A stretch of 64,000 bases of DNA from an uncultured beta proteobacterium (GTDB lineage: Bacteria > Pseudomonadota > Gammaproteobacteria > Burkholderiales > SG8-41): contig CAIVHG010000056.1 in assembly GCA_903905655.1 (NCBI GenBank), positions 1 through 64,000 of the forward strand, written 5' to 3'. Under the pieces are notes generated by a model, which made no database searches, was not told the origin of the DNA, and saw only the letters and a program-made list of their open reading frames with translations. The first letter of the stretch is position 1. Each line of letters starts with the position of its first letter. A program made the translations under genes and the position numbers. Shown here in pieces: positions 1 through 64,000 of the stretch.

Positions 1-1
1 C

Positions 2-1405
2 GGACTGGTGGGCGGCGGCTACTACCTGCGGCCGCGCTTCGAACAGGATGCGCCGCTGATCAAGCTCACGCCGGACACCGACGCACTGGGCCTGGGCTCC
101 ATCGAAATCGCCGCCAGCGACAAGGGCGCTGGATTGAAGTCCGTCACCGCGACGCTCTCCGCAGGCGGCACCGATTACACGCTGGCTTCAGAACAGTTCG
201 CGCAGGCGGTGGCCGAGAAGAAGATCAGCGTCGCTCTGGCGTCGAAGCTCTCCGGCATCAAGGAAGGCCCCGCGGTCCTGCGCGTCAGCGCGCGGGACGC
301 CTCGCTGTGGCACTTCTTCCACGGCAACGAGACCGTGCTGCAGAAGAACCTCACCATCGACCTGACACCGCCGACCATCGAGCTCATCGCCGATGACCGC
401 TACGTCAACTTCGGCGGCGTCGGCGTGATCGTCTACAAGCCGTCCGCGGATACCGCGACGAGCGGCGTCAAGATCGGCGATTATTTCTTCCCGGGCTACC
501 CGGGGCAGATCAAGGATCACCCGGATCACTACATCGCGCTGTTTGCCCATGCCTATAACGTGGCGCCCGAGGTGAAAGCGCACCTCGTCGCCACCGACAA
601 GGCCGGCAACACCAAGGAGACGGCGCTGGTCTACGAGCTCAAGAACGTCAAATACAAGAAGAGCACCATCCCGCTGTCCGATCCCTTTCTGGAGAAGATC
701 ACGCCCCTGTTGAGCGATGCCGCCGCACGCCAGGGCACGCCGAAAGAAATCTTTGTCCGCATCAACAAAGGGCTCAGGAAGGTGAACGAGGACAAGATCA
801 AGGAAGTCACCTCGAAAGACAGCCCGACGATCCTCTGGAAGGGCGCGTTCAGTCAACTGAGCAACTCCAAAGTCGAAGCCAACTTCGCAGACGAGCGCAC
901 CTATACCTACAACAACGAACCGGTCGACACCGCATTTCACCTCGGCTACGACCTGTCGGTCACCAAGAATTACCCGGTAGAAGCCGCCAACAGCGGCAAG
1001 GTGGCATTCACTGGCGACCTGGGCATCTACGGCAATGCCGTCATCCTCGATCACGGCCTGGGACTCTACACACTATATGGACACCTGAGCGCCATCGACG
1101 TCAAGGCTGGCGATTCGGTCACGCAGCGGCAGATTCTCGGCAAGACCGGCGAGACCGGACTGGCCGCAGGCGATCACTTGCACTTCGGCGTCTATCTGAA
1201 CGGCGTCGCAGTGCTGCCGGTGGAATGGTGGGACCCGAAGTGGATCACCGACAACATCGAGCCCAAGCTCGCAGGCCAGACCGGCGAAGCGATCGCCGAA
1301 TCGCAACAGCACGTGAAACCGTCGCGCAAAGCGGCGAAGGGCAAAGCGGTAGCAAAAGCTACCGGAAAGGCGACGCGCACAGCAGTGCGCAAGCGTCGTC
1401 GCTAA
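2..1405 (+). CDS. M23 family metallopeptidase (LytM-type), 5' end probably truncated by window start
   Basis: ORF open to window edge; C-terminal LytM motifs FHLGYD and GDHLHFG; Lys/Arg-rich tail. Confidence 0.85.
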   Translation, partial: GLVGGGYYLRPRFEQDAPLIKLTPDTDALGLGSIEIAASDKGAGLKSVTATLSAGGTDYTLASEQFAQAVAEKKISVALASKLSGIKEGPAVLRVSARDASLWHFFHGNETVLQKNLTIDLTPPTIELIADDRYVNFGGVGVIVYKPSADTATSGVKIGDYFFPGYPGQIKDHPDHYIALFAHAYNVAPEVKAHLVATDKAGNTKETALVYELKNVKYKKSTIPLSDPFLEKITPLLSDAAARQGTPKEIFVRINKGLRKVNEDKIKEVTSKDSPTILWKGAFSQLSNSKVEANFADERTYTYNNEPVDTAFHLGYDLSVTKNYPVEAANSGKVAFTGDLGIYGNAVILDHGLGLYTLYGHLSAIDVKAGDSVTQRQILGKTGETGLAAGDHLHFGVYLNGVAVLPVEWWDPKWITDNIEPKLAGQTGEAIAESQQHVKPSRKAAKGKAVAKATGKATRTAVRKRRR

Positions 1406-1435
1406 TCCTGGCGCTCAGCATCTGAGGATCGCGCG

Positions 1436-1458
1436 CAGCGCGCTGTTTCAGCGCGCTG
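1436..1458. terminator. Hairpin between convergent genes (cagcgcgctg-ttt-cagcgcgctg)
   Basis: 10-bp perfect stem, 3-nt loop, at the junction of convergent CDSs ending at 1405 and 1448. Confidence 0.5.
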
Positions 1459-2974
1459 CTGCAGGCTGCGCGTTCGTCTGCTCGGCAACCACGTTGCTGC
1501 GGTTCCACCAGCCGCCGCCGAGTGCCTGGAACAGCGCGACGGTGTCGGCATAGCGATTGGCCTGCGCCTGCACGAGTGCTAACGCCGCTTGTCGATATGA
1601 CTGCTCCGAGGTGAGCAGGGCAAAATAACTGATGTCTCCCAACTCGAGCTGCCGGCGCGCGATGGCCAGGCTCTCGGCAGAGGCGCGCTCGGAGGCAGAC
1701 GCGGCTTGCAGCGCCTCTGCATCGTACTGCAGTGCGCGCAGGGTATCGGCCACGTTCTGAAAGGCCGAGATGACCGTGCCCCGATACTGTTCGGCTGCCT
1801 GGTCGTAAGTCGCTTCCGCGGCGCGCTTGCGGGCCACCAGCGCTCCGCCCTGGAAGATCGGCTGCGTCAAGCCTGCAGCGATTCCCCAAAAACCAGTGCC
1901 CGCACTGAACAGCGAACTCAGTTGCGTCGCGATGCTGCCGCCGGTGGCAGTCAGCATGAACTGCGGCAGCAGGTTCGCAGTGGCTACACCGATCTGTGCG
2001 CTCGCCGCATGCAGCTGCGCTTCGGCGGCACGCACGTCGGGCCGCTGCTCGACGAGCTTGGAGGGCAAACTCACCGGCAGGTCGAGCGGCAGTTGCAGCG
2101 TGGACAGATCGAATTTCTCTGCCACCTCCTCGCTCGGAAAGCGCCCCGCGAGTGCGGTCAGCAAATCGCGCTGCATGGCGAGCTGCTTTTGCAGCGGCGG
2201 GAGTGTCGCCTGCGTCTGCGCGAGCAGCGCCCTCTGCACCACCACGTTCGCCTGCGCGATCGCGCCGAGTTCGAACTGCAGCTGCAGCAGTTCGAGCTGC
2301 TCGCCCTCGAGCTTGATCATGTCCTGGGTGGACGCGATCTGTCCGCGCAATGCCGCCTCCTGCACCGCAGCCGCGACCACGTTGGATGTGAGCGTCAGAT
2401 AAGTCGCCTCGAGCTGGAAGCGCTGATAGTCGACCGCGGCGCCGACGGATTCCACCAGCCGGCGGTTGCCGCCGAACACATCGGGCATGTAGAACACGTT
2501 GACCTGCGCAGTGTGCAGGTTGAACAGCGTGGAGTTGTTGTTCAATGCCGGCGACAGCGTGTTGGACGTGCTCTGGCGGTTGGGCGAGTAACCCGCAGAC
2601 ACTGCAGGAAAGAAGATGCCGCGCTGCGCGGTGAGATTTTCCTGCGCCACTCGCAGCGCAGCTTCGGCGGCGCGCACACTCGGATTGGACTTGAGGCTTT
2701 GCTCGACCAGCGTGTTCAACTGTGGCGATCGAAACAGCGTCCACCACTGGCCCGGGATGTCGAGGTCGCGCACGAAGCGCTGCGCTTCGCCGCCGGCCGT
2801 AGGCCCGGCGGCGGTCTGCGACGCCAATGGTTCAGGCGTATAGCCATTCGTCTCGGGGCTACGCGGCCGCAGGAAGTTCGGGCCCACCGCGCAACCCGCG
2901 ACACAGAATGCGAACAGCACTACCAAGCACAGGCGGCGGCGGGTATGAAAGACAAATGCGTCGTTGGTTCGCAT
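1448..2974 (-). CDS. Efflux outer membrane lipoprotein, NodT/OprM family
   Basis: Lipobox FCVAGC; TolC-like repeats (RPDVRAAEAQLHAASAQIGVA); last gene of an RND operon. Confidence 0.92.
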   Translation of the reverse strand: MRTNDAFVFHTRRRLCLVVLFAFCVAGCAVGPNFLRPRSPETNGYTPEPLASQTAAGPTAGGEAQRFVRDLDIPGQWWTLFRSPQLNTLVEQSLKSNPSVRAAEAALRVAQENLTAQRGIFFPAVSAGYSPNRQSTSNTLSPALNNNSTLFNLHTAQVNVFYMPDVFGGNRRLVESVGAAVDYQRFQLEATYLTLTSNVVAAAVQEAALRGQIASTQDMIKLEGEQLELLQLQFELGAIAQANVVVQRALLAQTQATLPPLQKQLAMQRDLLTALAGRFPSEEVAEKFDLSTLQLPLDLPVSLPSKLVEQRPDVRAAEAQLHAASAQIGVATANLLPQFMLTATGGSIATQLSSLFSAGTGFWGIAAGLTQPIFQGGALVARKRAAEATYDQAAEQYRGTVISAFQNVADTLRALQYDAEALQAASASERASAESLAIARRQLELGDISYFALLTSEQSYRQAALALVQAQANRYADTVALFQALGGGWWNRSNVVAEQTNAQPAAAR

Positions 2975-2979
2975 GGGCT

Positions 2980-5900
2980 CTATTCCCCGTTCAACGGGAG
3001 GGGCTTGCCCTCGTCGTCCATGATCGGCGCGTGCTGAGAGTACATATCGATCAGCACCGGCAGCACGATCAGGATCAGCACCGGGGCGAGCAGGATGCCG
3101 CCCACCACCACCAGCGCCAGCGGCCGTTGCACCTGCGCCCCGATGCCGGTGGAAATCGCAGCCGGCAGCAGGCCGACGCAGGCAGCGGTGCAGGTCATGA
3201 TCACGGGCCGCATCTGCACTTCGCAGGTGCGGCGGATGGCAGCAGCGCGGGTGAGCCCATCCGAGATCATGAGGTTGTAGTACGAGATCACCAGGATGCC
3301 GTCCATCGCCGCGATGCCAAACAAGGCGACGAAGCCGATCGCCGCTGATACGCTAAATGCCGTGCCGGTGATGTAAAGGGCGAACACGCCGCCGATGAGC
3401 GCCATCGGCATCACGCTCGCCGCGAGCAGCATATCTGTAAACGAAGAGAAGTCCAGATACAGGATCAGGCAGATCAACAGCAGACTCAGCGGCACCATCA
3501 CCGCAAGGCGCTGCGCCGCCTCTTCGAGGTTGCCGAACTCCCCTACCCATTCCAGATGGTAGCCGCCGGGCAGCTTGACGTTCTGCGCGACCTTCTGCTG
3601 CGCTTCCAGCACGGCGCTGCCCAGGTCGCGTCCGCGCACGCTGAACTTGATCGGGATGTAGCGCTGCTGCTGCTCGCGATAGATGAAGGATGCGCCCGAC
3701 ACCAGCCGCACGTCGGCAACCTCGGAAAGCGGGATCTGCGTGAGGCCGTTGCCCGCCGGGTTGGTAGCCGCGACCGTGATGCGCCTGATCGCATCGAGGT
3801 TTTGGCGGTACTCGGGTGCCAGGCGCACGATCATCGGAAAATTGCGATCGCTGCCGTCTTCATAAAGGTTGCCCGCCGCCTGCCCGCCGATCGCCGCCTG
3901 GATCGTCGCATTGATGTCGCCGGGCGCCAGCCCGTAGCGCGCTGCGCGCGAACGGTCGATGTCGATCCTCACAGTGGGCTGCCCCAGAGAATTCAACACC
4001 GCGAGGTCCTCGATGCCGGGCACGGTGCGCAGCGCATCCCTGATCTTGACCGCGGTGCTCTCCAGCGCCTCGAGATCGTTGCCATAAAGCTTGACCGAGT
4101 TCTCGCCCTTCACGCCCGAGGCCGCCTCCTCGACGTTGTCCTCGATGTTCTGCGAGAAGTTGAACTCGACCCCTGAGAACTGCTTCTCCAGCGCGCTGCT
4201 CACCTGCTCGGTGAGCTTTTCCTTGGTGACGCCCGCAGGCCAGGTGTTCGAAGGCGCGAGCGGCACGTAGAACTCGGCGTTGAAGAAGCCGGTGGCGTCG
4301 GTGCCGTCGTCCGGGCGCCCGTTCTGCGAGATTACCGTGACTGCTTCCGGGAAGCTCTTGATCACATTGCGCATGCGGTTGACGTAAGCATTGCTCTCCT
4401 CGAGCGAGATCGACGGCGGCATGCTCGCCCTGATCCAGAGATTGCCCTCTTCGAGCTTGGGCAGAAACTCCAGCCCCAGGCTGCGCACCGCGAGCACGGC
4501 GAGCAGCATGATGAGCCCGGCGCCGCCCAGAGTGATGATGCGGTTGCCCAGCGCGAACTCCAGCGCCGGCGTGTAGATGCGGCGCATCCAGCGCACGATG
4601 AACGTTTCAGTTTCATGCACGTGGTCTTTCAGCAGCAGCGAGCTGAGCGCCGGGGAAATCGTGAAGGTCGCGATCAGACCGCCCATGATCGCATAGGCAT
4701 AGGTGCGCGCCATCGGCCCGAAGATGTGGCCCTCGATCCCGGACATGGTGAAAAGCGGCACGAAGCCGGCGATGATGATGGCTGCCGAAAAGAAGATCGC
4801 CTTGTTGACTTCCACTCCGGCGCGGCCGATGGTGGCGAACTTCCCGTGCAGGCCGGGCAGGATGCTGCGCTCCACCAGCGAGCTGCCTCTCCTGCGTTCC
4901 TCCGGCCCCTCGGCGAGGTGGCGGAAGATGTTTTCGACCATGATCACCGTGGCGTCCACGATGAGGCCGAAATCGATGGCCCCGACCGACAGCAGGTTCG
5001 CGGACTCGCCGCGCAGGTAAATGATGGTGACGGCGAAGAACAGCGCGAACGGAATGGTGGTAGCGACGATCAGCGCGCTGCGCAGGTCACCGAGGAACAG
5101 CCACTGCACCAGGAAGATCAGGATGATGCCGGCGAGCATGTTGTGCAGCACAGTGTTCGTAGTCACGTTGATCAGGTCGGAACGATCGTAGATTCTCTGA
5201 ACGCTCACGCCCGGAGGAAGAATCCCCGAGCTGTTGACCTTCTCGATCTCTGCCTCCACGCGCTTCAGGGTCGGCAGCGTTTCCTCGCCGCGACGCATCA
5301 GCACGATGCCCTCGACGATGTCGTCGTCGGCATCCTGCCCGGCGATGCCCAGCCGCGGCCGGTTGCCCACAGCGATATTCGCCACGTCGCGCAGCAGCAC
5401 CGGCGCACCATTAACCGAAGTCAGCATGGTATTGCGCATGTCGTCCAGAGAACGGATGAGGCCGATGCCGCGCACCACCGCCGACTGCGAGCCGAAATTC
5501 ACGGTCTGCCCGCCGACGTTGATGTTGCTGTTGTTGAGCACCTGCAGCACCTGCGGCAGCGTGAGCCCGTTGTGGGTGAGCTTTTGCAGGTCGACGGTCA
5601 CGTCATAGGTCTTGCTCTTGCCGCCCCAGCCCGTCACGTCGATTACGCCCGGCACAGCCTTGAAGCGGCGCTGCAACACCCAATCCTGGAGAGTCTTGAG
5701 GTCGGTGATCGAATAGCCGGCCGGTCCCACCACGCGATAGCGGTAGATCTCGCCGATCGGGCTGATCGGAGAAATCCCCGGTTGTGCGCCGTTGGGCAGC
5801 GGCGGCAGCTGCGACAGGCGGTTGATCACCCACTGCTCAGCCTCGGCATAAGTAAAGTCATAGGTGAACTGCACCTTGACGTCCGACAGCCCGAACAGCG

Positions 5901-6153
5901 AGATCGTGCGGATGGTTTTGACGTGCGGTATGCCCGCCATCTGCACTTCAATCGGGATCGTGATGTAGCGCTCGATCTCCTCCGCCGACTGGCCGGTGCT
6001 CTGGGTGACGATGTCGACCAGCGGCGGCACCGGATCGGGATAGGCCTCGATGTTGAGCTTGATGAAGCTGCCGATGCCGGCCGCCATCAGGAAAAACAGC
6101 AGGATAACCACCAGCGCCCTCTGCTGGAGGGCGAACGTGATGATGCGGTTCAT
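2980..6153 (-). CDS. RND efflux permease, heavy-metal-efflux-like (CzcA/CusA family)
   Basis: 1057 aa; TM4 motif GAIDFGLIVDATVIMVEN typical of HME-RND; adjacent MFP and OMF genes. Confidence 0.93.
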   Translation of the reverse strand: MNRIITFALQQRALVVILLFFLMAAGIGSFIKLNIEAYPDPVPPLVDIVTQSTGQSAEEIERYITIPIEVQMAGIPHVKTIRTISLFGLSDVKVQFTYDFTYAEAEQWVINRLSQLPPLPNGAQPGISPISPIGEIYRYRVVGPAGYSITDLKTLQDWVLQRRFKAVPGVIDVTGWGGKSKTYDVTVDLQKLTHNGLTLPQVLQVLNNSNINVGGQTVNFGSQSAVVRGIGLIRSLDDMRNTMLTSVNGAPVLLRDVANIAVGNRPRLGIAGQDADDDIVEGIVLMRRGEETLPTLKRVEAEIEKVNSSGILPPGVSVQRIYDRSDLINVTTNTVLHNMLAGIILIFLVQWLFLGDLRSALIVATTIPFALFFAVTIIYLRGESANLLSVGAIDFGLIVDATVIMVENIFRHLAEGPEERRRGSSLVERSILPGLHGKFATIGRAGVEVNKAIFFSAAIIIAGFVPLFTMSGIEGHIFGPMARTYAYAIMGGLIATFTISPALSSLLLKDHVHETETFIVRWMRRIYTPALEFALGNRIITLGGAGLIMLLAVLAVRSLGLEFLPKLEEGNLWIRASMPPSISLEESNAYVNRMRNVIKSFPEAVTVISQNGRPDDGTDATGFFNAEFYVPLAPSNTWPAGVTKEKLTEQVSSALEKQFSGVEFNFSQNIEDNVEEAASGVKGENSVKLYGNDLEALESTAVKIRDALRTVPGIEDLAVLNSLGQPTVRIDIDRSRAARYGLAPGDINATIQAAIGGQAAGNLYEDGSDRNFPMIVRLAPEYRQNLDAIRRITVAATNPAGNGLTQIPLSEVADVRLVSGASFIYREQQQRYIPIKFSVRGRDLGSAVLEAQQKVAQNVKLPGGYHLEWVGEFGNLEEAAQRLAVMVPLSLLLICLILYLDFSSFTDMLLAASVMPMALIGGVFALYITGTAFSVSAAIGFVALFGIAAMDGILVISYYNLMISDGLTRAAAIRRTCEVQMRPVIMTCTAACVGLLPAAISTGIGAQVQRPLALVVVGGILLAPVLILIVLPVLIDMYSQHAPIMDDEGKPLPLNGE

Positions 6154-7436
6154 CAGTCCTGCACCTGGGTTGCGCGATCGATGAACAGCGTGCCGCCAGA
6201 GATGACCTTTTCTCCTGCGGAAACGCCGCTGCTGATCTCCACGATGCCGTTGCTGATGCGCCCGGTGCGCACCGATCGCGACACGACGGTGCCGTCATCG
6301 CGCGCCACCCACACCCGCGCCTGATCGCCTTCATAGATGAGCGCGCTCTGCGGCACTGCAGGCGCCGTCACGTCCTCGCCGGTCATGATGCTGAAGCTCG
6401 CGTACATCATCGGCTTAAGCGCGCCGTCGCGGTTATCCACCTCGGCACGCACCGGCAGCCTGCGGGTTGCGGGATCCATGGCCGGCGCGATCCACGTGAT
6501 GTGCGCCTTGAACACGCGGTCCGGATAGGCGAGCACCCGCACCTTCACCGGCTGCCCGATGCGCACCGAGGGCGCGTCGGTCTCGCGCACGTTCGCGATC
6601 AGCCACACCGTCGATGGATTGCCAATCGAGTACACCGGATTGGCTGCCCCGCCCGCTGCGCTACTGATGTTCTGCCCCACGCCCACCTGCCGCTGCACCA
6701 CGATGCCGGCGATCGGCGCCCGCACGATGGCTTCGGGATTCATCTGTTGTGCGCTGGGCGCGCTCTCGAGCGCGCTCACTTCGGACTCCGACTTGCCGAG
6801 GATGCGCAAACGGTTGCGCACGGCAGCCAGCGCAGTCTCGCCGCTGCGCAGCGTGTTCTGCGCGCTCGACAGTTCGGCCTGGCTCTGCAGCCAGTCCTTG
6901 AGCGCGCCCGACTTCGCGAGATAGAGCTCGTGCTGGCGCTTTTCGTTGTTCTGCGCGAGGGTCAGCTGCGAGCGCGCCGTGTTGAGCGTACCGATCGCAG
7001 CGACCAGATCGTTCTGCGCCTGCACCACTTCCGAGGCTTCGACCGCCATCAGCGGCGCACCCTGCGCGACGCGGTCGCCGAGCTTGGCAATGACGCGGGT
7101 GACTTTTCCTGAATACGGAGAAAAGACCGGGGTCGTCGTATCATCGTTGACCGCGATATTGCCGTCGGTGATCTGCTCGGTCCTGAAGTTCTGGCTTTGC
7201 ACGACCACGGTCTTGAGACCGTCCCACTGCTCCTTGGTCGGCCGGAAGGTGCCGGGAGCATCTTTTTGCTGTGCAGCCGCCGGCTCGCTCTTGCCGGAGA
7301 GAAAATACCTGCCCGAAGCGTAGAGCGCAATCGCAAACGCGATCACCACCGCCGCAATGATGATGATCAGCACCTGCATGCGCCGCGGCAATGCGCGCCC
7401 GTGGCTTGCGTGCGGCGACTTCAACTCTTCAGACAT
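6153..7436 (-). CDS. RND efflux periplasmic adaptor (CzcB/CusB-like membrane fusion protein)
   Basis: N-terminal TM, barrel-sandwich (VIAKLGDRVAQGAPLMAVEASEVVQAQNDL), operon position. Confidence 0.9.
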   Translation of the reverse strand: MSEELKSPHASHGRALPRRMQVLIIIIAAVVIAFAIALYASGRYFLSGKSEPAAAQQKDAPGTFRPTKEQWDGLKTVVVQSQNFRTEQITDGNIAVNDDTTTPVFSPYSGKVTRVIAKLGDRVAQGAPLMAVEASEVVQAQNDLVAAIGTLNTARSQLTLAQNNEKRQHELYLAKSGALKDWLQSQAELSSAQNTLRSGETALAAVRNRLRILGKSESEVSALESAPSAQQMNPEAIVRAPIAGIVVQRQVGVGQNISSAAGGAANPVYSIGNPSTVWLIANVRETDAPSVRIGQPVKVRVLAYPDRVFKAHITWIAPAMDPATRRLPVRAEVDNRDGALKPMMYASFSIMTGEDVTAPAVPQSALIYEGDQARVWVARDDGTVVSRSVRTGRISNGIVEISSGVSAGEKVISGGTLFIDRATQVQD

Positions 7437-7780
7437 GGTCCTTCAGCCCCCAGTTACAGATTGAACACCCTGAATGGACAGCGCACCCGCGCAGCAATCG
7501 CCCGAAATCAATCGGCGCTATCGATTCAAGCGGAGGCGACTCTACAGATGAAAGCTTGCACGGAACTTACGCACGCAATAAATAAATTATCGGTAACGCG
7601 CTGAAACTTACGTCAACCTTACGCGCCTCGTCGCGAGAGACATTGCGTGTAGTAAAAAGCAACTACGATACGAGCACGCCGATCATGCGCAACGCCTGCG
7701 CGATGCGCGCCGACGCGTTCCGCAATCGATGAGTAAAACTTGGGAGGAATCATTCCGGTGCAAACCGGAATGCAGTACGG

Positions 7781-9583
7781 TCAAAGGTCGAGTTGAAGCG
7801 CAGCCAAGCGCGCATAGAGGCCACCCTGGTTGCGCAGATCATCCGGGGTGCCGGTTTCCACGATGCGCCCTCTTTCCATCACCACGATTCGATGGACCTT
7901 TTGCACCGTGGCAAGCCGATGCGCGATGACCAGCGTCGTCCGCCCCTGCATCGCCGCACTGAGGCCTTTTTGCACGAGAATTTCAGATTCGGCATCCAGG
8001 GCGCTGGTGGCTTCATCGAGCAGCAGCAACGGTGCGCCTTTCAGGATGGCGCGTGCGATCGCGATGCGCTGCCGCTGGCCGCCGGACAGCCGGGTGCCAC
8101 GCTCGCCGAGGAACGTCTGGTAGCCATCCGGCAGGCGCTCGATGAATTCATCGACCAGGGCTGCCTTGGCCGCACGCATGACTTCCGCGTCGCTCGCCGC
8201 GGTGCGGCCGTAACGGATGTTCTCCATGGCGTTGGCCGAAAAGATCACCGGGTCCTGAGGAACGATGGCGATGGCGCCGCGCAGATCGCGCAGGCTCATT
8301 AGCCTTATGTCCTGGCCGTTGAGCCGGATGCATCCAGCGGACACTTCGTAATACCGCAGGAGCAGCTGAAACAAGCTGGTCTTGCCGGCGCCGGACGGCC
8401 CGACTAGCGCGACGCTTGCGCCGGCGGCAATGTCGATGGTGATGTCGTCCAGCGCGCGCGTTTCCGGACGCGCAGGATAGCAAAACGTCACGTGATCGAA
8501 GCTGATGGCCGCCTGCTCCGGATGGAGCAGCGCCTGCGGGCTCGTGACTTCACGGATGGCGGATTCGGCGTGCAGCAGATCCAGCAGCCGCTCCGTCGCA
8601 CCCGCTGCGCGCATGATGTCGCCCCACACTTCCGCCATGGTCCCGACGCCGCCGGCCACCAGCGCCGCGTACAGAACGAAGGATGCAAGTTGTCCTCCGG
8701 TGAGGGTGCCATCGTGCACCTGGCGCGCTCCTATCCATAACACGAAGATGATCGTTCCCATCACCGCGCTGATGATCAACGCCGTGAGCGCGGCGCGCAC
8801 CCGCGTGCGCTTGATCGCGGTATCGAAACTCGTTTCAGTGCGGTCGGCGAAGCGCCTCGTTTCCTGAAGTTCCTGCGTATAGGCCTGCACCGTCGGCATG
8901 GCGTTGAGGATTTCTCCGGCCAGCGCCGATGCGTCGGCGATGCGGTCCTGGGATTCCCGCGACAGCTTCTTGACCTTGCGGCCGATGACGAGGATCGGCA
9001 GCGTCAACAATGCCATGAGGCCCAGGTTCAGCGAAAAGAGGTAGAAGCTGGTGACCGCCAGCATGACCATGCCGCCGACGAACTGGAACGCGCTGCGCAG
9101 GCCCATCGAAATGGAACTGCCGACCACCGTCTGGATCAGCGTCGTGTCGCCGGTCAGCCGTGACAGCACTTCCCCCGTCTGCAAGGTCTCGAAGAATTGC
9201 GGCGACTGGGACAGCACGCGCGCATAGACAGCAGTGCGCAGATCCGCCGTCGCCCGCTCCCCCACCCACGACACGGTGTAGTAGCGCCCCGACACCGCAA
9301 GCGCCCAGAACCCTGCCAGTCCGAACAGCGCGATAAAGTGCCCGTTCAGACTCAATGCGCCGAGCAGGCCGCCACTGGGCTGCTCACGTCCGCCGAAGCC
9401 AAAATCGATGAGGTCGCGAAACGCCAGCGGCACCACCAGAATGGTCGCAGAGCCGAGGCACAGCAGTATGAAGGCGAGGAGTAGCCGCGCCCAATAGGGA
9501 CGCAGAAAGGGCCACAGGCCTCTCAACGCAGACAGGCGGCGCGGGCTTGCAGCTAGTATCGGGGTGTCGTTGGGCATGCGCAA
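7781..9583 (-). CDS. ABC transporter permease/ATP-binding protein (MsbA-like half transporter)
   Basis: N-terminal TMD; Walker A GPSGAGKTS, signature LSGGQRQRIAIARAI, Walker B LLLLDEATSAL. Confidence 0.93.
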   Translation of the reverse strand: MRMPNDTPILAASPRRLSALRGLWPFLRPYWARLLLAFILLCLGSATILVVPLAFRDLIDFGFGGREQPSGGLLGALSLNGHFIALFGLAGFWALAVSGRYYTVSWVGERATADLRTAVYARVLSQSPQFFETLQTGEVLSRLTGDTTLIQTVVGSSISMGLRSAFQFVGGMVMLAVTSFYLFSLNLGLMALLTLPILVIGRKVKKLSRESQDRIADASALAGEILNAMPTVQAYTQELQETRRFADRTETSFDTAIKRTRVRAALTALIISAVMGTIIFVLWIGARQVHDGTLTGGQLASFVLYAALVAGGVGTMAEVWGDIMRAAGATERLLDLLHAESAIREVTSPQALLHPEQAAISFDHVTFCYPARPETRALDDITIDIAAGASVALVGPSGAGKTSLFQLLLRYYEVSAGCIRLNGQDIRLMSLRDLRGAIAIVPQDPVIFSANAMENIRYGRTAASDAEVMRAAKAALVDEFIERLPDGYQTFLGERGTRLSGGQRQRIAIARAILKGAPLLLLDEATSALDAESEILVQKGLSAAMQGRTTLVIAHRLATVQKVHRIVVMERGRIVETGTPDDLRNQGGLYARLAALQLDL

Positions 9584-9637
9584 TTATTGTTCGTTTCACT
9601 GCTGTGCGTTCAGAAAAAGCTCAGAGACCTGAAGGTT

Positions 9638-12007
9638 CTATCGGGCCACGCTTGGCGCTGCGGAATCCTGTGGCGCATCGACGATAGTGATGGTGTGTTG
9701 CTGCTCGTCCCAAAGGCCGCTCGCCTGATCCTGCAGGGTGAAGCGCACGACCTGCCCTGGCGTCAGGTGATCCGTCTGCAGGTCGGCAATCCGCAGACCC
9801 AGCATCCCGGGACGGGTGACGATGTCGTGCATGTCTGTCCAGTCGTCGATGCCGCTGTGCACGAGCGCGGCAGTGTCGAGCAGCAGGCGCAGCGACTGCC
9901 CATGGACGATAGTCGATACCGGCGCGCGGCGCGTCCAGTGCGCGCGCTTGGGGCGCGGCTTCTCTCCACCATAGCGCAGCCACACGGCATCGGGCCGGTC
10001 GACCGCATGTCCGCGATGAATGCTCGCGGCGAGCTTCACGAATTCGGCATGCGCCCAGACCAGCGGCATCGCCGAGCCCGTGGGCCGACCGGGTTCGAGC
10101 ATATAGCGCGGCACCGCAGGTCGGTCCCATACCTGCTCTGGAATGAGGCCCAGCCGCCCGCTCATGGCGGCCATCGACCGCAAATAGGGAGCAGCGTCCT
10201 CGCCTGCTGCGAGCGCATAATGCCCGCGCTCACCGGCCAGCAGCGGCCACGGCCGGCCCTGCCCGGTGCCGTTGTACGGCTTTCCATTCTCCTGCTCGCC
10301 ATAACCATCGCCGTTATACCGATACCATGCCGTACCAAGCGGCGTAACCGCCTTGAGCAGCGCATCGATGACCGTGATCGTATCGCGCACCACGCGGTCA
10401 TCCGCGCGCCGCAGACCGTAGCGCACGAGCTGCAGAAAATCGGTCGAGACCTGCTCCGCGGCGGCAATGCCCGGGTCCTGAAGGCGGTTCTTGATCGCCA
10501 CGATGTCGGCGAGCGAACCGCGGTCTGCGATCACGCGCGCCGGCGCCGAACGCACATAGTAGCGATCCACGCCCAGGCGCGCTGCAATGCCGGTGGCGCC
10601 CGCCGCGCACCACTCCTCGATGTGCGCATTCCAGTCATCGGCCACCAGCAGCGCATCTCCGCCCTGCGGGTCCTCGATCAGCTCGGCGCCGCATACCAGC
10701 GCTGCGATCGTCGCTGCCATGGTGTAGAGGTTGATGCCGGCATTTTCTTCCCAGCGCTCCTGATCGGTGGCCGGGCCCTGCAGCACGATATAGCGCAGCG
10801 CACGGCTCACCATGTCGCTGATCCTGATGCCGTCCAGCGCATCGCGCTCGCTCAATGCCGAAGCGAGCAGCACCGGGAACGCGAGCTCGTCGAGCTGGAT
10901 GCCGCCCCAGCGCGGCGTGCCGCCCAGCCACTGGTTCTGCGCCCAGCGCCCGTCGTCGACCTGCGTGGCGATGAGGTAGCGCAGCACGTCGCGCGCTTCG
11001 TCCAGCGCCCCGAGCTCGAGCAGCGCACCGGCGGACTGCGCGAGATCGCGCGGCCACACCAGGTGATAGCCGCCGATGTCGTCGCTGCTGTTGCCCCACG
11101 GGATGCTCAGGCTCGCCACCATTGCGCCGGGATAAGTCTTGTCCTGGTGCGCCTTCAGCACCATCGCCGAGACATGCATCTGATCGCGGAACTCGGGAGC
11201 GATGTGCCGCACGTCGACGCTGCGCTCATGCCAATCCTCCCAGGTGTGCACCTGGCGGTGCCACACGCGCTCGAAGGGCTCGATCAGCGCCGAGATCGCG
11301 AGCGTCGCAGCGGATTCCTTGCCGCTCGCGAATCCGAGCGCGAGCACCGACTGGCGCGGCAGCTCGCCCATCAGCGCCACGTTGCCGGGGCCGGCGCGCT
11401 CGTGGGTCCAGGTCATAGCGCCGTTCTTCGAAAAATCCTGCCAGCCGTCGCTGGTGCCCACGTAGCCCGCGGCGCCGCGCAGCCACGCATCGCGCTGTTC
11501 CATGTCGACGGCGGCGAGCGCCAGCGCGAACGGCCCCTGCTCTCCGCACAGCACCATGCGCCCGCGGTTGGTGAACACCTCAGCGCGGTTATCGTGCCCG
11601 GTGCCGCCGAGGTGCGGCGCCAGCAGCACATAAGGTCTGAGATCCTCGTCGCCCGCCAGGCTGACCTCGATCAGCAACACGTCGCGCTCGGCGTGCGGCG
11701 TGATGCGCAGCGCGAGCTCGAAGCGCGGATGGTGATGGACGATCTGCACCGCCGGGATGCCGGGCGCCGGCGTGGACGCGGTGTAGTCGGCATGGCGCTT
11801 GACCTCGCACCAGAAGCCCTTGCCGTCGGCGACGATGAATCCGAGATCTCTGAGCTGCGGGATGTCGACGCGGGGATAGTAGATCTCGTTGATAATACCG
11901 AAGCCCACCGTGAACCACAGCCGCGAAGAGCCGAGCGCGGTGCCGATCATGTCCTTGGCGCTGCTCGTCCAGGTGGGGGCAATGCCTGGGCTGCCGGGTG
12001 CGTCCAC
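9638..12007 (-). CDS. Glycoside hydrolase family 15 / glucan 1,4-alpha-glucosidase-like protein
   Basis: N-terminal glucodextranase-like domain (SRLWFTVGFGIINEIYYPRVD); YHLVWPRDLAQSAGALLELG; C-terminal WAHAEFVKLA. Confidence 0.9.
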   Translation of the reverse strand: MDAPGSPGIAPTWTSSAKDMIGTALGSSRLWFTVGFGIINEIYYPRVDIPQLRDLGFIVADGKGFWCEVKRHADYTASTPAPGIPAVQIVHHHPRFELALRITPHAERDVLLIEVSLAGDEDLRPYVLLAPHLGGTGHDNRAEVFTNRGRMVLCGEQGPFALALAAVDMEQRDAWLRGAAGYVGTSDGWQDFSKNGAMTWTHERAGPGNVALMGELPRQSVLALGFASGKESAATLAISALIEPFERVWHRQVHTWEDWHERSVDVRHIAPEFRDQMHVSAMVLKAHQDKTYPGAMVASLSIPWGNSSDDIGGYHLVWPRDLAQSAGALLELGALDEARDVLRYLIATQVDDGRWAQNQWLGGTPRWGGIQLDELAFPVLLASALSERDALDGIRISDMVSRALRYIVLQGPATDQERWEENAGINLYTMAATIAALVCGAELIEDPQGGDALLVADDWNAHIEEWCAAGATGIAARLGVDRYYVRSAPARVIADRGSLADIVAIKNRLQDPGIAAAEQVSTDFLQLVRYGLRRADDRVVRDTITVIDALLKAVTPLGTAWYRYNGDGYGEQENGKPYNGTGQGRPWPLLAGERGHYALAAGEDAAPYLRSMAAMSGRLGLIPEQVWDRPAVPRYMLEPGRPTGSAMPLVWAHAEFVKLAASIHRGHAVDRPDAVWLRYGGEKPRPKRAHWTRRAPVSTIVHGQSLRLLLDTAALVHSGIDDWTDMHDIVTRPGMLGLRIADLQTDHLTPGQVVRFTLQDQASGLWDEQQHTITIVDAPQDSAAPSVAR

Positions 12008-12146
12008 TAACCTCTCCTTGATGCAGTACTTAGGCCGCGGCTAAAGCGCGCTCACTCAGCTGCATTTGTATCAGCACACGGATCAAGGGATATTGATCCT
12101 GCCCAACACCGGATCATACGCCATGGGTAATCGCCGGGACGAAACG

Positions 12147-12161
12147 GCCTGCCCCGCAGGC
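12147..12161. terminator. GC hairpin (gcctgc-ccc-gcaggc) downstream of the porin gene
   Basis: 6-bp perfect stem, 3-nt loop in the 3' intergenic region; no strong T tract. Confidence 0.3.
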
Positions 12162-12179
12162 AGAACAGTCGCCGGCCGG

Positions 12180-13673
12180 TCAGAATTCTGCGTGCAGGCG
12201 CGCGCCGTAGATGGCTACCGGCCCGCGGTCCGAGTTATAGGCGGGATTCAGTATGCGCTGCGCATCCAGCGTTACCCACAGTGAAGGATTTAGCTTGATG
12301 TTGTAATAGGCTTCGAGCGTCTGCTCAGGCTTATAGTTGATGCGGCCGTCGCCGATGAACCCGTCTATTCCGCCCAGGTTGAGGTATGTGACGTGCGAAC
12401 CCGACAGCCAGTTGCGGGCATACGCGAGGCCCAGCATATCCTGCGCGCGCTGCCAGCGTGTACCCCTGAGGATCGCGCCGAACGACAGCGAGCTATCGGT
12501 CGCGGTGTACGCGTAGACCTCGGTCTGGCCGTCCGATTTCATGCCGCGGAAGAATACGCCCAGATCATCGTTGATGCGCTGCTCCAGATTGACCCCGACA
12601 CCGGTCTTGGCATTGCTGCGGCGTGCCCAGCACAGGTCCGGCGCGCCGGCATTGCCGGAGCCATAGTTGAAGTTTGCGCAAGCGGCTGCATTCTTCGCGG
12701 GATCGGCGCGCAGCGCGCTGACGGCAGCGTCGAAGCGGCCCATCATTTCGACGTTGCGGTAAGCGAGCAGGCGCAGTTTTGCTGGCTGGCCGAACAGCGC
12801 ATGCCGGTGCTCGATCTCGAAGTTGTCCCCGTAATAATTCATGATCGAGTAGTTGAGCTGCAGATCGTTGGGATGGCGCGGCCCGAGGAAGCGCCCCACG
12901 CGCAATGCCCAGTCGTCATGGTAGTACTCGGCAGCCACGCCCCACGAGTAGCCGCGCGCATCTGCGGCAAAGTCATAGGCGGCGTGCGTCAAAAAGTTCA
13001 TGTTGATGAACTGCTCGCGCACGTCACCGGTATAGGCGTTCTTGTCGAAGATGTCGATGACGCTGAGGTTACCCGCGGTGAGCACCAGCCGGCGGCTGTC
13101 GGACTTGCCGGCGAGTTGCATCGGGCCGGAAGCGACCGGCGCCGCATCTCCGCCCAGGCCGAGGGTCTGCCGCAAAAACAAGCGCGACCTGTAAATCGTT
13201 GGCGACACCTTGCCGTTCTTTTCCAGTTCTGCGTTCTGGATGGAGCCGCCCAGCCCATGCAGGTCTGAAAGCGGCATTTCGGAAATCAGTTCAGGAACGA
13301 AATACAGTTCCCCGCCTTGCCAAGCGCGCAGACCGAGGAACGCGGTGGCCGTCGTGGTGAAGCTGCGTTCCCTCTGGGGCAGCAACGAATTGGTTGTGCC
13401 ATTGAGGTTGGTATAGGCGGCCGGGAAAGCTTGTTTGCCCTGCCAGATGTAGGTGAACTGGCCGTGCGCATTCCACGCCTCTTCCTGTGGCGGCAGCTCG
13501 CCGGCAAATGCCCGCGCCATAAGCGCACCGGACGCAACCGCAACCAGCAGCGTGCGCAGCGCACGCCTGAGCCCGCGCTGCAATGGCCGCGCATGCGCCG
13601 CACCCGCAGGTGCCGGCGCTGCAATAAAGCATTCGGGTTCGGACACTGTGAGTCCGGTAATCAACTTCTGCAT
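12180..13673 (-). CDS. Carbohydrate porin, OprB-like
   Basis: C-terminal F (GARLHAEF), beta-strand pattern, NLSVIDIFDKNAYTGDVREQFINM; start chosen at MQKLITG (ORF track extends to 13751). Confidence 0.82.
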   Translation of the reverse strand: MQKLITGLTVSEPECFIAAPAPAGAAHARPLQRGLRRALRTLLVAVASGALMARAFAGELPPQEEAWNAHGQFTYIWQGKQAFPAAYTNLNGTTNSLLPQRERSFTTTATAFLGLRAWQGGELYFVPELISEMPLSDLHGLGGSIQNAELEKNGKVSPTIYRSRLFLRQTLGLGGDAAPVASGPMQLAGKSDSRRLVLTAGNLSVIDIFDKNAYTGDVREQFINMNFLTHAAYDFAADARGYSWGVAAEYYHDDWALRVGRFLGPRHPNDLQLNYSIMNYYGDNFEIEHRHALFGQPAKLRLLAYRNVEMMGRFDAAVSALRADPAKNAAACANFNYGSGNAGAPDLCWARRSNAKTGVGVNLEQRINDDLGVFFRGMKSDGQTEVYAYTATDSSLSFGAILRGTRWQRAQDMLGLAYARNWLSGSHVTYLNLGGIDGFIGDGRINYKPEQTLEAYYNIKLNPSLWVTLDAQRILNPAYNSDRGPVAIYGARLHAEF

Positions 13674-14129
13674 CGATCCACTCTCATGAGCCCGCCGCGG
13701 GTCGGCCTCCGCGGCGGCCAGGCACCGCGAGCCGCCGTCCGGCGCGATCATTATGATCGAGCCAGGTTACAGAAATGCGGTTCCCTGATTTAATTCTGAG
13801 GAGAAATGCGGTTACTGAGTGCCGCAACAAAGTGACGTCCCTGCCGGAAGCGCACTGCCCCGCTCGATGGCGAGACAGCGGCAAGTGATAAGCTATCTTG
13901 CGATCAGTCTCGCCTGCTTGTGCCGTCATTCGACGGCGAACTGGGACAACTGTCCAAGACAACTCCCCATGTAATGCGAAGCGCGGATTATTTTACTTAA
14001 CGCAGTCGAAGTCAACAGAGATCGGCTGCCTATCCGCAATTTAATGTGCGCGCATGCAAATCCGATGGGGATCATTAGGCAGTGCTCCGGCGCATGCCCC
14101 GCGATGGGTCCGGCGCCGCTTACGCCGGC

Positions 14130-14270
14130 TCACCAGCTTTGCGACGGCAAGGACATGACTTTTTTGACGATGATGTCGGAAGCCAGCAGGGCTTGCACCT
14201 CGCGGGCCGGGCCCAGCAACAGCACTCCGATCTCACCGGGCTGCAGGGTAGCGTTGATGCGCTCTGCGAT
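14130..14270 (-). pseudogene. Possible remnant of a conserved small protein (RDRHIAERINATLQPGEIGVLLLGPAREVQALLASDIIVKKVMSL)
   Basis: Protein-like C-terminal segment after a low-complexity Arg-rich in-frame N-terminus; upstream coherence appears lost. Confidence 0.35.
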
Positions 14271-14514
14271 GTGCCGGTCGCGCTCGGCAGACGCATCGCG
14301 GCGTGCATGCGCCCGATCGCCGCGAACAATGATACGGCACCAATTCCTGCGGCGCGGTGTGCGCCTCGTCCTCAATTGATTCTCATCAAGAGCATGATGC
14401 GCGCCGGCTACTATGATTCATCTTGATGGAAATTGCGGGATGGAGCACTGAGCATCCGCTTTTGACCCCACGCCTTGAGACAGTCTCCATGGCCGACCTG
14501 CGAGGCCTGATCAA

Positions 14515-15195
14515 ATGAACATGCACATGATATTTGCGTCCATATACCGGCACCGCAGCGCAGTGCTGGGAGCGGCACTCTTAGCAACCATGCTGGCGCT
14601 CGGCGGCTGTTCGACTACACCACAGGTATTCCCCACGCTACAAACTCAGGGCATTTCGTTGCGTCCCGGTGACCTTGAAGCCTCGGGCATCGCTTTCATC
14701 ACGCCGTCCGCGGTCACTGGCCAGGAAGAGGAAAAGCAGGCGATCGCCCTCATGTTCGCGCAGGTGCTGAAACGCGACCGGCCGCGCGTGGCGGTGGCGT
14801 CGCTCGCCGAAACGCTGGGCGCCATCAACAAGGCGGGGCTCGCCGAAGCCTACAAGAACATGTACGACGATTACCGCGATACCGGCCTGTTCAAGCGCGA
14901 CTTCCTGAAACAGGTCGGCACGCTGACCGGCAAGCGCTACGTCGCGCATATCAAGCTTCAGGCATTCGGGCAGGGTGCTAAAGAACGCTTCGGCATCCTC
15001 GGCTTTCGCATCGTGGAAACGCGCTATGCCAACGTGCGCCTGTTCGTGCAGATATGGGATACCCGCGACGGCTCGGTCGCCTGGGAAGCGATGCAGGAAA
15101 TGCTCTACAGCCAGGAGCGCGTAAGCGAAGAACCGGTGACGCTGACCACCGCCATCACCAACATTGCAACCAACATCGTCGCCAAGCTGCCGTAG
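14515..15195 (+). CDS. Hypothetical lipoprotein
   Basis: Signal peptide with lipobox LALGGC; continuous 226-aa ORF. Confidence 0.8.
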   Translation: MNMHMIFASIYRHRSAVLGAALLATMLALGGCSTTPQVFPTLQTQGISLRPGDLEASGIAFITPSAVTGQEEEKQAIALMFAQVLKRDRPRVAVASLAETLGAINKAGLAEAYKNMYDDYRDTGLFKRDFLKQVGTLTGKRYVAHIKLQAFGQGAKERFGILGFRIVETRYANVRLFVQIWDTRDGSVAWEAMQEMLYSQERVSEEPVTLTTAITNIATNIVAKLP

Positions 15196-15252
15196 ACGTC
15201 CCCCGCACCGGGATTCGCGTGCAGCGGCATCCTCACCGGCATTTGAATGTGA

Positions 15253-17373
15253 TCAGGCTAGCGCTGCAATCACGCGCTCGCGGGTGATCGGCATATCGCG
15301 CACCCGCGCGCCGAGCGCGTGTGCAACCGCATTGGCGATCGCGGCGGACGTGGGGCCTGCCGCGCCCTCGCCCGCTCCGAGCGACGGCAGATCAGGACGG
15401 TTGATGATCTTCACCTCGACCGGCGGCGCTTCCGCAAAGCTCATGATCGGATAATCCCGCCAACTGCGCGAGGTCACGCGCTCGCGGTCGTACGTCACCT
15501 GCTCCTTGAGCGTCATGCTTGCCGCCTGGATGACGCCGCCTTCGATCTGGTTGCGCACGCCGTCCGGGTTGATGACGAGGCCCGCATCGACCACGGCCCA
15601 CGCGCGCCGCACCCGCACTTCGGACTCGACGTCGACCTCCACCACCACCGCGACATAACAGCCGAGGTTCTTGTAGCGCGCAAAGCCGATGCCGCGACCG
15701 CACGTCGCGGCGCCCGGTGCGCCCGCCTGCCAGGCGGACTGCTGCGCGATCGCTTCGATGACGGCGCGCGCGCGCGGATCTTTGAGATGGCGCAGCCGAA
15801 ACTCGACCGGGTCCGCCCCCGCTACCGCCGCCAGCTCGTCAATGAACGATTCGATGGCGTAGACATTGGCATGCCCGCCGAGCGCGCGCAGCGCGGAGAC
15901 GCGCAGCGGCGACTGCATCACCAAATGGTTGGTGACGCATTGGTTCGGAAAATCGTAAATTGGAATCGCATTGCGGTGACTGCCGCCCGCCGGCAGCGGC
16001 GGATTGTTTGGAGTCGCCGGCGCGTGCGGCTGCGCGAGATGCCACGCCGCAATGAGGTTGACGCCGCCTTTGGAGCCGGGGCGCGAACTGTGCGGGTAAC
16101 TCCAAAGATCGTAACTCCAGTCCACGATATTGCCGCCGGCATCGAGCGCGGCGCACGTCTTCATGAGCATGGCCGGACCGTACGGCTCCCATGCGAACTC
16201 GTCTGCACGCATCCACTGCACCTTTACCGGGCGCCCGGCGACTGCGCGCGCGAGCAGCGCCGCATCGAGTGCCACGTCGTCGGCGCCGTTGTGTCCGTAG
16301 CAGCCCGCGCCCTGCACATGCATCACCGCGACCGCGCTCTCGGCAACACCAAGCGCCCGCGCCAGATCGCTGCGCAGCGGATAGACGCCCTGAGTGTGAC
16401 TCCAGATGCGATAACCACCGCCAGCGAACTGCGCGACTGCGCACGACGGCGCCATCGATGCGTGCGCGGTATAAGGCCGCGTGTAGCTCGCTGCCAGCAC
16501 CTGGGCGCCGCGCTGCTTCGCATGTGTGTCCTGCTTCTCGCTGATCACCTCGTCCTTCGATGGCTGCGACTGCAGATACTCTGCTTCGGTCATTTCCACC
16601 GGCAACTCCGTGCCGCGCTGCCATTGCGCAATGCGTGCGAGCCGGCGCGCCGCGCGCACCGCCTGCTCTTCGCGTGTCGCGACCACGCCGAGAAAGCTGC
16701 CGTCGCGCACGACTGCAACCACGCCCGGCATTGCCTGCACTTCGCTTTCCTCGACTGAGGTGAGCCGCGCCCCGTACGTGGGCGGGCGCACGACGCGGCC
16801 ATAGAGCATGCCCGGCAGTTCCATGTCCTGCACATAGGATGGGGCGCCGCTGAATTTGCCCGGCAGATCCAGACGCCGCACTGCGGCGCCGATGTGCTTG
16901 TGATCTGCAGCCGCTTTGGGCGCGACCTGCGCCAGCGCTGCACGCTCGAGCAAGCCTTCGTCCGCCAGTTCCCAGTAGCTCGCCGAGCGTCCATCGCGCG
17001 CAGTGATCACGCCGTCGGCGGCGCTCAGTTGCTCGAGCGTCACTCCAAGTTTGGCGGCTGCGCGCTGCAGTAGCAGGTCGCGCGCTTCGGCACACGCAAA
17101 ACGCAGCGCTACGCCGCTTTCCTCGATCGAGCGGCTGCCCGAGGTCGTGCCCTCGTCGGGACCATGTACCGTGTCAGCGGTTGCGATCCGCACGCGCTCA
17201 ATCGCGACGTCGAGTTCGTCGGCCACCACCTGCGCTAGCACGGTGAGTATGCCCTGCCCGATCTCGACCTTGCCGGTATGCGCCGTCACCGTGCGATCGC
17301 TGTTGAAGCGCAGCCAGCGCGCGAGCGAGCGGTTGGTTTCAAGGCTGCCAGGCAGCTTGCGCGGGGCGCTCAT
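15253..17373 (-). CDS. Xanthine dehydrogenase-family molybdopterin-binding subunit (IorB/CoxL-like)
   Basis: VEIGQGILTVLAQVVADELD, GAGCYGHNGADDVALDAALLARAVAGRPVKVQW, GAGEGAAGPTSAAIANAV; start overlaps the upstream 2Fe-2S gene. Confidence 0.9.
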   Translation of the reverse strand: MSAPRKLPGSLETNRSLARWLRFNSDRTVTAHTGKVEIGQGILTVLAQVVADELDVAIERVRIATADTVHGPDEGTTSGSRSIEESGVALRFACAEARDLLLQRAAAKLGVTLEQLSAADGVITARDGRSASYWELADEGLLERAALAQVAPKAAADHKHIGAAVRRLDLPGKFSGAPSYVQDMELPGMLYGRVVRPPTYGARLTSVEESEVQAMPGVVAVVRDGSFLGVVATREEQAVRAARRLARIAQWQRGTELPVEMTEAEYLQSQPSKDEVISEKQDTHAKQRGAQVLAASYTRPYTAHASMAPSCAVAQFAGGGYRIWSHTQGVYPLRSDLARALGVAESAVAVMHVQGAGCYGHNGADDVALDAALLARAVAGRPVKVQWMRADEFAWEPYGPAMLMKTCAALDAGGNIVDWSYDLWSYPHSSRPGSKGGVNLIAAWHLAQPHAPATPNNPPLPAGGSHRNAIPIYDFPNQCVTNHLVMQSPLRVSALRALGGHANVYAIESFIDELAAVAGADPVEFRLRHLKDPRARAVIEAIAQQSAWQAGAPGAATCGRGIGFARYKNLGCYVAVVVEVDVESEVRVRRAWAVVDAGLVINPDGVRNQIEGGVIQAASMTLKEQVTYDRERVTSRSWRDYPIMSFAEAPPVEVKIINRPDLPSLGAGEGAAGPTSAAIANAVAHALGARVRDMPITRERVIAALA

Positions 17374-17831
17374 CGCGAAGCCCGTGCTGCGCGCGCGATC
17401 GCGCGCAGGATCCTCATATGCGTGCCGCAGCGGCACAGGTTGCCGGCGAGCGCTGCGCGTATCTCGGCTTCATCTGGATGCGGATTGCGCTCGAGCAACG
17501 CATATGCCGTCATGATGATGCCGCTCGAACAATAACCGCATTGCGCGGCCTGCTCGTCAATGAATGCACTCTGCAGCGGGTGCGGCTGCTCGGTGCTGCC
17601 AATGCCCTCGATGGTGGTGATGCTCCTGCCTGCGGCCGCCGCCAGCGTAATGTCGCACGATTGCACCGCCTTGCCGTCGATCACGACGGTGCACGCACCG
17701 CACTGCCCCTCGCCGCAGCCGAAGCGCGCGCCCTTGAGATTGAGATCGTTGCGCAGCACGTAGAGCAGCGGCGTTTCGCCATCGGCATCCACCGCGTACT
17801 CGCGGCCGTTCACTGTGAGGATCGTCGCCAT
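17370..17831 (-). CDS. (2Fe-2S)-binding subunit of a molybdenum hydroxylase (IorA/CoxS-like)
   Basis: GCGEGQCGACTVVIDG and CGYCSSGII...NLCRCGTH iron-sulfur motifs. Confidence 0.95.
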   Translation of the reverse strand: MATILTVNGREYAVDADGETPLLYVLRNDLNLKGARFGCGEGQCGACTVVIDGKAVQSCDITLAAAAGRSITTIEGIGSTEQPHPLQSAFIDEQAAQCGYCSSGIIMTAYALLERNPHPDEAEIRAALAGNLCRCGTHMRILRAIARAARASR

Positions 17832-18230
17832 GACCGTGTCAGGTTTGCTCCGGGTTTCAAGCAGCCGCTAGTGTACATCGGGACGCAGTATCAACTGTGC
17901 AGTTGTTCCTTGCCGATAGCGCAATCATCTGATTGAAATTCCCCCTTCGTTATTGATGGCGGCAGCCTGCCAGCCCCGTCAGCGGGTCCGGGTGCGCGGC
18001 AATCCGTGGTACCCCCTGACGCATGCCCCACGGCCACGCGCATTTCGAACTGCAGCTACCAGCGTGACTACGGCTATCAGCTACGCCCTGATCGTATGCC
18101 GGCCAGGAATCGCGGTCAGCCGCCCCGCTTACGGCTGATAATTCGCACTACCTGACTCTTGCATCCCCCTCACTTATAATTGTTACAATCGCTAGGCAAA
18201 AGCTGCGTAACAATAGGAATAGTAGGCATC

Positions 18231-20075
18231 ATGAAAAATGGTCGGCTCGGATTACTGCTGATTGCCGTCTCGATCCTCGTAATCTCACTGATGGTCTGGC
18301 TGCTGCACGCGCATCAACTGAGAGTGCACCGCGACCAGGTACGCATCCTCGGCGTAACGCTGGTCCGCGCACTGTCGGGTGCTGCACTGGCGCAGCTGGT
18401 TCCGGAGTCAGGCGGCAGCAGCCTGCTCAATACGCTCATCAGCGTTCAGCGCAGCGACGCCTACGCCTATGGGGTGGTGCTAACCAAATCCGGAACAAAG
18501 GTTTTCGAGAACGTGGCCCCGGGCAGCATCGTGCCCGCCGCAGACATTCCGCCTGCGGATCCCTCCGCGTGGTTCGGCGAGCACACGCTGACCTCCCCCG
18601 GAGATGACCGTGAGATCCGCGAATTCTTCGGGCCGGTGCTGCAGCGCGGAGAACTCGCCGGTTTCGTCAGAGTCGGTTTCTACGCGCGCCCTCAAAGCGC
18701 GCTGCTGGGCAGCGATACGCCCTACGCCTCGGCGATGGCTTTGCTGGTCCTACTCTTCACCACGCTGCCCTATCTGCTGTTCCGGCGCGAGCTGCGCCCG
18801 CTGTTTCAGATCACATCGAGGCTCAGCGAAATCGAGCAAAGCTATGGAGGCCTGACAACCGACGTGCTGCCGGGCGGCGGCATGCGTGACTTCATGCAGC
18901 GCTTTGACCAGTTTACGCAGGTCATGCAGACGAAGGTCCGTGACCAGGAGGAGCAGCGCCTGGCAGCGCAGACCACCAGCCAGCTGCTCGCATACAAGCA
19001 GAAGAAGATGGATGCCATCTTCGATGCGATTCCCGAAGCGCTGCTGGTGATCGACGAATCATCCACGCCGAGCTACGCCAACCTGAAAATTGAGTCTTTG
19101 CTCGGCGTCAGCCGCAAGGAAGTGATCGGCATTTCCCCGCAGCAGTGGTGCAGCAACAAGGAAGTGCTGGCGCTGCTGATACGCCTCAGAAGCCATGGCG
19201 GCCCGGTTCTCAATGCCTGCAGCCTTGTGTACGTGCCTGAGGAACATTCCGACCGCAAGATTTCAGCCGTCGCTTATCCATTGTCGTCGCCCAATGCCCA
19301 GACCAAGATGCAGGGCATGCTGATCGTTTTCCGCGACATCAGCGAAGAGCAGCAGGCGCGGCAGGCGGGCGTGGAGTTCGTCGCCCACGTCGCGCACGAA
19401 CTCAAGACACCATTGAGCGGCATCAGCGCGTACAGCGAGCTGCTGTTCGATTACGCGGGGCTCGACGAAAAAACGCGCGTCACGGCGGTGAATGCGATCC
19501 ACGAGGAAGCCGTGCATGCGGCCGCGCTGATCAATAACCTGCTGAACATCTCCAAGCTCGAGACCGGCGCTCTATCGATCCACACCAAGCGCGTGAACAT
19601 GAGCGACCTGCTGCGCGAGGCCGCCGAAAATATGCGCACCAACGCAGCGGCCAGGAATGTTTCCCTGGTGCTGGACATCGCGCCAGACCTCAGTTCCGCA
19701 AAGCTCGACAAGGACATGATCCGCATCGCAATCGACAATCTGCTGGGCAATGCATTCAAGTACAGCAATCCCGGCGGAACCGTAACGCTGCGCGCGGAAA
19801 ACCTGGACGACCTGCAGATGAAAATCAGCGTGCGCGACCAGGGCATCGGCATTTCGCCGGAGGATTGCGCCAAGGTGTTCGACAAATACTACCGCTCGGG
19901 CGACAACGAGGTCGCGACCCGCAGCGGACACGGACTCGGCCTGTTCCTGGTCAAGCAAATCGTCGAAATGCACTACGGAACGATTTCAGTGAGCAGCGAA
20001 CTGGGTAAGTGGACCGAATTCACGATACAGTTCCACACCCAGACCCAGGAATTGGACGCTTCGGCCACTGCATGA
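18231..20075 (+). CDS. Sensor histidine kinase (TM + PAS-like + HisKA/HATPase_c)
   Basis: H-box VAHVAHELKTPLSGI; N box IAIDNLLGNAFKYS; G boxes VRDQGIGI, GHGLGLFLVKQIVEMH. Confidence 0.93.
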   Translation: MKNGRLGLLLIAVSILVISLMVWLLHAHQLRVHRDQVRILGVTLVRALSGAALAQLVPESGGSSLLNTLISVQRSDAYAYGVVLTKSGTKVFENVAPGSIVPAADIPPADPSAWFGEHTLTSPGDDREIREFFGPVLQRGELAGFVRVGFYARPQSALLGSDTPYASAMALLVLLFTTLPYLLFRRELRPLFQITSRLSEIEQSYGGLTTDVLPGGGMRDFMQRFDQFTQVMQTKVRDQEEQRLAAQTTSQLLAYKQKKMDAIFDAIPEALLVIDESSTPSYANLKIESLLGVSRKEVIGISPQQWCSNKEVLALLIRLRSHGGPVLNACSLVYVPEEHSDRKISAVAYPLSSPNAQTKMQGMLIVFRDISEEQQARQAGVEFVAHVAHELKTPLSGISAYSELLFDYAGLDEKTRVTAVNAIHEEAVHAAALINNLLNISKLETGALSIHTKRVNMSDLLREAAENMRTNAAARNVSLVLDIAPDLSSAKLDKDMIRIAIDNLLGNAFKYSNPGGTVTLRAENLDDLQMKISVRDQGIGISPEDCAKVFDKYYRSGDNEVATRSGHGLGLFLVKQIVEMHYGTISVSSELGKWTEFTIQFHTQTQELDASATA

Positions 20076-20473
20076 ACGCAAAGCGCATCCTGATCGCGGA
20101 CGACGAACCGCACGTCCTGCGAGTGATCGAGCTGTTCCTGCGGCGCGAGGGATACGAGATCGAGGCGGTACGCGACGGACAGCAGGCGCTCGAATCCATC
20201 CTGCGCCGTCCCCCGGACCTGCTGATCACCGACGTCAACATGCCGCGCATGACCGGCACCGCGCTTTGCCTGGAACTGAAAAAGCAATTGCCCGGGCGCG
20301 AGTTCAGGATCATCGTCATCACCTCCATGGCGGAAAGCGAGCCGCGGGAGCTGGTGGCGGACATGCCCGGCGTTTCGTTCATAGAGAAGCCCCTCAGCAT
20401 GCGCTCGCTGGTTGCCATGCTCGCAAAACTCTTCGCCACCAGCCCTGCTAAAGGAACATCAAGCGATGCCTGA
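20072..20473 (+). CDS. Response regulator receiver protein (single REC domain)
   Basis: RILIADDEPHVLRVIELFL...DLLITDVNMPRMTG...IVITSM; ATGA overlap with the upstream kinase. Confidence 0.93.
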   Translation: MNAKRILIADDEPHVLRVIELFLRREGYEIEAVRDGQQALESILRRPPDLLITDVNMPRMTGTALCLELKKQLPGREFRIIVITSMAESEPRELVADMPGVSFIEKPLSMRSLVAMLAKLFATSPAKGTSSDA

Positions 20474-21977
20474 CGGGCTGCTGAACAAAATCGATTTCGC
20501 GCGTTACGAGCGCTGGATCGCGCGCACCTCTGATCGTGCCTGCACGATTTCGGTGTACGACGCAGCGGGCGTGCAGGTCTGGGGCGAGCAAGACCCGGCC
20601 GCGGCCGAGCATGCGCGCCTGCTTCTGCAGGCGCCGCAGCGCGACGAGACCGCGGTGCAGCGCCTCGATTTGGCCGACGGCAAGACCATGCTCTATCGGC
20701 CGCTGCAGGTCGAGCATTCCGTCACCACTGGCTGGGTAACGCTCATCGCAGACGCCCAGGAAATGGCAGCCGCGCCTCTGCAGTTCGACCGTTTTGCGGA
20801 AGCGCTCGACGACGCAGCTGCCGGGATCGAAGGCGAGGCAGTCGCTAACAACGATCTCAACAAGATGGCAGAAGAGCTGGCGCAGTGCTACGAGGAACTG
20901 CATCTCGTTTATGCCACGGACGGGTATGTCAGGACGCGCGCCGGACCGCATGAAGATTCGCTGCGCGAGCTGCTGCAGTCTACGGCCGAGCACATGCATG
21001 CCGACGTCGCGGCCTTCCTGCGGCCCGACGAAAACCTTTGCGTATACGCGACCTGCCTCAGCAAGGAGATTCACAATCTCGATCTGGTGCTGGTCGAGAT
21101 GCGCGGTGACCTGTTCCGGTTCATCCAGTCTTCCAAAGAACCGCTGGTGCTCAATGCCGCGGAGGATCCGCACCGCGCGTACGTGTTCACCAACATGCCA
21201 TACCGCATACTTGCATGTCCGGTCCAGATCACGCGCAGCGTCGACGGCATCGTCGTGCTGCTAAGACACATGCAGCGCACCCCTTTCACCAACAACGACC
21301 GCCGCCTGCTGGAAGTCCTGGGAAATCAGTTGTCCAGCCTGGGCAAGAGTTTCCTGCTGGTGCGCAGCCTCAATAATTTCACCGAGCAGCTCGCGGAAGC
21401 GATGGTGCAGGCAGTAGAGGCCAAAGATCCGTACACGCGCGGCCACAGCGAGCGCGTCAACTTCCTGTCGATGGAAATCGGCCGCGCGCTGGACTTGCCA
21501 AGCGTAGAGCTCGCTGACCTGCACTGGGGATCGCTGCTGCACGACGTCGGCAAGATCGGTATTCCCGACGCGGTCCTGTGCAAGCCGGCGCGGCTGACCA
21601 AGGGTGAATACACCTTTATCAAGGTGCACCCGGAACGCAGCTACGAGATACTGCGCAATGTCGAGCAGCTGAAGAGCGCGCTGCCGGGAGCGCGGCATCA
21701 CCAGGAAATGTGGGACGGTACCGGCTATCCGCACGGTCTCAAAGGCGAGAGAATCCCGCTGCACGCGCGCATCATCGCGGTGGCCGACACCTATGACTCG
21801 ATCACCAGTTCCCGCGCCTACCGCGCAGGAAAAAGCCACGAATTCGCCATGCGCGAAATTATGCGCGTCTGCGGAACCCAGCTCGACCCCAAGATCGTGG
21901 AGGTCTTCAACACGCTGTGCGCTGCCGAGCCGGAGTGGCTGAAGCGCTTCAGCATCAGGCGCGAAGAGGTGCAGTAG
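20466..21977 (+). CDS. HD-GYP domain protein, predicted c-di-GMP phosphodiesterase, with N-terminal sensory/GAF-like region
   Basis: LLHDVGKIGIPDAVL, HHQEMWDGTGYPHGLKGERIPLHARIIAVADTYDSITSSRAYR; overlaps the response regulator gene. Confidence 0.92.
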   Translation: MPDGLLNKIDFARYERWIARTSDRACTISVYDAAGVQVWGEQDPAAAEHARLLLQAPQRDETAVQRLDLADGKTMLYRPLQVEHSVTTGWVTLIADAQEMAAAPLQFDRFAEALDDAAAGIEGEAVANNDLNKMAEELAQCYEELHLVYATDGYVRTRAGPHEDSLRELLQSTAEHMHADVAAFLRPDENLCVYATCLSKEIHNLDLVLVEMRGDLFRFIQSSKEPLVLNAAEDPHRAYVFTNMPYRILACPVQITRSVDGIVVLLRHMQRTPFTNNDRRLLEVLGNQLSSLGKSFLLVRSLNNFTEQLAEAMVQAVEAKDPYTRGHSERVNFLSMEIGRALDLPSVELADLHWGSLLHDVGKIGIPDAVLCKPARLTKGEYTFIKVHPERSYEILRNVEQLKSALPGARHHQEMWDGTGYPHGLKGERIPLHARIIAVADTYDSITSSRAYRAGKSHEFAMREIMRVCGTQLDPKIVEVFNTLCAAEPEWLKRFSIRREEVQ

Positions 21978-21983
21978 ACCAGT

Positions 21984-24017
21984 ATGGCTGAATTCGTCGC
22001 ACGTACCGTCCTCGGCGGCATCACCTATCTCGCCCCCGTCGACTCGCTTGCAAACGAGCCGATCCAGGCGGCGTTGGCGGACTCGATAAAGTCCTGCATC
22101 GCGGCCAACCGCGTTCAGCTGGTGGTGGATTTCGACCGCGTGCGGCTGGTCAACAGCAAGGCGCTGGAGATTATCCTGGATGCGAGTAACCAGCTCACGC
22201 ACCGCGGCGGCTCGCTGCGCTACGTCAATCTGTCGCACCTGCTGACGGATATCTTCATTGCAAACGGCATCATCGCTGCCGACGCCGCGCACCAGGCGGG
22301 AGCGAACGTGCTGCAACTGGCAGACCAGCACCAGCTGGGCACGAGCACTGCAAAGTTCGGCGATCTTGCGCTCGAGATGGGAGTGATCACCGGCAAGCAG
22401 CTGACCGAGGCCCTGCAGCTGCAGTCCAGATCCGGGAAGCAACTCGGCCAGATCATGCTCGAGCGCTCGATGCTCCCCGAGGTCGACCTGTTCCGCGTGC
22501 TCGGGCGCCAGATGGGCATTCCACACCTGCAGTTGCGCCCCGGCCTCTACGACCCGGCGGCAGTGTCCCTGATTTCGAAGGAGACCGCGCAACGGCTGCT
22601 GGTGCTTCCGATGTTCAAGATCTACGACACGCTGACTCTGGCGACCGCTGATCCGCAGGCGATCCCCGCACTCGATCAGATCCGGGACGCCACCCGCTGC
22701 AAGCTGCGCCTGGTGCTGTCCAGCCGCGACAACATCGCCAAGAACCTTGCCGACGCCTATGACAAGCCTGCGCATATCGTAGGCCTGGTGGATGACGTGC
22801 AAAGCGACATCGAGGTCGTCGATCAGGAGCTGCCCGCGCAATCGGTCATCGACGAAATGGCGGTAGCGAGCCCGATCATCAACCTGGTCAACGGATTGCT
22901 GCAGCGCGCGGTGCGCGAGCGCGCAAGCGACATCCACATCGAATGCTTGCGCGACAAGTCGCTGGTGCGTTTTCGCATCGACGGCGTTCTCTATGAGATT
23001 CTGACGCTGCGCACCGACATGCATCCGGCGATTGTCTCGCGCCTCAAGGTGATGGCGAAGCTCGATATCGCGGAGCGGCGCATGCCGCAGGACGGGCGCA
23101 TCCAGGTGATCACACAGGGGCGCCCGATCGACCTCAGGTTCAGTTCGCTGCCGGGCATTTTCGGCGAGAAGGTGGTGCTGCGGGTGCTCGACAAGGGGCA
23201 GTCGATCCTCGACGTCGAGAAGATCGGCATGAGCACTCCCAATCTCGAATTGTTCAAGAAGCTGCTGGGGCGCAGCTATGGCCTGATACTCGTCACCGGC
23301 CCCACCGGCAGCGGCAAGACGAGTACGCTCTACGCCGCGGTCAACTTTCTCAAGAGCATCGAGAAGAACATCGTCACCATCGAGGACCCGGTCGAATACC
23401 AGCTCGACATCATCAACCAGAACCAGGTCAACGAGGCGATCGGGCTCGGCTTCGCACGCATGTTGAGGCACGTGCTGCGTCAGGATCCTGACATCATCAT
23501 GGTGGGCGAAGTGCGCGACCGCGAGACAGCGGAAATTGCGGTGCAGGCGGCACTGACCGGGCACCTGGTGCTGTCCACGCTGCATACCAACGATTCCGTT
23601 GGCGCGCTGTCGCGCATGATCGAAATGGGAATCCCGCCCTATCTCCTGTCCTCTGCACTGGCGGGTGTAGTGGCGCAGCGCCTGGTGCGGCAGGTGTGCG
23701 ATGCGTGCCGCACCACCTTCCTTCCGCAGCCCGAACTCGCAGCCACCTATGGCTGGGGACCCTCGTTGCGGCTCGCGCGGGGACGCGGCTGCCCGGCGTG
23801 CTTCGACTCCGGCTACAAGGGGCGTTTGGGCATCTACGAGATTCTGGAGTCGACCGAGCACCTGCAGCGGCTGATGATCAAGAACCCCTCGAAAGACGAG
23901 CTGCATTCATTTGTGACGGAGAGCGGCCTCAAGACGCTGTTCGCCGACGGCCTGCAGGCCGTGGAAAAAGGGCGCACCACCCTCGAAGAGCTGTTGCGCG
24001 TCGTGAACGCCGTCTAA
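21984..24017 (+). CDS. mshE: MSHA/T2SS-type assembly ATPase with N-terminal STAS-like domain and MshEN motif
   Basis: STAS-like (LVVDFDRVRLVNSKALEIIL...GGSLRYVNLSHLLTDIFIANGI); MshEN-like KFGDLALEMGVITGKQLTEALQLQSRSGKQLGQIMLE; GspE Walker A GPTGSGKTS, GEVRDRETAEIAVQAALTGH. Confidence 0.93.
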   Translation: MAEFVARTVLGGITYLAPVDSLANEPIQAALADSIKSCIAANRVQLVVDFDRVRLVNSKALEIILDASNQLTHRGGSLRYVNLSHLLTDIFIANGIIAADAAHQAGANVLQLADQHQLGTSTAKFGDLALEMGVITGKQLTEALQLQSRSGKQLGQIMLERSMLPEVDLFRVLGRQMGIPHLQLRPGLYDPAAVSLISKETAQRLLVLPMFKIYDTLTLATADPQAIPALDQIRDATRCKLRLVLSSRDNIAKNLADAYDKPAHIVGLVDDVQSDIEVVDQELPAQSVIDEMAVASPIINLVNGLLQRAVRERASDIHIECLRDKSLVRFRIDGVLYEILTLRTDMHPAIVSRLKVMAKLDIAERRMPQDGRIQVITQGRPIDLRFSSLPGIFGEKVVLRVLDKGQSILDVEKIGMSTPNLELFKKLLGRSYGLILVTGPTGSGKTSTLYAAVNFLKSIEKNIVTIEDPVEYQLDIINQNQVNEAIGLGFARMLRHVLRQDPDIIMVGEVRDRETAEIAVQAALTGHLVLSTLHTNDSVGALSRMIEMGIPPYLLSSALAGVVAQRLVRQVCDACRTTFLPQPELAATYGWGPSLRLARGRGCPACFDSGYKGRLGIYEILESTEHLQRLMIKNPSKDELHSFVTESGLKTLFADGLQAVEKGRTTLEELLRVVNAV

Positions 24018-24026
24018 GGATCTGAA

Positions 24027-25160
24027 GTGGCAATCGAGTTCGGCTCGGCGCAGAGCGCGCCCCTGCAAGACAAATCGCAGCGCTCCCTATGGTCGCGCAT
24101 GAACAGCGACATCGGCTTCATGTCGCGCGGGCCGGGCGTCAACGAGCGCATGATGTTCACGGAACGCATCGAGCTGCTGCTGGAAACCGGCGTCAGCCTG
24201 CCGGAAGCCCTCAAGGTGATGCGGGCGCAGACCGAGGAGCAAAAGCTCGCGATCATCATCGACTCCCTGATCAAGACGGTGGATGACGGCAAGTCCTTCT
24301 CGGTGGCGCTCGCGCGTCATCCCGAGATGTTTCCGCAAACCTACGTCACCCTGGTCGCGGCGGCGGAGGAAGGAAGCTTTCTGCCCCAGGTGCTCCAGCA
24401 ACTGCGCGAGATGGATGAGCGCAACGCCGCCATGCGCAGCGTGATCATCTCGGCGCTTTCCTATCCTGCGTTCCTCGTCCTGTTTTCATTTTCGGTGGTC
24501 ATATTCGTGCTGGTCGTGATCTTTCCCAAGTTCACTGACCTGTTCAAGTCGATCCACGACCAGCTTCCTATCACAACCATCGTCCTCATGTACCTCTCCG
24601 ATGTGCTGCGCGACCATTGGCTGCTGGTGCTCGTGGTGTCGGGAGGCGGTTTGACTGGGCTAGTCTTCTGGCTAAGGACGCCGCAGGGCGTGCAGTTGCT
24701 CGACCAACTCAAGATGCGCACGCCCATCATCAAGGATGTTTTTATCCAGACCTACCTCATTCAGACGCTGAGCGTGCTTGGCATGTCGCTCGCCAACGGG
24801 GTCCCGATCAGCATTGCGCTCACGGCGACGCAGGACATCGTGCGCAACTCCCGCTTTTCACGTTTCCTGAAAGAGGTGCTCGACAACGTCGAGCAGGGCA
24901 AAGGTATCGCCCTCGGCTTCGAGCAGGCGGACTTCATCCCGCCGATGGTGCGCCAGATGATCTCCACGGGGGAACACACCGGAAACCTCGCCAAGGTCAT
25001 GAAGCGGGTTTGCGATTTCTATACGCGCGAGCTCCATAAACGCATCGCCACGTTCGCCAAAGCGATCGAGCCGGTCATGCTGATCGTGATGGGCGTCGTG
25101 GTCGGGGTCATCGTGTCTGCGCTGATCCTGCCGATCTTCAAACTTTCACGAGTGCATTAG
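24027..25160 (+). CDS. mshG: Type II secretion/pilus inner-membrane protein, GspF/MshG-like
   Basis: MMFTERIELLLETGVSLPEALKVM; QMISTGEHTGNLAKVMKRVCDFY; multiple TMs. Confidence 0.9.
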   Translation: MAIEFGSAQSAPLQDKSQRSLWSRMNSDIGFMSRGPGVNERMMFTERIELLLETGVSLPEALKVMRAQTEEQKLAIIIDSLIKTVDDGKSFSVALARHPEMFPQTYVTLVAAAEEGSFLPQVLQQLREMDERNAAMRSVIISALSYPAFLVLFSFSVVIFVLVVIFPKFTDLFKSIHDQLPITTIVLMYLSDVLRDHWLLVLVVSGGGLTGLVFWLRTPQGVQLLDQLKMRTPIIKDVFIQTYLIQTLSVLGMSLANGVPISIALTATQDIVRNSRFSRFLKEVLDNVEQGKGIALGFEQADFIPPMVRQMISTGEHTGNLAKVMKRVCDFYTRELHKRIATFAKAIEPVMLIVMGVVVGVIVSALILPIFKLSRVH

Positions 25161-25172
25161 AGGCGACCGACC

Positions 25173-25193
25173 CCGTCCGGAGCGCTCGGACGG
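25173..25193. terminator. Hairpin between convergent mshG and mshL (ccgtccg-gagcgct-cggacgg)
   Basis: 7-bp perfect stem between converging stop codons. Confidence 0.45.
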
Positions 25194-25209
25194 TCCGGAA
25201 CGGACGCTG

Positions 25210-26646
25210 TCAGTTACCGGGCTTGATTTCAGCCGGCGTCCCCTCGGTCGGAAAGCTCCCCGGCACGCGCTGCAGTGCTTTTTCGCGCTCGTTGATCAAA
25301 CTGGAAGCGCGCTCGGTTTGCCGCAGCTTTTCCTCGGCAAATCGCTCTGCGTCCTTCGCATCCTTGATCACATACGGCGTGATGATCACCACGGTTTCCT
25401 TCGAATTGACGGTTTCATTCTTGCTCGAGAAGAAATTTCCCAGGATCGGCATTTCGCCCAGGATTGGAATGCCGTTTCTCTGGTTGGAGCTCTGGGCGTT
25501 GATCAGACCGCCGATGAAGATCGACTGGCCATCCTCGCACAGCAAAGACGTAGTCACTTCCGTGCTCTTTTTAGACGGAACACCCGCGGCACTGAGCGTG
25601 GCGGAACTCACCTCCGGATGCACCTTCAGCAGCACCCGCCCCTGCTCGTCGACTGAGGGAGTGACCTTGAGAATGACGCCGGAATCCAGAAACTGGATGG
25701 TCTGCGACGTCACGAGGTTGATGGTCGTGGTCACCGAATAACCGGTGTGCTCGCCGATCACCGCGGTCGCTTCCTCGTTCTCCATCGCCAGCAGTTTCGG
25801 CGTGGCCAGCGTGCGCACCAGCCCTTTGCTCGCCAACGCGCTGAAATAAACCTCCAGATTCTGGTTCAGCAGGCTGAAGAAGAAACCCGTGGCCGGCGCG
25901 GCCGCAGTGCCGGTCGCCAGCCCCGCATTCCCGAAACTGCCGTTCAAGTTAGTGTTGCTAGGCGAACCGAATACCCGCCTCCAGTCGACGCCGTACTGCT
26001 CGCCCGCATCCAGGGTGACCTCGAGGATGCGCGCCTCGATCATGATCTGCTTGGGCTGCACGTCGAGCGACTGCAGTATGGTTTGAATGCGATCCATGTA
26101 GCCGGGGAGGTCTTCCACGACGATGAGTTTTCTTCCGATCAGCGGCGTGATCTTGCCGTAGCGGGAGATGTATTTGGCCAGCAGATCGGAGACCTGCTTG
26201 GGATCGGAATACTGCACCTTGAAGCTCTTCACCACGGTATTTGCTCCGGGATAGTCGACGCTCGACTCCTTGCCCAGGATGACGTAGCTGCCGTTGCGGA
26301 CCTCGACCCAATACCCTGCGGCTTCGGCGATGCTGTAGATCGCCTCCTTCACCGTCGTGTTGTACAGGTTTACGGTGATCGGTCCGGTCACGCCGCGCGT
26401 CAGCACGATGTTGAGCTTGTCCTTTTGCGACAGCATGTCGAACACTTCCTCGATCGGCGCCGCGCGGAAACTGTAGTTTGCCCGCTGTTCGACCGCCGCT
26501 GGGGCCGGCGCTACCGCCGATGCCTGCGCGGATGCGGGCGCAGATGCTGGTCGAGTGCCCCCGATCTGCTCGGCCGCGCGCGCCAGCGGTGCTGCGATCA
26601 GCACGCAGCCCAGGATGAAGGAAACGATTACCTGACCACAATTCAT
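25210..26646 (-). CDS. mshL: Pilus/MSHA-type secretin
   Basis: Signal peptide; secretin/TonB short domain (IEEVFDMLSQKDKLNIVLTRGVTGPITVNLYN) and secretin core (VLLKVHPEVSSATLS...IFIGGLINAQSSNQRNGIPILGEMPILGNFF); start corrected from 27177. Confidence 0.92.
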   Translation of the reverse strand: MNCGQVIVSFILGCVLIAAPLARAAEQIGGTRPASAPASAQASAVAPAPAAVEQRANYSFRAAPIEEVFDMLSQKDKLNIVLTRGVTGPITVNLYNTTVKEAIYSIAEAAGYWVEVRNGSYVILGKESSVDYPGANTVVKSFKVQYSDPKQVSDLLAKYISRYGKITPLIGRKLIVVEDLPGYMDRIQTILQSLDVQPKQIMIEARILEVTLDAGEQYGVDWRRVFGSPSNTNLNGSFGNAGLATGTAAAPATGFFFSLLNQNLEVYFSALASKGLVRTLATPKLLAMENEEATAVIGEHTGYSVTTTINLVTSQTIQFLDSGVILKVTPSVDEQGRVLLKVHPEVSSATLSAAGVPSKKSTEVTTSLLCEDGQSIFIGGLINAQSSNQRNGIPILGEMPILGNFFSSKNETVNSKETVVIITPYVIKDAKDAERFAEEKLRQTERASSLINEREKALQRVPGSFPTEGTPAEIKPGN

Positions 26647-27137
26647 TGCGACCTCCCTAGTACTGCATCCAGGCCCAGCAGGTTGCCGGCGCCCGGAGCC
26701 TCCGGTGTACTCGCTGGCGCACTCGCCGGCACGCCCGCCGGCTTGTTTGCGCTTGCCGGCTCGGGCACTGCCTGTGCCGCCTGCACCGCGCGCAGAGGCA
26801 GCGTATAACGCTTCTTGTTTTTCACGAACACCACCTCCTGCTGCCGCACTTCGACCAGGCGATAGCCGTCGATTTCTCCACCGATGCGCAGCACGACGCC
26901 ATCGACGTTGGCAAACGAATCGCTGCCTGCAACGAGCACCGCCTTCACTTCCGGCTTCCATACGGGCGCCGCCGTTTGCGCCACACCTGATCCCTGTCCC
27001 GGCCGCACGAGCTGCGCGGTCGCGGGCCTGGCAAACAGATCGTGCTGAATACCCTGCGCCTGCGCCCAGGCTATGCAGCAATAGCCTGCGACAGCGGCTG
27101 CGCTCATGCGCAATAGCATCCCATGGACGACGGTCAT
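26643..27137 (-). CDS. MshK-like pilus assembly protein
   Basis: Signal peptide; VLRIGGEIDGYRLVEVRQQEVVFVKNKKRYTLPL (GspC/PilP-like); position in operon; start corrected to MTVVHGML. Confidence 0.65.
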   Translation of the reverse strand: MTVVHGMLLRMSAAAVAGYCCIAWAQAQGIQHDLFARPATAQLVRPGQGSGVAQTAAPVWKPEVKAVLVAGSDSFANVDGVVLRIGGEIDGYRLVEVRQQEVVFVKNKKRYTLPLRAVQAAQAVPEPASANKPAGVPASAPASTPEAPGAGNLLGLDAVLGRSQ

Positions 27138-27715
27138 TTGCGCGCTCCCGCGATCTCTGCCTGCCGGTACAGCGCAACGGTCAATGCCATTGAGACCTGG
27201 CGGCCGTCGTCGGCAGATTCCATACGGAACTCCGTCACCGCCGCATTCTGTCCAAGCACATTCTCGAAATCCGTCAGCCACCGGCACAGCATGAGGTACT
27301 TCCCCTGTGCACTGACTTCGAATGCGAGTTCCTCGAATCCTTGCACTTGCCTGCGCCCACTTGGCTTGACCGCAGTCAGCACCACGCCGTTCTTCGCTGC
27401 GGCGCGGTCTAACTCCGACATCAGCACAGCCGCCATCTCATCGTCCGAACCCAGCGCGTGCAAACCGCCTGCCAAATGCTCAGAGCGTTGCCCGAGTTCA
27501 GTGGCCAACCCGCGCAATTGAGCCTGATGGCCGGGCAGATCCCTGAGGGTCGCTGCCGTGGACGATCTTGCTGACGCAAGCTGCCGGTATTGGATGACCG
27601 GCTTGGCAAGAAACAGAATCCAGCCTTCAGCCGCCACCAGGCACAGGATGCAAACCATCGACAGCAGCATCAGGCGCGGATCGAACCTTACAAGTGCGAC
27701 CATCAGCTTATCCAT
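27134..27715 (-). CDS. MshJ/PilO/GspM-like assembly protein
   Basis: N-terminal TM followed by coiled coil; ATG overlap; operon position between PilN-like and MshK-like genes. Confidence 0.7.
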   Translation of the reverse strand: MDKLMVALVRFDPRLMLLSMVCILCLVAAEGWILFLAKPVIQYRQLASARSSTAATLRDLPGHQAQLRGLATELGQRSEHLAGGLHALGSDDEMAAVLMSELDRAAAKNGVVLTAVKPSGRRQVQGFEELAFEVSAQGKYLMLCRWLTDFENVLGQNAAVTEFRMESADDGRQVSMALTVALYRQAEIAGARK

Positions 27716-28374
27716 CAGGGCTGCCTCACCGGTTGCTCATCGCACAGCAGCGAAACCCTGAAATCGACCATCTGCGCGTTGGCAGAAGTCCGCAGGTTGG
27801 TGGAAAGCAAACGCACGTCCGTAACCCCCGGCTGCCGCCCCAGCGCACGAATGTATTCCGCTACCAGCAAATGACTGAGCGCGTGACCGCTCAACTCCAC
27901 ACGCTGTTCGAATCCGCGGCTTTGCCCGGGCGCGCCGGGAGCCACAGCGTTCGTGGACGCCGCAGCTGCCGCACCTGGAGCCCCTTCGGAATTGCCTGCG
28001 ACGCCCACCTCGCTGCGGTAATAGCGGATCGCATCGAACCAGACCCCGCTCTGATATGCCGCGTCGAGAGCGTTGAACAGCCGGGGCAGGCGATTGCGCC
28101 CCCGCAGGTCCTCCAGCGCCTTCAACTTCCTCTCGACCGTCTGTATCTGCTGCCGGTAATCGTCGGCACTGGATTTCGCCTGCACCAGCGTCCGGCTTTC
28201 GGTCTCGAGGCGCTGTGCTGCGCGGCTCTCGGTCTGAATGCCCCACCCCACGAGCAGGCGCGCCAATGCCACGAGGCACACCAGCGCGGCCACGGCGATG
28301 CCGAACCACTTCATGCGGCGCCTGAGAATCTGGGCGCGCAGGTAGCTCTCAGGAATCAGGTTGAAATCGGCCAT
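27715..28374 (-). CDS. PilN/MshI2-like assembly protein
   Basis: MADFNLIPESYLRAQILRRR N-terminus, single TM, coiled coil. Confidence 0.75.
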   Translation of the reverse strand: MADFNLIPESYLRAQILRRRMKWFGIAVAALVCLVALARLLVGWGIQTESRAAQRLETESRTLVQAKSSADDYRQQIQTVERKLKALEDLRGRNRLPRLFNALDAAYQSGVWFDAIRYYRSEVGVAGNSEGAPGAAAAASTNAVAPGAPGQSRGFEQRVELSGHALSHLLVAEYIRALGRQPGVTDVRLLSTNLRTSANAQMVDFRVSLLCDEQPVRQP

Positions 28375-29504
28375 ATGTCCAGTGTGTTGCGCAAGGCGAG
28401 CCCAGTCGCCAGAACAATACCCGAAACTGACGCGACTTTCGAGAATTTATCCTTTTGGTCCTGCCGATGCGGAAATACCTTGAACGGATCGAGCACCTCG
28501 ACCGGAATCGAAAGCAGATTGCCGAGCATTTCGGCGAGGCCCGGGCAGCGCGCGATGCTGCCGATGAGATAGATCGCGTCCACGGTACGGCCGCGTGTCT
28601 TGGACCCGACATAGATCAGCGTCTTGCGGATCTCGGCCGCCAACGCCGTGAATTCAGGATGCAGCACCTCGCGCAGCGCCTGCGTAATGTCGTGCTCGGC
28701 GTCATTCGCGTTATCCGCTGCGAATCCGTACTTGAACAGCAATTGCCGCGCCTCGTTATCAGCCATCTCCAGCAGCGTCGACACTCGCGAGACCAGGCGT
28801 TGCTGCGAAAATTCGATGCCGCGGTCGAGCATCAGGCGCCGCCCCCACACGACCGTCAGATAGCTGGCTGACGTGCCGAAATTGATCAGTAGCTGGCTGG
28901 GAGGAAACTGCACATTGTCACGAATGACCCACGACATCAGGCGCGTCAGCGCAATCGGCCCGATGTCGAGCACGTCTATGCGCAATCCAGCGCCCGACAA
29001 GAGATCGAGATACGCCGTTACCTGCTTGCGGTCGGCCATTGCTACGATCGCTTCTTTCTGCTGATCGCGCACATTCTCCTGCCGCACCTGCAGCCAATCG
29101 ACCAGCACTCCGTCGGGACTGGCATTCATGCGCTCGCGCATTTCGCGCATGATGGCCTCCGCGTCAGACTCGCCCTTGGTCACACTGTAATTCACCAGCT
29201 GGATCTTGACCTGGTTACCGGGCATGCACGCGACCACGCGCTTGCCCTTGAACGGCTGCCCGTCCAGAGCGCGCTGCACTAGTGTCTTTAGTTCCTGGGG
29301 ACGTTCTTGCAAATCTGCCAGCGGACAACCATATTCGAGCGCAACGGCGGCACGGATTGCAGGCGTGCGTCCAGCGCTGCGCTGCATTTGCACCATGGAC
29401 AGGTGATGCGTCCCCATGTGCAAGCCAATGGGAAAGGTCTCTGCCCGGCCGGCGGATACCCAGCCGCGGATGCGGTTAAGTAGCTGCAAGGGTAACTTCA
29501 TCAT
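28356..29504 (-). CDS. PilM/MshI-like assembly protein
   Basis: Actin-like fold signatures: IGLHMGTHHLSMVQMQ, INFGTSASYLTVVWG, IYLIGSIARCPGLAEML. Confidence 0.82.
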   Translation of the reverse strand: MMKLPLQLLNRIRGWVSAGRAETFPIGLHMGTHHLSMVQMQRSAGRTPAIRAAVALEYGCPLADLQERPQELKTLVQRALDGQPFKGKRVVACMPGNQVKIQLVNYSVTKGESDAEAIMREMRERMNASPDGVLVDWLQVRQENVRDQQKEAIVAMADRKQVTAYLDLLSGAGLRIDVLDIGPIALTRLMSWVIRDNVQFPPSQLLINFGTSASYLTVVWGRRLMLDRGIEFSQQRLVSRVSTLLEMADNEARQLLFKYGFAADNANDAEHDITQALREVLHPEFTALAAEIRKTLIYVGSKTRGRTVDAIYLIGSIARCPGLAEMLGNLLSIPVEVLDPFKVFPHRQDQKDKFSKVASVSGIVLATGLALRNTLDIWPIST

Positions 29505-30699
29505 TCTTGTCCTTCCGGGCCGCGCTCATCTCGACCACTGAGCCGGGGCCCTTTGCCTTTGCCGTCTGCAATGCCTGGTCCGCAAGCGCGTATGCGTCCC
29601 TCAGCGAAACCTCTAACCCCGGCGGCACGCGCCCTACGCCTATGCTGACGCTCGCCAACTCGGGCGCATCCGGGCGCTTCTCGTGGCGCCGATCGAGTGC
29701 GCCGGACACTCGATTCGTGCGCTGCGAAGCATCCTCCCCCAGCAGCAGCATGACAAACTCGTCCCCGCCGACACGAACCACGTAGTCATCGGGACCGCAC
29801 GCCGCTTCCAACACCTCCACCAGTCGTTTCAGCACGCGGTCTCCGTGCAGGTGGCCGAAAGTGTCGTTGAAGTGCTTGAACTTATCCACGTCCACATTGC
29901 ACACACAATACCCCTGCCCGGCAAGCTGGTAACGCGCAAGGACATCGTTGCAGCGTTCCTCGAAGAAACGGCGGTTCCACGCACCGGTCAGCCCATCCTG
30001 CATGGCGCTGAGGTCGAGCTTCTCGTTCGAGCGCGTCAGTTGAAAGCGCGCCTCCAGATGCTCTTTGCGCACGGCGGTGGCGCGCCACACCAAAGCCAGC
30101 GCGACCGACGCTGCGCTCACCATCAGGAACTGCAGCGTCCACAGTGCCTCAGTGGTGAACGGCCGCGCCGCGCGCAGTGTCGAGACAGTGAAGATCACGT
30201 ATACGACGCCGATGGTGATCAGCGCCTCGCGCACTCCCCAGGGGACCAGCGGCACCACCATGATCAGCAACACCAGGCTGCTGAAGAGTGTTGTGTTAAA
30301 ACTGCCAGAACGAAGTGCGAGCAGCGCAAAGGCAAGCGCGCCCACCGACAGCAGCACCATGCCCAGCACGTAGAACAACTGGGTGTCCGCGGTCTTCCTC
30401 AGCATTTTCGCCGACAGCGCCACGTGCAGCGCAAGCAACGCCAGCACCGCAAAGGTATACAAATAGCCTACGCCCAAGCCCAGCGCGAGTTGCAGCAGCG
30501 CGAATCCCGCCATCAGCAACATGCTCAGGATACCCAGCGTAAAGATCCCGTCCTCGGCTTCCTTGCGCATGACCAAACGCGCGAAGCGCGTCAGGTCTTC
30601 CGCGTCGAAGTCGGAGGACGACCAAATCTTGCGCAGCAATTTCAAGTCAGCCACCCACCGCATTGCGGGCAGCCCGCGAAAGCGCTCTGGCAGTTGCAT
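29476..30699 (-). CDS. Membrane-anchored GGDEF diguanylate cyclase
   Basis: About 6 TMs then DGLTGAWNRRFFEER...NVDVDKFKHFNDTFGHLHGD...VRVGGDEFVMLL. Confidence 0.92.
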   Translation of the reverse strand: MQLPERFRGLPAMRWVADLKLLRKIWSSSDFDAEDLTRFARLVMRKEAEDGIFTLGILSMLLMAGFALLQLALGLGVGYLYTFAVLALLALHVALSAKMLRKTADTQLFYVLGMVLLSVGALAFALLALRSGSFNTTLFSSLVLLIMVVPLVPWGVREALITIGVVYVIFTVSTLRAARPFTTEALWTLQFLMVSAASVALALVWRATAVRKEHLEARFQLTRSNEKLDLSAMQDGLTGAWNRRFFEERCNDVLARYQLAGQGYCVCNVDVDKFKHFNDTFGHLHGDRVLKRLVEVLEAACGPDDYVVRVGGDEFVMLLLGEDASQRTNRVSGALDRRHEKRPDAPELASVSIGVGRVPPGLEVSLRDAYALADQALQTAKAKGPGSVVEMSAARKDKNDEVTLAAT

Positions 30700-30915
30700 A
30701 ACATGTGCATTGCAGCATCGGTCCTGATATCCGATTCATGGTTGCGCTTCCTGCTAAGCGCCGAAAGCGCCAAGTATTTTAACCCACCTGCCCGCAAGTC
30801 CGCCTGCGCGCCGTTTGGAACCACCATTTGCGGGACGGGACCATATGCCTCCGGCATCGACTCCATGAATCGCACGGTCGGAAACGTCGGTTCGGCAGCC
30901 ATTCTGGCAGCCCCT

Positions 30916-32496
30916 CTACTGATAGGTGATCACGAGTTGAGGCTGGTTTGCCGCAGTTGCATTTTCCCTGCTGGGTAGCGTCGGCTGGTCGCTCACGGTG
31001 GAGATCAGGATCACGCCGTAGTTGTTAGTGCTGCCTGCCACCCAGGATTTCACCAGCGCCGTCAGGTCCCAATAAATCCAGCCGGTGCTGAAGTTGGAGG
31101 CCGGCGGCGAGTTTCCGCTGGCCTCATCGGTCGCCATCGCTATGCTGGGAGTACTGTAGGTGCCGCCCGCGGTGGTCCACGCCGAAAAGCCGTTGCGTGT
31201 ATTGTAAGTGACGGCATTGCCGGGACTGCTGCCATTGGCCGTACCCTCGACCCAGGACTGGGTAATCGTATATGCGGAGATCGTCTTCGTATTGCCTGAG
31301 GGAGTGCCCATCGCGGTCGAATCCAGCCGCAGCTTCGCACTTTGTATGGTCGAGCCCGGCGGCACGCTGCTGAAGTCGAACTGTAGCAGCGTGCGGGTCT
31401 GTCGCACCCCGGAGTTATAGACGGACAGCGGCGTCGTCCCGCCAAAATTCTGCGTCACCGCCCCGCTGTCGATGTAGCTGTCGGCGCTCGGCGTCAGAGT
31501 CTGGGTGCAGGGCGCGAGATAGTTGAGCGCGAATGTAGGATGCAGCCCCCCAGAGCCGTCATCACTACTTGCATAATGGAGACTGTTGATGCTGCCGGTC
31601 GAAACACGCAGCCGCACGCCATAATTGGAATAGAGGGTGCCCATCCACGCCGCCGCTACATTCGTGAGATCCCAGCTGTTCCAGTTACTGAGCTGCGAAT
31701 AGTTGACGGTGACCAATGGCGCAGAATTGTAGCCAGTGCCCGACCAGGCGTTGACGCCATCGTAGGTGTTCCACGTCACGCCATCCGCCGTCCCGAATCC
31801 GGTTTTCGTCCCTTCCACCCAGTTGCTGGTGAGCAGATAAGCGCTGACCTTGACGCCCGCCCCCCCGGAATTCGTGGTCTGATACAGGGACAGGTTGGCA
31901 CCGGGCTGCAGCGCCGTCCCGTTGTACCAACCGACGATGCGGCTGCCTGCCGCGAGGCTGGATAGATCGAATCTCAGCAGCGCCTCGCTCCCGCTATCCA
32001 GCACCAGCCGATCGTCGGCACCGTAATTCCTGGTGGGCCTTGATGGGTCGACAGTGGCATCCTGACTGCTTCCCGGCCCGGGTTGCAGCGTGGCAGACTT
32101 TCTAGAAGACTGGAACACCAGCACGTTGGAGCGCGTGAGCGTGACTGCGGTGCCGTTGTATGTGCCGGTAGAGGTCAGCGTCAGCGTGGTGCCGGTCGCC
32201 TGATTGGCATATGCCGAATACGATGCGCCACCGAAATTGTTGTTTATGACTGGCGAACCCGAAACGGGAAACCCTCCCCCGCAGCCCTTCTGCTGCACTT
32301 GATAGTTTGCGGCCTGCAAACCGGCCTCGGCCGCATAACGCGCGCGGTCCACGTCGGACTGATTGGCAGTGATCGCGGCATTGGTGGCGCTGTCTCGGTT
32401 GAGCAGATACGCGATGGCGGCGATCATGCTCATCGCGAACACGACCGGCAGCAGCGTAAAGCCAAGCTGTCTCACGCGGCGTGCAGCGCCGTTCAC
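30916..32496 (-). CDS. Pilin-like (MshP/PilX/GspK-type N-terminus) protein with two tandem DNRLRE domains
   Basis: N-terminal GFTLLPVVFAMSMIAAIAYLL; two repeats with FDLSSL/FDFSSVPPGSTIQSAKLRL, NWVEGT/SWVEGT, NYGVRL/NYGVIL. Confidence 0.82.
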   Translation of the reverse strand: MNGAARRVRQLGFTLLPVVFAMSMIAAIAYLLNRDSATNAAITANQSDVDRARYAAEAGLQAANYQVQQKGCGGGFPVSGSPVINNNFGGASYSAYANQATGTTLTLTSTGTYNGTAVTLTRSNVLVFQSSRKSATLQPGPGSSQDATVDPSRPTRNYGADDRLVLDSGSEALLRFDLSSLAAGSRIVGWYNGTALQPGANLSLYQTTNSGGAGVKVSAYLLTSNWVEGTKTGFGTADGVTWNTYDGVNAWSGTGYNSAPLVTVNYSQLSNWNSWDLTNVAAAWMGTLYSNYGVRLRVSTGSINSLHYASSDDGSGGLHPTFALNYLAPCTQTLTPSADSYIDSGAVTQNFGGTTPLSVYNSGVRQTRTLLQFDFSSVPPGSTIQSAKLRLDSTAMGTPSGNTKTISAYTITQSWVEGTANGSSPGNAVTYNTRNGFSAWTTAGGTYSTPSIAMATDEASGNSPPASNFSTGWIYWDLTALVKSWVAGSTNNYGVILISTVSDQPTLPSRENATAANQPQLVITYQ

Positions 32497-33002
32497 TGCG
32501 TGCCCCCGCCGAGCCGCGTGCTCAGCGCCAGCGTCACCGTGTTCTTGCTAGTTGGGTCAGTCATGCTCAGCGTGAGATTCAGCGTGGGATCGTCGACCGC
32601 GCCTGTGTTAGACGGCGCCTGCACCGTAAACGAGGTCACATTGTTCGCGATGACTGTCGTTCCCGTGCAGGTGCTGTCGGCAGTGGTGGTTTCGATCAGC
32701 AGATTTCCAGACTTGAGGCAATACATTGTCGGCGCCAGCCAGTCGCCGCTGGTATTGGCGGCAGGAGTCGTGGACAACAGCTTTGGCGCGAGGCTGCTTG
32801 CCTTCGTCGCCATCCGCTGCAGCGCGAACGTGCCTTGATACGTAATCTCGTTCGTGCCACGCCCCGAAGTGTACGCGTCCAGTCCGAGCTTGACCAATGA
32901 GTTGAGCGCAGCGAGGATGATGGCGCCGATCACGACCGCGAACATGACTTCGATCAGCATCAGCCCACTTTGTTTAACCCGCGCCACCATCGTCACCACC
33001 AT
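32493..33002 (-). CDS. Type IV prepilin-like protein (MshO-like)
   Basis: Class III signal SG|LMLIEVMFAVVIGAIILAAL. Confidence 0.75.
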   Translation of the reverse strand: MVVTMVARVKQSGLMLIEVMFAVVIGAIILAALNSLVKLGLDAYTSGRGTNEITYQGTFALQRMATKASSLAPKLLSTTPAANTSGDWLAPTMYCLKSGNLLIETTTADSTCTGTTVIANNVTSFTVQAPSNTGAVDDPTLNLTLSMTDPTSKNTVTLALSTRLGGGTQ

Positions 33003-33430
33003 TGACCGATCAGCGTGCTGAGCGCATTCGCGCTGCCGTCGGACTCGTAATACACCTGCACGTAGAGCAGTCCGGTATCATTGTTGCTGAGGCCATTGCT
33101 ACCCGTATCGAAGCGGTAGAGCACCACCACGCGGCGATTGGCGCTCCCCGCGGCATCGGAAAAAGTCGTGCTCACCGCGCTCGTCGTGTTGCCGCCGGCG
33201 GCATAGGTTTCCTTGTAGAGGTCGTAGAAAGGTTTGGCGAGCACCTCTTCCATCTTGGCGCGCAGCCCCACCTGCTGCGTCGCGATGGCACTCGAACTGC
33301 CCGCGACCCCCGACTGCAGCGCCTGCAGTGCCGGCACCAGCAATATGCCCAACAGCACGACGGAAAGCAACACCTCGACGTAGGCATAGCCGCTGCGGGC
33401 CAGGCTGCATTTTGAATCGGCGTACAACAT
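32993..33430 (-). CDS. Type IV prepilin-like protein (MshD-like)
   Basis: SG|YAYVEVLLSVVLLGILLVPAL. Confidence 0.75.
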   Translation of the reverse strand: MLYADSKCSLARSGYAYVEVLLSVVLLGILLVPALQALQSGVAGSSSAIATQQVGLRAKMEEVLAKPFYDLYKETYAAGGNTTSAVSTTFSDAAGSANRRVVVLYRFDTGSNGLSNNDTGLLYVQVYYESDGSANALSTLIGQWW

Positions 33431-33439
33431 GAAGTGTGG

Positions 33440-34006
33440 TTAGGGCAGCGTGACGAGCCCGGTCACCTCGTTGAATAAAACCGTGGAACTCTGAGATCCG
33501 AGAGTCAACACCACGCCGCTGCCTGACTGCAGCACGCCCTCGAATCCGCCGTCCGAATACGCGTTGAACCGGTTCGGCTGGTTAACAGGACCGATGAGCA
33601 GCTGGTTGCGCGCGGAGCCGCCGGCCATGAACTTCGGCGTGACGGTCACTCCGCTGGAAAATGCTGAACCGTTGATGTTGAGATCGAGCGCGCGTTTGGT
33701 GAGCGGATCGGTCACGGCGCCCTGCGTGTTACCTGAAGAATTCGCCGTATATATCTTGAGGTGGCCGCTCGTGCTGCCGTCGATTAGGATATAGCCGCCG
33801 GTGCGGTTCGCCTCGGCGAGCGCAAAGCGCATCGCGTTCGCGACCTCCTCCGCCGCAGCATCGACCTTTTTCGAATCCGCCGTTGAAAAACGCGGCGCCG
33901 CCACTGCGGCGACGAGCGCGATGACTACCAGAGTGAAGAGAATTTCAACGAGCGCGTATCCCCGCGCCCGCTGCGACTGAACGCCCACGTCCCGCCGGAT
34001 TCCCAC
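33440..34006 (-). CDS. Type IV prepilin-like protein (MshC-like)
   Basis: RG|YALVEILFTLVVIALVAAVAAPRF. Confidence 0.8.
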   Translation of the reverse strand: MGIRRDVGVQSQRARGYALVEILFTLVVIALVAAVAAPRFSTADSKKVDAAAEEVANAMRFALAEANRTGGYILIDGSTSGHLKIYTANSSGNTQGAVTDPLTKRALDLNINGSAFSSGVTVTPKFMAGGSARNQLLIGPVNQPNRFNAYSDGGFEGVLQSGSGVVLTLGSQSSTVLFNEVTGLVTLP

Positions 34007-34012
34007 GCGGGA

Positions 34013-34594
34013 TCAATGCGTGGAGTAGGCCTTGCCCTTGCTGTCGTTGGCGTTGCTGTTAATGACGATCTGGCCCGACTTCGTGTCGTAGGCCCAGCCG
34101 CCGGTGGCGGCAGCCGGCGTGATCGGCGCGCCAGTCGTGGTGATGGCGATCTCACTCGATGCCGATCCCTTGTTGTAGATGGGGTCGTTGGGTATGCCCT
34201 TGCGCAGGTAAGGCCCGTACTTGAATGTAGCCGTGTCGCCGATGCTGCATGTATTGCCGCTCGCATCGGATGCCATCAGCAGATGATCCATGAAGGCCTG
34301 GGCAGAGTTGATTGCCCCCGTGCCCTTGGTTGCGGCACAGCTGCCGCCATTGCTCGCGACGCTCCCAGGGTAAATGCTTCCGTGCTGCGCTTTGAACAGC
34401 TCGATTGCAGAACGCATCGCTGTGGAATTCGCATCCAGCGCCGCTTCCTGTGCATCCGTGGTCGAGGCTGTAAACTGAGGCACCACGATGGCTGCAAGGA
34501 TTGCAAGAATGACAACGACGACCAGCAACTCAACCAGCGTGAAACCGGCGCTTTTACTTTTCAGTATCCGTGAAAACACAATCGCATACCCCAC
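34013..34594 (-). CDS. Type IV pilin major-subunit-like protein (MshA/PilE-like)
   Basis: AG|FTLVELLVVVVILAILAAIVVPQF; first gene of the prepilin run. Confidence 0.87.
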   Translation of the reverse strand: MGYAIVFSRILKSKSAGFTLVELLVVVVILAILAAIVVPQFTASTTDAQEAALDANSTAMRSAIELFKAQHGSIYPGSVASNGGSCAATKGTGAINSAQAFMDHLLMASDASGNTCSIGDTATFKYGPYLRKGIPNDPIYNKGSASSEIAITTTGAPITPAAATGGWAYDTKSGQIVINSNANDSKGKAYSTH

Positions 34595-34697
34595 TGGTTT
34601 AAAAAGGTAATTTAAATTCTAGGCGGTATTGAACCCGAATGCAACCACGGCCAGTGTCTTGCCGGCCCCCCCTCACCCTACTTCCAATCCCATCCCC

Positions 34698-34711
34698 GTG
34701 AAATATTTCAC
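34698..34711. promoter_or_regulatory. 14-bp perfect palindrome gtgaaatatttcac upstream of the MshA-like gene
   Basis: Self-complementary sequence in the pilin/pirin divergent intergenic region. Confidence 0.3.
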
Positions 34712-34876
34712 ATTAGGCGAAGGTTACCGATGATTCGGTGCTTGCCAGTATCAACCAGCACATGTTCACGGCATATGCAGGTGCAGCCCTCGCAAGGATA
34801 GGCGCGCGCGCACCGGCGCAGAGCGTTTTCGATGGCACGCCAGCACCACTGCGATCGCTCAATGGTATGCTTTCAC

Positions 34877-35896
34877 ATGGCCTCCAATCCCGTCATTTCT
34901 GTCAGCAAGCTCGACTTTCCCTGGGAAACCGCGGACCCTTTCCTGTTCTGCGTACACCACGACGATGCATACCCCCGGGGCAACGCGCAACTGGGGCCGG
35001 CGGCGGCGCTCGATGGCCGCGAACTCGGAAATGATTTCGCGGGCAAGGACGGCTGGCGCATGTATCACGGCATGACGGTGCCGGGTTTTCCCGCGCACCC
35101 GCACCGCGGCTTCGAAACCGTCACCATCGTGCGGCGCGGCCTGATCGATCATTCGGACTCTCTGGGCGCGACCGCGCGCTTCGGCGGCGGCGATGTGCAG
35201 TGGCTGACCGCCGGACGCGGCATCATGCATTCCGAGATGTTCCCGCTGCTCGACCAGGTGCATCCAAATCCGCTGGAGCTGTTTCAGATCTGGCTCAACC
35301 TGCCGGCGCTCGACAAGATGGCCGCGCCACATTTCACGATGTTCTGGTCAGAGAATATTCCGCGCCTGCTGTCCTCTGACACGCAGGGCCGCGCCACCGA
35401 GGTTGTATGCATCGCAGGACGCTTGGGCGAACTCACACCGTTGCCACCGCCGCCCAACTCGCGCGCCGCGCAGGCCGACTCCGATCTCGCGATCTGGACC
35501 ATCAGAATGAGTCCGCGGGCGCGCTGGACGCTCGCCGCTGCCAATAGCGCCGCAACACATCGGCGGCTTTATTTCTTCAACGGCAGCAACCTCACCATCG
35601 GCGGCACGCTGGTGCCGCTGTCATCGATGATCGACGTGCGTGCCGATGCTGGAATCGAATTGGTCAATGGCGACGGCATAGGCGAACTCCTGATGCTGCA
35701 GGGCAGGCCGCTCAACGAACCGGTCGCTCAATACGGGCCGTTCGTCATGAACACCGAAGCCGAGATAAAACAGGCGTTCGCCGATTTCCACGACACTCAG
35801 TTCGGCGGCTGGCCCTGGAATCGCAACGACCCAGTGCTGCCGCGCGAACAGCAGCGCTATGCGAAACACGCTGACGGCCGCGTCGAAACGCCGTAA
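34877..35896 (+). CDS. Pirin family protein
   Basis: FPAHPHRGFETVTIVRRGLIDHSDSLG, GGGDVQWLTAGRGIMHSEM; start corrected from 34832. Confidence 0.92.
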   Translation: MASNPVISVSKLDFPWETADPFLFCVHHDDAYPRGNAQLGPAAALDGRELGNDFAGKDGWRMYHGMTVPGFPAHPHRGFETVTIVRRGLIDHSDSLGATARFGGGDVQWLTAGRGIMHSEMFPLLDQVHPNPLELFQIWLNLPALDKMAAPHFTMFWSENIPRLLSSDTQGRATEVVCIAGRLGELTPLPPPPNSRAAQADSDLAIWTIRMSPRARWTLAAANSAATHRRLYFFNGSNLTIGGTLVPLSSMIDVRADAGIELVNGDGIGELLMLQGRPLNEPVAQYGPFVMNTEAEIKQAFADFHDTQFGGWPWNRNDPVLPREQQRYAKHADGRVETP

Positions 35897-36066
35897 CGGT
35901 CCGCCGCTCGTCGGCGGCGAGTGAAATCACCGTGTCATAGTAGCTTCAACCCATGAGATATCTGCGCTCTGCTTGCTGAGGACAGCGGACAGCGTGATTA
36001 CTTGCATTGATTGACCCTATACCGGCTTGCGCTTCCTCAGAAACGGTATAATCTACGCGTCTAGCT

Positions 36067-36831
36067 TTGCCGGAACCTGGCGCCACGATGCGGATACGAC
36101 CTCCATCGGGATACAGCGACATCATCCCGTTGCACAAAACCCATCGCGTGCTGCTCCCCACGGAGCGCAGGCTACCTGTGGGTTTTCAGCGCATGAACAC
36201 CATCCCGGTCAGCCAGTCCGAATTCCGTATCGCGAGCCGCGATTACGCCCTGGTCTTCGTCAGCGCAGATGAAGGCAAGACCTATAGCGCCGCGCTGATC
36301 CTGGGTGTTGCAGCACGGCAGAACCTCTACATGACGCCGCAGCATGCCTGGGACGCCCATGTCTATTTTCCCGCCTACGCGCGGCGCTATCCCTTCTGCA
36401 TGACGCGCGTGATGTCCGAGGGCGCGGAATTGCCCGAGCGCGTTGCCTGCGTGGAGCGCAGCGCGATCAATGACGAAGGCATCGCCTTGTTCGACGGGCA
36501 GGGCGCCCCCCTGCCCGACTGGGCGCAGCGTCAGAAGCTGCTGGTGGAGTTCGAAACCGACCTCACGCGCACCGAGGCGATGTGCACCCGGATCGCGGAA
36601 CTTCAATTGCTGGAGCCCTTCGTGATGCAGGCGATGCGCAAAGGGCAGGAAACCCTGCGCCTCACGCAGATGTTTCGCATTGATGAAGCCAAGGTTGCCG
36701 ATCTGCCGGTCGACATCCTCAAGGAGTTCGCAGACAAGGACATCATGGGCTGCATCTATGCGCACCTGCTATCGCTTACAAATTTCAACCGCCTCGTGAT
36801 GCGCCAGTCGCCACCGGGATACGCAGCATGA
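36067..36831 (+). CDS. SapC family protein
   Basis: HRVLLPTERRLPVGF...PVSQSEFRIASRDYALVFV...VYFPAYARRYPFC; C-terminal LLSLTNFNRLVMRQ; exact start uncertain. Confidence 0.85.
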   Translation: MPEPGATMRIRPPSGYSDIIPLHKTHRVLLPTERRLPVGFQRMNTIPVSQSEFRIASRDYALVFVSADEGKTYSAALILGVAARQNLYMTPQHAWDAHVYFPAYARRYPFCMTRVMSEGAELPERVACVERSAINDEGIALFDGQGAPLPDWAQRQKLLVEFETDLTRTEAMCTRIAELQLLEPFVMQAMRKGQETLRLTQMFRIDEAKVADLPVDILKEFADKDIMGCIYAHLLSLTNFNRLVMRQSPPGYAA

Positions 36832-36913
36832 AAACAGCCTCGAAACGGGCGTCGCCTGTTTCTCAGATCAGCGCGCACCCGCCGTCAGCCCTCTTCCCGA
36901 AGGCAAGGTGAGC

Positions 36914-36952
36914 ATGGAGCGCCACCGGCGCGTTACGCCGGTGGCGCTCCAT
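36914..36952. terminator. Strong bidirectional hairpin between sapC-like gene and msrA
   Basis: 17-bp perfect stem atggagcgccaccggcg / cgccggtggcgctccat with 5-nt loop cgtta between convergent genes. Confidence 0.75.
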
Positions 36953-36962
36953 ATGGACTGCT

Positions 36963-37637
36963 TCAACCGCCTACGTAGAGCGCAGGAAACTGGCGCTGCA
37001 GGTTCGCCACTTTCGGCAGATCGTGGATGACGATATACGGCTGGTTGGGATGATGCGCCGCATAGTCCTGGTGGTACGCCTCGGCCTCGTAGAACGCTGC
37101 GAGTTGCTTCGCCTCCGTGACGATGGGACGCCCGTACACGCGCGCCGCCTGTAGTTGAGCAATATACGCGTCGGCCACTCTCCGCTGCTCGTCATTGGCA
37201 AAAAATATCGCCGAGCGGTATTGCGTACCGATGTCCGGGCCCTGCCGGTTCAACTGCGTCGGGTCGTGCGCAACCGAAAAGAATACCTTCAGCAGTTGGC
37301 CGTAGCTGATGCGCGAGGGATCGTATGTAACGCGCACCGACTCCGCGTGCCCTGTGCTGCCCGAGCTCACGCGATCGTAATTTGCCGTCGCAGCCGCGCC
37401 GCCCGAGTATCCGGACACCACGTTGGTGACGCCTTTGACGTGCTCGAACACCGCTTCGATGCCCCAAAAGCAGCCGCCGGCGAACACCGCAGTCTGCGTG
37501 CCCGGCGCAGTTGCCCGCGGCGCATCGACCTTGGGATCGGGCAGCTGCACCGCGGCGTGCGACATCGTATACAGCGCCAACAACACAGCCGCGGCGCCGG
37601 CCATCACAGCGATTTTTCCTGAGATCAGACGATACAT
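36963..37637 (-). CDS. msrA: Peptide-methionine (S)-S-oxide reductase MsrA with N-terminal signal peptide/anchor
   Basis: AGGCFWGIEAVFEHVKGV, VSGYSGG, GTQYRSAIFF; hydrophobic N-terminus IAVMAGAAAVLLALYTMSHA. Confidence 0.94.
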   Translation of the reverse strand: MYRLISGKIAVMAGAAAVLLALYTMSHAAVQLPDPKVDAPRATAPGTQTAVFAGGCFWGIEAVFEHVKGVTNVVSGYSGGAAATANYDRVSSGSTGHAESVRVTYDPSRISYGQLLKVFFSVAHDPTQLNRQGPDIGTQYRSAIFFANDEQRRVADAYIAQLQAARVYGRPIVTEAKQLAAFYEAEAYHQDYAAHHPNQPYIVIHDLPKVANLQRQFPALYVGG

Positions 37638-37683
37638 GACTCGTTCTCCTGGTAATTAGGCGCCATACAGTACAGTGCGCACC

Positions 37684-37974
37684 CTACTTCTTCATCGCAT
37701 CGTGCGCCATGTCCTTCGCCGACATGGCGTTCTTGGCCATGCCGTCCTTGGCCATCGCTTCTTTCTTCATGCCGTCCTTCGCCGTCGCGCCTTTGGCCAT
37801 CGCATCCTTTTTCATTCCATCTTTAACCATCGACCCCATCGCATCTTTCTTCATGGTGTCATTGGCCATGGCGCCTTTGGCCATTCCGTCCTTGCTCATG
37901 GCTTCCATCGCCAGCGCGCTGCCGCTGGCCACCATAACTCCGATTGCAAACGCGGCTGCAGTGATCTTGCTCAT
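37684..37974 (-). CDS. Exported pentapeptide MXKDX repeat protein, methionine-rich (MrpX-like)
   Basis: Signal peptide ending ALA; mature region about 74 aa with 15 Met, mostly at 5-residue spacing (MSKDG MAKGA MANDT MKKDA ...). Confidence 0.9.
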   Translation of the reverse strand: MSKITAAAFAIGVMVASGSALAMEAMSKDGMAKGAMANDTMKKDAMGSMVKDGMKKDAMAKGATAKDGMKKEAMAKDGMAKNAMSAKDMAHDAMKK

Positions 37975-38086
37975 GGCTACTCCTTCAGTGGTGGTTGAAA
38001 AAACTCATTTGTCGAATTACCCTTGGCACAGACTTCGCGGACCCGGTGCCGTGAGCTGCAAGCGCTCGCGCCGTCCTGACCTCTAG

Positions 38087-38112
38087 TTCGACCAAAGGTG
38101 GCATCCGGTTAC
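38087..38112 (-). promoter_or_regulatory. Predicted SigF-type promoter (GTAACC-N16-CGAA) for mrpX-like/msrA
   Basis: Minus strand TGTAACCGGATGCCACCTTTGGTCGAA; same architecture as the plus-strand copy. Confidence 0.65.
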
Positions 38113-38135
38113 ACCCTCAGGCACAATTTGTGTCC

Positions 38136-38153
38136 GGCCGCTGAGTAGCGGCC
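38136..38153. repeat. Inverted repeat ggccgct-gagt-agcggcc between the divergent promoters
   Basis: 7-bp perfect stem, 4-nt loop. Confidence 0.5.
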
Positions 38154-38196
38154 CCGGCGCCCTCTTTCAACCGCCGGAATTTCTTTTGCGGTGGCT

Positions 38197-38222
38197 GTAA
38201 CCGGATGCATCCATGCAGCGAA
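38197..38222 (+). promoter_or_regulatory. Predicted SigF-type promoter (GTAACC-N16-CGAA), sigF side
   Basis: GTAACCGGATGCATCCATGCAGCGAA; overlaps the annotated ATG of the sigma gene. Confidence 0.5.
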
Positions 38223-38773
38223 CTACAATAGTAGATAGCGAAGAGCGCCTCAGGGCACTGCTGGTGCGCGGGCTCGCCGGAGACGCGCCCACCTATCGCG
38301 AGTTCCTGAAGGAGCTAAGCGCGCGGCTGCGGGCTTTCCTGAGGAAGCATCTCGCCCGCCTGCCGGACGAAGTCGAGGACTTGGTACAGGAATCCATGCT
38401 TGCCGTGCACAACCAGCGCCATACATACGATCCCAGCCAGCCGCTAACCGCGTGGGTCCATGCCATCGCCAGGTACAAGCTGGTCGACCTGCTGCGCCGG
38501 CGTGCGCGGCGCGATCTGCTGACCGATCCGCTCGACGATGAACTCGATTTGCTGTCGTCCGCGGACGCCGATGCCGCGGAAGCGCACTGCGATCTGGATA
38601 AGCTGCTCGCGCAGTTGCCCGACCGCCAGCGCCTGCCGATCGTCCACGTGAAGCTGGAGGGATTGTCGGTCGCTGAAGCCGCTCGCCTCACCGGCATGTC
38701 CGAGTCAGCAGTCAAGATCGGGGTGCACCGGGGCCTGAAGGCGCTTGCGGCAAAGATCCGGAGCGACGAATGA
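38213..38773 (+). CDS. sigF: ECF RNA polymerase sigma factor, SigF-like (start codon uncertain)
   Basis: Region 2 [44 protein letters not shown]; region 4 [28 protein letters not shown]; 4-nt overlap with NrsF-like gene. Confidence 0.9.
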
Positions 38774-39411
38774 AGACCGAAGATCTGATCACGCTGCTCG
38801 CCGCGGGCGAAAGCAAGGTTGACCGGGGAATAGCCGCGCGCCGTTATGCGCTCGCACTCGGATGGGGAACCTGCGGCGCACTGCTGCTGATGGCAGCGCT
38901 GCTCGGCATGCGCGCCGACCTGGCAGACGCAGCGCACCTGACTATGTTCTGGGTAAAGCTTGCGTATGTCGCGGGTCTCGCGGTGGCAAGCCTGCTTGCG
39001 GCAGCGCGGCTGTCGCGCCCGGGCATGCCGCTCGCCTGGACCAAGGGCGCGCTCGCGGCGCCGGTGCTCGCGATGTGGCTGCTTGCACTGTTCGTGCTCT
39101 GGCGCGCAGATGCGTCCGCGCGCACGGCGCTGTTTTTTGGACAGACCTGGACCTCGTGCCCACTGCTCGTCGCCATGCTGTCGGTGCCGATTTTTGCGGC
39201 GGTGGTGTGGGCCATGCGCGGGCTCGCCCCGACCCGACTGCGTTTGGCGGGCGCCGCGGCGGGCCTGCTGTCCGGCGCCAGCGGCGCACTCGTCTACTGC
39301 CTGCATTGCCCTGAGATGGATGCGCCGTTCCTGGGATTCTGGTATCTGCTCGGCATACTGATTCCAACCGCGTTCGGAGCCTTGCTGGGGCCGCGTCTGC
39401 TGCGCTGGTAG
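38770..39411 (+). CDS. nrsF: NrsF/DUF1109 family membrane anti-sigma factor
   Basis: 6-TM profile; LRMGLAP-type C-terminal ([34 protein letters not shown]); coupled to the ECF sigma gene. Confidence 0.9.
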
Positions 39412-39532
39412 CAGCGCGGGGAATTGCCATGCTGCACTCCGATAACGTAGACTGCGCAACATCGGAGTGGATATCAGGCGAGGCTGGGATGACGGCATTG
39501 ACCAGAGTTCTCTGCAGGCATAAGGCTCAGCG

Positions 39533-40609
39533 ATGACGTTCCTCTACCCGCAACTGCTGTGGCTGCTGCTGGTCCTGCCCCTGCTCATCGCCGCCTACAT
39601 CCTGCTGCTGCGGCGCAGGAGCAAAGCCGCCGTCCGCTACGCAGATCTCAGCCTGGTGGCCGAAGCGATCGGCAGCCGCCGGCAGCTGCGGCGCCATATT
39701 CCGCCGCTGCTGTTGCTGCTTGCGCTCGCCGCGCTCGCGCTCGCCATCACCCGCCCCAGCGCGACCATCACGCTTCCTACCGAGCACCGCACCATCATCC
39801 TGGCGATGGATGTTTCGCGCAGCATGCGCGCCACCGACGTCCAGCCCAACCGCATCGTCGCATCGCAGACCGCTGCCAAGGGTTTCATCAAAGACCTGCC
39901 GTCGGACATACACGTGGGCATCGTGACGTTCGCCGTGAGCGCATCCGCCGTTCAACAGCCCACCCCTGACCACGACGCGCTGCTGCAGGCGATCGATGCT
40001 TTCAAGCTGCAGTTCGGAACCGCCACCGGCAGCGGGCTCATCGTCTCGCTGGCGATGATGTTTCCGGACGCCGGCATCGATGTGGAGGCGCTCACGCTGG
40101 GACCGCGCAGCAGGTTCGGTTGGCGCAGCCGGGACGAACCGGAAGCAAACGCCCCCATCAACCGTCCGCGCGCGCCGGCCAAAGCATTCACGCCGGTAGC
40201 GCCCGGCTCTTATCCGTACGGCGCAATCATCCTGCTTTCCGATGGCCGCCGGACCACCGGGCCGGATCCGATCGACGCTGCGCGCATGGCAGCGGACCGC
40301 GGCGTGCGCGTCTACACCGTGGGCTTCGGCACGAAGGACGGCACGGCCAACTTCGGAGAATTCGGCGGGTCATCCGCCTATTTTCGACTCGATGAAGAAG
40401 CGCTCAAGACCATCGCCGGCATCACGAAGGGCGAATATTTCTACGCCGGCACCGCCGAAGACCTGAAGAAGGTCTACGAAAAGGTGAATAACCGGCTGGC
40501 GATGGAAAAGAAACAGACCGAGATCACGGCGCTGCTCGCCGCATTGGCGGCCCTGCTGCTGATCGCCGCCATCGCGCTCTCGCTCGCGTGGTCGCATCGC
40601 TCCGTATAA
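39533..40609 (+). CDS. VWA domain-containing membrane protein (BatA/BatB-like)
   Basis: MIDAS-like DVSRSMRATDV; N- and C-terminal TMs; AIILLSDGRRTTGPDP. Confidence 0.88.
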   Translation: MTFLYPQLLWLLLVLPLLIAAYILLLRRRSKAAVRYADLSLVAEAIGSRRQLRRHIPPLLLLLALAALALAITRPSATITLPTEHRTIILAMDVSRSMRATDVQPNRIVASQTAAKGFIKDLPSDIHVGIVTFAVSASAVQQPTPDHDALLQAIDAFKLQFGTATGSGLIVSLAMMFPDAGIDVEALTLGPRSRFGWRSRDEPEANAPINRPRAPAKAFTPVAPGSYPYGAIILLSDGRRTTGPDPIDAARMAADRGVRVYTVGFGTKDGTANFGEFGGSSAYFRLDEEALKTIAGITKGEYFYAGTAEDLKKVYEKVNNRLAMEKKQTEITALLAALAALLLIAAIALSLAWSHRSV

Positions 40610-40872
40610 TTCGCGTGGCTGCACCGCGGCCGCCTCGTAATTCGCGCAATAGCAACACTTCCTTTCAGCATTTCGCGTAGTTCCGCCGCGTCCAGTAAAA
40701 CAACGCCGCCGCTAGGGCGGCGCACACCCTCGCGCTGAATTCCGCCCCGTCGGAGATATAATAGACGCCTATAGGGCTTTCGGTACGCAGGCGGCATGCG
40801 CGTTAAGCGCGAACCGCTGGATGCAAAATATAATCGCGCCCGATCGCCGCCAAACTTTAAGCGGGATATACC

Positions 40873-42363
40873 ATGACTGAGAAGTCCTACGATGTGATCG
40901 TCGTCGGCGCCGGCAATGCCGCGCTGTGCGCCGCGCTGTCCGCCCGAGAACACGGCGCCAAGGTGCTGGTGCTGGAGCGCGCCCCCTTCGAACAGCGCGG
41001 CGGCAACAGCGCCTACTCCGGCGGCGGCATGCGCATCGTGCACAACGGCGTCGCAGACATCAAAGAATTCGTGCCGGACTTGAGCGCGGAGGACATCGCC
41101 GCCACCGATTTCGGCGTCTACACCGCGGAACAGTTCTACGACGACCTGGGCAAGATCACCGAGTACCGCATCGACCCCGATCTCGCCGAAGTGCTCGTCA
41201 AGCGCAGCACCGACACCGCGCGCTGGATCCGCGACAAGGGCGTGCGCTTCGCGCCCATGTACGGAGCCAAGACCTTCAAGCACGAAGGTCGCTACAAGTT
41301 CTCCACCGGTTCCGTGATCGCAGTGGTGGGCGGCGGACGCGGACTGATTGATGCACACATCAAGTCCGCCGAGAAAATGGGCATCGAGATCCGCTACGGT
41401 ACGCGCGCGATCGCATTGCTGCAGGGAGCCTCCGGCATCGAGGGCGTGCGCGTGGTTGCGAACCGCGTCGAGCAGGAGATCCGCGCGCGCGCCATCGTGC
41501 TCGCCTGCGGCGGCTTCCAGGCAAACCGTGAAATGCGCACCCGCTATCTGGGGCCGGGCTGGGATCTCGCCAAGGTGCGCGGCACGCGCTACAACACCGG
41601 GGACGGCGCCAACATGGCGCTCGCCGCCGGTGCCCAACCGTGCGGCCAGTGGTCGGGCGCCAACGCCTGCGAATGGGACATGAACGCTCCCGATTACGGC
41701 GACATCAATATCGGCGACGCCTATAGCAAGCACAGCTATTATTTCGGCATCGTGCTCAATGCCGATGGCGATCGTTTTCTCGACGAAGGCGCAGACGTCG
41801 GCAATTCCACGTACGCGAAGTACGGCCGCATCATCCTGCAGCAGCCCGGGCAGTACGCATGGCAGATATTCGACTCCAAGGTGCTGCACCTCTTGCGCAG
41901 TTCGTACCGCATCAAGAAGGTGACCAAGGTCACGGCCAATACGCTGGAGGAGCTGTTCGCGAAGATCGAGGGCGTGAACAAAGAGCAGGCGCTCAAGACC
42001 ATCAGCGCATACAACGCCGCCGTGAAACAGGACGTGCGCTTCGATCCCAACGTCAAGGACGGGCGCGGCACCAGCGGTCTCGTGATTCCGAAATCGAATT
42101 GGGCGAACACCATCGACACGCCGCCTTATGAAGCATACGGCGTGACCTGCGGCATCACCTTCACCTACGGGGGGCCGAAGATCACGCCCAACGCCGAAGT
42201 CGTCGACGTCGAGGAGCAGCCGATCTCAGGGCTCTACGCCGCGGGCGAACTGGTCGGCGGCATTTTCTACTTCAACATCCCCGGCGGCTGCGGTCTCATG
42301 AACGGCGCGGTGTTCGGGCGCGTGGCGGGTGAGAACGCCGCGCGGCACGCCCTTGGGCTATAA
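40873..42363 (+). CDS. FAD-dependent oxidoreductase, TcuA (tricarballylate dehydrogenase)-like
   Basis: DVIVVGAGNAALCAALSAREHGAKVLVLERAP; TFTYGGPKITPNAEVVDVEEQPISGLYAAGELVGGIFYFN. Confidence 0.88.
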   Translation: MTEKSYDVIVVGAGNAALCAALSAREHGAKVLVLERAPFEQRGGNSAYSGGGMRIVHNGVADIKEFVPDLSAEDIAATDFGVYTAEQFYDDLGKITEYRIDPDLAEVLVKRSTDTARWIRDKGVRFAPMYGAKTFKHEGRYKFSTGSVIAVVGGGRGLIDAHIKSAEKMGIEIRYGTRAIALLQGASGIEGVRVVANRVEQEIRARAIVLACGGFQANREMRTRYLGPGWDLAKVRGTRYNTGDGANMALAAGAQPCGQWSGANACEWDMNAPDYGDINIGDAYSKHSYYFGIVLNADGDRFLDEGADVGNSTYAKYGRIILQQPGQYAWQIFDSKVLHLLRSSYRIKKVTKVTANTLEELFAKIEGVNKEQALKTISAYNAAVKQDVRFDPNVKDGRGTSGLVIPKSNWANTIDTPPYEAYGVTCGITFTYGGPKITPNAEVVDVEEQPISGLYAAGELVGGIFYFNIPGGCGLMNGAVFGRVAGENAARHALGL

Positions 42364-43119
42364 CAGCGTCGCGTTCATCCCGCCGTCCACCACCAAGCTC
42401 TGGCCAGTGATGAATCCGGCATTCTGAGAGGCGAGGAAGGCGACCGATGCCGCAAACTCCTCGGGGCTCGCCAGCCGGCCCATCGGCACCCGCGTGCGGC
42501 GCGCCTGGAGTTCGGAGTCGCTTCTGAATGTAGGCGTGTTGATGTTGGCGGGGCACACCGAATTCACCGTGATTCCGCTCGCGGCGATCTCGGTCGAGAG
42601 GTGCTTCATGTAAGCGGTGACGCCGACGCGGAAGATCGTCGATAGCCCCTTGCGCGGCGTCGGCTGCTTGACGGAGGCCGAGGTAATCGCGATCACGCGC
42701 CCCCAGCCGCGGGGAAGCATCAGTGGCACCACCTTCTGCGTGACTTGGATCGCACCCCACAACTGCGTGCGGTAGGCGTCCTCCCAGCGCTCGTCCTCGG
42801 TTTCGTCCAGCACTTCGCGCAGCGTAAGCGGCGGGCGCCCGGTGTTGACCACCAGAATGTCGGGCGCGCCGCATTCCTGTTTCAGCGTCGCAATCAGGCG
42901 CTCGATGTCGTCCTTGGAGCGCAGATCTCCCGGAACCGCGAGCGCGCGCACCCCATGCCGCTGCTCGATCGCGGCCGCCACCGCCCGCAGCTTATCGGCC
43001 GAGCGCGCGAACAGGATGGGCTTCACCCCTTCAGCGGCGAGCGCGTGCGCCACCGCCTCGCCCAATCCGGAACTCGATGCGGTAACGAGCGCTACCTTTC
43101 CTGCAATTCCGAAATCCAT
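42358..43119 (-). CDS. SDR family oxidoreductase
   Basis: TASSSGLGEAVAHALAAEG; C-terminal FITGQSLVVDGGM. Confidence 0.9.
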   Translation of the reverse strand: MDFGIAGKVALVTASSSGLGEAVAHALAAEGVKPILFARSADKLRAVAAAIEQRHGVRALAVPGDLRSKDDIERLIATLKQECGAPDILVVNTGRPPLTLREVLDETEDERWEDAYRTQLWGAIQVTQKVVPLMLPRGWGRVIAITSASVKQPTPRKGLSTIFRVGVTAYMKHLSTEIAASGITVNSVCPANINTPTFRSDSELQARRTRVPMGRLASPEEFAASVAFLASQNAGFITGQSLVVDGGMNATLL

Positions 43120-43154
43120 GAGGCGTTTTCCCTTACTCGATGCGTTATTCGATG

Positions 43155-43940
43155 CTAGCGACTTTTGTCGTAACCTTCATAAGTGCCCTGCGTGATGCCC
43201 GTCCGGCCGCCGTCGACCACCAGATTGGCTCCATTGACGAATGACGCCAAGTCGGACGCAAAGAACAGCGCAACATAGGCGACTTCCTCGGGCGTGCCGC
43301 GGCGCGCGAGCGGCGTCAATGCGATGCGCGACTGGTATTCGGACTCGGGTCTGCCCTCTCCCTCTTTGCGGGTCCGCGCAATGCCTCCTGAGGACAGGCA
43401 ATTGACGCGAATATTGTACTTGCCCAGGTCATGCGCCATGACGTGGGTGAGCGGAATCAGGCCACCCTTCGCCGCGGAATACGCGGCGATATAGGGATTG
43501 CCGAGGATGCCATCGACCGAAGCGTGATTGATGATGGAACCCGCAACGGATTTTTTGAGCAAAGGCAGAAAATGCCTGGAACAGAGGAACGCCCCGGTCA
43601 GGTGCGTATCCATCATCTGCTGCCAGGCTTCCTCGGTGGTTGCCTCGAACTCCTGCCTGACCGAAAAGCCCGCGTTGTTGAACAGGATGTCGACCTTGCC
43701 CACCGTTTCCCCGCAGGCGCGCGCCACCGCCTGCACCTGCGCGGAATCCGTGACGTCCATGTGGTAGTAGGCCGCGTCCAGATGCTCGCTGCGAATCGAT
43801 GCCACCGTCTGCTCGCCATTCTTGTCGTGAATGTCGGTGCAGATGACCTTCGCTCCCTGGCGCGCGAACAGGAGCGCCGTGGCTGCTCCGATGCCGCGGG
43901 CAGCGCCTGTGATCACCGCAACCTTATCCTTCAGCAGCAT
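43155..43940 (-). CDS. SDR family oxidoreductase
   Basis: VITGAARGIGAATALLFARQGA; YSAAKGG; FVNGANLVVDGG. Confidence 0.93.
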   Translation of the reverse strand: MLLKDKVAVITGAARGIGAATALLFARQGAKVICTDIHDKNGEQTVASIRSEHLDAAYYHMDVTDSAQVQAVARACGETVGKVDILFNNAGFSVRQEFEATTEEAWQQMMDTHLTGAFLCSRHFLPLLKKSVAGSIINHASVDGILGNPYIAAYSAAKGGLIPLTHVMAHDLGKYNIRVNCLSSGGIARTRKEGEGRPESEYQSRIALTPLARRGTPEEVAYVALFFASDLASFVNGANLVVDGGRTGITQGTYEGYDKSR

Positions 43941-43982
43941 GGCAACGCTCCTTTACACTTCGATGGAATTTTCGAACTGCGC

Positions 43983-44933
43983 CTATTTCTCGCGCATGCC
44001 GGCTTCTTCGATCACCTTGCCCAGGCGCGCCATCTCGGATTTCAACGCGGCCGCGAACTCCTGCGGCGAGCTCGCGATCACTTCGACGCCGGCGCTCAGG
44101 AATTTTTCCTTCACTTCTGGCTGATTCAGAAACTTCACCACTTCGCGGTTCAGCCGGTTGACGATCGCCGCCGGCGTGCGCGCCGGCGCGAGCACCGAGG
44201 TCGCGCTGCCGATCTGAAAGCCGGGCACGGTCGCTGCCATCGTCGGCAGACCGGGCGCGAGCGCAGAGGGCTTGGTGCTGGTGATGGCCAGCGCGCGCAG
44301 GCGCCCCGACTTCACGAATGGCGCCACCACTGCAGGCGACGAGAAGGTCAGCTGCACCTCGCCGCCGAGGATGGCGATGTTGGCGGGTCCCTGGCCTTTG
44401 TATGGAATGTGCACGATGTTGATCTTCGCCAGGGATTTCAGCAGCTCACCGGCGAGATGCGCCGCGGAACCAGTTGCCGAGGATGCAAAGTTGAGCGTCC
44501 CGGGCTTGGCCTTGGCCAGTTCGACCAGCTCCGCGACCGTATTCACCGGCACCGAGGGATGCACCACCAGGATGTTGGGCGCGGTCGTGGTGAACGAGAC
44601 CGGCGCGAAATCCTTGATGGGGTCCCACGCCGCCTTGCGGATCAGCGGCCCGATCCACATGCTGCTGCCCGCCACCAGCAGCGTGTAGCCGTCGGGCGCC
44701 GCCTTGGAAACGATCTCCGGCGCCAGCTCTCCGCCGCGGTTGTCCACGATCACCTGTTGTCCCAGGAGTCCTGCAATCCCCACCGCGATGATGCGCGCCG
44801 CGTAGTCGTTGCCGCCGCCCGGCGTCGAGGTGACGATGCGTATCGGCTTGTTCGGATATTCTTGTCCCTGGGCTGCGGCCGCAGCGAGCGTGCCTGCCAC
44901 AAACACCCCCATCACGGTGCGTACTGTCGACAT
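43983..44933 (-). CDS. Tripartite tricarboxylate transporter substrate-binding protein (Bug/TctC family)
   Basis: Signal peptide; YPNKPIRIVTSTPGGGNDYAARIIA. Confidence 0.93.
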   Translation of the reverse strand: MSTVRTVMGVFVAGTLAAAAAQGQEYPNKPIRIVTSTPGGGNDYAARIIAVGIAGLLGQQVIVDNRGGELAPEIVSKAAPDGYTLLVAGSSMWIGPLIRKAAWDPIKDFAPVSFTTTAPNILVVHPSVPVNTVAELVELAKAKPGTLNFASSATGSAAHLAGELLKSLAKINIVHIPYKGQGPANIAILGGEVQLTFSSPAVVAPFVKSGRLRALAITSTKPSALAPGLPTMAATVPGFQIGSATSVLAPARTPAAIVNRLNREVVKFLNQPEVKEKFLSAGVEVIASSPQEFAAALKSEMARLGKVIEEAGMREK

Positions 44934-45189
44934 GATTCCCCCTCAGTCAGATGCGAGCCAGGCGATGCCGGTCTTTTGCTTTGCCGGAAGCTTGGCTGTG
45001 GATTAGCGGATTCGGATGCGCATCCCTGAAGTTTAGCGCGACTCGTTGATGGCGGCCAGCGTCCAGACACGCAGCGCTGAAAAACAACAGGCGGTTAGAT
45101 AGAGTAAGATAGCGGCTTCGACCGACACGTTGCCGCCTTGCATCATCCGCGCGCTCGCCAACCGTCCACGGCCAAACACAGACCACATC

Positions 45190-45903
45190 ATGAGCAACCG
45201 ATCGCAAGCACCCAAGGATGGCGCGACCCTGCCGGTTTCGGCAAAAATCCGCGCGCGCATCCAGCAGGCCAAACGCCGCTTCCACGCCAACGACAATATT
45301 GCCGAGTTCATTGCCCCGGGAGACATGGAGGCGCTGCTGGACGAAGTCGAAAGCAAAATGAAGGGTGTGCTCGAAAGCCTGGTCATCGACACCCACAACG
45401 ATCACAACACCCAGGATACCGCGCGCCGCGTGGCCAAGATGTATCTGACCGAGGTGTTCCGCGGGCGCTATGTGGAAGCGCCGCCGGTCACCGAGTTTCC
45501 GAACGCGGAGAACTTGAGCGAGCTGATGATCGTCGGGCCGATCACAGTGCGCAGCGCGTGCAGCCACCACTTCTGCCCGATCATGGGACGCCTGTGGATC
45601 GGGATCATGCCCAATGAGCATTCCAACCTGATCGGTTTGTCCAAGTACTCGCGGCTCGCCGAATGGATCATGGTGCGCCCGCAGATCCAGGAGGAAGCGA
45701 TCACCCAGCTCGCCGACCTGCTGATGAACAAGGTGAGCCCAGACGGGCTGGCGGTCATCATGGAGGCCGATCACTTCTGCATGCACTGGCGCGGCGTCAA
45801 AGACGCCGACACGCGGATGATCAACAGCGTCATGCGCGGCTCGTTCCTCAAGGACGCGGCGCTGCGCCGGGAATTGCTTTCTCTCATCAATCTGAAGAAC
45901 TGA
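45190..45903 (+). CDS. folE: GTP cyclohydrolase I
   Basis: TEVFRGRY, CSHHFCPIMGRLWIGIMP, GLSKYSRL, VIMEADHFCMHWRGVKD. Confidence 0.95.
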   Translation: MSNRSQAPKDGATLPVSAKIRARIQQAKRRFHANDNIAEFIAPGDMEALLDEVESKMKGVLESLVIDTHNDHNTQDTARRVAKMYLTEVFRGRYVEAPPVTEFPNAENLSELMIVGPITVRSACSHHFCPIMGRLWIGIMPNEHSNLIGLSKYSRLAEWIMVRPQIQEEAITQLADLLMNKVSPDGLAVIMEADHFCMHWRGVKDADTRMINSVMRGSFLKDAALRRELLSLINLKN

Positions 45904-45911
45904 GGCCTGCC

Positions 45912-46340
45912 ATGCTCGTCCGCCTGCTTTACGCCAGCCGCGCCGCCAAACCCTCTACCGCATCGGTCGTGGATTCCATCCTCACGCAGTCGCGCAAAAA
46001 CAATCCCGCGCAGGGCATCACCGGAATCCTCTGCTACAGCGATGACCTGTTCGTCCAGGTGCTCGAAGGCGGACGCGACGCTGTATGCGAACTGTACAAT
46101 GCGATCGTGCGCGACGCGCGCCATCTCAGCGTGCGCCTGCTGAGCTATGAAGAGATCTCGGAACGCCGCTTCTGCGGCTGGACCATGGGCCAGGTGAACA
46201 TCTCCAAGGTCAATCCCGCGCTGCTGCTCAAGCACGCCAAGACAGCGGCGCTCGACCCCTTCTCCTGTTCAGGCAGCGGCACGCTGGCCCTGCTCGACGA
46301 GCTGATCGCCACCGCCTCCGTCGTTAACCGCGAGGGATAA
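45912..46340 (+). CDS. BLUF domain (blue-light sensing flavin) protein
   Basis: VRLLYASRA, NNPAQGITGILCYSDDLFVQVLEG; start corrected from 45663. Confidence 0.9.
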   Translation: MLVRLLYASRAAKPSTASVVDSILTQSRKNNPAQGITGILCYSDDLFVQVLEGGRDAVCELYNAIVRDARHLSVRLLSYEEISERRFCGWTMGQVNISKVNPALLLKHAKTAALDPFSCSGSGTLALLDELIATASVVNREG

Positions 46341-46448
46341 TGCGCAAGCGCCACGCGCGCGCTTGCTGCATCCATTCTAAAAACTGCGCACGCCTCACCG
46401 GGATTAGCCGATGACGTACCCGCAAGCGTATTCCAGATCAGAGCCGAC

Positions 46449-47087
46449 ATGAAAGTCGCCATCATCCCCGTCACCCCGTACCAGCAGAATTGCTCGGTGC
46501 TGATGTGCGAGGAGACCAACAAAGCCGCCATCGTCGACCCCGGCGGCGACCTCGATGAGATCGTGTCCAACATCAAGCGCATGGGCGCCACGCCCGAGAG
46601 GATACTAATCACCCATGGCCACATGGATCACTGCGCGGGCACCGCGGAGCTCGCCGCACGCCTCGAGGTGCCGATCGAAGGGCCGCACGCAGACGACCAG
46701 TTCCTGATCGAGCTGCTGCCACAGAAGACCGGGCGCTCCGGTTTTCCGCATGCCGAGGCATTCACGCCCGAGCGCTGGCTCGCCTCCGGCGACAGCGTGC
46801 GCTTCGGCAATGTGACGCTCGAAGTGCGGCACTGCCCGGGCCACACGCCGGGCCACATCATATTCTTCATTCGCGCAGTGCAGCTCGCGCTGGTGGGCGA
46901 CGTGCTGTTCCAGGGCTCGATCGGACGCACCGACCTGCCGCGCGGCGATCACGCCACGCTGATACGCTCCATCCGCAATGAGCTGTGGCCGCTGGGCGAC
47001 GATGTCACCTTCATTCCGGGCCACGGCCCAACCTCGACCTTCGGCGAGGAACGGCGCACCAATCCGTACGTCGCAGATGACCGCTAG
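46449..47087 (+). CDS. MBL fold metallo-hydrolase (YcbL/glyoxalase II-like)
   Basis: ILITHGHMDHCAG; VRHCPGHTPGHIIFF; FIPGHGPTSTFGEER. Confidence 0.93.
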   Translation: MKVAIIPVTPYQQNCSVLMCEETNKAAIVDPGGDLDEIVSNIKRMGATPERILITHGHMDHCAGTAELAARLEVPIEGPHADDQFLIELLPQKTGRSGFPHAEAFTPERWLASGDSVRFGNVTLEVRHCPGHTPGHIIFFIRAVQLALVGDVLFQGSIGRTDLPRGDHATLIRSIRNELWPLGDDVTFIPGHGPTSTFGEERRTNPYVADDR

Positions 47088-48535
47088 CCGCGGCTAGCGG
47101 CCTGATATGCGTCCCTCGCGGCCGCGTATAACTCCAGCGTCACCTGCCGCGCCTCAGCGTGATCGACGATCGGCCCAGGATAATCGCGCCCGATGAGAAC
47201 GCCGCAGCGCTGCTGCTGTTCTGCATTCATCAGCCACGGCGCATGTATATTTTTATCGCCGCAGGCGGCGAGCTGCGGCAGGTACTTGCGGATGAACGCA
47301 CCCTCAGGATCAAATTTTTCCGACTGCACCACCGGATTGAAGATGCGAAAATAAGGCTGCGCATCGCAGCCGGTCGAGGCCGCCCACTGCCAGCCGCCGT
47401 TATTGGCGGCGAGATCGTAGTCGTTGAGCTTTTGCGCGAAGTAACGCTCGCCCAACAACCAGGAGACGTGCAGATCCTTGACCAGGAACGAAGCGGCGAT
47501 CATGCGCAGGCGGTTATGCATGTAGCCCGTGCTGTTCAACTGCAGCATCGCCGCGTCGACCAGCGGATAACCGGTCCTGCCCTCACACCACGCGGTAAAG
47601 CGCTGCGGGTCGTTGGCGAAGCGCAGCGCGTCGTACTCAGGGCGGAATGCGTGCTCGACAACGTGCGGATGGTGATGCAGGATCATGAAATAGAAGTCGC
47701 GCCAGATCAGCTCGTTGAGCCAGGTCTCGGCGCCGCGGTCGTCGCGCTCCCAGGCGGCACGCGCCAGCTCGCGTACCGAGATCGTGCCGAAGCGCAGGTG
47801 CACCGAAAGATACGACGGCCCTTTCACGGCTGGATAGTTGCGCGTCTCGTGATAACGCTCGATGCGCCCCAGAAAATCCTGAAACGCCGCCGCGGCGCCT
47901 GAGTTTCCGGCCTCAATAGACAACGCCTTCAGGTTAGTGCGTTTGAAGCCCAGGGCTGCGAGTTCCGGCATCACGCTATCCTCCGGACGGCCGAGATTCC
48001 CCAAGTGCAGCTCCACCGGATAAGCGGCGAGATCCTCAACGGTGATGCGCTTCATCCAGGCATTCTTGTAAGCGGTATACACCGAGTACGGCCGCCCCTC
48101 CTTGGTGAGGACCTCATCCACTTCGAATACGACCTGGTCCTTGCAGCTGATGAATTCGATGCCGCGCGCAGCGAGCGCTGCGCGCACCGCAGCGTCACGG
48201 CTGACGGCGGCCGGCTCGTAGTCGCGGTTCGCATAGACCGCATCCACCTTGAGTGCCGCGGCGAGCTGCGGAATTTCCTCACGGGCGTGGCCATGCAGCA
48301 CGATCAGCCCGCCGCCTGCCCGCGTCAGCTTCTCCCGCAGCTCGGCGACGCTTTCCCAGATGAACTCGACGCGGCGGTCGGCGCGGTCCTCGATCGCATC
48401 GAGGATTTCACGGTCGAACACGAACACCAGGTACACGCGCTGCGCGGAAGCGAGCGCGCGAAACAGTGCGGCGTTGTCCTGGACGCGCAGATCTCTGCGC
48501 AGCCAGACCAGCGCCGATTCATCTGCTGCAGTCAC
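47084..48535 (-). CDS. phrB: Deoxyribodipyrimidine photolyase
   Basis: LVWLRRDLRVQDNAAL; WLNELIWRDFYFMIL; LDYDLAANNGGWQWAASTGCDAQPYFRIFNP-like block; GTG start. Confidence 0.95.
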   Translation of the reverse strand: MTAADESALVWLRRDLRVQDNAALFRALASAQRVYLVFVFDREILDAIEDRADRRVEFIWESVAELREKLTRAGGGLIVLHGHAREEIPQLAAALKVDAVYANRDYEPAAVSRDAAVRAALAARGIEFISCKDQVVFEVDEVLTKEGRPYSVYTAYKNAWMKRITVEDLAAYPVELHLGNLGRPEDSVMPELAALGFKRTNLKALSIEAGNSGAAAAFQDFLGRIERYHETRNYPAVKGPSYLSVHLRFGTISVRELARAAWERDDRGAETWLNELIWRDFYFMILHHHPHVVEHAFRPEYDALRFANDPQRFTAWCEGRTGYPLVDAAMLQLNSTGYMHNRLRMIAASFLVKDLHVSWLLGERYFAQKLNDYDLAANNGGWQWAASTGCDAQPYFRIFNPVVQSEKFDPEGAFIRKYLPQLAACGDKNIHAPWLMNAEQQQRCGVLIGRDYPGPIVDHAEARQVTLELYAAARDAYQAASRG

Positions 48536-48540
48536 GTCTC

Positions 48541-48918
48541 AGAGCCCCTAACAGAATGAAACACATGGTGCGCTGTCACGATTTTGGCTCAGCACGCGAA
48601 GCAAGGCGCGCCGCTTAGTCATTCTAAGCAAGCGACTTGCGACAACGTTATGAGCCAAAATTCGCGCCAGCCCGAAGGGTTACAGCCAGAATTGCCGGCG
48701 CACCGCAGCGCGGAGCAGGGGCCCCGCTTGCGGGGATGCGACCGCGAAGGTGCGCATGAGTCGCGTGGAATCGGTGCGCCGAGTGTCGCGCTCCGGGGTC
48801 GTATCCAAGCGCGATGCGCCTGGAACCTGCTCCGCCCTCCACGCGACGCCGCGTTGCTCGCCTTGCCATCGACAATTCTGGCTGTAACGCACACGCGTTT
48901 CATCCTGTTAGGGACTCT
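48541..48918. repeat. Nested inverted-repeat (MITE/BIME-like) element
   Basis: 22-bp terminal IR with 2 mismatches (48541-48562 / 48897-48918), plus internal perfect IRs 48581-48591/48651-48661, 48679-48694/48873-48888 and 48760-48769/48838-48847. Confidence 0.7.
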
Positions 48919-48940
48919 TAGAATTACGAATTACGCGGCG

Positions 48941-49891
48941 TCATTTCCGGGGAAGCGCAAGGCCAGCTGCCCGCGCCTGCTCCTCGATTTCAGGCAAACC
49001 GAGGCGCAGCAATCCGTTGGCAAACTTCTGGACTTCAGCATCAGGAGGCATGTAATAGGGCTCGCGCAGCCCGCCTTCCCCGCCTGGAAGCTTTAAAACC
49101 TTCATCGTCATCTTGAGCCAGCGCGGTGCCGAAGAGTGCCAGGGACGCATGTAGCGGATGAAGCGGCTGATGTCCGCGTAGATCGATGCCATTTCCTTGA
49201 ACTGCTGCTGCTCGTAACAATCGAGGTAGCGCCGGAAGGTCTTGGGAATGATATTGCCTTCCATCGACACCAGCCCGGTTGCCCCCAGTTGCAGCATATT
49301 GAAGGAATCGGGAAAGGGAGCGTAGATTTCGATATCCGGCCGCGGCATCAGTTTCTTCAGCTCTATGAAATAGTCGATACCCACACCGCTCAGATTGACG
49401 GCCACGATCTGCCGGTGCTTGCGGCAGACATCCGTGATCGCCGTCGGCGTGGGCGTATAGCCGATGATCGGATTGGGCGCGATCGCGATTGGATGACTGA
49501 TGCCTGTCAGCACATTATCGTAATAGGCCATGTACTCCTGGTCGGTCGGCCTGAAGCCATGCCACGACGCCGGGCCGTAGACATTTACGACGTCAACCTT
49601 GGACTCCACGGCGAGCAGCGTGTGCTCGCGTGCCAGCCTGGCCGTCTGCTGCTCGGGCGGGTTGGCATTGACCTGCACCTTGCCCTTGCAGACCTCGACG
49701 CCGATCTCGTAAACGCGCCTGAGCTCATCCCATTTCAGCGCATGGCCCTCGCCGGACCCGGCGCTCGCGAGATAGACGCCGAGTCCCGCATCGACAAAGC
49801 GCTGCAGGAATTGGCGGAACGCATCCTCATCAAGTGCACCCGCTTTGGTGAAAGTCGTCGCGTTCCTGCACAGGCAGGTCAAGTCTGGCAT
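48941..49891 (-). CDS. Dihydrodipicolinate synthase (DapA) family protein
   Basis: TIM-barrel DapA-like: GVYLASAGSGEGHALKWDE, YDNVLTGISHPIAIAPNP, VNLSGVGIDYF, GATGLVSMEGNIIP. Confidence 0.88.
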   Translation of the reverse strand: MPDLTCLCRNATTFTKAGALDEDAFRQFLQRFVDAGLGVYLASAGSGEGHALKWDELRRVYEIGVEVCKGKVQVNANPPEQQTARLAREHTLLAVESKVDVVNVYGPASWHGFRPTDQEYMAYYDNVLTGISHPIAIAPNPIIGYTPTPTAITDVCRKHRQIVAVNLSGVGIDYFIELKKLMPRPDIEIYAPFPDSFNMLQLGATGLVSMEGNIIPKTFRRYLDCYEQQQFKEMASIYADISRFIRYMRPWHSSAPRWLKMTMKVLKLPGGEGGLREPYYMPPDAEVQKFANGLLRLGLPEIEEQARAAGLALPRK

Positions 49892-49893
49892 GC

Positions 49894-50889
49894 TTAATCC
49901 TCCACCAGCGGTATGTTGGCCTTCCTGACAACCTCCTTCCAGCGCGCGATTTCGCTGCGGTAAAACGCATCGGCCTGCGGCTGCGTCAGTTTGGAGGGAA
50001 CGAAGTCGAGATCATTGAAGCGCTGCAGCACTTCAGGCGAGGCGAGCGCGCGCATTGCGGCGCTGTGCAACTTGCTCACGATTTCCGCTGGCATGCCGAC
50101 AGGCGCGTAAAGACCGATATAGGACGAATCGACATACTCGGGAAATCCCAATTCCGGGGTCGTCGGCACTTCGGGAAATGCCTTCAGGCGATTGACGCTC
50201 GTCACCGCGAGTAATCTTATCCTTCCGCTGCGCACGCCGGCGCCCAGCGTGGGCACGTTGTTGAGCTGAGCGTCGATCTCGCCGCTCATCATGGCGGTCG
50301 CGGCATCAGCAGCGCTTTTATAATTGATAATTTCCATTTTCAGGCCGAGCTGCATCATGAACTGCTCCATCGTCATGCGCTGTCCGCCCGCGCCCCCCAG
50401 ATGGTATTTTCCCGGGTTCTTCTTGACGAGATCCATGAATTCCCGCAGGGTCTTCGCCTGTATGTTCGCGGCGCTGACCGCCACCAGATTCGGCGATTCA
50501 GCCAAAATCGCCACCGCCATGAGATCCTTCAGCGGATCGTAGGGCAAGGTCTTGTAGGTCGCGGGATTCTGAGTAGTCGCGATGGAACAATAGAGCAGTG
50601 TATAGCCGTCTGGTTTTGAGCTGGTAACCATCGCGATCCCGGTGTTGCCGCCGGCACCCGGCTTGTTCAGCATGACGATGTTCTTGCCGAGTTCCCTGCT
50701 CATGGCGGTGGCGACGATGCGGGAGATGACGTCGGAGGGCCCGCCGGTGCCGAACGGAATTACGCCGTTGATGATGTGATCCGGGTATTCCGCGCCTGCG
50801 GCTGGCGCGCCGAGCATACACGAAAGCAGTGCGATCGAAGCCCATACCCAATTGCGCGCGCGGCGCGCCTGACCTGAAAATCCGTTCAT
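49894..50889 (-). CDS. Bug/TctC family solute-binding protein
   Basis: YPDHIINGVIPFGTGGPSDVISRIVA; GAGGNTGIAMVTSSKPDGYTLL. Confidence 0.92.
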   Translation of the reverse strand: MNGFSGQARRARNWVWASIALLSCMLGAPAAGAEYPDHIINGVIPFGTGGPSDVISRIVATAMSRELGKNIVMLNKPGAGGNTGIAMVTSSKPDGYTLLYCSIATTQNPATYKTLPYDPLKDLMAVAILAESPNLVAVSAANIQAKTLREFMDLVKKNPGKYHLGGAGGQRMTMEQFMMQLGLKMEIINYKSAADAATAMMSGEIDAQLNNVPTLGAGVRSGRIRLLAVTSVNRLKAFPEVPTTPELGFPEYVDSSYIGLYAPVGMPAEIVSKLHSAAMRALASPEVLQRFNDLDFVPSKLTQPQADAFYRSEIARWKEVVRKANIPLVED

Positions 50890-51183
50890 GACTACCTCCT
50901 CTTTCGTGGACGCTTCATTTCAGGAGAACTTCGAAAGTGCAAAGCCCGGGTTGCGGGGTCATGCTACCAGCAAAAACGGCGGCATGGCGAGAATGCCTAA
51001 AGCCATTCGAATTTTTTCCGCAAGCACCGCCTGATCGCACGCGGCGGCGACCCTTGACACCTGTGGTCGAGCGGTGCATCCTGCCAGCCACAGAATAAAA
51101 ATCGCGTGACCTGGAACCGGAATCGCACAGGCACATCCGGTGCGCTGTTCCGGACTGCATACGATCCTCAGGAGGAAATAAGC

Positions 51184-52155
51184 ATGCACAATATCTCGCG
51201 AGCCCTCGCGCTCGGGCTGTTTGTCTTTACGCTGATGTCCGCTGCGCAGCAGGCGCTCGCGCAGCAGTACCCCGTCAAGTCCATCCGCCTGGTGGTCGGG
51301 TCGCCTGCAGGCGGCGGCACGGACCTCATCGCACGCCTGACCGCAGAGAAGCTGCGCGATGCGCTGAAGCAGCCGGTGGTCATCGACAACCGGCCGGGCG
51401 CGGGCAACATGATCGCGTCGAAGCTTGTCGCGGAGGCCCCGGCTGACGGATACACACTCGTGGTGCAGGGCATGAGCTCGACCGTCACCCCGAGCCTCTA
51501 CCGCTCCGTGCCGTACAATCCCAATGACCTGCAGGGGGTCTCCCCGCTCATGTCCTTTCCGTTCGTCATCGTGGTCAACCCCAAGGTGCCCGCCGCCAAC
51601 CTTAAAGAATTCACCGACTATCTGAAGACCAATGCAGCCAAGCTCAACGTCGCGAGCGCGGGCGGAACGACGACGGTGACCGCGGAACTGTTCTCACAGA
51701 TGGTGGGCGCCAAGCTGCGCTACATCCCCTACAACGGAAGCGCACCGGCGCTGCTCTCGGTGATCGGCGGCGAGACCCAGGTGCTGTTCAGCGATCTGCC
51801 GTCCGCGTTCCAGCACGTCAAGAGCGGTGCGCTGCGCGGCATCGTGATCAGCGGTGACAAGCGCTCGCCACAGGCCCCTGAGATTCCCACCGCGAAGGAG
51901 TCTGGCATGCCGGAATTCGTGGTGCTGTCCTGGTACGGGCTGTTCGCCCCAACCAAGACGCCCGCCGCCGCCGTCAACCTGCTCAACGCGACGCTCAAAT
52001 CAAGCATGGTGCAGCCGGACGTCGTGAAGCGGCTCGCGAGCATGGGCGGTGAACCATTCACCGACACCGTGAAGAACTTCAACGACATGTACCACGCGGA
52101 TCTCGACCGCTGGAAGCGCGTCATCAAGCAGGGCAATATGCCGCTAGTGGACTAA
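51184..52155 (+). CDS. Bug/TctC family solute-binding protein
   Basis: Signal peptide; YPVKSIRLVVGSPAGGGTDLIARL; PADGYTLVVQG; start corrected from 51106. Confidence 0.93.
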   Translation: MHNISRALALGLFVFTLMSAAQQALAQQYPVKSIRLVVGSPAGGGTDLIARLTAEKLRDALKQPVVIDNRPGAGNMIASKLVAEAPADGYTLVVQGMSSTVTPSLYRSVPYNPNDLQGVSPLMSFPFVIVVNPKVPAANLKEFTDYLKTNAAKLNVASAGGTTTVTAELFSQMVGAKLRYIPYNGSAPALLSVIGGETQVLFSDLPSAFQHVKSGALRGIVISGDKRSPQAPEIPTAKESGMPEFVVLSWYGLFAPTKTPAAAVNLLNATLKSSMVQPDVVKRLASMGGEPFTDTVKNFNDMYHADLDRWKRVIKQGNMPLVD

Positions 52156-52168
52156 CTAGGCCGCATCG

Positions 52169-53563
52169 ATGTCAGAACAGAAGGTAGATGTAGCGATCAT
52201 AGGCGGAGGCATCGCGGGCTTGATCGCTGCAAACCGCCTCGCCCAGCGCGGCCTGAGCTCAGTGGTGCTGGAACAGGGCGCCGACGAACAATATCCCTGC
52301 AACACTCGTTACACGGGCGGCACGTTCCACCTCTGCCTGCACAACATAATGACCGAAGAGCGGGCGTTGAGCGCGGAGATCGTCGCCCTGACCGGTGGTT
52401 TCGTCGAGCAGAAGCTCGCCGACATGCTCGCGCTCGACGGCAGGAGATCGGTGCGCTGGCTGCAGGACGAGGGCATACGCTTCATGAAGGCGAGCGGCGC
52501 CGACGTCCACAACTGGGTCCTCGCTCCGCCTTCACGCAATCATCCGGGACTCGACTGGAAAGGCCGTGCCGGCGACGTGCTGCTACGGCGGCTCGAGGCC
52601 AACCTCGTCCCGCGCGGCGGCAGCGTGGTGCGCAAAACGCGCGCCCGCGCACTGCTCGTCGATCAGGGGCGGTGCACGGGCGTCATCGCGGATCAGGACG
52701 GGCGCGAAGTGCACTACCAAAGCCGGGCAACGATCATCGCCGATGGCGGCTTTCAGGGAAATCCGTATCTCGTCAGGCAATACGTATGCCACCATCCCGA
52801 ACGCATGAAACAGCGCGGCGCGGGCACCGGACGCGGCGACGGACTGCAGATGGCACTCGCGGCAGGCGCGAAGCTGGTCGGCATGGAGACCTTCTTCGGC
52901 CACGTCATGTCGCGCGATTCGATGACCAATGACAAGCTGTGGCCGTATCCCTACGGAGACGCCCTCGCGACCGCGGGCATCGTGGTCGGCCCCGCAGGCG
53001 AGCGTTTTACCGACGAGGGACGCGGAGGCGTCTACCTCGCCAATCACATCGCAAAGCTCGAAGATCCCTTTTCCGCCGCGATCGTGTTCGATCACGCGAT
53101 CTGGGAAGGGCCGGGGCGCAAGGGTTTCATACCCGCCAATCCGCATCTGCCCGAAGTGGGCGGCACGCTGCTGCGCGCCGCCAGCCTGGCTGAACTCGCA
53201 ACATTGATGCAAGTGCCGGCGGCAGCACTCGCGGCCACGGTGCGCGCCTACAACGAAGCCATCGGCAGCAGCAAGCTCGCTTCGCTTTCACCTCTGCGCA
53301 CTGCGACGCGCTACACGCCGCTACCTGTCGCGCAGCCCCCGTTCTACGCCCTGCCCGTCTGCCCCGGCATCACCAACACCATGGGCGGCATCGCCATCAA
53401 CGAGCATGCGCAAGTGCTGCGCGAGGACGGCTCCGCGATTCCCGGAATGTATGCCGCGGGATGCGCGGCCGGCGGCCTCACCGGAGGCCCCGAGATCGGC
53501 TATGTCGGCGGGCTCGCGATTGCAGCGGTCACCGCCCTCAGAGCAGCCGAGCACATCGCCTAG
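52169..53563 (+). CDS. FAD-dependent oxidoreductase (TcuA/fumarate reductase flavoprotein-like)
   Basis: DVAIIGGGIAGLIAANRLAQRG; GAGTGRGDGLQMALAAGA; TNTMGGIAINEHAQV...GMYAAGCAAGGL. Confidence 0.9.
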   Translation: MSEQKVDVAIIGGGIAGLIAANRLAQRGLSSVVLEQGADEQYPCNTRYTGGTFHLCLHNIMTEERALSAEIVALTGGFVEQKLADMLALDGRRSVRWLQDEGIRFMKASGADVHNWVLAPPSRNHPGLDWKGRAGDVLLRRLEANLVPRGGSVVRKTRARALLVDQGRCTGVIADQDGREVHYQSRATIIADGGFQGNPYLVRQYVCHHPERMKQRGAGTGRGDGLQMALAAGAKLVGMETFFGHVMSRDSMTNDKLWPYPYGDALATAGIVVGPAGERFTDEGRGGVYLANHIAKLEDPFSAAIVFDHAIWEGPGRKGFIPANPHLPEVGGTLLRAASLAELATLMQVPAAALAATVRAYNEAIGSSKLASLSPLRTATRYTPLPVAQPPFYALPVCPGITNTMGGIAINEHAQVLREDGSAIPGMYAAGCAAGGLTGGPEIGYVGGLAIAAVTALRAAEHIA

Positions 53564-53573
53564 CGCACACCGC

Positions 53574-54545
53574 TCACTGTGGCTGAAAGCCAATCGAGCG
53601 CACGATCTCGCCGTACTTCGCGTACTCGCTCTTGATGAAGTCCGCGTAGTACTCGGGCGATTCAGCGACGATGATAAGTCCGGCATCGACGAGTTTGGCG
53701 GCCACGTCCGGCTGCTGGATCGCGCGATTGATTTCCGCGTTGAGACGTCGCACGATCTCGCGCGGCGTGGCGGCAGGAGCCACGTAGCCGAACCATCCGC
53801 GCATGTCGTACTTGGGCACCGCATCCGCGAACAGCGGCAGCTCGGGCTTGTTGGGCACGCGCAGCGGGTTGGTCACGGCGATCAGGCGCAGGCGGCCGGA
53901 CTGGATCTGCTGCACGAAGCCGGTATAAGCGCCCATCCCTACGTGCACCTGGCCGGAGATGACATCGGTGGTGATCTGCGCAGCGCCCTTGTACGGCACG
54001 TGCAGGAATTTGAAACCGCCCATGGAAGCCAGCATTTCGAATGCGAGGTGATTGAAGCCGCCCTCGCCGTTGGTTGCGACCGAGAGCTTTCCGGGATTGG
54101 TTTTCGCCCACGCGATCATGTCGGCCGCATCCTTGAACGGAGCCGCGGGATAGGCGACGACGGCGACATAATTCGTGACATTGAGCGCGACTGCCGCGAA
54201 GTCCTTGAGCGGATCGTAGGAGAGCTTCTTGTAGGTGTGAGGTGCGACCACCAGATTACCGCCTTGCCCGACGGCGATGGAATAGCCGTCGGCCGGCGCG
54301 TTCTTCAGGGCCTCGAGCCCGAGCTGGCCGCTGGCGCCGGCGCGGTTTTCCACGATGAATTGCTGGCCCATGCTCTCGCTCATGAGCGGGCTGATGAGGC
54401 GCGCGATGATATCGGGTGTCTCACCGGGCGGAAACGGCACGATGACGCGCACGGGTTTCGCGGGATAGGACTGGGCGCCGGCGAATTGAGCGCACGCGAG
54501 CGCGCAGGCGATCATTGCAAGCAAGTGCAGCACGAACCTGGTCAT
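53574..54545 (-). CDS. Bug/TctC family solute-binding protein
   Basis: YPAKPVRVIVPFPPGETPDIIARL; NAPADGYSIAVGQGG. Confidence 0.92.
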   Translation of the reverse strand: MTRFVLHLLAMIACALACAQFAGAQSYPAKPVRVIVPFPPGETPDIIARLISPLMSESMGQQFIVENRAGASGQLGLEALKNAPADGYSIAVGQGGNLVVAPHTYKKLSYDPLKDFAAVALNVTNYVAVVAYPAAPFKDAADMIAWAKTNPGKLSVATNGEGGFNHLAFEMLASMGGFKFLHVPYKGAAQITTDVISGQVHVGMGAYTGFVQQIQSGRLRLIAVTNPLRVPNKPELPLFADAVPKYDMRGWFGYVAPAATPREIVRRLNAEINRAIQQPDVAAKLVDAGLIIVAESPEYYADFIKSEYAKYGEIVRSIGFQPQ

Positions 54546-54597
54546 GTCTGTCCCCTTATTCAGCGCAATTGAGATGATGCCGGGAACAGTATAACCC

Positions 54598-54643
54598 GCT
54601 GCCTGCGCGGCAGCAGTAATTCATCGCCCCGGCGAACGCCGGG
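54598..54643. repeat. Two adjacent short hairpins (gctgcc-tgcgc-ggcagc; cccggcg-aa-cgccggg)
   Basis: Perfect short stems in the intergenic region. Confidence 0.4.
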
Positions 54644-54672
54644 ATGCAGAGATCTACAAAAGGAAAATCGCG

Positions 54673-54921
54673 CTAGTGCGGCAGCAGCAACAGCCCGATG
54701 GCGGTCTTGCCGGCGTCGGCGTTGTAGGTCGCGAGGGCCGCTTGCCGCTTGGCGCTGTAGGCGCGCAGCGTGCATGCGCGATACGCGGGGCTGCCGAGCG
54801 GCGTTGCCTGGGTCGTGCACTCGCGGCCGAACAATTCGTCCAGCTGCGCCACCTTCTGCTCGGGCGTCGGGGCCGCACAGGCGGCCAGGAACAGGACGGT
54901 CAATAAGACTAGCGCGCGCAT
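54673..54921 (-). CDS. Small hypothetical lipoprotein
   Basis: MRALVLLTVLFLAACAAP lipobox; start corrected from 54963. Confidence 0.6.
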   Translation of the reverse strand: MRALVLLTVLFLAACAAPTPEQKVAQLDELFGRECTTQATPLGSPAYRACTLRAYSAKRQAALATYNADAGKTAIGLLLLPH

Positions 54922-55375
54922 ATTGATCAGCTCCGCATTGCCAAAGATTACGAAAAACCGCACCTACAAATGCCGCGCGATCGAGCCTCAGTTATTCTGA
55001 GGGGGCACCAGCTTTGGTGCTTGACCTACGTCAAGCGAACTCTACCAACTAAAGAAAAACTTGTCGAGCTTTGGATCGACTTCAGAGACCGATTCCTGGT
55101 GAGCACTATCCGCGGCTAATGTTCAAGCTGCCCTTCAAGCCGGGCCGCCTAGGCCTGGCATCGGGGCAAGGTATAATCTCAGGGCGGCAGATGCAACGGT
55201 TCCGCGAATCGCCAATCGCGGCGGTCGTCAAAGAGCCAGACTGCGCAGAGTAGCCAGAACTCTGAGCGAATTTGACAAAGCGAACGGTGGTAGGCTCTGG
55301 CCGTTATCCAGATCGATATCAGCACCGGCACAGGCCGTCGATTCGGTTTCATCACATCATATCCCGTAAGGAAAC

Positions 55376-56602
55376 GTGATGGTCACCAATATTGCTGTTG
55401 CGGCGCGGAATAAGGAGACTAAGGATATGCGTGAGCGGGTGGTGCTCTACGCCGGCATCGGGTCGGAGCTTGCGCAGTTTGATTTGGACGTAACGAACGC
55501 CGCGCTCATCAGGCGCGCGTCGGTGCATCTACCGGCGGGCGTCCAATACGCATGGCCGCATGCGTCCAGGCAGTATCTCTACGTAGCCTCCAGCGACCGG
55601 GGCCCCGGGCGGGCATCCGCGTCGACCGGCAATACGCACCATCTGAGCGCGTTTCGCATCGATAATGCCACCGGCGCGCTAGAGCCCCATGGAAGGTCAG
55701 TACAGCTGCCGCATCGGCCGATCCACTTGACCACCGACGTACCCTCCACGCACGCGTTGATTGCCTATTGCGACCCCAGCAATTTCTCCGTGCATTGCAT
55801 AAACAGCGATGGCACGATCGGCTCACAAGTTGAGCAGCCTGGGCCGGTGGATACCGGGATCTATGCGCATCAGATACGCGTAGCACCTTCCAATGCCATG
55901 GCGATCCTGGCCACACGCGGTCACGACGCCGCCGACGGAATGCCTGAAGAGCCGGGCGCGCTCAAGGTGTTCAATTACCAGGACGGGGCGCTCAGCACGG
56001 AAGTCTCGATCGCGCCCGCAGGAGGATATGGCTTCGGGCCGCGCCACCTCGACTTCCATCCCTTGCAGCCGTGGGTCTACATCTCGCTGGAGCGCCAGCA
56101 CCAGCTGTGCCTCTACACCATGGAGGGTGATGCGCTGAGCAGCGCAGCACTCTACAGCAAGGACACGCTAGCTGAGCCCGACAACGTTCGCCCTAGACAA
56201 CTTGCGGGGACCGTGCACGTGCATCCGAATGGCCGCTTCGTATACGGCGCTGAACGCGCTGACATGTCCATTGCGGCGGACGGGGTGCAGGTCTACGGCG
56301 GCGGGGAAAATACCATTCTGGTCTACGCGATCAACCAGCGTAGCGGCGAACCCACTTTAATTCAGCGCATGCCTACGCGCGGCCTGCATCCGCGCACCTT
56401 CGCGATCGATCCGAGCGGCCGCATACTGATCGCCGCCAACAAGTCGCCAATCACAGTAAGGGAAGACGGCGCTCTGCGCACCGTGCCTGCAAGCCTGGAC
56501 CTGTTCCGCATAGGCGCAGACGGCACGCTGACCTACATCCGCAAGTACGACATCAATGTGGGCAACGGCTCGTTGTTCTGGATGGGCATGATCGGGCTGT
56601 GA
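55376..56602 (+). CDS. Lactonase family beta-propeller protein (6-phosphogluconolactonase-like)
   Basis: YGFGPRHLDFHPLQPWVYISLE; VHPNGRFVYGAERAD; TRGLHPRTFAIDPSGRILIAAN. Confidence 0.88.
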   Translation: MMVTNIAVAARNKETKDMRERVVLYAGIGSELAQFDLDVTNAALIRRASVHLPAGVQYAWPHASRQYLYVASSDRGPGRASASTGNTHHLSAFRIDNATGALEPHGRSVQLPHRPIHLTTDVPSTHALIAYCDPSNFSVHCINSDGTIGSQVEQPGPVDTGIYAHQIRVAPSNAMAILATRGHDAADGMPEEPGALKVFNYQDGALSTEVSIAPAGGYGFGPRHLDFHPLQPWVYISLERQHQLCLYTMEGDALSSAALYSKDTLAEPDNVRPRQLAGTVHVHPNGRFVYGAERADMSIAADGVQVYGGGENTILVYAINQRSGEPTLIQRMPTRGLHPRTFAIDPSGRILIAANKSPITVREDGALRTVPASLDLFRIGADGTLTYIRKYDINVGNGSLFWMGMIGL

Positions 56603-56675
56603 GATCAACCAGAGCCGCGTAGCCGCCACGCTGGCTCTGCTCTTAGAAACGCAGGCTGCCACCCGCGGCGCGCTT

Positions 56676-57242
56676 TCACTTGAGCGGCGGCAGCGGATCA
56701 GGCACGCCCGGAGGCAGCGGCGACTGGTTGACGTTGAGCGCCATCGAGATCATTCCGTAGTAGCCGGCGATGCCGATCAGGTCCATGATTCCAGTCTCGC
56801 CGAAATGCCGGAGCGCGGCGCCGAAGGTCGCATCGCTCACTTTCTTGTCGCGCTGCAGTTCGGTGCAAAACTCATAGGCGGCTGCCTCGTCGAGTTTCAT
56901 GCACGCGGGACGCTTGCCCTGCGCAAGCTCCGCGATCAGCTTCGCATCGAGGCCCGACTTGAGCGCGACCTCATAATGCGCGTACCACTCGTACTGTGCG
57001 CTCCAGTGGCGCGCCGTCATCAATATCGCCAGTTCCTTGATGTGCTCCGGAAGCGTGCTGGCGTAGCGCACGTAGGCGCCGATCCTCTGGGCGTTGCGCG
57101 CAAGCTCGGGACAGCGCAGAAGCAAATCGGTGCCGCGGTGGGCCGGCGGACCGCTGCGCTTGCGCGGGCCGGTAGAGGTCTCCTGATAGACTGCCCGCTG
57201 CTCCTCCGTCATCTCGCTTTCAACCAAAGGCTTGAACCGCAA
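56676..57242 (-). CDS. Carboxymuconolactone decarboxylase family protein
   Basis: LPEHIKELAILMTARHWSAQYEWYAHYEVAL CMD/AhpD-like core. Confidence 0.9.
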   Translation of the reverse strand: MRFKPLVESEMTEEQRAVYQETSTGPRKRSGPPAHRGTDLLLRCPELARNAQRIGAYVRYASTLPEHIKELAILMTARHWSAQYEWYAHYEVALKSGLDAKLIAELAQGKRPACMKLDEAAAYEFCTELQRDKKVSDATFGAALRHFGETGIMDLIGIAGYYGMISMALNVNQSPLPPGVPDPLPPLK

Positions 57243-57269
57243 TTCATTCCCCTTTCATGGCCAGCGCCA

Positions 57270-58238
57270 TCATTGATCGCGTATCTTGGCGTCCCTGATC
57301 ACTTTACCCATCTGCCCCATGTCGGCTTTCATGGTAGCCGCAAGCTGTTCCGGCGTGCTAGCGACGACCTGTATTCCAGCCCTGAGCAATTGATCCTTCA
57401 CATCCGCCTGGTTAAGAATGCGCACGGTTTCCTGGTTCAGGCGGCTGAGGATCGCCGCCGGGGTTTTGGCCGGCGCAAAAAACACCAGCGTCGACGACGA
57501 TTCAAACCCGGGCACGCCTGAAGCAGCCACGGTCGGTACGCCGGGCGCGAGTGAAGTGGGCTCGGCGCTCGTCACCGCCAGCAGCCGCATCCGGCCCACT
57601 TTGGAATAGGGCAGTATCGCAGTCACCGTGGTAAACATCAGTTGCACCTCGCCGCTGATGATCGCTGAAAGCGCCTCCGCATTGCCCCGGTACGCGACAT
57701 TGACGATATTGGTGCCCGTCATGAACTTGAACAATTCCGCGGCGAGATGAGAGGAAGTGCCGGTACCGATCGAGGCGTTGTTGATCTGCCCGGGTTTGGC
57801 TTTAGCGAGTGCGATCAGGTCCTTGACCGATTTCACCGGCAACGAAGGATGCACGGCGATCGCACCAGGAGAGCTGGTCGCCAATGTGATCGGCGCAAAA
57901 TCCCTGACCGGATCAAAGGGCGATGTGTCCCGCATAAATGGCACGAGCCAAATCCCGGCGCCGTAGAACAGCAGCGTGTACCCGTCGGCCGGCGCTTTGG
58001 CAAGCGCATCACCCGCAATCACCCCGCTTCCGCCGCGGTTTTCCACGATCACCTGTTGGCCCCAACTGGCGGAGAGCTTGGTGGCGATCAGGCGCGCCAC
58101 GAGATCAACCGCGCCCCCAGGGGAAGCGGTGATGATGCGTATGGGCCTGCTCGGATAATCCTGGCCCAATGCCATGCCCGCGGCCGTCAACATCACTGCC
58201 GTCAGAAACGGTCGTGCAAAACGACTTGCGATCAGCAT
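57270..58238 (-). CDS. Bug/TctC family solute-binding protein
   Basis: YPSRPIRIITASPGGAVDLVARLIA; start corrected from 58298. Confidence 0.93.
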   Translation of the reverse strand: MLIASRFARPFLTAVMLTAAGMALGQDYPSRPIRIITASPGGAVDLVARLIATKLSASWGQQVIVENRGGSGVIAGDALAKAPADGYTLLFYGAGIWLVPFMRDTSPFDPVRDFAPITLATSSPGAIAVHPSLPVKSVKDLIALAKAKPGQINNASIGTGTSSHLAAELFKFMTGTNIVNVAYRGNAEALSAIISGEVQLMFTTVTAILPYSKVGRMRLLAVTSAEPTSLAPGVPTVAASGVPGFESSSTLVFFAPAKTPAAILSRLNQETVRILNQADVKDQLLRAGIQVVASTPEQLAATMKADMGQMGKVIRDAKIRDQ

Positions 58239-58554
58239 AATTCCCCTCCGTGAGTTCCGACCCGGCGCTGTGGCAGCGTGCCAGCGCACTGACGGCATTT
58301 ACTTAACTATTCCTGCAACTTGCCCCAGCACGCATTCGTTTGGTGTGACTTATAGAATCGCTTATCTCTCTCGACTAACCGAAGCCTTTTAGATGCAAAT
58401 AATTCTACACTCATATAGCAATCGCAGGGACAGCAAGTGCCGCGCTGCCAGGCATGCAACTGCGCTACTCTTAAGAACGCGGACGCAGGACTGATTTTCT
58501 TTGCAGCTTTCTTCGCGACGCGACCTGTGGCGACTCAGCACCACGCGCCTGCGA

Positions 58555-59115
58555 TCAGCGCTCGACTGCGCCCTTCAGCGCCGCAGGCAGCGGATAGTCG
58601 GCGTAGCGCTTCCTGAATTCGGCGAAGCTTGCCGCGGCCTCATCGGGCCGGCCGTCTGCACGCAATGCTTCAATGCGTGCGAGCCACTGCTCCGGCGGCA
58701 GCGGCGCATTGGCACGCCTGACTTCAACCTCCCGGCGCAACGGCGCGAGCGACGAGACCGAATCCGTATCTCTGCGCAGTCCCAGCCCCGACGGCGCCCC
58801 GGGCTGCGGCGGCTTGAGGCCCAAGCCCTGCGGCCTGCTCTCAGCGGGCACCAACATCTTCGGCACTGCAGGCAAGTCGCCTTCCTTTGCCGCGCCAGTC
58901 GCAACACCTGAAGTCAGGGACGATGCAGTGTCCGGCTGAAATGCGCTTTGCGGTTTGCTCTCAAACACCACTTGCAGCGCAGCGAAAATACCGAACGCCA
59001 GCACCGCCAAAATCGACAGCACCGTGAACCACACCCGTTTTGATTTACTCTGCGCTGCCATGGCTAATGCCTCATGCATCCCTGTCATTGGGCATGAATG
59101 GATAGATTGAACAGC
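58555..59115 (-). CDS. Hypothetical membrane-anchored protein
   Basis: Single N-terminal TM; C-terminal PPEQWLARIEALRADGRPDEAAASFAEFRKRYADYPLP motif; exact start uncertain. Confidence 0.6.
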   Translation of the reverse strand, partial: AVQSIHSCPMTGMHEALAMAAQSKSKRVWFTVLSILAVLAFGIFAALQVVFESKPQSAFQPDTASSLTSGVATGAAKEGDLPAVPKMLVPAESRPQGLGLKPPQPGAPSGLGLRRDTDSVSSLAPLRREVEVRRANAPLPPEQWLARIEALRADGRPDEAAASFAEFRKRYADYPLPAALKGAVER

Positions 59116-59678
59116 TTTTGAGCATACTCGCACGGCTCATGCGTAAATGCCACAGCGCGAATCTCCAGATGACCTGCGCCCACAAATACCCAGGGAAATC
59201 CCGCCGCCGTCAGGAATGACTTCAGCGATTTCGGCGTAAATCCCGTCTTATGAGCATAAAAATCATTCCCGCTGCGCTCGATCTCCACGCCGTAACCATA
59301 GATCACGTCGCGAACCGTGATCGACCCTTCCGGGGACTGGTAAAGAAAGTCGTCGATATCAAGGCTTTTCGCAACTACGGTTTGCATGACTGCACCCATA
59401 TCTGGAACCCTAATAAACGCAAAGCCATCCGTTTTGAGAACATGGATGAATCCGGCCAAAACCATCAGCCCATCGTGCCGATGGTAGTGCTCCAGATTGT
59501 GCGAGCAATATACCGAGTCAAAGGCCGCGGCAGGCAGCTTTGTCAGTTCGCGCGCATCGCAGACGATATCCGGCTTGACCTTGGAATCGATATCCAACAA
59601 GACGTGCTCCCACCCATCGTATTGCGCAGGCAGGGATACGGTCTTGCTGTTGCCGCCCACATTCAGAACTTTTCTCAT
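59085..59678 (-). CDS. SAM-dependent methyltransferase-like protein
   Basis: KVLNVGGNSKTV...LLDIDSKVKPDIVCDARELTKLPAAAFDSVYCSHNLEHYHRHD. Confidence 0.72.
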   Translation of the reverse strand: MRKVLNVGGNSKTVSLPAQYDGWEHVLLDIDSKVKPDIVCDARELTKLPAAAFDSVYCSHNLEHYHRHDGLMVLAGFIHVLKTDGFAFIRVPDMGAVMQTVVAKSLDIDDFLYQSPEGSITVRDVIYGYGVEIERSGNDFYAHKTGFTPKSLKSFLTAAGFPWVFVGAGHLEIRAVAFTHEPCEYAQKLFNLSIHAQ

Positions 59679-59811
59679 TCAGTCATTCTACCTGAGCGCC
59701 ATCAAAGCCATGCGTAACTGCGGAACCCGGCCCGAGCACCTTCGAATGCGCAAGCACTACAACAGAATTCGCGTTCCCCAGATATTATGGGTCAAACCCG
59801 GTGACGCGGGA

Positions 59812-60396
59812 CTACTGGATGGCCTTGCTTCTCCCGATCAGCGTGTTTGCGTAATCCCCGCATGCTAAGGGTAGCGTGATGTCTTTCTGGGAGTAGGCGG
59901 AATAACCCGCCTGCGGATCGAAGCACTGTGGCCGTCCGCCGAGCCAGAACAAGTCGGGATTGTGCGTGTGTGCCTCGTCCTGACAGCCATTGCCCAATTT
60001 ACAAACTCCAAAATGAAGGTGTTGATAGTCAAACCTGCCATAATTATTTGACGCCCCTGAAAGGCCAATCAACTGCCCCCTTCTTACCATTTGATCTTTA
60101 GCCACGAACACCCGGCTCAAGTGGGCATAGTTCGATTGAAAGTGCATGCCATGCACGATGGCTAATTCATCACCATCGTCAGACGTGTGTCTAAAGTACA
60201 CGACCCTGCCGCCTGAAATGGCAACAACGGGCGTGCCCGTGCTGATGATGAAATCGATCCCCGGGTGGAAACCATAGGGCGCCCTGTCGCCCCAACGATA
60301 CCCAACGTTAAATGGCCCCACTGTCTGAGCTTCGCAGAGCGTTACGCACACGGCCAGCATCAGAAAGAACGCAGCGCTTTTCACGCTTGTCTCCAA
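59812..60396 (-). CDS. Secreted M23 family peptidase
   Basis: Signal peptide; FHPGIDF and YQHLHFG LytM motifs. Confidence 0.82.
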   Translation of the reverse strand: METSVKSAAFFLMLAVCVTLCEAQTVGPFNVGYRWGDRAPYGFHPGIDFIISTGTPVVAISGGRVVYFRHTSDDGDELAIVHGMHFQSNYAHLSRVFVAKDQMVRRGQLIGLSGASNNYGRFDYQHLHFGVCKLGNGCQDEAHTHNPDLFWLGGRPQCFDPQAGYSAYSQKDITLPLACGDYANTLIGRSKAIQ

Positions 60397-60423
60397 TCTG
60401 AGAAATGCACATCCCTTCCAATA

Positions 60424-60597
60424 TTAAATGTCTAGCCCGCGCCCGAAAGTCTGCATGCAGGCTTCAGCCGCGTTCCAGTTCGCCTCTGGGGCCAGCAGCT
60501 TGGCGAGGTTCGCCTCGGTGCCGCACGACATCATGGCGTCGAACAGCGCCGCCTTGAGCCCATCAGATCTGCCGCTACGATCTGCCCTGGAGGTGCT
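60424..60597 (-). pseudogene. C-terminal remnant of an acyl-CoA dehydrogenase
   Basis: Manual minus-strand translation: RSDGLKAALFDAMMSCGTEANLAKLLAPEANWNAAEACMQTFGRGLDI*; matches the ACAD C-terminal helical pattern (EANxAKLLAxEAxWxAAEACMQTFGG). Confidence 0.6.
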
Positions 60598-61973
60598 CAC
60601 CTGCGCTCCACGACCATCATCGTGAACAGCTTGCCCATATCTCCGACCTGTTCAAGATTCCAGAGGCAGTCGAGCAGCGCGCGCGCCTGCCCATCGCTCA
60701 GCAGATGGCCGGCCTGCTTTTGAAACTTGCACTCGATTTCCTCGTCGCTCATCGGATTGGCCGGATGTCCCTTGGGATTGGACTCGCGCACGGTCACCAG
60801 TTCGCCCGACTTCAACCGCGCTTCAAGGCGACAGTGCAGAGCGCGCGGACGGGCCGCGGTATATTCCGCATCTTCCTGCACGCGAAGCTTTTTGATCAGC
60901 GCAAGGATGACGGGATCGCGGTAGCGCTGCGGGGTCATGGATTCTTCGGTGATCTCGCCGTCGACCAGTGCCGCCCCGATCAGGTACGGGCCGCTGTGAT
61001 CCGCGGTCTCGCGGGAATTTGGATCCCAGCGCCCGGCACTGAAAATATCGTTGCGCGCCACGTGCGCATCCGCGTAGAGAACGATGGACTCGATTTCCTC
61101 CAGCTGTACTTTCTTCCGCAGCTCGAGAGCCGCGAATACCGGAAGCTGCGCCGAGTAGACGATCGGCAGATACTTGAAGAAGGTACCCTCGATCTTGTAC
61201 GGACGGCCCTGCCCGCCCAGTGCGCCGAGCTCGAACGGCGCATTGAGCTGCTTCATGAAGCCCGCTTCACCCTCGAACGGCGCAGCGGGTCCGGTGATGC
61301 CGACCCGCGCGAGCAGCGCGGCAAACAACCCGTTGCGGCTGCCGTTGGGCCCCGCCAGTCCCTTCCAGACCGAGAGCTCGCCCTTGCGGGTTTCGCGCAG
61401 GCATATGTTGGGAACGACGGCGAGGCCGAGCGCATGGTGCAACTGCTCGCGCGTGAGACCCAGAACCCTGCCCGCCCCCAGCGCAGTGGCCGCCGAGTGC
61501 ATGGTGGGATAGTCCCATCCATGTGGCCCCAGCGTCAGGTGGTCCACCAACTGGTTGCACACCTCATAGGCGAGCACGGTCCCCAGGATGAATGCCTTGC
61601 CATCTCCGCCGCTGGACTCGGTAGCCGCCAGTATGCTGCCGATGTTATCGCTGGGATGCGGCCCTGCCTGCATGCCCTTGCCGCCGAAGTAATCATCGCT
61701 GAAATCGAGATAGCGAATCATCGTGCCGTTCACGAATCCGGCGAGCTCGGCTGAGCTTCTGAGTTGCGTTCCAATCAGGGTCGCGGGCCGCGTGGAGATA
61801 ATCTCAGAAGCCAGCACGCGCAGGGCTGCCACCGGCTCAGCATCGAAGGCCGCGAGCGCACAACCCAGCGCATCGATGATGGAGCGCTTGGCGCTATGAA
61901 TGGCCGCATGCGTTAAGTCGCCATAGGAGAGGCCGGCAGCATAGGCGGCAAATTTTTCAGTGGTCGCGTCCAT
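60597..61973 (-). CDS. MmgE/PrpD family protein
   Basis: KRSIIDALGCALAAFDAEPV; GTMIRYLDFSDDYF; ETADHSGPYLIGAALVDGEI. Confidence 0.93.
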   Translation of the reverse strand: MDATTEKFAAYAAGLSYGDLTHAAIHSAKRSIIDALGCALAAFDAEPVAALRVLASEIISTRPATLIGTQLRSSAELAGFVNGTMIRYLDFSDDYFGGKGMQAGPHPSDNIGSILAATESSGGDGKAFILGTVLAYEVCNQLVDHLTLGPHGWDYPTMHSAATALGAGRVLGLTREQLHHALGLAVVPNICLRETRKGELSVWKGLAGPNGSRNGLFAALLARVGITGPAAPFEGEAGFMKQLNAPFELGALGGQGRPYKIEGTFFKYLPIVYSAQLPVFAALELRKKVQLEEIESIVLYADAHVARNDIFSAGRWDPNSRETADHSGPYLIGAALVDGEITEESMTPQRYRDPVILALIKKLRVQEDAEYTAARPRALHCRLEARLKSGELVTVRESNPKGHPANPMSDEEIECKFQKQAGHLLSDGQARALLDCLWNLEQVGDMGKLFTMMVVERR

Positions 61974-61997
61974 ACAGGTTCTTGTAGCCTCTACTCT

Positions 61998-62981
61998 CTA
62001 TTCGGCCTTTGCACCAGACAGCTTGATCAACTTGACGTTGACGGCGATCTCGCGCTTGATGAGGTCCGCGAACTGTTCCGGTGTGCTCGACTGCGGATCC
62101 AGGCCCTGCTTCTTGAACGGCTCCTTCATCTCCGGCAGGTTGACGGCCTTGACGATCAGGCCATTGAGCCGCGCGATGATGTCCTTGGGAACGCGTGCCG
62201 GAGCCATGATGCCGTTCCATGCGGTGCGATCGTATCCTTTAAGACCGGACTCATCGATCGTCGGCAAGTCCGGCACGAGCGCGGAGCGCTTGATGCCGGT
62301 CACCGCGAGCGGCCGCAGTTTCCCGGTGCCGAGCAGCGGCAGCACCGAAGTCACATCCGGAAACCCCATGTCGATCTGGCCGCCCGCGGTAGCGATGGCA
62401 CTTTCCGACGAACCCTTGTAGGGTACATGGATGATGTCGACCTTGGCCATCAGGTTGAACAGCGCGCCCGCGAGATGCCCTGAGCCGCCGATGCCGGACG
62501 AGCCGAACGTAAGCTTGCCCGGCCTCTTGCGCGCAAGCGCGATCAGTTCCTGAACGCTGTGCACCGGCACCGACGGATGCACCGTAAGAATGAAGGTTCC
62601 GGTCGTCGTCATCGACACTGGAGCGAGATCGCGTTCGAGGTCATAAGGCAGCTTGGCTTGCAGCGCCGACTGCACGGGGCCCGAGGCCGTGATCATCAGC
62701 AGCGTGTAGCCGTCTGCAGGGGAAGTCGCGACCCGCTCGATCGCGATCGCGCTCCCGGCGCCGAGACGGTTTTCGATCAGCACCGGCTGCCCCAACGCTT
62801 CGGTTAATTTCTGCCCCACCATGCGCGCGGCGGTGTCGGCCGATCCGCCGGCGGCCAGGCCGACGACGATGTGTATCGGTTTCACCGGATAGGTCTGCGC
62901 TGAACCATCTATGGCCACCAGACCGGCGACTACCGACAATGCCGCAGACAATCGCAACGCTGCACTTGCTCGCTTACTCAT
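61998..62981 (-). CDS. Bug/TctC family solute-binding protein
   Basis: YPVKPIHIVVGLAAGGSADTAARMVGQKL; SPADGYTLLMITAS. Confidence 0.93.
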   Translation of the reverse strand: MSKRASAALRLSAALSVVAGLVAIDGSAQTYPVKPIHIVVGLAAGGSADTAARMVGQKLTEALGQPVLIENRLGAGSAIAIERVATSPADGYTLLMITASGPVQSALQAKLPYDLERDLAPVSMTTTGTFILTVHPSVPVHSVQELIALARKRPGKLTFGSSGIGGSGHLAGALFNLMAKVDIIHVPYKGSSESAIATAGGQIDMGFPDVTSVLPLLGTGKLRPLAVTGIKRSALVPDLPTIDESGLKGYDRTAWNGIMAPARVPKDIIARLNGLIVKAVNLPEMKEPFKKQGLDPQSSTPEQFADLIKREIAVNVKLIKLSGAKAE

Positions 62982-63000
62982 GATTTCGTTTCCTCTGGTT

Positions 63001-64000
63001 TCAATCGATTACAAAAGCACTCAGGATTTCATCGACCGCAGTCAGTTCTTCCAGCCGCAACAGTCGCTCCAAAATGGCATCGGTACGCTTTGCCCCCAGC
63101 GCGTCTGCGCTCAGGCCGCGGAACTTGTCCGCGATCAACGCCTCGGGATTCGCTGAGCCGTCCTTGCCGAACCGCGCCTCGGCCACTCGCTTGTCGCCAC
63201 CGCTCGTCATCAGCGTCACACGCGCCCATTGCTCCACCGGCAGCCGCTGGTAGGCCTGGGTGTACTCGGGGTTCTCAACGACCTCTATTTTTTGCATCAG
63301 TGCGCGCAACTCCGGATTCCAGAGATGGGCTTCGTCGTAGGAATGCGGCGTGACCGTGCCATCGATCAGTGCTGCCGCAACGACGTACGGGATGCTGTGA
63401 TCGGCAGTTTCGGCGGATTCCGGGTTCCAGTGCTCCGCGCCGGTACCCGATGCGATCTTCGCCCGCCCATACACTTCGACGGTGATGCGCTGCACCGCCT
63501 CCGCGCTTGTCACCGGCGCCAGTTTCTCGGCCGCGAGTATGGATGCGATGGTAAGCCCGACCGCGGGCCGCGTCTTGATCACCGAACTCTCGACCCTGAA
63601 TGGCACGCCGTTGCCGCCCATTTCGGCTAGGGTAAAGCGCTCGCGCGCCACGTGCTCGCACCAACCCGCCTTGCCCTCGAACGGCAGATGCGGACCTTCC
63701 ATCCCCGAGCGCGCAAGCAGCGCGGCGAACACCCCGGCACGGCCCGCCTGCCCCGATGCCACCGCCTTCCACATGGTCAGGTGGCCCGTTCTCACCTGCC
63801 GCAGTATGTTGTTCGGCACCACCGCCATCGAAATGCAGTGCGCAAGTTCGATCGGCGTCAGGCCGAACAGCTTGCCCGCGCCCACCGCGGAAGCGAGGCA
63901 GATCAGGGTCGTATAGTCGTAGCCCTTGTTGTGAAACACATCGGAGAAACGCGAGAACACCTCATAAGCGAGGACCACGGCAACGATGAACTCACGGCCG
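63001..64000 (-). CDS. MmgE/PrpD family protein, 5' end beyond window
   Basis: VLAYEVFSRFSDVFHNKGYDYTTLICLASAVGAGKLFGLTP; ESAETADHSIPYVVAAALIDG; paralogous to 60597-61973. Confidence 0.9.
   Translation of the reverse strand, partial: GREFIVAVVLAYEVFSRFSDVFHNKGYDYTTLICLASAVGAGKLFGLTPIELAHCISMAVVPNNILRQVRTGHLTMWKAVASGQAGRAGVFAALLARSGMEGPHLPFEGKAGWCEHVARERFTLAEMGGNGVPFRVESSVIKTRPAVGLTIASILAAEKLAPVTSAEAVQRITVEVYGRAKIASGTGAEHWNPESAETADHSIPYVVAAALIDGTVTPHSYDEAHLWNPELRALMQKIEVVENPEYTQAYQRLPVEQWARVTLMTSGGDKRVAEARFGKDGSANPEALIADKFRGLSADALGAKRTDAILERLLRLEELTAVDEILSAFVID

Follow-up and report, generated by a model that had tools for sequence, protein, structure and literature searches.

The pilus locus and its STAS-bearing motor

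The window, that is, the whole 64,000-nucleotide stretch of DNA that was analysed, holds a pilus locus whose motor gene is a single open reading frame of 677 codons without interruption (21984-24017, + strand). The 677-aa product begins with a STAS domain (residues 1-97; 21984-22274, +), followed by a variable linker (residues 98-123; 22275-22352, +), the tandem 24-residue c-di-GMP motifs of an MshEN domain (residues 124-147 and 153-176; 22353-22511, +), the remaining MshEN or T2SSE N-terminal domain (PF05157, residues 177-261; 22512-22766, +), and a complete T2SSE/PilB-type motor ATPase (PF00437, residues 295-672; 22866-23999, +). The Pfam matches were strong for both the motor (E=9e-134) and MshEN (E=3e-13). 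The features of a PilB/GspE extension motor are present in the T2SSE domain, with a Walker A sequence (GPTGSGKTS), TIEDPVE, and related motifs. The motor scored below the named equivalog cut-offs for GspE (580 vs 630 bits) and PilB (555 vs 676 bits), and it was therefore assigned to a separate motor subfamily. The STAS-MshEN-T2SSE architecture is confirmed. The STAS-MshEN-GspE fusion proposed in the earlier note was borne out by Pfam/NCBIfam matches, a family profile, an AlphaFold model, and Foldseek, and the motif strings quoted there occur in the protein as given.

Upstream in the same operon, a sensor histidine kinase (PAS-HisKA-HATPase by Pfam; 18180-20075, +) was found, which adjoins the fusion in most loci. 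A conserved stand-alone receiver (REC, PF00072; 20072-20473, +) overlaps the kinase stop by 4 bases. The next gene, for a GAF-HD-GYP c-di-GMP phosphodiesterase (HD_5, E=3e-35, and GAF; 20466-21977, +), overlaps the receiver gene by 8 bases and ends 6 bases before the fusion gene. The GspF/PilC-type platform protein (PF00482; 24027-25160, +) starts after a gap of 9 bases, and the gene spacing from kinase to GspF is that of an operon.

Downstream, a convergent block contains an ORF with an MshL/GspD-type secretin (PF00263; 25210-27177, −), the PilO, PilN, and PilM alignment-complex genes (Pfam; 27134-29504, −), a membrane GGDEF diguanylate cyclase (PF00990, E=5e-31; 29476-30699, −), and prepilin-like genes identified by domain matches (30916-34006, −). 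With GspF, PilM/N/O, a secretin, and prepilins, the operon has the composition of an MSHA-like type IV pilus. Given the diguanylate cyclase inside the pilus block, c-di-GMP synthesis and breakdown are both encoded at the locus. One long prepilin-like protein (30916-32496, −; 525 aa) carries three CBM96-like stretches, is conserved in many related operons, and is a candidate pilus-tip adhesin. The regulator-motor-GspF and secretin-to-prepilin blocks are convergent in the window (24027-34006) and run in one direction in most relatives, which represents a local inversion.

Fold of the N-terminal domain

When the isolated N-terminus was submitted to Pfam, STAS_2 (E=6e-6) and STAS (E=0.003) were matched, both under the gathering cut-off; the window copy alone reached 26.7 bits against a cut-off of 29.2. 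As this single match was weak, relatives were collected. Scanned one by one, 16 of 18 diverse relatives matched STAS (PF01740) and 15 matched STAS_2 (PF13466), with a best E of 6e-11. The 14-sequence family profile matched RsfB, SpoIIAA, and RsbV in the PDB (best E 9e-5).

The AlphaFold model of residues 1-120, built with the 14-sequence alignment, adopts a beta-beta-alpha-beta-alpha-beta-alpha order with a mean pLDDT of 81, reaching at least 88 for residues 11-90; the tail past residue 100 is low-confidence (pLDDT <50 from residue 101). A model of the whole protein from the single sequence was uninformative (pLDDT 37). In the Foldseek search with the N-terminal model, the top 16 matches were all STAS proteins, as were 22 of the 23 matches at E <= 0.001; an anti-sigma-factor antagonist, RsbV, and SpoIIAA came first, and MlaB ranked lower. 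As judged from the predicted structure, the STAS fold assignment of residues 1-97 is real despite the sub-threshold Pfam score. On the evidence of both fold and sequence, residues 1-110 are not a standard GspE N1 domain. Among the checks named in the earlier note, the HMM match of the single copy stayed below threshold, and the relatives, the profile, and the AlphaFold model of the N-terminus all indicated STAS instead of GspE N1.

The c-di-GMP site of MshEN

The NCBIfam model 'cyclic di-GMP-binding domain, MshE-related' (NF053729) matched residues 124-176 above its cut-off (44.6 vs 38 bits). The layout of the domain is correct, comprising two 24-residue motifs, a 5-residue spacer, and the contact Gly and Gln residues, which correspond to Gly11/Gly40 and Gln32/Gln61 of the motif of Wang et al. 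2016 (PMC5013675). These contacts are kept in nearly all of the 47 orthologues: Gln147 in 47, Gln176 in 46, Gly126 in 46, and Gly155 in 47. The first residue of motif 2 in the window protein is Gln instead of Arg, which falls outside the relaxed published motif. Most orthologues violate this relaxed motif at the same residue or elsewhere, with motif 1 passing in 34/47 and motif 2 in 8/47. The MshE protein binds c-di-GMP (PMC5013675), and the MshEN domain of the fusion probably does so too.

Spread, age, and constraint of the fusion

Orthologues with full STAS-MshEN coverage were found in 2 of the 73 further genomes from the family of the window and 3 others of a 399-genome sample of the order, whereas 25 of 62 genomes carried them in the genus that holds the Massilia species. 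The class sample (Gammaproteobacteria) yielded about 16 of 369 genomes, and a 399-genome sample of the phylum yielded one orthologue-bearing genome from another class; each of these counts is a minimum for its sample. In addition, genome_contigs contained 13 orthologous loci, 10 of them from Massilia.

All motor paralogues of 16 genomes were then compared with the window core. Identity to it was 61-74% for STAS-bearing cores from the other genomes and at most 51% for the remaining motors, and every core above 60% carried STAS. In the tree, a single branch (support 100/99) separates all 29 STAS-bearing motor cores from the STAS-less paralogues. These sequence relationships are most simply explained by a single fusion event whose product was then kept. 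By the same comparisons, the architecture is old and vertically inherited, in a clade that spans two classes. A recent fusion or an assembly artefact was rejected by synteny and by the tree.

The mean pairwise identity among the 47 orthologues was 0.47 for STAS, 0.22 for the linker, and 0.76 for the motor; STAS is under tighter constraint than the linker and looser constraint than the motor, and it has invariant core positions. The closest Massilia pairs gave a dN/dS of roughly 0.1-0.5 for STAS vs 0.04-0.19 for the core.

Variation of the regulatory cassette

The typical locus order is histidine kinase, lone receiver, GAF-type c-di-GMP enzyme, STAS motor, GspF, prepilins, PilM/N/O, and secretin. 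The enzyme slot is occupied by HD-GYP in the window and in the Massilia loci and by GGDEF-EAL in most others (for example, the GAF-GGDEF-EAL enzyme at L087:2557-4812), with a related GAF-type N-terminus kept. The slot thus displays an apparent phosphodiesterase fold swap, in which Burkholderiales have HD-GYP and other lineages GGDEF-EAL. The EAL motifs of the slot enzymes are mostly intact and the GGDEF motifs often degenerate, so what is conserved seems to be a phosphodiesterase. The fold swap behind a related N-terminus, within one operon slot, suggests that c-di-GMP hydrolysis itself is the function that is kept and needed.

No relative of the phosphodiesterase N-terminus was detectable anywhere in genomes G023, G084, and G528, all of which keep the STAS motor; therefore, this enzyme cannot be the sole STAS partner. 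In two loci from Betaproteobacteria MAGs (L022 and L023), the STAS motor is kept, and unrelated genes (an oxidoreductase and others) replace the kinase-receiver-phosphodiesterase cassette. A further locus without the phosphodiesterase encodes a 706-aa histidine-kinase-like protein (L094:14770-16887, −), the N-terminal part of which resembles the N-terminus of the operon phosphodiesterase.

Comparison with known systems

Known settings of STAS domains include sigma-factor switches, anion transporters, and MlaB-MlaF. The anti-sigma factor antagonists SpoIIAA, RsbV, and RsfB share their fold with the window domain, as well as the phospho-site Ser with the window copy. However, the window STAS is fused to a motor ATPase, the Ser is absent in nearly all Burkholderiales copies of the fusion, and the fusion loci have no linked anti-sigma kinase or phosphatase. 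The nearest mechanistic precedent is MlaB-MlaF, in which STAS acts on a transport ATPase; there, the STAS protein MlaB stands alone, and its target MlaF belongs to the ABC ATPases rather than the PilB-type motors.

The MSHA pilus ATPase MshE of Vibrio cholerae has the same MshEN motif pair, T2SSE motor, and pilus gene context, whereas its description in the main text of PMC5013675 mentions no STAS, and motif 2 of the window protein differs in its first residue. MshEN is likewise joined to signalling domains in other proteins; the partners given in the main text of Wang et al. 2016 (PMC5013675) are REC, HD-GYP, CheA, CheX, cyclase, and kinase domains, and STAS is absent from them. Among open-licence papers, we found none joining STAS with MshEN, PilB, GspE, or secretion ATPases. 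The STAS-motor fusion appears to be previously undescribed, and this agrees with the earlier note, which knew of no functional description of the architecture.

Proposed role of the STAS domain

With moderate confidence, we propose that STAS serves as a docking or allosteric module on the c-di-GMP-gated extension motor of an MSHA-like type IV pilus. The fusion protein would be the extension motor, and c-di-GMP on MshEN would license its ATPase activity. Tethered by a flexible linker, STAS would dock a partner through which the motor is controlled or positioned. This partner is most likely a co-encoded regulator, either the lone receiver or the GAF phosphodiesterase, or else a further component of the pilus base. 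Signalling would then run in a local c-di-GMP loop from the kinase to the receiver and on to the phosphodiesterase and the motor, and the phosphodiesterase would remove the ligand at the site of motor activity. The docking role is our best reading by analogy with MlaB, a STAS protein that binds and stabilises the MlaF ATPase (PMC7367683). The proposal starts from the observed architecture, predicted fold, single origin, synteny, conserved c-di-GMP contact residues, and mostly intact phosphodiesterase motifs; from these we infer c-di-GMP binding, docking, the identity of the partner, and the direction of the effect. The earlier note had suggested a phospho-switch or partner control on top of c-di-GMP binding. 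Control added to c-di-GMP binding is plausible, with a c-di-GMP phosphodiesterase gene directly upstream, and partner docking is the better half of the suggestion.

The main rival is a purely structural role, in which STAS caps or stabilises the hexameric motor, or tethers it to the platform, without signal input. We consider this possible but unlikely. The retention of STAS even where the phosphodiesterase is absent, its one-to-one tie to the motor clade, and the dependence of MlaF stability on MlaB (PMC7367683) are consistent with such a role, whereas the very variable linker and the regulators that stay adjacent in most loci speak against it. A two-input motor, gated jointly by c-di-GMP on MshEN and by a partner-switching signal on STAS, through the lone receiver or through a Ser58 kinase in the Ser lineages, is somewhat more doubtful. 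If true, it would extend the logic of the stressosome to a secretion/pilus ATPase.

A phospho-switch was evaluated at the SpoIIAA-58 position. The HMMER alignment pairs the SpoIIAA Asp-Ser-Ser-Gly with the family loop, and therefore Ser58 of the window protein equals SpoIIAA Ser58. Ser/Thr is broadly conserved at this site among STAS proteins and is phosphorylated in SpoIIAA, RsbS, and RsbR (PMC7367683). Across the 47 orthologues, a phosphorylatable residue is not conserved, with 15 Ser, 31 Gly, and 1 Asn. The window copy is the only Burkholderiales copy with Ser, and all 30 others examined have Gly; outside Burkholderiales, 14 of 16 copies have Ser and two have Gly or Asn. The G1182 copy also has Ser (LISSRALE). 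Among the first 29 orthologues, Ser58 had seemed peculiar to the window; the class-wide sample overturned this, as Ser is common outside Burkholderiales. The putative phospho-site is lineage-dependent, not absent.

Under this alternative, an RsbW/SpoIIAB-like or other kinase would phosphorylate Ser58, releasing or recruiting a partner and thus gating the pilus motor. The Ser-bearing copies fit this scheme, but the Gly and Asn copies do not, and RsbW-type kinases do not follow the residue. No SpoIIE phosphatase match was found in the window's genome (70% complete), nor a strong RsbW-type kinase, the best HATPase_c_2 match being only 29 bits. No correlation between Ser58 and RsbW-type kinases was found, with strong matches in Gly-type genomes and none in several Ser-type genomes, and the conserved neighbourhood contains no recognisable serine kinase. 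A general phospho-switch at Ser58 is not supported, although a lineage-specific one may operate; we judge the explanation as a whole improbable, and the phospho-switch half of the earlier suggestion is weak. It is very improbable that STAS is a functionless relic of one fusion, since, despite its looser constraint than the motor and low single-sequence Pfam score, no known member of the old two-class clade lacks it, its dN/dS falls well below 1 between the closest pairs, and it has invariant core positions.

This clade of motors with a built-in STAS, usually accompanied by their own kinase, receiver, and phosphodiesterase, is a compact example in which local c-di-GMP signalling at a pilus machine can be put to the test. 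The system is present in cultured Massilia strains.
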